38,195 bases of DNA, from contig QZWS01000030.1 of NCBI GenBank assembly GCA_004114245.1, positions 1 through 38,195 on the forward strand, written 5' to 3'. Source of the DNA: Zoopage sp. CT-All. Its lineage: Eukaryota > Zoopagomycota > Zoopagomycetes > Zoopagales > Zoopagaceae. This document shows positions 1-38,195 of the stretch, piece by piece (positions within the stretch are counted from its first letter, which is position 1; each line of letters starts with the position of its first letter). The notes beneath the pieces are model-generated. The model ran no database searches, had not been told where the DNA came from, and saw only the letters and a list, made by a program, of their open reading frames with translations. A program made the translations under genes and the position numbers.

Positions 1-1
1 A

Positions 2-473
2 CCAGTTCCACAAACTTATTCGCAGCCACCTCCGATGAGTCATGACTTGCCGCAGTCACCTCAAAGGCCTCCTTCTCCGTTCGAGCAACCAAACTCCCCG
101 CCGGGGTCGCCGCGCATGCCGCGCATGTATCGTGTGCCTATCTCCAGCTCGGTGTCTCCGTCAGTGGGAGAGACGTCGACAACTTCTACCCCGCACATGC
201 CTCGTATGCCCACTCCCACTGGGGACCCGCAGTCCCCACTAAACAGCTCCAGCTCGGTGTCCCCGTCAGTGGGAGAGACGCCGAGGCCTTCTACCCCGCG
301 CAGGCCTCGTGCACTCTACTCCATTCCCTATGGTAGTCCGCAACCATCATCAGCAATTAATGGTACGTTGTGTAGCTTTGTTGTGCATTTAATCCTAAGC
401 ATGACATGTAGGAGCCCCCAATGAGAATTCTGGAGAACCAAAGGCAGAGATGCTCACAGGGTTCGGAAAGTAA
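2..473 (+). CDS. Ser/Pro-rich protein, 3' part only
   Basis: The reading frame is open from base 2, so the gene begins before the window. Two exons are inferred: 2-362 and 412-473. The intron 363-411 starts with GTACGT, has a CTAA branch-like site and ends in TAG. Splicing extends the frame by 21 codons to a TAA at 471-473. The visible 140 residues are rich in Pro, Ser and Arg and look disordered. They contain two copies of a 35-residue unit holding SSSVSPSVGET (DNA copies begin near 146 and 251, 105 bp apart), plus repeated PRMPRM-like pieces. No domain is recognised and no function is proposed. It could be the tail of a signalling or cytoskeletal scaffold, but nothing visible decides this. 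Confidence 0.55.
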
Positions 474-636
474 CCCACTCAATCCAAATTTTGGAAGGAA
501 GGATGCAAAGTAGCGAGGATGCAGGGCTGAGCAGGATTGTTTAGACAACAAAGCTGCGTGCACCGAGTATGTTTGCCGAACACTCTAGAGCTTATGAGAG
601 GTCACTCCCACGCTGACCACGCTGATATCCTCCCGC

Positions 637-3284
637 ATGGCCCCGGCCGTCATCTCCCGCCCCTTCGCGCGGCCTGCCTCGCTCCCGCTGGACTCTCCGA
701 TGCCCGTCTCCGTCTCAACCTCCACTTCAGCCTCCACCCCCGCTCCGGCCACAGTCCGCATCCTCTCCCTCTCACACCAGCTGCCCTTCACCGCCCAGTA
801 CCGCCCTCACCACGCCGCTGCACCATGGGTGCTAGAGCCGCGCTTGGAGCACGCTGCATTAAACGCAGGCGTCGCAGCACTTGTAGATGCGCATCCGACA
901 TCGCTCCACATCGGAATGGTGGAGTGCGTTGAATTGGCGCTGACCGAGTCGTCCGCTGATGGCGCAGCCATAGACCCGTCCACCATGTCCTCCGACGTGC
1001 GCGATGCCCTCGAAAATATCCTCACAGCGCATAACTGCATCCCCGTATGGCCTGATCAGGTGGATGCGCGACGTCACTACGCCGGATACTGCAAGAAGGC
1101 GCTTTGGCCCCTGCTTCACTACCGCCTCTGGGACACTGCGACCGATGGCCGCGAAGAGCTCGCCGACTGGGACGCCTATAATAGCGTCTGTCGCGTGTAT
1201 GCCGAAAAGTGTGCCGAGGTGTACCAGAGTGGGGATCTGGTCTGGATTCATGATTATCATTTGTGCTCCGTGCCAGCATTGCTGAGGGCGATGCGCCCAT
1301 ATGCCGCGATTGGGTTCTTTCTGCATTCGCCGTTTCCAAGCTCCGAGGTCTTTAGATGCCTTCCCAGTAATCGTTCATCCCTGCCCCTCCCCGCGCTCAT
1401 ACAGTCTGTTAGAGCGCACAGAGATCCTCGAAGGAATATTGGCCGCGGATCTGGTTGGGTTTCAGACCTACGCCGATGCGCGTCACTTTCTTAGCTGCTG
1501 CACGCGTGTCCTCGGCCTCGAGTCTGCCATGATGGGTGTCGATTTCCACGGACACGCCGTCTCCATCGCCATCATTCCCGTCGGGATCAATGTCGAGGAT
1601 GTCCAGGCTCAGATCAACTCGGATGCAGTGCAACAGCGCGTTGCACAGATTAAGCAGCAGTACGCCGGCAAGAGGATCCTCGTCGGACGCGATTTTCTTG
1701 ACCGTGTGCACGGCGTGACAAACCGTCTCGCCGCGTTCGAGCGGTATCTCCAGCACCACCCAGACGAGCGTGACAACGTTGTGCTGCTGCAAATCTCTGC
1801 ACCACGTCATACCCCGCTGGATTTGGAGCGTCAAGTCGCAGATCTTGTGGCACGCATCAATAGTCAGTATGGCTCACTCTCGCATCTCCCGTGCGTACAT
1901 TACGCCGCAGACGTCTCCATCAGCGATCACTTTGCCCTACTCGCCGTCGCAGACGTAGCGTTGATCACCTGCCTACGGGATGGTATGAGCACCATTGGGC
2001 TGCAATACGTTGTCACGCAGCAGGACCGTCATGGTATGCTCGTCCTCAGCGAGTTTACCGGCACTGCTGGAAGCTTGTACGGCGCCTTGCATGTAAATCC
2101 GTGGAACGTCAATGTGGGCCCCCACGGTATTATTACTCGGCCACTGACCTCACTTAGGAAGTGGCCGATGCAATTAAAGAGGCGCTGGAAACGTGCAGCG
2201 AAGTCCGCGCCAAGAAACACAAGCTGCTCTTCGATCAAGTCATAAGTAATACATCGTCGCATTGGGCCGCGTCCCTTGTTGCGGAGCTGCAGCGCTGTGC
2301 CCGTGCTCCCGAACATCCCGAAACCACGCCGCCGCTCAACACGGCTGACTTAGCCATGGCGTACCAGGCGTCGTCTCGTCGCCTCTTGATGTTTGACTAT
2401 GATGTACGTAATGTTGACGACAAAGCTACTAATCATCGTAACCATAGGGCACTCTGACTCCAATTCGAAGGACGCCCAGGGAGGCAATTCCGTCGTCATA
2501 CACCCTAGACGTCCTTCTCAGCCTTTGCAAGAATCCGCAGAACTCGGTCTGGATCGTCTCTGGTCGCGATCAGCGGACTCTCGAGACTTGGCTCGGCTAC
2601 ATCCCCAACCTTGGACTGAGCGCAGAGCACGGGTGCTTCATGCGGTATCCTGGACAAGACGACTGGATCAACTTGACCGATGGCATGGACATGAGTTGGA
2701 TGGAGGACGTGATCGAAATATTCAAGCATTACACAGAACGCACTCAGGGATCGTTCATCGAGCGCAAGCAGTGCTCCATTACCTGGCACTATCGACTGGC
2801 CGACCCTCTGTTCGGAGCCTTCCAAGCGAAGGAGTGCCAGAACCACCTCGAGGAGTCGGTTCTCGCCAACCGCGCTGTCGAGATTATTACAGGCAAGCGC
2901 AACCTCGAGGTTCGTCCAGTCGCGCTAAACAAGGGTGGCATCGTGCAGCGTCTCGTTGCTGGTGCTCACTCACTGGCAGATGGCGGTGATAACCCATTCG
3001 ACATGCTCATTTGCGCTGGCGACGACCGCACCGACGAGGACATGTTCCGTGTGCTTCAGCGGTTTGGTGCAATGTCGACTACGTCCAATTCTTCAAACGG
3101 ATCGCCGATTGTCGATTCTTTCGAGGCCTCGATGGCGACGATGCGAACGCATGCTTCTTCGGCGCGGATGGATTGCTGGTGCATCACAGTTGGACCAAAG
3201 TCTAAGAAAACGCTGGCAGGCTGGCATGTGCAGACACCGTACGAGCTGCTAAATGCTCTTGATGTCTGTGCAAAAGGCGATTAG
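637..3284 (+). CDS. TPS2: Trehalose-6-phosphate phosphatase, Tps2 type
   Basis: Four exons: 637-1366, 1413-2113, 2158-2403, 2448-3284; product 837 aa, close to yeast Tps2. It removes phosphate from trehalose-6-phosphate to make trehalose, in the cytosolic trehalose synthase complex. Residues ~40-520 are a GT20 (trehalose-phosphate synthase-like) domain with WIHDYHL and VNPWN. Its nucleotide-sugar loop reads RDFLDRVHGV where active synthases have DRLDYIKGV, so the catalytic Arg and Lys are Phe and His. This domain is therefore probably structural. Residues ~550-837 are a HAD phosphatase with DYDGTLT (Asp557, Asp559), SGRD, and GDDRTDEDMF near 750, all intact. The intron 2404-2447 splits the first HAD motif just after Asp559. 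Each junction restores a conserved motif. The N-terminal ~35 residues are low-complexity, and the first ATG of the frame is used. Confidence 0.93.
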
Positions 3285-3458
3285 GTGCCTTGTGCTATTT
3301 TGCATACATTGCTAGTTGCATTCCTCCTAGACGCGATGCTCACGGGAAATGGATTTGCACTACTCCTCCTCCCAGACGCGATACTAGCCACAGCAATGAG
3401 TACTATATACAACAGCATACTGCATTCCGATGTACTGACCAGAAGCACCGCACTAATA

Positions 3459-6403
3459 TCATCTCTGTTCAGAGTAGCGCCATATGCGGTAAAGCGCGTG
3501 GACGAGTACAGCCTGCTTCCTCGCTTCGGCCGCCAGTAATGCGACGTGCACACGCTCGTCCACGCGAAACTCAAATCCAAAATGCTGAAAGTCTCGCGAG
3601 TCCAAGCAGGCTGGGCGTCGCGAGACCTTGGCCACAAAGTTTCGGGTGCGTGCGTTAAGGTAGTATGGGATTTGAGTGTAGTCGTAATCATCTCTGGCCA
3701 GCCCATGCAGCCGCAGGACGTGGTACCAGACTGCCTGACGGAAGGGCCATGTGTCTAGCGACGTGCTGTCCGTGGTGATGCTGTAATCGGTGATGCTTTG
3801 AATGTCTTGGAACTCGTCCTCCAACAGTTCACCCAGCCCAGGCAAAAACCTGCTTGTCCATTCGACGCCGTGATCTTCCCACGAATAGTCGTCTTGCATG
3901 CTGACGACCTGGTCTGGCTCGGCGTTCGGATCAAACTCCTCCGCCACCAGCAAGGGCATCGAGTCGGTGACCAGGTCGGCCGCAGGGGCGTCGAGTCCGC
4001 CAACAGCGACATACCGGCCCAGATCTTCAAAAATTGGATTGCGAATAGCGGGCGGTTCTGGAGAGCTGAACGCGACAGGGGGCGGTGGATTTTGTGTCTC
4101 GGCCAGCAGCCGGGATTTTTTACGATCTCGCAGTCGGTTCTTCATGGCCGTGTCAAACGCTAGTGCACAAGTCGTCAGAGGGAGCACGAATGCGTCAGCT
4201 TACTTTCGCCCAGTTCCATGGAGCCAAATGTGGACTTGATATCTGTGGAGGCAGCTTTGAATGACGAGGACGCTCCGCTCACGGTGAAATCGTTTGCACT
4301 CTCGTTGTACCGGCCTATTTGAATCGGTATTGGCCCGAGAGCGCCCGCATGGGCCTGCTCGCCGTGTTGCACAGCAACACCGTTTACATCCGTCCTTTCC
4401 GCGACGAATCCTTTTGCTCGACGCCAAACGCCACGCAGCCTGTCCATCAATTGCGTCGTGTGCTCGCGTATCTCTTCCTCTGGTGGCAGATCCGACACAA
4501 TGTCCAATGATCCAGCATCAGACTCGTTTAGCGTGTCAATGTGTGGAGCGGGAGCCGATGACGCGGTGCTGGATGGCATTGGCGGGATGACAGGCATTTC
4601 TGGGCGAACGGTGCTTCTTCGAGACGATGGAAGGGCGGCAGCGCGCGCTTCGCTGATATCCTTGACAGGCTCCTCGCCGGCAAAGACGGCGCCACCGAGT
4701 GAATCGATCTCGGGCGTGACGCCACAGGCAAGGTATGCAGAGGTCATGCCCTGGAAGATGGCGGCCAGCGCAGCAGCATGAACCAGCTCTCCCATTGTCC
4801 AGGCGTCTCCTGGGCTCGATGTGCTGCCAAGCAGCCAGGCGATATCGTCTGTTTCGTGTAGCCGCCATGGGGCGTCTCTCAACTTGCGCAGGACCCTTGC
4901 AATCCGTCGCAGTTTAGCTGGCACCGAGGGCGCTCGAAGGCCCTCGGAGCCGAGCCAGGAGGCATCACCACCGCACGCGACAAACTCTACGGAGAGCCAT
5001 CCGACGAGCGCCTGACACGCGTCGGCTGCGGCGATAAGCACCCCAATGTAGAATCGCCAGGGACGGGGGAGAGGGCCGGAACGCACCACAGCATCGTTAA
5101 CTCGCCGCACTCGTTCCTGGAACGAGGGAAAGTACGCATAGATGACGATGTGGGCGTGGGTTAGTCTTGCGTTGGTGAGGTAGCTATCGACAAGGTTGCG
5201 CCGCGAGGCGTATAGATCCGTGGAGCGGTGCACGCGATCCGTCGAGTGCCTGGGCTTGAGCGACTTTTTCCGCGCACTGCCCGGATTAGAGGCGGCGGCC
5301 GGGCTGGTGTTGGTGGGGGTGCGATGCTGCATGGGGGTGTACCGCTTCTGCATGGTCACACTGGCGGTCGTCGTCGCGGTGGCCACCGACGAGCCCATCG
5401 AGTACTCCGAGTCGATATCATCGTCCTCGCCGTCGGTGTAGAACACCGAACTCGAGTCCACGGTGGCGCCCTCCTCGTCATTCTCCTCGTCGCAGGCATC
5501 AAAGAAGCCGGGCAAGTCGGCCTCGTGGATGAAAATTGACGGACCGCCCTTGAACCTCGCCTGCGGCACGACTATTCCCATGGCTTTTATCCGGCGCAGC
5601 AGGTCGGTGCACCCTTTGCGCACATCCTGGTAGGGACAGGTGTGGGCGAGGCGAAGGGCGGTGAGGAGCAGGTGCCGGAAGAGGTCTTGTTTCTGAGCAA
5701 ACAAGGCCGAATTCTCTGCCTCGTCGTTGATGAGCTGCTGCTGGTGGTGCTGGTGGTGCTGGTTGGAGGTGTGATCGAAGGGGGCGACCGAGGACGCAAA
5801 AAACCCATCGCCGGCAAACGGCAACGACGCGGCCGTAAACTCCACCGCCGGGGCCTCCGAAGCACTGCGCTCCGCGAACGACAGCGAGGCGGCATTTAAG
5901 GATGACCCGCGACGAATCGGCCATGGCCGCAGCCCAATGCCCGCGGCGCCGCCGACAGCTATCCCCTGCGCCCCGGCACCGGCCAACTCGCTGGCATCCA
6001 CCGGACTGACCGACGCTTCGGACGGCGACGTCGGCGACTCCACTGCGCCCACCGCCCCCTCCAACTCCATCAATGAGCGCGCAAGCGAGCGCACCACGGA
6101 GGAGATAGCGTGCATGGCCTGGGCGCGATCATCGAGGGAAGGGGACAGGAGGGGATGGAACAGCGCCACGCGGGAGCGCGCGCTGCCCGGGAGCAGTGGC
6201 GCAGCCACCGTCGCAGCCGTGACCGAGGTGACGATGCTGGGCGGGGTGCTACGGCAACTGAGCGCGGAAATGGACATGCACGTTGGCGGGGGAAGCTTGA
6301 TTGCGGTGGAGATGTTGGACTGGCCGACCCAACCTGCCTCGTGTAGTTGCTCGGGCCAACCGCGTGCCGGAGTGTCGCGAGGTTGTCGCGAGGTTGACCG
6401 CAT
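3459..6403 (-). CDS. Sestrin family protein with long N-terminal extension
   Basis: Two exons: 6403-4204 and 4159-3459, with a 44-nt intron (donor GTAAGC); product 966 aa. Animal sestrins are about 480-550 aa. Sestrins inhibit TORC1 through GATOR2, some sense leucine, and the N-terminal half has an alkylhydroperoxidase fold. The first ~270 residues are low-complexity. A segment with GPSIFI near 290 resembles the start of animal sestrins, followed by an acidic stretch. The conserved fold begins near 395 (GPLPRPWRFYIGV, then GGDASWL, then WTMGELVHAA). The C-terminal half has WEDHG, the acidic DDYDY (890-894) and LLAAEARKQA. Cys463 matches the peroxidatic Cys, but the partner Tyr and His are Ala and Leu. 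Arg874 and Glu935 match the leucine-anchoring pair of human SESN2 with identical spacing. The start is uncertain: Met at 6277 is possible. Extension above 6403 would run into the next gene. Confidence 0.9.
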
Positions 6404-6628
6404 GAACGCGGCTTGAGCGTAGCGGCAGGGAGCCAGGACGGCAAGGTGGCAGGGCGTCAGAGCCACGCAGAGCACCTTGTCAGCCACGAGCATAGGCATA
6501 GTGCATAGCGCATAGTGCATGCACTTGACTGGGCAGCCACGTGTCCGGCATACGCCACCTAATTTGCGGCCAATTCTCGAGGACGCATCCGGCACGCCAT
6601 TTCGAGCCAACTTTCGGCGGCCTCGTGC
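6404..6628. promoter_or_regulatory. Divergent promoter region, sestrin / TACO1-like
   Basis: These 225 bases lie between the divergent starts of the sestrin and the TACO1-like gene. Around 6491-6524 there are repeated CATAGTGCAT/GCATAG units ending in the perfect palindrome GTGCATGCAC at 6515-6524. No TATA box is clear. Regulatory function is inferred from position alone. Confidence 0.35.
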
Positions 6629-7498
6629 ATGCTCCCCGCAGGCTGTCGGACGCTGGCGACGACGCCGCGCCTGCTCGCAGGCCACAACAAGTGGTCGAAA
6701 ATCAAGCACACCAAGGCGGTGCTCGACAAGCGCCGCGCAACCGCCTTCCAACGCGTCACCCGCCGCATCATCGCCGCCGTCCGTCGCCACGGCCCCGAGC
6801 CCTCCTCCAACCCGATCCTGGCCGCGTGTCTGGCGGACGCCAGAAGGATCCAGCTCCCGAAGGACAATCTCCAGAGTGCGCTGCGGAAGGCCGCGGGCGG
6901 CGGCGCGAAGGATGGCGGGGCGCTGGCGCTGGATGACGTCGAGTACGAGGTCAGCGCGCTCGACGGCGCAGTCGCCGCGATTCTGGAGTGCTCCACCGCG
7001 AATCGAAACAGAGTGATTAAGCATGTGCGCGAAGTGGTCAAATCCCACGGCGGGTCGGTGGGCGGCGTGCGGTATCGGTTTGAACGCAGAGGCGTCATCC
7101 GGTTTGCTCTATCCGAGGCCGTCGCCGCGAGCTCCTTCGCGGGAAAGAGTGAGGATGAGATCGTGGATGCGCTGATGGAGATGGCTATTGAGGCCGGTGC
7201 CCAGGACGTGGCCCGGGTGCACGATGTTGCCGAGGAAGACGAGGCCGCTGCCACGCCCAATGTCACAGTGGAGCTAGTATGCAGCCCCGCGGGTCTTCAG
7301 GCCACGCGGCAAGGCCTCCCATCCACCGTGGATGTGCTCGAGATGGACGTCGAGTACCGCCCGGTGGATCCGGCCTCCGTCGTGATGCTGCCAGACTGGC
7401 AGGATGTGGCCGAGCAGGCTCGCGTTAGAAAGTTCCTTGAAGATCTGGAAAGCGTCGAGGACGTTGTCAAGGTGCATTCGAATGTAGTTGATCTGTGA
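6629..7498 (+). CDS. DPC29: YebC/TACO1-like mitochondrial translation factor
   Basis: Single exon, 289 aa. The family signature AGHNKWSKIKHTKAVLD lies near residue 17 (YebC consensus: AGHSKWanIKHrKa). It is followed by the full-length family fold, including DNLQSAL-like and SHGGSVGGVRYRFERRG motifs, and ends in VVKVHSNV. YebC/TACO1 proteins bind mitochondrial ribosomes and prevent stalling during translation; the yeast relative is Dpc29. The first 16 residues contain Arg and no acidic residues, as expected for a short mitochondrial presequence. The next gene on the same strand, 83 bases on, encodes another mitochondrial ribosome-related GTPase. The start is the first ATG of the frame, 13 codons before the signature. 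The orthology symbol is an inference. Confidence 0.9.
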   Translation: MLPAGCRTLATTPRLLAGHNKWSKIKHTKAVLDKRRATAFQRVTRRIIAAVRRHGPEPSSNPILAACLADARRIQLPKDNLQSALRKAAGGGAKDGGALALDDVEYEVSALDGAVAAILECSTANRNRVIKHVREVVKSHGGSVGGVRYRFERRGVIRFALSEAVAASSFAGKSEDEIVDALMEMAIEAGAQDVARVHDVAEEDEAAATPNVTVELVCSPAGLQATRQGLPSTVDVLEMDVEYRPVDPASVVMLPDWQDVAEQARVRKFLEDLESVEDVVKVHSNVVDL

Positions 7499-7581
7499 CG
7501 CCGCCACTGCCACTACTGCTTTTCAAAACAAAAACGCGCGATCCTCGCGATCCTCGCCCCCACTGCCGCGCCAAGCCACAT

Positions 7582-8703
7582 ATGGACAGCCTGTTTCTCG
7601 GATCATCCCGCTTTGTTTTCTCCGCCGCCGCCTGCGTGTCTCGATTTGGGCGGCAGTACGCATCGGCTCCTCGCAAGTCTGTCTTGGCCCCCGTCTCCGC
7701 AAAGGACGGAAAGCCCCGCTTTGAGCGTCCGATTCTCGAGCATAAATTCGAAAAGGCTCGCAATGACGGCCGGCGGAAGATATACGGGCGCACGGAGGGA
7801 ACGGCGGTGGCCGAGCTCCTCCGCGTCTATGTTGGCGACAAGTGGGACGGCGCCAATCTGCACCGACCCCCGTTTCGACCTGCTGTGCCGCCACCAAATG
7901 GCAGTGCTAAAACATCAACGCATATACCGCAGGTGCTGCTGAAAATGCCCCCTTCGTCGACCCTGCGCGTGTTTCAGTCAAGCCTCGACACTCTCCCACC
8001 AACCGATAAGGAGCTGGTTTTGTCGCGCAAGCTATTCCGCCCCGAAAATGCCCGCCGTCTTATCAAAGTGACCCAAGACTATGCCGTATTTGATGCCACG
8101 CTGGCGGACGAGCCGGTCCCGGAAGTGGTGTTCTGCGGCCGCGGAAACACGGGGAAATCGACGATGCTCTCTGCCATCACCCTGCACAGAAAGATTGTCC
8201 AGGCATCGCAGTCGCCCGGGCATACGCGGGGCCTGGCGGCTGTGCAAGTGCTGAATAGAATCCGGCTGGTGGATACGCCTGGGTATGGGCATGCGAGTCA
8301 GGCGAAATGGGGCGAGTGTGTCGTCGAGTATTTTCAACGACGGCGCTCCGAGGCGTAAGTCCATGCTTGCCGCCTCAGTGACGTATTTATCTGCATTGCA
8401 ATTAGCGCGAGGCTAGAACGCGTCATGCTGCTAGTGGACATCCGGCGCGGGTTGATGGACTGTGACAAGCAGGCCATCGAGATGCTCGAATCCTTTGCCG
8501 TTCCCTACCAGATTGTATTTACCAAGATCGACCTCATGACGCCGCACGTGGCAAAGGCGCAGCGAGACCAGGTGGAGGACTGGCTGGTGCGCAACACCGA
8601 GCACTGCGTGCCTCGGATCATGGCGGTGTGTGGCCGCACTGGCGACGGCATGGAGCTGCTGCGTGTCGAGCTGCTGCGCGCGACGGCTGCGGCAGCGAGG
8701 TGA
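7582..8703 (+). CDS. MRX8: EngB/YihA-family GTPase, mitochondrial (Mrx8/GTPBP8-like)
   Basis: Two exons: 7582-8354 and 8406-8703, with a 51-nt intron (GTAAGT...TAG); product 356 aa. It has every TRAFAC GTPase motif in EngB style: P-loop GRGNTGKS (186-193), a switch I Thr in PGHTRG, DTPGYG (231-236), DIRRGL after the intron, and TKID (297-300). Bacterial EngB assists large-subunit ribosome assembly. Eukaryotic relatives (yeast Mrx8, human GTPBP8) act on mitochondrial ribosomes. The N-terminal ~180 residues are an extension; the start (SSRFVFSAAACVSRFGRQYA) looks like a mitochondrial presequence. I chose ATG 7582 because the upstream open frame has no ATG. Splicing joins EYFQRRRSEA to ARLERVMLLVD, restoring the domain. 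Confidence 0.92.
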
Positions 8704-8840
8704 GAGAGAAGCCAGTATCGCAATTAAGTGCAGCTACTCGGGGCACAACCCCGGATGAATTAAGTTGTGTCGGAACGTGGTGAAAGAAAACGCCAGGCTG
8801 GTCTTAAATTACGTCTCCGCCTCCTTCCACACAGACCATA

Positions 8841-10010
8841 ATGACCTCCACGCCACCGGCCGCCGCTCTCGTCCTCGGTGGCACATCCATCGTTGGCCGC
8901 CACGTCGTCGAGCTCCTCGTCGCTTCCAAGCGCTTCGATCACATCCGCGCCGTCGACCGCATCCCCATCCCCACCCTCGCCTTCCTCACCGCCGCCCAGG
9001 AGACCGCGTTCAAATCGGTGGAGTACATCCAGGCCAACCTCATCAACGCCGCCACAGTCGCGCGTGTCTTCAACCCGCCGGAGGGCTTCTCCCAGTACAC
9101 GCATGTGTACAACTGCACGTGGGAGATGCGCGCCGACCAGGTGCCGGAGTACTACCACGAGCGGGTCGAGGTGCGCTCGGCCGTGTGCGCGGCCGAGGCT
9201 GCCAAGCGCGGGACACCGGTGTACGTGCAGCTGTCGTCGGGCAAGGCGTATGTCGACGGCGGCGAGGACGCCCCGCAGTGCGACGAATCGGCGACCATGG
9301 AGGCCTTCTCGCCCTGGTCCAAGTACCTTCTCGCCATGTGCGACAGCGTGCGGTCGCAGGCCGCCCTAAACGTCGTCATTGTACGCGTTCCGGTCGTATA
9401 TGGCCCCGGGCACGTCAACTACGTGGCGTCGCTGATGGCCGTGGCGTATACCTGTGCGCGCCTCGGGCACTCGCTTGATCTGCCGCTGTATCCGCGCTAC
9501 CGCCGCAACACGGTCGCGGCATTCGACGTCGCCCGGGCCATGATTCACACCGCGGATTGGTATCTTTCCAAGGGGTTTGAGACCGGGCACAAGGAGGTGT
9601 TCAACTGCGCCGACCTGAGCGACACGCGCGCCGGCGACATGTTTACAGTCTTTGCGCAGATGTTCCCAAAACTCAAGTATAAGATGCTGAAGGAGCCGCG
9701 CACCGGGTGCAATGATGTTGCGATTAGCGAAGACCGAATGGTGCTGAACGAGCAGCTGCTGGAGGCATGGCTGGGCATGTTTGCCGAAGACAAGGTGCTG
9801 GACGCATTCAACGGAATGCCGGCAAATGTGACCTCGCCCTTTATCGACTCGGAGATGTACTCCCGACGTGCGTTCAGCGTCAAGGGTGACGGGCGAATTG
9901 TGACAGAGACCGGGTTTACGTACATGGCGCCCAAGTTTGACAAGGAGCGTCTGAGCGAGATGATAAGCGAGTGGAAGCGCCACAAAGCTTGGCCGCTCAA
10001 GGACTTGTGA
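8841..10010 (+). CDS. Extended SDR (NAD-dependent epimerase/dehydratase-like) protein
   Basis: Single exon, 389 aa. A Rossmann fold begins at residue 9 (LVLGGTSIVGRHVVELL, a GxxGxxG-type nucleotide site). QLSSGKAYVDG follows where extended SDRs have their catalytic Ser/Thr. Then come PWSKYLLAMCD, VVIVRVPVVYGPGHVNYV and a C-terminal substrate region. The catalytic Tyr appears present, but the usual Lys four residues later is Met, so activity may be changed or the active site shifted. The C-terminal pattern (cofactor half, then a conserved Tyr/Pro-rich tail) resembles a family of fungal and amoebal NAD-dependent epimerase-like proteins with no assigned reaction. No signal peptide is seen. Substrate and pathway are unknown. 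Neighbours give no clue. Confidence 0.85.
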   Translation: MTSTPPAAALVLGGTSIVGRHVVELLVASKRFDHIRAVDRIPIPTLAFLTAAQETAFKSVEYIQANLINAATVARVFNPPEGFSQYTHVYNCTWEMRADQVPEYYHERVEVRSAVCAAEAAKRGTPVYVQLSSGKAYVDGGEDAPQCDESATMEAFSPWSKYLLAMCDSVRSQAALNVVIVRVPVVYGPGHVNYVASLMAVAYTCARLGHSLDLPLYPRYRRNTVAAFDVARAMIHTADWYLSKGFETGHKEVFNCADLSDTRAGDMFTVFAQMFPKLKYKMLKEPRTGCNDVAISEDRMVLNEQLLEAWLGMFAEDKVLDAFNGMPANVTSPFIDSEMYSRRAFSVKGDGRIVTETGFTYMAPKFDKERLSEMISEWKRHKAWPLKDL

Positions 10011-10157
10011 TGGACAGATGGGACGGAGACGAGGGAACAGGCTAATGGATTTTATATCATGATTGACAACGCGAATTGCTAGCATGCAGGGATTGCGGTA
10101 TTCGGCTGCCTGTCATATGCACGCCCTCGCGTCGCTTTGTTTCCACATTCCGCGCCC

Positions 10158-11091
10158 ATGCCGCTTCGCCTCAAGGTGCTGGCCGGCACGACGCACGCCA
10201 ACCTGCGCCACATCAGCCCTAACGACGAACTCCACCCCATCCGCATAGACTCGGATTGCTTTCGTGGCGAGCTGCGCGTGCGCATCAAGAACTTTTCTGG
10301 AGCGCACCCGCCCCCATCCGCCGCCGCGCCACGCCCGCGCCGCCTTGCCAACTCGACTTACTTTGCCACCAACACCACCTGCACCTACTCCATTGACTTT
10401 CGCGGCCAGTTCTTGGTGCCCGGCATCACGTTTGACGATCTCGTGTTTGGCAACATTTTCGAGAAACCGCTGCGGCTGCCCCCGGGCGCGGGGCTGGGGC
10501 TGCGGGTGGTGAAGAAGTTCATAGATCCGGGGCTGGAGGCGGATCTCTGGTGCGCCGAGCCCTGGGCCCGTAGCCCCGTGATTGTCACCATGAATGCGGT
10601 CACCGTGTCGCCCCTTGCGGATACCGCCGTCGCAGGCACGAGCGCCGAGGCGTCGCAGTCCTGCAAACCGCTGGTTGAGGCAAACACGCTGAAGCGCGCA
10701 GATGGAACGCCGGTTGGTGATGTGGCTCAACGCAAGAAGTACTACTCCAAGGCCGTCGCGCGCCAGGCGGCAACCTACGCCACAGACTGCATCTACGGAT
10801 TTGATTTTTGCAACGGGATGGCTGATTTTAATGAGTTTGCGGTGCGCATACCTGGGTGGGGCTACGTCTCGGTGCTCCCGCTATGGGATGGGCAGGTAAG
10901 CATTGCAGCAGCCATCTTTACCTGTCGATGCTCATCGCCGGCATTTATAGAGTCTCAAGTATGTGCTCGAGACCAAGGATCGGAGGCACACGGTGTTTGT
11001 AGTTGAGTTTCAGCTGGTGGACGTTGCAGACACCGGGGATGAGGCCAATGCTGGTATTGCCCAAGTGCCGGCGCCAGTGGCCATTAGGTAG
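10158..11091 (+). CDS. DUF1769 (UPF0590-like) protein, intracellular copy A
   Basis: Two exons: 10158-10895 and 10951-11091, with a 55-nt intron of normal type (GTAAGC...TAG); product 292 aa. It matches the fungal DUF1769 pattern: an N-terminal strand LRLKVLAGT, RVRIKNF, an STYF block, YSIDFRGQF, DDLVFGNIF, FIDPGLEADL, EPWARSPVIVTMN, then a C-terminal block ending in FVVEFQLVDV after the intron. The family's function is unknown. Unlike the next two genes there is no signal peptide: the protein starts MPLRLKV, directly at the domain. ATG 10158 was chosen because the frame upstream has no ATG. It is the first of three tandem family members within 4 kb. The last intron falls at the same protein position in all three. 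Confidence 0.88.
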
Positions 11092-11451
11092 CTAGGAAGT
11101 GGCTGTTGCCGAAGGCAGCGATCATTTGGCGGCTGGTTGCTTGTTCTATCTCGATAAAATCGATAGACATTAATAACTGCTGGTCACATCGTCTGGAGAG
11201 AGTTTAATGCCTGTATTAAGGTCGGACATCAGCGCATTTGATTTATATATATATTCTGTGGCTTGCTAGCTTCGCTGTCAGCCACAGCGTCAAGGCAACC
11301 CACCAAGCGGCAATGGGTATTTTATCTACATGCAGGACAGACTGGTGGTATAAATATTCTTGACTGCTCGCCACGCCCAAAAAATTGCAATAAAACAATT
11401 CGACTCATCAGCCGCACTCCACACTCCGCATTTAAACCGCAGCCAACAATC
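11092..11451 (+). promoter_or_regulatory. Intergenic region with TATA-like box, upstream of DUF1769 copy B
   Basis: No gene is seen in these 360 bases. They are more AT-rich than the coding DNA around them. A TATA-like sequence TATAAATA lies at 11349-11356, about 100 bases before the ATG of copy B, and a TATATATATA run lies near 11245. Just downstream of copy A, 11146-11166 holds an imperfect inverted repeat (CTATC...GATAG). Promoter and 3'-end roles are inferred from position. Confidence 0.4.
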
Positions 11452-12553
11452 ATGTTCATCCACAGTCACTGCATTTCACTGCTTTTGTGCATTGTGCTTG
11501 CCTTGGGGAGTGGAATTGAAGCCGTAAGTGTTTGTCCAAATTATTTCGCCTGCTTTCCTTACTCCCACGACTGCTATTCCTTTAGTCCACCTCATATGTG
11601 CCCGATTATCGCATCAGAATCTCTGCCGGTACGTCGGAGGGCAACTTGGTGCAGATCAGTCCAAATGACGATGAAAACCCGGTGTTGATCAACACCCAGA
11701 CATTCAGTGGCCAGCTCCGCATCCGCATCAAGAGATACGGTGGCATCCATCCACAGCCCTCTCTGTGGTCTATGGAGACGGCTAAGGGAAGGGCACGGAG
11801 GCTGGCCCACTCTGCGTATTTTAGGGTGGATCAAGACAGCACGTTTTCCTTCGACCTTCGCGGGCGATTCCTCAAAGCAGTTGGACCTGACAACCTTTAT
11901 TTCGGGAACGTGCTCCGCAATCAAGTGACTATTCCATTTCTACAGATCATCATTGACGCAGTCAAATAGGACGCCAAGCCAGGCTTGGAGGAAAAATTTG
12001 ATGTTGAGCAACCATGGGTTCGTAGTTACGCTGTTGTGGCCATGAAAACGATTGCCGTATCACCAGTTCTTCCCAAGGCGTGGCGTAGAAGGGAAATTCC
12101 CGCAGCATTATGGATGCCGTATCTGGCGACGAAACCGTCGATGCCGCTGACAGAAACGGTTTGTAAATTTGACTGGAGTGAATTCCAAGGAGCAACGGAC
12201 AAGGATCGCAGGTGCAATCGCAAGAGTTATTTTATGAATCCCGTCAATCGGCAGGGTCGGAAGTTTGATCTCGACCGCGTCTACGGGTTCGATTATGCCA
12301 ATGCCAACCTGAACTTTAAGGATTGCGTTGTGAATTTGCCCGAGCCTAGCCGCGAAAGCGTCCCCTTTTTGCCATCTTGGGATCTCTGTGCTCTGCAACA
12401 TGCGCTTGAGAGGAAGGATCCACAGGCATGTTTTTTTGGCATCTTATTTTGCTGATTGAAGGATAGAGCATCCTTTTTGTCATGGCCACCAAGGAGGAGA
12501 CTATATTCGTCATCAAGCTCGAGCTTGTCAATATTGCCAAAGAGATCTACTAG
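11452..12553 (+). pseudogene. DUF1769 copy B, secreted type, with in-frame TAG
   Basis: Inferred exons: 11452-11523, 11586-12425, 12467-12553. Exon 1 encodes a signal peptide (HCISLLLCIVLALGSG). Exon 2 carries the DUF1769 pattern (RIRISAGTSEGN, SFDLRGRFL, EQPWVRS). Exon 3 ends in the conserved FVIKLELVNI. The last intron uses a GC donor (CAG|GCATGT). Inside exon 2 a TAG at 11967-11969 interrupts the frame, exactly where copies A and C read through (between DAVK and DAKPGLEE). No frameshift accompanies it and the downstream half is well conserved. This is either a very recent pseudogene, a readthrough stop, or an in-frame 45-nt intron 11925-11969 (GTGACT...TAG) that would delete a conserved segment. 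Without the stop the product would be about 332 residues. Confidence 0.6.
12426..12466 (+). other. GC-AG intron in DUF1769 copy B
   Basis: This is a 41-nt intron with donor GCATGT and acceptor TAG. Only the GC donor gives the phase that continues into SILFVMATKEETIFV, the segment shared with the other two copies. The nearest GT donor would create a stop codon. Confidence 0.75.
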
Positions 12554-13022
12554 TAACCAGTGTATCCTCCAGAAAGGCACAGATGAGCTCCAAGGCATGA
12601 CTTGGTGGGCCGTGGCAGTAGTAGTGAAGCCATGGTCAGTGCAGATGATTATATTGACATTCTTATTTTGCTGCATTACTGTTCACACTGTACTTGTAAT
12701 ATGAAGATACCTTGTCACTGACTATTGTACCAGTGGCTAACCTCCCTACTATTGTGTTCAAGTTAGGAAAACTTTTCTTTCTTGTATTATAGTAGAAAAA
12801 TACATTAACTTCTATCGATTCAGCTCCCCACTGCCCAGCATCACATTCACAATTCATATGAGGTAATTAAGGCTGTTGTAATTGTCATTCCCAAATCACC
12901 TGTAGTCGAGGCGCAGGAGCAAGGGCGTCAGTAGTTATGTGACTCGGCGAACTGCTCGCACCGTCACCAATTTTCTCTTACCTCGCCGCATCTCGCCGCC
13001 CTCGCCGCCACGATCAACAATC
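12554..13022. other. Intergenic region between DUF1769 copies B and C
   Basis: These 469 bases hold no credible gene. The sequence is AT-rich in its first 300 bases, and the frames there are short and lack family resemblance. The last ~20 bases before the ATG of copy C (ending CAACAATC) match the leader of copy B, which suggests the promoter-proximal part was duplicated with the gene. No TATA box is clear. Confidence 0.4.
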
Positions 13023-14199
13023 ATGCCCACCTATAGACACTGCATTTCACTGCTTTTGTGCGTCGCGCTTGTTGCTGCAGGACCTGCGCATGCGTCAAAG
13101 TCAAAGAAGGAGAAGCAGGTGAAGCAGGTGGTGTACGTCAACTATACCCCACCGCCTATGCCCACTCGTATTGGTCCTCCTAAAATGATGACGCCCTCCG
13201 TCCAACTTACACCTACCGTTGCTGCCTCTGTCCAACTTCCGCCTGTCTGCCTCCTCAAGATCTCCGTCGGCACGCCGGAAAGTGAGATGGTGCAGATCAC
13301 ACCAAATAACGATCACGACCCAGTACGGATCAGTCCACATGGCAATGGCCGCATGCACGTCAAGTCATCTCTCTTTAATGGCGAGTTCCGCCTCCGCTTC
13401 CGCAAGAAGGGTACTCATCCGCCATCTTCCTCGTTGACTACGGAGACGCCAGAGGAACGGACACAGAGGCGGGCCAGTTCAGAATACTTTGTGGTGGAAA
13501 ATGTGAACATGGTTTCCTTCGACTTTCGCGGGCGGTTCCTCAAGGAATTCGGATTTGACGACCTTTATTTCGCCACCGTACTCAGCGCACCAGTGGATTT
13601 TCCCTTCTTACAGCCCCTCTTTGAGATTGGCAAAGGTAGAATCGACCCAGGCATGCAGGGAAACCTCAATGCTGAGCAACCATGGATTCGCAGTCCTGTT
13701 GCTGTGACCATGAGAACGATTACCGAATCGCCTGCTCTTCCCAAGAACCTGCTTGGGATGCCATATCAGAAAACTGAAGCATCGAGGCCACTGACAGAAT
13801 CGATTCGTAAATCTGACGGAAGTGAATTCCAAGGGGCAACAGACAAAGAGCGCAGGTGGAACCGCAAGCATTATTTTGCAAATCCCGTCAATCTGCATGG
13901 TCGAAAGTTTAACCCTGATAATTTCTACGAGTTCGATTTTGCCAACGAGTTTATGAACTTCGACGAATGCTCTATAAATTTACCCAAGGAGAAATTCGGA
14001 AGCATTCCTTTCTTGCCACCTTCAATCTCTGTCCTGCCATTTGTCAATAAAGAAAATCCGCAGGCGAGTCTCCTTCGCATATTTATTTATCTTGCTGATT
14101 GATCGATAGAGTGTCACTTTAATGCTGACTACGGGAAAATGGGATGTTGTATTCGCCATCAAGATCGAGCTCATCAAAGCCAGGGAGGCCCGCCAGTAG
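13023..14199 (+). CDS. DUF1769 copy C, predicted secreted
   Basis: Two exons: 13023-14063 and 14110-14199; product 376 aa. The signal peptide (HCISLLLCVALVAAGPAHA) is followed by a Lys-rich linker and ~45 Pro/Thr/Val-rich residues that copies A and B lack. The DUF1769 domain then runs LLKISVGTPES, FNGEFRLRFR, SFDFRGRFL, RIDPGM, EQPWIRSPVAVTMR and YEFDFANEF. The last intron has a GC donor (CAG|GCGAGT...TAG, 46 nt). Splicing restores VVFAIKIELIK, which aligns with the ends of copies A and B. If the GC intron were kept, the protein would end 13 residues later. ATG 13023 was chosen because it begins the signal peptide, and its first codons share an identical 24-base stretch with copy B. Confidence 0.85.
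14064..14109 (+). other. GC-AG intron in DUF1769 copy C
   Basis: This is a 46-nt intron with donor GCGAGT and acceptor TAG, at the same protein position as the GC-AG intron of copy B and the GT-AG intron of copy A. The alternative GT four bases on gives an unrelated frame. Confidence 0.75.
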
Positions 14200-14374
14200 C
14201 TTGACCGTACGTTGGCGCTTTACGTTAGATCTCATGCAATCGCAGCGTTTGCTTAATGCATCACGATTACAAGGATTCATTTGTACTGCGCCATCTCGCG
14301 CACTACATTTGGGACATAATACGTGTCCTTGGAAGTGAGCGATGGCAGGCATCATATTTTGCACCAGTCTATAA

Positions 14375-17300
14375 TCACACCTTGACAAAATTGCGCCGAG
14401 GTTTGATGTACAAGATTCCCGTGTCCTCCATTGCCGTCGGACCAGTGATGCCGAAGCCCTTGGTGCCTGCTTCGGTGTCGATGCTTTGTCGTGGTGCCTG
14501 GGCAATTCGATCCTTCACCCACACCTCTTTCCCCATCATAACCACCAACACCTCGCCTCCACCGCCGGATTCGCCCTGCTCCACGCGGAGCCTAGGCATT
14601 CTGCATCTACCACCACGCACAGGGTAGAGATTCCACCGAAGGACGCGCTCTGCTCCTGGAGGAATACGAACACGCACTTGCTTATAGCCTGACCAGACAA
14701 AGCCAATGGCGTCGGCCGATGTGCTGGCTTGTCCATCTGTATCAAGATAGACGGTGATATCTTGCGTACGCCGGGAAGAGCGGTTCCAAAGTGTGTATGC
14801 GATCGGGAACGCCTCGTCCGTGTGGCCGAAAGCAGGAAGCTGCGGAATCACTACAAGCTCTGACGGAAGAATCTGCAGTCCAGGAATCGTGACCGTCGAC
14901 CGCGTAAACGGAATTGTGCTTCCAGCCATTTCAGTCTCTTCAAGGCGCCTGCGCCAGATGATCTCAAGCTGGCCAGGCGATATACAATTCGGAGCAAGTG
15001 GCTTGGATTCATCGTAGGTGGCATCTGCTACGCTTCGCGTGAACATCATGTTCGTGTGAAACGTTTGTCCGGTGGACCATGTCTGCGGCCTAAACTGAAT
15101 GTCTTGCGGAGACTCCTCGGCTGTGGAGGAGGCTACAAGTTCGAGTCGCGACAGATCATCGGCTGCAGACTATCGATGATGGAAATCAACATGCTCAGTC
15201 TGATCTTGGGCTTACCGCTGGAATGTAGTCGACGGAACTCACATCAATCGACCATGGGCCAATCAGTCGGATTTTCGACAAGAGCGTGTAGATCACTGTC
15301 TCCTCGAGCCGCACTGGCATAATCAAGCCTCCCTCGGTATCGATGCCCTCGATGTTCTCCCGCCAGCCCATGGAAGGCCCGCCCGCGGTTGGACCGACAG
15401 GATAATAGTCAAAGCTAGCATCGAATGGTGCTACAACATTCATGGTCCGCAGCAGTTCATGCTCATACGAGTCCTCTGACAACAGCGATGACACAGGCCG
15501 GTATCGAATCTATTACGTTACGACTTTGGCATGGACTGGCAAAACTCGACCGCTACCTTGGTAATGAGAACTCGATCGCCAGGCACGTCAGTTGCACAGA
15601 AAAACATGGTCACGCTGCGGGTTGCGCCAGCTTCAAGAACGCCCAAGTCTTCGTCCGCAATTCGTCCGGTGGGACTGGCATCCATGGCGGGCTCCAATCC
15701 AACATAATCGGTGGCACCAGATAAATCTGCAACGGGTCAGATCTGTCCAATCGAATTCAAGGCCTACTCAGGGTCCCCGGATGTCTAGCTTCCGCTTCAG
15801 CAAGCCATACTTGGATCGGTTCCGGCTCAGAATTCGTTAGGACAAGGTGCATGGTAAACTGCTCTTGAAGATACACCGGAGCGGTGTACTTGAGAAGCAC
15901 GTCGAGTTTGGGCTGTCGTCGGCTTATCCTATCAAGCATAAAGCGACGTTGATGTCGACGATGGGCGCAGACCTGGCAACCGAGTGATTGAGGGCGGCAT
16001 TGAGAGATACTATAGATTTCTCGGCGCCATGCTCGCAGTCCACAGTAACGTTCATCCATCGCGGCGACAAAGTCGACAGTGCGCGGTCGCCAATCTTAAA
16101 GACAAGCTCCAGTTCCCATTCGGCAGCCGTAATATACGCCGACACAGAGCAGACTTTGATCTCGCCGGGCTCTTTCACATCCAAGTCGCCCTCGATCCAA
16201 ACCTCGCTTCCGCGACTGATTAGCAAATCGTTTTCCCGAGCGAACGCATCATCGCCAGCGCTCCAGGCAATTCCCTTCGCATCAATGTATCGGACCTTGC
16301 CTCGTTCACGCTCGTGACAGGCGTTAATAACGTGGCGATACGCCGGACGGTTGAACAAAATCTCGATGCGATCAAATTCTATTGGCATGGGCGGCGACTC
16401 ATAGCTCGGATGTAGCAAAATTTGGAAAGGCAGCCGCGTGTTCAAGTGACCTTGAACACGACGGAAAACAGCATCGCAGGTCACTAGCCAAAATCAGCGA
16501 GACGCGCAAGAATACACCCAACGCACAGAAGGAGCTGATTTGGTCCATATCCACGCGGGCCTTCTTCAGCTGACCAGCATCTGAGCTGTTTTTGCTGCCG
16601 GCGCCGCCATCATCGTCGCCAAAACGACCCTTTATATGCGTCGGCATGCAAAGAGATACTATTGGCGACAAACGTTAAGCAAGTCCATGAGCTCTTGTTG
16701 AATAGCGGCCCTTTCGCCCTCGCTCATATCGATGGTTTCAGACAGTAGCTCGACCTGGTACTCAATAACCTTTTCCCACATGCGGAGGCGCTTGGCACAG
16801 TCAAGGCTACGCTGCAGGATGCTGCGAAGCACGGTGGTCCATTTTTCCTTGCGATAATTCTTCGCAATGCGGTCAAAGAATCTACAAAGATCAGTCAAGT
16901 CCGAACCACTCAGAGGCATGCTTTAGGGCCATGTCGTGCTTGCCCGCTTCGAAATACTCATCGGCAATCTCAGATGCCAGGTAGAGCGTCATGCGGCCTT
17001 GCTTGTGGCGCTTGAAATGTTCGTAGCTTTTTGTAAGCAGCTCGACACAGACGGCGGCGTGATCGACCGAGCGTTCTTGCTCGATCGCATTCTCTTCAAA
17101 CAAATCGCGACGCCCCCGACGCTTGCCGTCATCTTCCAAAGCCTTTCTGAAGGACTTGCGCCGCTCCGTTGCGATGGATGCGGCGGTAAGGTAGTAGAAG
17201 CCGGGATGCTGCAGGAGCATGGTTGGGTTGACGCCAGTCGGTGCGGCCGATCCGCCAAAGCCACCGCCAAATGGACGGTAGTCTGACCCGACTGCCAAAG

Positions 17301-18933
17301 CCGAAGTGTTGAGCGATGATGGATTCGGTAGCTTGAGTCCGAAGCGCATGCCGACGTCGACAAGATCAGCAAAGAGGCGATACTGACGCGACATCCAGGC
17401 GAGATACTCAAAGTGATTTGAGCGTATACCACGATCGTCGTGTACTTGGCGAAATGCCTCTATATGCCGTTTAAGCTGCTGGAGCGCCTCCACGGGGTTG
17501 TCGTTGTACAGGTATATTCTCGTCATCTACCGTGCGTGAAGCAGGGATACATTGATCGGATGCGAACTGTACTCGATAGCTTATGCAGTCTGCAAGCGTG
17601 AGGGCTTCGCTCCAGCGCTGTGTACCACGCCGAAGCACTGCGGCCCCGTCGCCACCCTTGGATCGAGCGGAAAACAACTCCGCAATGGTGCGATGCGCGC
17701 TCTCAAGATGCCTAGCGTGTTTCGTTAGCGCCAACACCAATGCCATAGTAAACGGTACTTCATGGCGGAATCAAGGTCCTGGCGGAATTCAGCAAAGACG
17801 GCCATCTTAAACTCGGCACGTATTTGCCAGACCAAAGGGTGTGGAGCATCTTGCCCAGCTGGGCGGACAGCGTTAGAGCGGCGCTTCTTGCAGCGGCGAG
17901 TGAGATCGCGATAATGCAAAAGCGCCGTCTCGTGCAAACCTTTCTGCAAGCTGAGCATAACTAGGCAGGGAAAGAGAAGAATGAGAGGCCTTACGTTGTG
18001 ATAAAAACCTGAACGTCACCGACATCACCGGGGGCCATCACGAAGAAGCCGGTGCGGGAGTCGAGCTGACACGTACGACGGATAGCTACGAGCCGTTCCT
18101 CGGCAGCCTGGTCCCCGAGATGCGAGCGCTTCAGCACGACTACGGCGGCAAACGTGATATCTGCTCCCGCTGCTCGACGTCTAAGAATTGTGCCAATGAG
18201 ACTGGTTGGCGAAGGACATAGCGCACTTTTGCTCGAGAATTTCCTGGGCTAGGACGTCATCCATCTCACGCTCGCGGGCACTCACCACACCCAATGGGCC
18301 TTGCACAGTGTCGGTATGCTCTGTGCGATCCCACAACAAGAAAATCCCGACCGCGATAGCTGGAATCTCCGTAAGATGGCGCCTCATCCACTGGACGGGA
18401 AGGATGCCGTCTGGGTAAGCGGGTGAGTCGAGATTCAGCGGGCTCAACGGCGATATTTCCGGGCGCTGATTCGGACCAGCCTTTGGCTTGATCGGTACAA
18501 ACTGATGACCCTACCCAACCAAAGCAATAGCCGACTAGAGAGAGTAAACCCAGAAACGCACATGGCTGACGGAAAAGCATCGGTAGAGCTGGTTGCGCCC
18601 GCCAAGCGCATCCCACATCACATCCCGTGGTTTGGCGGTCAGCCCTTGAATCAGCATCTCAATCAGCTTATCGCCGTGCATCACGGATCCCGCGGGTTTG
18701 CTCATTGCAGCGGTGTTGGTTGATGAAGATGTGCGACGATGGTGAGCGGTGGGAGCCAGCGAGGTGCGGCGCGAGGGATGCGTGGCGGACGCGGTTGGTG
18801 TCGTAGGCACGGTGGTTGCCCCGACCACGGGGGTGCCTGGGGCCGACGATGGCGCATCAATGCCCGCGGGTCGGATAATGGCAATGACCGGATGCAGGTG
18901 CTGGAGGAATTCCAGTGGCGGCGGCGGGTCCAT
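14375..18933 (-). CDS. TRAPPC11: TRAPP complex subunit TRAPPC11
   Basis: Thirteen exons: 18933-18562, 18501-18227, 18180-17995, 17950-17759, 17711-17573, 17526-16922, 16881-16674, 16629-16527, 16483-15973, 15928-15768, 15726-15557, 15509-15216, 15169-14375; product 1336 aa (human 1133). TRAPPC11 belongs to TRAPPIII, the Rab1/Ypt1 exchange factor in ER-Golgi traffic and autophagy. The N-terminal region has SPLNLDSPAYPDG and IRRTCQLDSRTGFFV. The foie-gras domain (about residues 275-640) has WQIRAEFKMAVFAEFRQDLD, YNDNPVEALQQLKRHI, HPGFYYLTAAS and FFDRIAKNYRKEKW. The C-terminal gryzun region has GYKQVRVRIPPGAE. The sixth intron uses a GC donor and the seventh an AAG acceptor. A Ser/Thr/Pro-rich insert lies near residues 25-75. 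The first junction (18561) is the least certain, since a GTCAGC donor nearby also fits. Confidence 0.88.
16882..16921 (-). other. GC-AG intron in TRAPPC11
   Basis: This is a 40-nt intron (minus strand) with donor AAA|GCATGC and acceptor TAG. It joins HDMALK to FFDRIAKNYRKEKW, the expected foie-gras sequence. The only nearby GT donor gives a 25-nt intron and a stop codon. Confidence 0.7.
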
Positions 18934-19035
18934 CGCGGTAATCACGGGAAAAGGGTGTGCTGCGCTTCTCTGGCCATACGTGCTCTGCTGCTCAGTGGTA
19001 AGCACGGAACTGTCGCTCGCGACTCTCTGTATCAG

Positions 19036-20329
19036 TCAGATCGCCGGCTTACAGCTGTCAACGTCCCACCCATCTACCACGCCTGGGGGGACACTCACCC
19101 ACGAGAACCAGCCACACCCTCGCCCCATCTGTTGAGCGCCCATTTGACACGCACGAAAGTACCGATGGCCGGCCCCGGTGCCATTCTTCACGCATCGAAT
19201 GATTCCTGGTGCGCCACACCGGCATCGATTCGCGGCAATATCACCAATATGTGTGGACCATTCGGGGCGGTACATTCGAAAGGTGAGATTGATTCTTGTG
19301 GCACCGCTTATCGCATGCATTCGCACGACGCGCTCGGTGGGAATGCAGTGCTGGAACAGCTCCTGACACGGCGGGTGCATGATGATGAGCGAGTTGTGCG
19401 GCAGCTGAATCGATACCGTTCCTCGCGTATATCCATCGCTGCCAGAGTCAACGACGCGTTTCATGCGAAATGAGCGTGTGGCGCCGAGAGTGAGCGAGGC
19501 GATTGTCGGCCGTGGTCCGATCTCACATAGTTTATCGGCATGCCATCCGATGCTTTCTTGGGCACCAGTATAGCGATTCGCCACAGCTGCGTTCGGCCAC
19601 CATTCTCCCGGATGCTCACATAAATGCCTTCAGAGTATGTCAAGTTGTGGCTGAATGGATGCTGGCTTACTTGGGGTATTTACCCATGGCAGAATTGACG
19701 ATGGGTGCAATGATCGACCGGGCAGCCTCCAGCCCCTCCGAAAACGCCAGGCACCCATCCAATCTTTTTCCATCGAACCAAAACTCATGCTCCCTACCTC
19801 TGGCTTCATCCTGCGTCTTGTCGTAGTAGAACGCCGCGGGGTGCGAAGACTCGACCAGCCGCTCGAACAAGTACCACTTGTGCCGCGTCCAGGACTCTGA
19901 TTCCGCCAGCACACTCTGCAGAGCTCGGGCGGCCAGGTCCTTATCCAAGACGTTAAGAATCAGGGTACAGGGGACCAGTCTGGCGACATCCTGGGGGGTA
20001 TACGCGTGGATGACGCGTAATCGACTGCGCGGCTGCGACGCGATTTTGGGCGTCGATGCCAAGCCAGACGAACCGCAGACCCCGGGAGCATCCTCTGCTA
20101 TTCGCTTGCGTTTACGGGGCTCGAAAATCCCACCTGCAGGCCGCTGGGTGGGGGATGCGGGGGCGGCATCCTTGTTCGACGCGTTGGCCGACATCTGCGC
20201 GAGGAGGCGACCTGCAGCGGTGTTCACGTCTCCAGCCGCACGGCACAGCGCTTGTCGCAGAACGCGCTCGTCGACACTGGGGAATGTCTGGGAAAGCAGC
20301 AAGAGGTTGGACTCCTCGGCTGGGGACAT
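19036..20329 (-). CDS. CUE-AlkB-GRF zinc finger dioxygenase
   Basis: Two exons: 20329-19671 and 19627-19036; product 416 aa. Three domains appear in order. A CUE ubiquitin-binding domain lies near residues 8-45 (LSQTFPSVDERVLRQAL). An AlkB-type 2-oxoglutarate/Fe(II) dioxygenase has WWPNAAVANRYTG, the iron pair HAD (249-251), a distal His in LFQHCIP and the 2-oxoglutarate-binding RINLTFR. A C-terminal GRF zinc finger has CRCG...C...C...CGWFSW. AlkB enzymes remove alkyl groups from nucleic acids, and GRF fingers bind DNA or RNA ends, so a DNA or RNA repair role is inferred. The 43-nt intron (GTAAGC donor) ends in AAG, which is unusual but needed for PNAAVANRY to follow. A GTGAGT after FSW could be another donor, but the next acceptor would fuse the frame to TRAPPC11, so I end the gene at 19036. 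Confidence 0.85.
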
Positions 20330-20694
20330 CCGAGGCGGCGATGTGGCGATGGCGGAGTTGGCAGCGACAGCGTGGCCACATCAGCGCTGGACACCCACCA
20401 CGCTCAGGGATCATAGATGTCAGTGCATTTGCAGCAATTGATCTAGGCTTGTGGTTTGAGGCAAGAATAGGGGGAGAACACGTCAGAGGAGGGGAGGACA
20501 CGTCAGAGGAGGGGGAGGCATTGGGGTACTTCTACTGAGAATCCAAGGACAGCATCTAGGATTAAAGGCAGAGACAGAAACAACAATAGCAATGCGAGGA
20601 AAGGATGATAGTGAGGTATCGCCCTATGCATATGCTTTCGTATGCGTTTCACCTGGTAAATATCACCTCAAGCCCAGTCAGCATCTGCCACACT
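20330..20694. promoter_or_regulatory. Promoter region of AlkB-like gene with tandem bZIP-type sites
   Basis: No gene is seen in these 365 bases. Two 20-base direct repeats at about 20476-20515 each contain ACACGTCA (20478-20485 and 20498-20505), which reads TGACGTGT on the other strand and contains the CRE half-site ACGTCA. They lie 149-176 bases upstream of the AlkB-like ATG. Binding is inferred from motif likeness only. Confidence 0.4.
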
Positions 20695-21075
20695 TCAACT
20701 TGTCCCATCAGCATAATCATTGATATCCCTATATGCCATCCTAAGCGGTGACCATGTCTTGTCACTTGAGCTGCGGCGGGAGGTGTGATGCACCACAAAG
20801 GGGGCACGGTTCTCTTTACCAGCAGCACCAGCGACTGCACTGCCGTGGTAATGGGGGTGTGTATAACGCGAGGGATGCTGCTTGGTATACGCTTTAATAC
20901 CGATTGAGGGGTTGAGGGGCTTGGGCAGCATCAATAGCTTAGTGGGTCGTACACGGTCATCAACAATGTCGTAGGACGAAGATGCACCAGCCAGGATGGA
21001 AATTCCCAGCAAGAGCATGGCTGTGCTGAGGAGAGCGGGACGATGAACGGATTTCATGGATTTCATGGATTTCAC
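20695..21075 (-). CDS. Small predicted secreted protein
   Basis: Single exon, 126 aa. It starts with repeated MKS codons and has a clear hydrophobic signal segment (STAMLLLGISILAGASSS). The remaining ~95 residues are basic, rich in His, Ser and Arg, with no cysteines and no known domain (PHYHGSAVAG, HTSRRSSSDK). Three in-frame ATGs (21075, 21066, 21057) are possible; the third gives the most compact signal peptide. The 5' end overlaps the first possible start of the divergent bZIP gene. It is supported as a gene by the signal peptide and by the lack of a competing frame downstream of 21043, but not by any family match. Function unknown. Confidence 0.5.
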   Translation of the reverse strand: MKSMKSMKSVHRPALLSTAMLLLGISILAGASSSYDIVDDRVRPTKLLMLPKPLNPSIGIKAYTKQHPSRYTHPHYHGSAVAGAAGKENRAPFVVHHTSRRSSSDKTWSPLRMAYRDINDYADGTS

Positions 21076-22434
21076 GATGGCGAGGTTGGATCAATGGGGG
21101 AGTTTGCGTCTGCCATGTGGCCGAAAACCAGGAGCCCCAAACACGAGATGCTGCCCCCGGAATCGGCCACTCCAGCTTCGGGGCCGGCTTCGCCTGCATC
21201 CGCAAAACGTGCTCGTGAAGTAAATGTCGTCCCGGAGAACGATCGCTTGCCGTCGACTAAGCGCCTGCGTCCACTTCTGCCGATGCTTGCGCCCAGCATC
21301 ACCATCTATCCCTTGTCCGCTCATCTCGGGGCAGTCCATTCTTCGAGCATGTCGAAGAAAAGTGATGAACCAGCTGATCCGGTATCGCCGCCCCAGCTTG
21401 TTGATGCTGTAAAAGCTTCCTTGTCTCCCCACACCCCGACCGCTTTCGACACCTCTACCTCGTCACCACACTCGACTGGTGCCGTTCTTGCAAAGCAAAA
21501 GGATCGTCAAATCCGAAATCGAGAATCAGCCCTGCGATCGCGCCAGCGGCAGCGCGACCAGCTCGAGCACCTTGCCACAACGACGCGTATACTCACGCAG
21601 GATAACGAACTGCTTCGCTCGCGCGTTAAAGCGCTCGAAGGACGGGTCGTAGAGTTGGAGACGGAAAAGGAGGAATGGCTCCGGATGCTAGACTCGCTGG
21701 TTGACTCGCACGCCCGAGTTGGTGGGCTAAACGACGCGATGATGCCCACGCCCGAGTCAACTGCGCAGGATACGTCGTCTCCTGATCCGTATCAAGTCAC
21801 GCGGGGGCTATTCGATACGTCGTTCACGCTGGCTCCCCATAGCGGAGATGCCGAGTCGGTGTTTGAGAGCATGGAGACGACCACGACGCGAATCCAGCCG
21901 TACGACTGGTCCCGTATGTGGGCCGCCGTGGATGCAGAAACCAGCTGGCAGCAGGATGACAGCAGCCCGCTTTCGTCGTGGTCGCCGTCGTACACATCCA
22001 GAGCACGCGGCAGTGATAGCCGTTCGCCAGTGTGGGCGAATGACAATGTCTATGGCGCAGATATGTGGAGCCCGAGTGCGTGGATGATGGCCTCGCCGAC
22101 AAGCCATTGCCGACTGGATTCAACGGCACATGTCGTATCGCCGCCCACGACTCAGCTATCGCTGTCATTGATCGTCATGCTGCTTTGCTCCGTTGCACTC
22201 ATTGCTGTGCCGCTGCCGATTTTGCTCCGAATGCGTGATGGCTATCAAGGGCATGTTGCACCACAGCCATCGTCCTCTACAGTCCCGGCAGCTATGCTCG
22301 AGTCAAAGGTCGACATTGAGCAGCTGCATGTTGGCCTGGGTGTGGCAAGCTTTGATCCCAAAAATGCTCTGCAGCACAACCGACCAAGGAGGAGACTGGC
22401 TGCAAATGCTGCGGCCCCGTCAAAAAGGACGTGA
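21043..22434 (+). CDS. bZIP transcription factor with C-terminal membrane segment (ATF6-like)
   Basis: Single exon, 463 aa (446 aa if started at ATG 21094, which avoids overlap with the divergent gene). The bZIP basic region near residues 151-172 contains NRESALRSRQRQRD, close in form to the ATF6/CREB3 group (NRESA..SR). Five leucines at strict 7-residue spacing follow. An acidic, Ser/Thr-rich region comes next. A single hydrophobic helix (LIVMLLCSVALIAVPLPILL, about residues 374-393) contains prolines, as in substrates of site-2 protease. The last ~70 residues would be luminal and include RRRL (449-452), fitting the RxxL form cut by site-1 protease. I infer an ER-tethered factor released by proteolysis. 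Fungal UPR bZIPs (Hac1) are not membrane proteins, so this is notable. No protease gene is in the window. Confidence 0.8.
   Translation: MNGFHGFHGFHDGEVGSMGEFASAMWPKTRSPKHEMLPPESATPASGPASPASAKRAREVNVVPENDRLPSTKRLRPLLPMLAPSITIYPLSAHLGAVHSSSMSKKSDEPADPVSPPQLVDAVKASLSPHTPTAFDTSTSSPHSTGAVLAKQKDRQIRNRESALRSRQRQRDQLEHLATTTRILTQDNELLRSRVKALEGRVVELETEKEEWLRMLDSLVDSHARVGGLNDAMMPTPESTAQDTSSPDPYQVTRGLFDTSFTLAPHSGDAESVFESMETTTTRIQPYDWSRMWAAVDAETSWQQDDSSPLSSWSPSYTSRARGSDSRSPVWANDNVYGADMWSPSAWMMASPTSHCRLDSTAHVVSPPTTQLSLSLIVMLLCSVALIAVPLPILLRMRDGYQGHVAPQPSSSTVPAAMLESKVDIEQLHVGLGVASFDPKNALQHNRPRRRLAANAAAPSKRT
21051..21077. repeat. Three 9-bp direct repeats over two start regions
   Basis: ATTTCATGG is repeated twice, followed by a third, diverged unit. 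On the minus strand each unit supplies an ATG (MKS repeats) for the small secreted protein. On the plus strand it encodes GFH repeats in the possible N-terminus of the bZIP protein. Copy-number change would add or remove start codons without shifting either frame. Confidence 0.7.
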
Positions 22435-22591
22435 TGGCCTTGGTCGCGGATGCTCTTAGTTTGCAGTGAGCATTCCATGTCACAAGCATTGTTTTATGCA
22501 TATGTATCGAATATTATTGGAAAGTTGTAATGCCCCGACCCACTCGACTGCAATACCTATTGCACTTGTATATGTACATGTAAACCTCTGT

Positions 22592-24899
22592 CTACTGCGC
22601 AGTTGGAGGGAAATGCCTGCCGCCGAGAGCGGAATAAGTCGTCGTCTCTCTAGCTTCAGGAGTAGTCTGACTCGGATCCGCCATATGCGTAGAGCCAGAC
22701 TCGCCTAGTCGAAGCCGAGAAGAGGCTGGCGAGTAGGATACGATTCGCGAGGAGGAAGACGAAGCCATTTGTCGCGGGGAAGATGACGACGACGAGGGTG
22801 CTTGTGCAGAAACGATGACCTCACGGAGTGCACGGTCGAGGCGATAATCTGCCGAGACAGTATGGGAACCAGTGGGTACAGTCGACCCGATAATCGATGC
22901 CAATGCTGGCTCATTGGAAACCGACGTAGCGGTTGCGTCCGTGGCTGGCTCATCCAGTATACTGCGGCGAATAGCTTCCGCAAGCATCAGCTCCTCGAGG
23001 TCAGCGCCCAGCGTCCGCATTGCATCATTGAGGCTTGTATAATCACCCAGGTCAGGAGCATCCATGGTGGCAGCCCGACGGTGAGAACGAGTAGTTGCCG
23101 ACCGTATTCCCATTCCATAGCGTGCAAGAACATGCCGACTGCTTCCGGGATGTGGCGGCGTTGGGGGTGGCGCAAGCGAGCGCCGCAGCAGTTCTGGATG
23201 GACATCGTCTGCAGTGACATCTTGCATCGGATCGGGTGATACCTTTGTAGAATTAGATGCCAGCAATAAGCAAGCAGACTCACCGGACGTTCTGACGTAA
23301 ATAGCGCATCCTTTCCCCACCAAAATTCAGCAATGGTCTGCAGCTGCAGCGAGCCATTCTCAAATCCGCCAGCGTACAACTCGTCTAGTTAGGCCTAGCA
23401 CACATATCTCTCTCTTGGGCAAAGGATACCGTGCATATCCTTGGAGTCGGTCGGTTTGATGACATGAAAAGGCAGCGACTCGAGCAAGTCACAGTCAACA
23501 TCCGACTCGCTGTCACCGGTTCTGTCCGAGAACGCTTCATCCCCTCCTTGATCGCTAAATCCGCCGAAAAAGCCAAGGCGCGAGCTGGCTTGCAATAGCT
23601 TTGACCAGAGGGGCGGCCGATAAAAAACCCCAAAGTCCCGTTGCATACAGTAAGGGCATGATGCTGGTTCGGCAGAAGACGGGGGGCTGGCCGGTTCGGG
23701 AATTGCCCGGCGAATTTGCAAAAAGCACTCGGTGCAGATGGGCTGCCGACAGCAGCGGGTAAAGTTCGTATTTCTTGGATAGTACTAGGCAAAAATTAGA
23801 GGCCAATTGCGAGCAACAGTCATACCAGAAAACAAATAGGACATTCGACAGCTTGATAGTAGAGATCATTGACGGTAAATGGCTTGTCAACTAGCCTCTG
23901 GTTCGTGAGTGTTGCGGCGCCGCACATCGAAGCCGGAGGAGAAGACGAAAGCAACGGATAGCCGTGCGATCGGCTGACATGAAGATTGCCATCGGACCGG
24001 ATGACGCTTGCATCAACCAGATTAATCTCGGATATGCTCAAGTCGCGATCGCTGGCATCGTCGTCGATGACCGTCGAGGCTCGGCTGCTATAGTCAGCAA
24101 CTATCGGGCTAGATGGTGTAGGCTCCTGACTGGGTGCTGACGGCGAAACCGGGCGACTGGACGACCTGGCAATGATAACGGAAATGCTTCTGTTGCGGGC
24201 GGTGCGGAAATGGATCGGGGGCGAGTCTCTCTCCGGATTTGAAGACGGCGTAGGTGCAGGAGTGACGGGAATGCGAATAGGCGAGCTAGCAATCGCAGAG
24301 ATCCCAAGCGATGGCAAATGCGATTGCGAGTCAGCCCGACGGTGTCCTGGAGCCGGGGAGTCGGCTGGCGACGAGCCCGGCTCTCTCGAGCTCGACGACT
24401 GCACTATTTCCTCCATGCTAACAGCTCTGAAAAACCCAGTGCTAGAGCTGCGCCGAACTCTGGGAATACGAATCCGTTGTGGCAGAGAGCGAACAAAGCT
24501 CTGAGAGCTTGACCGAACCTGGCGAGCCATAGGCTTCGACAGAACTGGAGGCACCAGCGGCGGCAGTATGTGTGCATCGCCGAGATCATCCAGGCCTTTG
24601 TAAAAGGGAGCAAGACGCCGTTCGAGCTGTAATCCGCGCACAATGACCCTGTCATAGTCGACAAGCGGGTCCCAGGTGGGCCCTTCGCCCGTCGACGGAT
24701 ACAAGCCGTGAGGCAGGAGACGACCGAAATCTACGGGGACAGTGAAATCGAGCCTCGACAATACGGTTGGGTTGTTGGCCAGCGTGGAGCCGCTGCGAGA
24801 TCTGCGTGAGGGCCCAAGGCGCGGGGATGTGTCTGTTGGCGACTGGGACGCAGATCGGCCGTCCCCCGACCCGCGCCGAGTTGCCATCGTGTTTCCCAT
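22592..24899 (-). CDS. SIP5: Sip5-like protein with zinc-binding RING-like domain
   Basis: Four exons: 24899-23826, 23784-23430, 23384-23284, 23242-22592; product 726 aa. It begins MGN, as yeast Sip5 does, so N-myristoylation is possible. The conserved block VDYDRVIVRGLQLERRLAPF is followed by a long Ser/Pro-rich region. A Cys-rich module comes next: [27 protein letters not shown]...CPYC (from residue 353), which the first intron splits. After that, ADDVHPELL and LEELMLAEAIRRSI near the end match the Sip5 tail. Yeast Sip5 binds Snf1 and Reg1 in glucose signalling, but its molecular activity is poorly known. The third intron ends in AAG (GTGAGT...AAAG). Extension upstream of 24899 would add residues not typical of the family. 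Confidence 0.85.
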
Positions 24900-25072
24900 G
24901 CGTACTAGAGGCGAGATGAACTTTGGGCGAGACACGGATACAGCAGCGAATGGGTGGAGGAAGGGATGTGGCTGGATGTGGATTGCGAATGAGCTGGCTG
25001 GTGACATATCCACATCCCAGTAGCTCAGCCAAACTGCACTGGCAACCACAATGGAAGAATACACACTCCATG

Positions 25073-26071
25073 CTAGGAGCTATACGGAGCATCGAGTCTC
25101 CTCCGAGCATCGCGCATTGCAGCTGCTTGCGCTCGGCGGTGTGCTCCAGTCTCCGTTCGTTCACGCTCAGCATCAAGGCTGGCGACGCCGCCCACCATGG
25201 TCTCGGCAGCTGCGGTCAGCGATTGCTGACGGTTGGTTGCGTGCGATTTTCTCTCCCGCGCAAAAGCGGAGACCAGCGGATTTAACGGGGCGGCCTTGGC
25301 ATCCAGCGCTTCCTGCGCCAGTTGAACGATTCTTTCATACCGGCTTTGACATGCTGGGGCGTCCTGTAGAGAGTGACGCAGCTAAAAAGACATGAGTAGC
25401 ATACCTTTTTGAGGGCTGACAAAACGCGCAGAGTGCTTTCGAAATCGGCAATTGGAATCGCTCCAGGTGCCGCTTTGACGATTCTGTCGAGAATTTCACG
25501 TTCCTTCTCGTCCATCCCCTCCGCAACCGTCTGCCCTTCCAGTGCAGCCAATATAGCCTGCGAGCCCGAGGACACCGTTTCACTGACAAGGTTTCCGAGG
25601 TATCCAGGGGCATGTCGGCGCTTCTCCGCCACCTTGAGTGCCATCTCCTCGAAATCAGCCTCTGCCTTGCGCACATCGTCGATCAGCTTTTGATCCAATG
25701 GCTCCATGTCTATAGCGTGAATGACCATATGGTGGCTGGCATGCAACGAACCATGGGATTGGGACATGGCAACGTCGAACGCCACGCCATTGACCAGGAT
25801 GTTCTTCCCAGCCATCTTGAATGCCTCTGATATCCACTAACAGCGCATATAAACGCGTTGCTATGGCTGACTCGCGCTCTACCTTATCGATGACAGCATG
25901 CACCTTCGTGTTGAGTTTCTCCTCGGTCGGCTTGCCGGCCTGCTGCTTCATCAGCGAATGCTCCCGCAACATCTCCTCGGCGTATGCAGCCACATTGTTC
26001 TGCAAATGGAGGATGTCTCCGCGTGAATCGACAGGGACGCGGGTCGCATCGGGCAGTTCCGCCGGTGGCAT
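25073..26071 (-). CDS. MIS14: Kinetochore MIS12-complex subunit Mis14/Nsl1
   Basis: Three exons: 26071-25883, 25836-25405, 25363-25073; product 303 aa. Features fit Mis14/Nsl1: an N-terminal DSRGDILHLQNNVAAYAEE block, AFKMAGKNILVNGVAF after the first intron, then the coiled segment MEPLDQKLIDDVRKAEADF ending in the AEKRRHAP motif, and a helical C-terminus. Mis14 is one of four MIS12-complex subunits that link centromeric chromatin to the NDC80 complex. Both introns are short (46 and 41 nt). The start at 26071 is chosen because it leaves 46 bases before the divergent Bst1 ATG; an earlier Met would overlap that gene. Sequence conservation in this family is weak, so the call rests on motif order. 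Confidence 0.72.
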
Positions 26072-26117
26072 TCCAAATTGACAATTCAGAACCTGGTTTG
26101 ACTCAGTCCCTGAATCG

Positions 26118-29100
26118 ATGCGCCTGCACGCCCGGCGACTCGCGCGCGTCTTTCGCGGCTGGTCCTGGCTGGCCATCGCCACCATCTGCGCCTCGTCAGT
26201 GCTGATGCTGGCCACGCTCGACTCGTATCTACATCACCAGCTCGACGCGAAAGAATGCGACATGACATACATGCGACCGCGGTACGAGCGTCTGACGCAC
26301 TTTGGATCCGAATTCCACCGCTTTCAAGCAAAATACGCGCTACATTTGTACCGAGAGGATGGCTATGATGCGCCGGACGGGGAGCTGAATGGTATTCCGG
26401 TGCTGTTCCTGCATGGCAATGCTGGGCACTACAAGCAGGTGCGGTCGATTGCATCAGCAGCTGCAGTGTATTTCGCCGAGCGGCTTAATGCGGGCCAGGA
26501 TCATCCAGAGCTGTCCAATCTGGATATATTTGCAAGTAAGTATCGCTCCCAAGCATCGCTCCTAGGCATCGTGTCGTCTCATGCTTGCTATAGCCGAGCT
26601 CAACGACGAGTTCACCGCACTTCATGGACAATCGCTGCTCGAGCAGGCCGAGTTTGTCAATGCTGCGATATCCTACATCATAGGCCTGTACCCGACTCGC
26701 CGGAAGCCGGGAGCGTTTCGCGACCGAAATGGGTACCCAAACCCGCGTTCAGTTATCCTTCTTGGCCACTCCATGGGCGGAATCGTGGCCCGTGCCGCCG
26801 TCAGCCTGCCAAATCACCGTGCTGGGTCCGTGCGTGCTATAATATCGCTTTCTTCGCCGCATGCCCTGCCGCCCGTGATGCTGGATTGGCGCATCGCGGA
26901 CATATACAGGAATATCAATGCTTTCTGGCGAATGCATGCCTTCAGTGACGACGTCGCGGATTTGTTCGACCGCCCTCTGCAAGACATGACGCTGGTCAAC
27001 ATGGCCGGGGGAGTGCAAGATACTATGATTAATTCGGATTTCACCGAGGTGTCCGATGTCGTGCCAGCGACCAAAGGGTTCAATGTGTTCACCACCGGCG
27101 TTCCTGGCATCTGGTCGTCCCTAGATCACCATTGTATTCTGTGGTGCGCGCAAAGCGTCGCTGTTGTTGTTCGCGCGCTCTTCTCGGTTGTGGATGTGCG
27201 CCGAGACCAGCAATTAAAGCCGCGCAGCGAACGGCTGCGTGCATTGCAGGAGATTTTCCAGTCCAAGGATGCTTTGCCAATCGTGCCTGTTTTATGTAAG
27301 TCTTGCACCATGCCATAGCTGGCTCATCAGAAGGTAGCTGCATCGCCACACGTTGCCTCCTCGAATGATTATGAAATCGTGTATGCTGGGCAACAGTACT
27401 CGTTCATGGGCAGAGTCGCTTCCAGCAAGCCGATGCTCGTGGTGCTCGACCGACTGGCTGTGCCAACACGCGACGGGGTCTTTCAAGTTTGGAGCACGCT
27501 GAATTTTGGACAAACCGACGAGGGACAGTCGGCATCGCTTCTGGCCTGTGCTGATGAGCGGTTGCCAACTTCCCCTGCCAACGCAGCCTTGTCGTGCACA
27601 ACTATTCGCGGGATAGTTGCCGCTCGACTGCCTTCCTACGATAGTGCTGCGCGTGACAGCTCCTACTGGCTACAGTTGAGCGCGCGCGATCTTGGTCCTG
27701 GAAACTCCTTGGCTCTCTTGCTTCCCTCCTCCACGCTCGTCGGGTTTCTTCGTGCGGAGGCTATTGACAGTCAAGGGTCCTTGATCAGTATTCAGTCCAG
27801 CTTGTCGGGTATGTCGCTTCTTACTGCAGCGTTCAGTGTCTATTCCATTTAGATATCTTGATCTCTGGACTGTCCGTGGAGCACCTCCCAAGGCTTCCTT
27901 CCATTAGAACGGTGATCGACATCCCGGCGCTTGGCAATCCTCTCGTGTCGTTCACACTTCGGCTGCAGTCGGTCAAATGCAAGCCCTGATTGTTGCCGCT
28001 GAATGCTGTACTGACAATTATTCAGGTACCAACATCGCATCTGTGGTCATTAGGCAAGCATCTGCATACAGCTCTGAGATCAAGTATCTTCGACCACGAA
28101 TGCTGAAGGGTGGCAATGTCCGTGTCGCTTTGGCCGATGTCTCCTTCCATGGGCCTGCACACGAGATTATCGATCCCGCCCTCCATGGCCACCGTGGCGT
28201 GCAGTTTACGCTCTTTGTCCCCAGCGGATGCGAAGATATGACATTTCGTCTCGAGACGGATCCTTACGGAAGCTTGGGTCGACTGGCCAAACGCCTCGAT
28301 GTTTCGCTTGTTGCTGGGCTCTTTGTCGTCGTCATATCACTGCTGTTTATGCAACTGTACTCCTGGAACGAGCAAGGTAACGCTGTGTTACGCGTAGTGC
28401 GGCTATTTGATACTGTAAGCAGGGCATGTGCCTTCGTTCCCGGCTGTTCTTTCGCAGTTTATTAACCGGGGCCTGCCTCTTGCAATGACAACGGTTGCTT
28501 TGCTGTCGTCTTTCAAATCCACGCTCTTCAACGACGCTGACATGCAGCAAACAGCCATGCCTTCGCCGTCCGCCTACAGCATCTATGGGTCGCTCACATG
28601 GATTCTACCTGCTATCTCCGTTTTCTACGCCATCTCGATCATCGTGATAATTTGGCTCATATGCTCCGTTTTCTCTGTCGTCGTTGTGCTCTTTACCAAG
28701 CTGCTGCAGCCGGCGTATATGGCCGGTTCAAAATTCATCGAAAGGTATCATTGGATTTGTTCATGTGCATGTATGCCATTGGTAGAGAGCACGCAGATGA
28801 GCAACGGCGCTTTCGACGACGAGCCACCACCACCATGTTCCTATTTCTTGCAGCTTGGACAGTGGTTCCATCGCAATTTGCATTCGCCGTTGCCTTCTTG
28901 GTCCAGGCTGTGTCTACTGGGCTATCGTTGGCGAGCGCCGTTGAAATAGTGCTACTGCTGAGTGTTATTGCTTGTCTTACGCCATGCTGTAGAACTCTCG
29001 AGGCGCCAAGGGATGGAGTCGTTACAACCTGCAAATGATGATCCTTGTACTGCTCTTCAGCTGCGCTCCGTTTACCACTCCGGTTCTAATCGCATGGATA

Positions 29101-29462
29101 CGTAATCTATCGGCCTTTTGGCTGGATCCTTCTTCGTCGGATCATTCTCTCCTGGCCGTCGCACCAATCACGTTGCTGGTTGAGTTTGCAAGTTCCAGGA
29201 TGCTACCCCGATTGAAGAATAAGTGCGCCGCTCGTCTTTACGTGGTGGCTGTTTTGCTGACGGTGATAGGTCTGTGGCGCGTTTGACATACGCCCTCATG
29301 GCGTGCTGTGCGCTCTTTGGTATTTTGTACTGCATCCGACGGGCGTTCGTAATCTACTATATTTGTAATGTTATGTTGACGTGGCTCCTGGTGGTTGCCC
29401 TGGTGGACTGGTTTGATGTCCAAAACCGAAGTACTTGGTGTGGCAAGCAGCTTGAGCAGTAA
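26118..29462 (+). CDS. BST1: GPI inositol-deacylase Bst1/PGAP1
   Basis: Nine exons: 26118-26535, 26594-27295, 27338-27808, 27853-27978, 28026-28414, 28458-28744, 28786-28948, 28993-29222, 29270-29462; product 992 aa (yeast Bst1 about 1029). It removes the inositol acyl chain from GPI anchors in the ER, aiding export and quality control of GPI proteins. An N-terminal membrane helix is followed by CDMTYMRPRY, then FLHGNAGHYKQVRSIAS. The lipase motif GHSMGG has its nucleophile at Ser199. The C-terminal part has several membrane helices (e.g. LTWILPAISVFYAISIIVII). All junctions restore family sequence. The fourth intron has a GC donor and a TACTGAC branch site. It is divergent from Mis14 with a 46-base gap. 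Confidence 0.92.
27979..28025 (+). other. GC-AG intron in BST1
   Basis: This is a 47-nt intron with donor GCAAGC, branch-like TACTGAC and acceptor CAG. It joins LRLQSVK to CTNIASVVIRQ with the needed phase. The neighbouring GT (GTCAAA) gives the wrong frame. Confidence 0.75.
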
Positions 29463-29583
29463 ATAGCAGTTGTTCTTTCATATTCGCAATTGCTGCATGC
29501 CGAGGTATAGTGACAGGATGCTACAAGGGCATAGTCGCCTGAGCAGTTCACCGCCTCTGCAGATTCCTCAAATCGCACCTAGA

Positions 29584-30636
29584 TCATCTTAGATGATCGG
29601 GCTTGACCCATCCGTCCCGCTCGTGTGCACCGTGATGGCGACGCAGCTTGGTGGCATCGTGGAAGCGTCGGCCGCATTCTGGGAATTCACAGGCAAAGTT
29701 CAGCGAGCCATGGACGACGGTGAAGTGTCGCTGGAGACCAGGAGCGTCGTTGAAAGCTTTGCCGCACTTTTCACAGATACAAGACTTGGGACCAGCAGCC
29801 CCGGGATCACCAATAAAATTCATCGACATTGCGCTTGTTTCGAGCCCCGTGTCGTCAGCCCCCAGTGCCTTCCTATGCGTCAAATATAGCAATCGAGGCT
29901 CGCCCACTTGAAGCGGCATCAGTAAAGGGCTTCGACTGGATAGCACATCTACCTGGTCGCCACGTTTTGATTGGCAGAACTCCACCAAGAGTCCTGGTGA
30001 GCACCGTTCGTCGCTGCCATTGACGAGGCCGCGGTTCATTGTAAGCCGGCTCCAATGGCTTGGAATCGGCCGGTCTCACCCACGGAACTAAATCAAATGT
30101 GACACGACAATCAAACAAATTGACGCACTGTAGGCAGTCCTGGGGACGGATCGCGGGACACGAGAGGTTCCAGTCGACAGAAAAACAGGAGCGTCTGCAG
30201 CCATGATCGGTGCCGCTGCAATCGAAGCCAGATCCACCAGCGCATCCTCAGTCTGAACGTCATCTCTAAAACCACATCAAAAGCACAGGACAGCGCTTTG
30301 GTCGTACTGGTCGGTGTCATCGGGCTGTCGAGATCGCTTCTTGGTTGACGATGCCGCCGCTGGAGATTCGCTGATGCTGGTCGCTGATGGCGAGGCTGAA
30401 CCGTCGCGCGGATCATACATGAGATGGCTATAGTGTGAGATCGCTGCCATTGACGATATGGCCCCTGCCGGCTTGACATTCCTCTCGCTCAATGGGACGT
30501 CTTCGTCACTAAAATCACCCTCGTCGTCATCGACATCCATCGGGTCCGAGTCGACGCTGACATTTTCGGACTCGGGCGGGTGCTGAATGACGCGAAGCTT
30601 AAGCTTGAGGCCTGCTCCGATCGGGGCAGTGGTCAT
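29584..30636 (-). CDS. C2H2 zinc finger protein, two fingers
   Basis: Four exons: 30636-30308, 30265-30129, 30087-30005, 29952-29584; product 305 aa. Two C2H2 fingers lie at the C-terminus: Cys243/Cys246/His259/His264 (C-x2-C-x12-H-x4-H) and Cys271/Cys276/His289/His293 (C-x4-C-x12-H-x3-H). The second form, with its FACEFPECGRRF opening, is like TFIIIA-type fingers. The N-terminal half has an acidic stretch (MDVDDDEGDFSDED) and a basic KKRSR patch that may be a nuclear signal. It is probably a DNA-binding regulator, but target and pathway are unknown. The exon choice is less certain than for the enzymes because only frame openness and intron signals guide it. Its 3' end meets that of BST1 121 bases away. 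Confidence 0.7.
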
Positions 30637-30782
30637 CGTGTTGGACGACCGAAAGCAGTCAGTGCATTGAGGTTTGACCTCAACGCAGACATACTAGTAC
30701 TGGTCCTAAATACTCAGCTAGCCTGCCCAGGGCCTGGGTTAAAAATCCCTTCCGTTCCAATGGAGCAGTCACTGCATTCACT

Positions 30783-33700
30783 TCAATAAGGGTGTTCGGA
30801 AAAGTCTATCGAGGCGGCCATGTCGTCTAGGTCCGCAGCGTATTCGTCCATTTCGGCCTCCCCATCTTCGTTCTTAATCGCAACGTCGTCCTCCTGACCG
30901 TCATTTGCCCGCTGCTGCGCGAGGGATACCTCGTCGCTAAACGTGCCCATTTCCAAATCCGGCATGGGACTCACGCGGCCACGGAAGGAAAACATGCTAA
31001 AGGTTCCACTTGGCGAGCGCTGGGGAGACACTGCCGTGGATGATTTCGGTGACGTCGCTGGTATTGGGAGCTCGACTTCCACGAGCGGCTGCTTCCAGTA
31101 GTTAAAATCGTTAAATGTCTCGTCGGCCTTTTCGCCAAATGGAGGAAAGATGTGATCCACAAGCTCGTGCAAACTGGTGTAACTAAAGGGCGTCAAAAGG
31201 GAATTTGTAGAATGTGTGCTCTACGAAGATTTGAAGCCGTCGGTCAGCTCCAGGCGGACCTCGCCGTTGTAGTCAATCGTGAAAATGCGTGACGTGGGAA
31301 CATCGACGCTGCGATACGATAGCGCATCCTAGGACACTGCTCAACAGCTGCGTAGGACATATGCCTCATCGTACCGTAATGCGATTGCCGAATCCTGAAT
31401 AAAATGGACGATCGGTATTGAAAAGCTTCGCAATATCTCGAAGGCAAGCCATTTTGAACAGCTCTGGCCTCCTCAATATGACCTCTCTGAGAACAGATAT
31501 CACATCGAAACACGCAAGCCACTGCCTTACCGGTGAAATGACGTAAACAGTCGGTCGGGGCTCATGATGACCGGGCCTTCAGGAAGCTGATAAACACCCT
31601 GCTTTACGGTTTTAAGATAGTCGCGCGTAGCATCCGCCTAATCACATAAGCAAGGCCCTTGACAGGAATGAGGGCACCTGTCCGATAGCGCGAGACGTCA
31701 GGTACATAATATGGTAGCCGTTGCTGAAAATGTCTGTATAGAGTTTTGCGACGCCCATATGTGTCCAGTCTTTACCAACCTAGAGAGAAGAGTATAGCCG
31801 GAGCCAAGCACAATACACAGGGCAACCATGGTAAATAAGTGACCCAGAGCATCCGATCGAGTGATCGTTCCGTCGATATCCGAAATGACTATCTTCGCAT
31901 CCCATTCCCACAAGAACAGCTTGGCAGCACAATAAGCCCGGCCTGAGGAGGCGGACACACGAAACACAACACTGTTGCTTCCTGGCTTAAGGTTTAGGGT
32001 GCTCTACACACAGCATGTGCATTGGCCATAGACATATACACTCGACTTACCAATTGCTCTGAAGTGAGTCGAAGTGATTTGACGTAGTAGACGATCGGAG
32101 TTGCTTCAGAGACCGGTGGCGGGGTAACCATGGTTAGCTCTGAGATAAACGTGGGCGCCCTGGACGGGGACGAGAAGGTGCCCGGGGCTGATTCCACTGT
32201 CTGGGGAATATCCGTGGCTGACAACGTCGGCTGTGCGACGTCTGAAGATCGAGACCAGAACCGCCATCGACTCTTTCTAGCATCCACAGCCATGGGCGCA
32301 TCAGGTATCTTGGGACGAGCTGCATTTGCGAGCTTCTGGAGTGACGCATCGGACAATGGTCGACCAAACATCGACAGCGCGACCAGGTGAGGTAGAAAAA
32401 CAGACCAGGGATAGAATCTAGCGCAAGAATGGCTCAACTGACAACAAACGAACGCATCTCACCTCGAGCCATCATACACAATCAAATTAGGATCAGCCAA
32501 AAGTCCGGGATTGTCATCAACCATTTCCCATGCTACGAAATTTAAGCAAAAGGCGCGATGAGCAGCATTGCGGTCGACGCCATCGACTGCCGATATTCCA
32601 CACAAGGACATGGCAAAGCGCTGCTCGGCTTCTCCGGGCGAATTATAGCAAATGGCCGGTCCCAGTTCAATCTCTTTCGGATTAAGCTGCTCCTCCAATG
32701 CTTTGGCGGCATCCAGCTGCTGTCGCTCTGCGAGCAATACCGGGTCAACCCACTCATTTCCATCATCTATTCAAGCAAGCGGTCTTTAGGCGTGATCGGT
32801 GGCCTGGACGAACCTTTTCTAGGCAGGTTACCCCAACCCCAGACCCACTCATTGTTGACCCGTTTTCCCGAGGGAGTCAAATAGGCATAGTCCTATGCGC
32901 AGTGAAAGAGGCGGCATGGTGGACGAGACAACACACGTCAAGCTCTGTATCGCTCTTGGGCCCCTGAACATGTGGGATTCTGTGATGCATGTCCAGCATA
33001 CTGTCGGTCGGTGCGTGCCGTGGCTTGGTTCCAACCGTAGCATTGCGATCGAGCTCACTGTCCGATGTGGCTCCATAATGCTCGAATTCATCCTTATCTA
33101 GCAATGCACAGTACTAAAGTGCTCACTGATAAACATTGGAGCCTACCAAAATGCGCCGGATCGGTAAAAGTCCGCATTCGCCCAAGGCGAGCAGCTCGGC
33201 TTTCATCAAGCGCAGAATTTTCCTCGGCCTGCAGCGCCGGTGCTTCATCTGTCCTTGCTGTGGCAATGCCTTCAAACTGCCTATTCGGCAACAGCTGGGC
33301 TTCATTCATGTCTTCAATTTCTTCGGCCTCGCGGTCTTCTGGGATGTCCTCAACGGGTCCGGTTGGTGCCACCAAGGCCGAGATGGCATCAATTTCGAAA
33401 TCGCTTCCTCGCGCGCTTACAAATCCCGAGACTAGCATCATCAGCGCCGGGTCAAATGTTGGACAACGCACCACTATCGTGAACATCGTACTGATCGACC
33501 ACCTGCTCCACCTGTCCGTCCAAATCCAGTTGATCCACGTCTGTCACATCCACACCATCGCTCATCAGCGTGCCCTGATCCAGTGCCCCAACAATCGGCG
33601 AGGTGGCATACTCGAGCGGGACGGCATCCTCGCCGGTCGTCTCGCACACAAAAAAAGCCTCGCCAGCCTCGCCCAGCTTCATCTTGAAGCTGCAAATCTC

Positions 33701-33901
33701 CCCATTTACATATACATCGACCACTTTGTCCTGGGGACGGAGGATTTGAAGCTTTCCGAAGCGGACATGGAATGGCGAGCACGAGAGATGGCCGTCGGCA
33801 TGGCGCACAACAATGACATCGATTGCGCCGGAAAGAGTGGCTGGGTTGATTTCGCGGTAGAACTCTGAGAACGATGTGAAAGCCTTGGTGACGTATTGCA
33901 T
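30783..33901 (-). CDS. PAH1: Lipin, phosphatidate phosphatase Pah1
   Basis: Twelve exons: 33901-33472, 33431-33147, 33097-32937, 32892-32814, 32766-32463, 32417-32051, 32003-31827, 31779-31678, 31637-31531, 31486-31375, 31328-31225, 31182-30783; product 875 aa (yeast 862). It converts phosphatidate to diacylglycerol at the ER and nuclear envelope, setting the balance between storage lipid and phospholipid. The N-LIP domain is at the start ([30 protein letters not shown]). The catalytic C-LIP domain has DIDGT (Asp584, Asp586), then [22 protein letters not shown] and [10 protein letters not shown]. It ends in an acidic tail. The intron after exon 7 starts GTTGCC, a weak donor, yet the joined sequence GHLFTM-VGKDWTH matches the family. 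WDR24 lies 78 bases upstream on the same strand. Confidence 0.94.
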
Positions 33902-33979
33902 CGCGAAAGGCGGGTGCAGAAAGGGGTGGGCTGATGGCACTCGTGGGATTCAAGGAGCATACATGTCATCAATACAAAA

Positions 33980-36667
33980 CTACACGTCGGGAATATCGAA
34001 CAAATTGCCAAAATCAGCCGGGGCCTGCCAGAAGTCAGCTTAGCGTGGCTGAAACCGGCTAGCCTTACCATCGGCGCGAGCGTGCACTTGTGGCCGCAGC
34101 CAGTAGGGCACTCCACATTGTCGTAGAACCATTCTCGCATGTGCTCCATGTGTCCACCATGCGAGCAGCCCTGGCACCATGTATACAGCCCTCGGACGGC
34201 GCTGTGGCAGATGGAGCAAGGATTCAGAGGCTTCCGGCATCGATCACAGGTATAGAACGGTGCGCCGGATTCGTTGACGATGGGGCGGAAGCAGTTGTTG
34301 CATGTTGTGCAGATGGTTGTTGATGAAAGGTTCATCTCGCGCACCGAAGGCACAGGGCACGCGTTGAGCATGGCGGTTGCCGCTGAGTACAGCTTAAAAC
34401 TTCGAAGCAGGTCTTGGAAAATTAGCAGCGAGCAAGAAATGAGCCGGACCAACCGATATACGACTCAAACCATTCCCGGGCAAAGGGATAGTCACGCTTC
34501 ACTCTCCCATTGAGAACCATCAGGAGCGTTGAGCAGAATTGCACGTCGCCCTAGGTATGGTCGTTGACACAGGCCAAAGTGATCATCAGTCTTAACTGCG
34601 TCGGCATAGTATTCCAGAACCTCGTCGATAAATTTATCGCCGTGCCATTCCAGGCATGGCGTCTCCTTCGGCATCATCGGCACGACCTGAGAATTCTTTT
34701 TGGTCTGATGCATCGAGCGCGGAGGCTGCGATGTCTAAAATTGAGACTTGAACAATGCCGAGCAAGCACGTGAGGCTACCTCTGATTCTCGCAGCATCGA
34801 GGATAAATTAATAGCAGGCGGGGCCGTTTCAGAGCGTATTCGCTGCTGCTGCTGAAACTCGTTGCCGAAATCTGCAGGTGAATCGTCTGGAACGAAGAAA
34901 AGCTGAATTAGCTTCCAAGTCTGCGCCGTGCGATAATGTCGGATTTCACACGCAGCCTAAGTGCTCTGAGCAGCCGTGGAAAGCGGAAGATCAAGGTACA
35001 TTAGCATTGTTCTCGCAGGCCTGCCGTATGCGGTTGGGCTTGATAGTGTAGTGTTCCGCAAAATGGCGGAAAGCAACGTGATCAAACCCGGGGAAAAGGG
35101 CGATGCCTGCTTGTTGCTAAATGACATTAGCGCGTTAGGCGATGACACTGTCTGAGAAGTACTTTATGCGGCAGAGTGGGTATTGGAAAACGTCCCGGTC
35201 GAACCCCAGGCAACATTGGCATCGAATCAGGGGTTGAATTCTTCATCGATGAAGGCGAAAACATGGGACTTCCCGAACGCATCCTGCACAACCGTCATTG
35301 CAAGCCAAGGAAATAACACTCCTGTACCCTTGATTCCGGTTTTTAGTGTCGACAGCGAAGGCCAATTCGCCAAACACGTTCCAATCAGCGCAGCTCACGT
35401 TTAGAGAATCAATCTGCCGACGGAAGTGCGAGCGGGTCGTTCGTGCAAACCGACGATCCTTGGCACACGTCCACAGCTCATCGGTGCCAGCCCAATGAAA
35501 CCCGGCAATGACGTTGTCGTGCTCTTGGATGTAGTACTTTGCAAGGTATGGCCTATTGACGTCGTAGACATGCACTCGGGAGTCGGACATAAGGGCGGAG
35601 CATGCCAGTTCGGAAGGGCGATCAGGACGCCAGCGCACACAAGCAATCGAAGACATGATGGGAATGGTATGCAGCAGGACAGGCCTGCCCTCCGTCCGCG
35701 ACACTTCCCATACTTTGATGCGCTTATCCCGGCCTCCTGTGGCGAGCGTGTGGCCATTGGAGTGCCAGTCAAGCGTAAACACAGCGCTGTCATGGGCAGG
35801 AGCCTTGCGCTGGTATATCTTTGGCTGGCGTATATCCCAGGTCTCAAAGGTGTTGTCAATATACGGTCCTGGGCAGCAGCGGGCTTACCTGGATCAAGCC
35901 ATTGTCGAATGACGCAGCAAACGTAAACGCACTGACTGGGTTAAACTGAACGCATCGCACAGCCTCGGATTTCCCCTCGAATGTCGCGACGCTTTTGCCT
36001 TCATCGCGAATGTCCTAGCCACGACCATGATGAGCACCGCCGCATCCAATCATAGCATCACGCACCCATAACTTCATCGTCCTGTCTTGCGAGGCAGATA
36101 AAATAAGATCGCCGCCTCCTGGCACCCCGCATACACTATTTACCGCCATGCTGTGCTCCATCATCACACGATCCACATATGTGCCTGTCAACTGCGATTA
36201 GGACGATGCGGGCATGAACATGGAGCGCTACCAAACTGCCCAGCGGGATTTTCAATATCCCACATCACAACAGCGCCATTGTTTGCCGCCGTGGCAATCT
36301 TCCCATCCCGCAGCCACGCCACATCACTGCACGCAAACGTGGCCCTGTAGCGCCCGGCGCCTCCAGCAAGCCCCACCACGCCCGGATGCACCACCGCACC
36401 CCCGGAGCCCCCAAACACCGACGCACGCAAATCAATGACGTCTTGAATGGAATCTAGCGTGATGCGGAGAACGCGGAGAAGTTCACGGCCAGCAACTGCA
36501 ACAAAGGTGGGCTGCGATGCTGGAGATGCGGCGATGGCGGTCGGCGCGTAGTCAAGCAGGATAGAGTCGGTGTGTGGGGTGGTCGTGGGCGTCTCGGGGC
36601 TTGAGTTTTCCGCGATGGATGGGTGTGGAGACGGCGGAACGCCCTCAAAGCGCCCGTGCGAGAACAT
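33980..36667 (-). CDS. WDR24: GATOR2/SEACAT subunit WDR24 (Sea2/Rtc1)
   Basis: Eleven exons: 36667-36232, 36184-36066, 36014-35889, 35842-35328, 35283-35163, 35116-35000, 34956-34780, 34734-34597, 34550-34454, 34412-34069, 34024-33980; product 744 aa (human 790). An N-terminal WD40 propeller has VMWDIENP, LSASQDRTMKLWDIRD and LATGGRDKRIKVWEV. A Ser/Pro-rich linker follows, then helical repeats (IRQACENNANAACEIRHY, EVLEYYADAGDVQF). The C-terminal zinc module has CSICHSAVRGLYTWCQGC and HGGHMEHM, then CPTGCGHKC. WDR24 is a GATOR2 subunit at the vacuole/lysosome that promotes TORC1 activity; animal sestrins bind GATOR2. The third intron seems to end in GAG and the ninth in AAG. The exon 5/6 linker is the least certain part. 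Confidence 0.9.
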
Positions 36668-37187
36668 GCGAATGGTGGCAATGTGGCGTTGTCACGTGAT
36701 TTGCTGAGAGCGCAATGCCGCCTATGATCATGCCCCACTACACTGCTGAGTCCTGCATGATCTAGGAATCCTTGGTCCTGAACCAGCATTGGAAGTTGAA
36801 CTCGCAGCTTGCCAGTCACGTGTTGTGCCATCGTCTGTTCGCTTTGGATGCCCCGGCGATCAGTCCCTTGCACCCCAGTAATGCCAGCAGGCGACCCCCC
36901 TGGGCAGTGCGGTCAGTGCATGCATGCAGGCGCCCCACTTAGCGACGCGCCATGGCCAGCACTCGCGCACACAGCGGACGGCATCATCGACGCCGTCTTG
37001 GCATTTGCAGAACTTTTCTCTCCTTGCGTTGCCTCGTCCAAACCGACCGGCCGCATCCCGCTCATCCTCCTCCACGCGCGCGCAGGACCGCCCTCCGCGC
37101 CCCTTTCTTTCCTCCTCGTTCGCCCGTAACGTCGACGAATCCCTATCCCCTGTCTCTATACCGCCGCAAACTCCCCGCGCTGCTACC
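36668..37187. promoter_or_regulatory. Divergent promoter region, WDR24 / Ala-Pro-rich gene
   Basis: These 520 bases separate the starts of WDR24 and the next gene. No credible gene is seen. A pyrimidine-rich stretch lies at about 37070-37130, just before the plus-strand ATG, as is common in fungal promoters and leaders. No TATA box is clear. Confidence 0.4.
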
Positions 37188-38195
37188 ATGAGCTCCGCCG
37201 GAAATCCAGCTGCCGCCACCGCCCCGCCAAAGCAGCCAATGACGTTTGCTCAGATGGCAAAAGCCCAGGCCGCTGCTGCTGCCGCTGCCACCGCATCGTC
37301 TTCTGTGAAAAAGCCTGCTGCCGCCGCTGGCGGTGGTGGCCCCATGACGGGTGGTGCGCCCTCCGTTGCTGCCGGCACCTCGTCTCAGCCCCCATCGCTC
37401 CCTGCCTCTGCGGCTTCTTCTCCGCCGACAATGGCCAGTCAGATGCGTGAGACCATCTCGATGCCTTCGATCGCGGGTTCCACGGGCATGGGCAAGCCCA
37501 TGATGAATTTCGCGAGTGCTGCAGCGCGTGCGACTCCTCCCGCGGTTGGCGCGCCCGCTGCTCCTTCTCAGACTGCGACGACACCTGCCCCGGCGCCGGC
37601 TAATGCTCCCCCGGCTGCCTATTCGAACGGTCGTCCGTCCAACCGCATGTCGTTTACGTAGGCTGCTGTCGGGCACCATCCCATGCTCATCTTTGCATGC
37701 CTAGTGCCGCTGTCAGCACAGGTCCGAATTACGCAAGCATGGCCCAGCGTACATCCATGCCGCCGGCTGCGGCTGCGGCTGCTACTGCTGTCGCATCTGG
37801 CTTTAGGACTGAGCGAAAACCTATCGCTGGTAATGGTATGTTATTTTGTCCATCAGTGGCATCGCTTGACGCGCTCTATCGCTCCCATAGCTCCCATACA
37901 ATTCGGTTCCATTTCGCAGACGGTGAGCCCGCCTCGCCAACCATCGCTGGAGCCTGCTTCTGCCACCTTGCCCACTCCCCCAGCTGCTACTATTGCTCCT
38001 GCAAAGCCAACTGGCCCAACACTTGCATCCATTGTTGCTGCCACCGCAGCAAAACCGACGCCGGCTGCCCAGCCCGCCGAGGAAACTAAACGAACAGAGC
38101 CAGCCGTTGCCCAGGCACCCACCCAAGTCGTCCAGCCTGCCGCTCAAAAGTCTCGCTCAGGCGCGGTGCGCACGATGCCAGATATTCCCAGGACC
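37188..38195 (+). CDS. Ala/Pro-rich protein, 5' part, possible eIF4G
   Basis: Exons visible: 37188-37657, 37705-37835, 37891-38195 (running off the window in frame); 302 residues seen. The introns are 47 and 55 nt, with TAG acceptors. The sequence is low-complexity, rich in Ala, Pro, Thr and Ser (MTFAQMAKAQAAAAAAATAS, MNFASAAARATPP, PNYASMAQR). RKPIAGNAPIQFGSIS, formed across the second intron, resembles an IQFG-type motif I associate with the N-terminal region of fungal eIF4G. The MIF4G domain that would prove this lies beyond the window. Alternatives are another RNA-binding scaffold such as an ataxin-2-like protein. The translation-factor label is a guess; the gene itself is well supported by its long open frames and clean introns. 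Confidence 0.6.

Follow-up and report, generated by a model that had tools for sequence, protein, structure and literature searches.

A bZIP protein with a putative transmembrane helix encoded in the genome of the fungus Zoopage sp. CT-All

Accounts of the ER stress response in fungi usually name only the IRE1-Hac1 pathway, and the membrane-tethered transcription factors of fungi include the SREBP Sre1 and Mga2/Spt23. In the ATF6/CREB3 factors of animals, a single transmembrane helix and then a luminal tail come after the bZIP, and XBP1u likewise carries a membrane segment. Among the plant factors, bZIP17 and bZIP28 are described with the string RRIL, luminal tails of more than 300 residues and a cytosolic DNA-binding part (PMC9237531), and bZIP60 as a bZIP of the UPR with a membrane segment in its unspliced form (PMC4891664). 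ATF6 is treated as a metazoan pathway in an account that gives anaerobic fungi IRE1 and PERK-like kinases (PMC10512342). The bZIPs described for the UPR in fungal genomes with IRE1 include Hac1, HacA, Hxl1 and Cib1 (PMC6490947; PMC3154848), and a candidate family of fungal membrane-bound transcription factors is presented as having an NDT80-type domain and not a bZIP (PMC13294678). We have carried out a search of the open-licence literature on fungal membrane-bound or UPR bZIPs and on the UPR of non-Dikarya, at the level of titles and abstract starts, and no fungal membrane-tethered bZIP was found among the matches listed.

In contig QZWS01000030.1 of Zoopage sp. CT-All (hereafter the window, i.e., the whole stretch of 38,195 nucleotides that was analyzed, with a G+C content of 56%) there is an open reading frame (ORF) whose product has the same order of parts as the ATF6/CREB3 factors, a bZIP and then a single, here putative, helix and a presumed luminal tail. 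This architecture is real and unusual. The coordinates of its features, including two possible splicing signals discussed below, are listed in Table 1.

Table 1. Features of the bZIP ORF; positions refer to the window.
Feature	Position	Strand	Remarks
Membrane-tethered bZIP ORF (putative)	21043..22434	+	463 aa from ATG, single exon as read
Basic region, residues 151-172	21493..21558	+	Pfam bZIP_1
Leucine zipper, residues 173-219	21559..21699	+	Heptad register; helix 145-233 in model
Loose IRE1-like loop pair, CAGCCCG (21963) and CCGCCCA (22141)	21963..22147	+	Neither fits strict consensus
Possible spliceosomal intron of 132 nt, in frame (weak candidate)	22135..22266	+	Would delete helix; weak 5' site
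Putative transmembrane helix, residues 371-395, VPLP kink	22153..22227	+	Hydropathy; low-confidence model
Presumed luminal tail, residues 397-463 (67 residues)	22231..22431	+	Follows helix
RRRL, residues 449-452, proposed S1P site	22387..22398	+	String match

The frame that holds the ORF is open for 498 codons, and the G+C content of the ORF by codon position (0.61/0.53/0.60) has a weak periodicity. The Pfam model bZIP_1 matched residues 150–209 with 34.0 bits (E 3.3e-8), above the cut-off of 27.6 bits. The original prediction had located in this ORF an ATF6/CREB3-style basic region, NRESALRSR, and five heptad leucines, and both are there: the motif begins at residue 159, and the leucines are L177, L184, L191, L198 and L205, followed at the next heptads by W212 and L219. 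The run NRESA occurs in the basic region of ATF6 as well. N188 occupies an “a” position of the zipper, and the spacing between N159 and L177 is 18, as in GCN4. Judged from this basic region and a zipper in canonical register, the protein belongs to the bZIP superfamily. In the AlphaFold2 model, built from the single sequence, the bZIP helix had block means of 95–98 over residues 151–220; the mean pLDDT of the whole model was 52, so that only this helix can be considered reliable. The best match of the bZIP to a solved structure was CREB, below significance (E 0.37), and up to E 1 the Pfam families detected were bZIP and weak coiled-coil ones, nothing else. At the N-terminus of the protein a short tandem repeat (21043–21080, forward strand) is translated as FHGFHGFH.

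No homologue of the whole protein was found at E 0.01 among 7997 candidates scored, nor one of residues 145–225 at E 10 among 160 candidates, in a database with few relatives even of a conserved neighbor gene (four matches, the best with 33% identity). With no homologue to compare, neither the gene nor its helix can be called conserved. Within the genome, a second bZIP model (PF07716) gave nine places, seven of which were the bZIPs found before, the one in the window included. The other two were rejected, one reading as a bHLH-zipper (L046) and the other as a coiled coil (L047), and the genome count stands at seven.

A placement with ATF6/CREB3 was not obtained in a bZIP tree of 23 rows, made of these seven proteins and 16 reference sequences. 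Thirteen of its 20 inner branches were open and a single one was starred, that joining another bZIP of this genome with Pap1; the window bZIP, whose end branch measured 3.04, stood ungrouped, apart from ATF6 and CREB3 as well as from the plant factors. Over the 22 positions of the basic region, the counts were 12 with bZIP28, 11 with GBF1 and 10 with both Atf1 and the paralogue L007, and nine with each of ATF6, Hac1, bZIP60, HY5, Gcn4 and the paralogues L001, L004 and L006. The likeness to plant bZIP17/28, which have a membrane helix after the bZIP, includes the top count of bZIP28 in what is a small panel. Local alignment scores, in the same small panel, were 98 for Atf1, 87 for GBF1, 83 for bZIP60, 80 for L001, 78 for ATF6 and 70 for bZIP28, and the Atf1 of S. 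pombe at their head is a soluble fungal factor. The run KKxYxxxLE is found after the basic region in the ATF6/CREB3 references, but also in CREB1, HY5, bZIP28 and bZIP60, so that it would be necessary at best for membership of ATF6/CREB3; it is absent from the window protein, which reads QRDQLEHLA at that place. On these comparisons, calling the window bZIP an ATF6 orthologue is not supported.

The single proline-containing hydrophobic helix that had been proposed after the zipper was recovered, with its top 19-residue window (KD19) at residues 377–395 and a mean hydropathy of 2.78; the membrane helix was called from hydropathy alone. Residue shuffles of the protein had a mean maximum KD19 of 1.19 (sd 0.29) and none of 2000 reached 2.78, nor did any of 5000 codon shuffles. 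Values of at least 2.2 were found in six of the 161 open stretches of the window with 100 codons or more, the bZIP ORF being the third, which indicates that hydrophobic stretches are not rare in the window; here one follows a bZIP. None of the six other bZIPs found had a peak as strong (0.53 to 1.77), the comparison covering their open frames. One of them, L006 (contig C410, reverse strand), is moderately hydrophobic near its C-terminus, at frame residues 405–423 (KD19 1.77). The AlphaFold2 model of the window protein has a kinked helix pair in this region (369–388 and 390–402, block means 57–69), and the kink falls at prolines. Of charged residues, the 15 positions before the helix include one R plus one D, and the 15 after it two R plus one D; these flank charges, together with a tail that is net positive, do not favor an N-inside orientation. 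For bZIP17 and bZIP28, predictors had assigned the DNA-binding parts to the lumen, and protease digestion located them in the cytosol (PMC9237531). A hydrophobic membrane-spanning helix outside the DNA-binding domain marks the membrane-bound transcription factors as a class, and by hydropathy the protein has one.

The presumed luminal tail contains neither cysteine nor N-glycosylation sequon (nine K/R and five D/E), and hence nothing in it resembles a folded luminal sensor. It differs from those of plant bZIP17/28 in being only 67 residues long and in having RRRL. This string, put forward originally as an S1P site, is indeed present, separated from the helix by about 53 residues and from the C-terminus by 11, and is the sole candidate S1P string in the tail. 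However, RxxL arises in 37% of shuffled tails, i.e., near chance, and with R as its third residue RRRL fails the S1P consensus Rx[LIT][KL], itself described as so small and degenerate that targets cannot be recognized from it without other evidence (PMC9237531). The string stands, and its reading as an S1P site is not supported. A kexin/furin-like string, RPRR (447–450), overlaps RRRL and would, from its letters, suit a kexin.

The genome searched for proteases and UPR genes amounts to 8.62 Mb in 419 contigs. IRE1 is present, as two RNase pieces, with yeast IRE1 matching at E 1.4e-66, and so is signal peptide peptidase (SPP), which matches at E 4.9e-76 within a single 417-codon frame and has the motifs YD and GLGD. 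Homologues of S2P (by profile and pattern) and of S1P (by eye), which a mechanism of the ATF6 kind would lead one to look for, were not recognized. The S2P profile PF02163 gave no candidate over the genome, and the same model matched 14 of 14 prokaryote controls; the pattern HExGHxxA was found at six places (two with the reversed control), none of which reads as S2P, one being an FtsH-like AAA protease and another perhaps of the same kind. The S8 subtilase model PF00082 had 22 matches. Eight of these loci were translated, by eye seven secreted proteinase-K-like proteins and one of the PA-domain type, and nine further stretches were scanned for catalytic motifs, eight of them giving frames with S8 motifs (two, L029 and L036, belong to genes covered before). 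The remaining stretch, L031 on contig C188, was read by eye as a kexin from its HGTRCAGEI run. No S1P was recognized by eye among the S8 loci read.

As a control of completeness we used PF00227, which gave six pieces at five loci. The 20S proteasome is expected to have 14 genes, and finding five of them implies that the genome is partial or that an exon-wise search misses split genes; the absences of S1P and S2P are therefore weak. None of the 33 contigs with listed sizes is shorter than 10,717 bases, a hint that the assembly lacks short contigs. The DUF2014 domain of Sre1 was not found in the genome, by a search run without positive control, and a rhomboid match (E 6.5e-4) rose above the cut-off only with its frame neighbors and has two stops inside.

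Two explanations would dispense with a permanent membrane anchor. In an ordinary soluble fungal bZIP the hydrophobic stretch would be spliced out, buried or used as another interaction region, and the in-frame candidate intron of Table 1, the weak codon periodicity near the C-terminus and the lack of homologues that could show conservation of the helix all speak for this. Relaxed rules yield seven candidate introns that overlap the helix, four of them in frame, and the one listed is the shortest; yet it is longer than the two introns that were identified by eye, of 46 nt and 51 nt, and its 5' site is weak. Besides, the helix is the third of six membrane-like stretches among 161 and far above the shuffles of its own protein, and we consider a soluble factor unlikely. 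The second explanation, an IRE1 substrate whose helix belongs to the unspliced form and is lost on splicing, has a precedent in plant bZIP60 (PMC4891664), and the IRE1 gene is present in this genome. We scanned the ORF for loops of the form C.G[CA].[GC]., loose sites being permitted one stem mismatch and C at the sixth loop position, a procedure that recovers both sites of a stretch of human XBP1. The strict consensus has G in that sixth place (XBP1, HAC1), and no strict-consensus hairpin was found in the ORF; no site had a perfect 4-pair stem, one had 3 pairs and there was no 3-pair couple. Nevertheless, such a negative scan has little weight since 153 of 300 shuffled ORFs were also without a 4-pair site. 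What the ORF does contain is the loose pair at 21963 and 22141, and excising 21966–22143 (178 nt) would shift the frame, end the protein at 316 aa and drop the helix. Against this, 184 of 500 shuffled ORFs contain a loose pair too, so that it is near chance, and the predicted new C-terminus would have only 7–8 residues, shorter than the active tails of known IRE1-spliced factors. The ORF is thus unlike bZIP60 and XBP1 in its lack of consensus hairpins, and unlike Hac1, HacA, Hxl1 and Cib1 in that no convincing unconventional intron was detected in it and a helix is present. An IRE1 intron controlling the helix was dropped as an explanation and the whole scheme appears very unlikely. A hairpin pair that would lengthen the frame of another bZIP, L005, was judged to be due to chance. 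In the paralogue L007 (contig C382), a CCGCAGA loop with an 8-pair stem is located at position 1056 of the reverse strand, 5' of the bZIP and with no partner site.

The other two explanations keep the anchor and differ in how the factor would be released. An ATF6/CREB3-like bZIP freed by S1P and S2P would account for the architecture of bZIP and following helix and for the highest basic-region count, which is with a factor also cut by S2P (bZIP28), and the genome keeps sestrin, another gene shared with animals. Against it, the only S1P-like string is near chance and off consensus, the tail is short and has neither cysteine nor sequon, KKxYxxxLE is missing, the tree, with most of its inner branches open, gives no ATF6/CREB3 grouping, and ATF6, with 9/22, does no better than Hac1, HY5, Gcn4 and three of the paralogues, the best local score being that of Atf1. 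With the absences of S2P and, by eye, S1P added at their low weight, release of this kind seems quite improbable. Equally doubtful is a factor of the Mga2/Spt23 kind, i.e., one released through the ubiquitin-proteasome system that would sense membrane lipids rather than ER protein folding. Those proteins are in general built in this way, with a single C-terminal helix and a DNA-binding part in the cytosol, but their DNA-binding domain is different from the bZIP of the window protein, as is that of Sre1, and nothing beyond the bZIP and weak coiled-coil families was seen in Pfam up to E 1.

The explanation that we prefer, with a probability of about one half, is that the ORF encodes a single-pass type II membrane-tethered bZIP, of a fungus probably outside the Dikarya, that would be dormant until cut near the helix, SPP being the likeliest cutter. 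The first 370 residues, which include the bZIP, would lie on the cytosolic side, the kinked helix would hold the protein in the endomembrane system and the short cysteine-free tail would face the lumen. A cut within or beside the helix would then free the bZIP half for the nucleus. Since no S2P was found and SPP is present, SPP is the first choice for this cut, an S2P encoded in missing sequence being a less likely alternative. With its 67 residues the tail is long for a direct cut by SPP, and trimming by another protease might perhaps come before. The substrates reported for SPP include ER membrane-bound transcription factors (PMC6490947). As for the trigger, ER stress would be a plausible candidate, pointed to by the architecture and the presence of IRE1. 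Of the proteolysis-controlled ER-stress bZIP originally envisaged, the bZIP with a single strong helix is supported, and the S1P site and the ATF6/CREB3 placement are not. Among the outcomes named at the outset as refuting it, a missing membrane helix was not encountered, the absence of S2P was encountered nominally and carries little weight, and what bears on a purely fungal soluble clade is the top local score of Atf1.

If a tethered fungal bZIP is confirmed, either an ATF6-like arm existed before animals and fungi diverged, with most fungi losing it later, or tethering re-evolved, two possibilities that could be tested by sampling non-Dikarya genomes. A more ambitious version, in which early-diverging fungi kept an ancestral tethered-bZIP arm of the ER stress response that was lost in Dikarya and is cut by SPP and not by S1P/S2P, we regard as rather improbable; were it true, fungi would not be limited to the IRE1 arm.

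Some other features of this genome are worth recording. Secreted S8 genes are many for 8.6 Mb (contigs C93, C72, C59, C137, C338, C382, C253, C68, C31, C325, C169 and C51); some of them share a contig (C72, C93) and some of the S8 matches contain stops. Subtilases of Zoopagomycota mycoparasites have been described as generally more numerous, partly proteinase-K-like and, in two species, mostly single-domain (PMC6784888). At least five matches to Zn2Cys6 domains were found in the genome. The sestrin (PA26, PF04636; E 1.3e-26) is encoded in the window at 4175–7024 on the reverse strand, and is described as a gene shared with animals (PMC11836306); it belongs to a leucine-sensor family found in early-diverging fungi. 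The bZIP that joins Pap1 in the tree and the Zn2Cys6 domains are fungal marks. Taken with the low number of the latter (a lower bound) and the subtilase set, the sestrin led us to reject a Malassezia-like basidiomycete as the source, and these markers suggest a fungus outside the Dikarya, perhaps zoopagomycotan. On the forward strand, a Duc1-domain protein (PF08588) is encoded at 13023–14102, and an ORF a few kb before it (10158–11006, also forward) looks similar by eye and is perhaps a paralogue.
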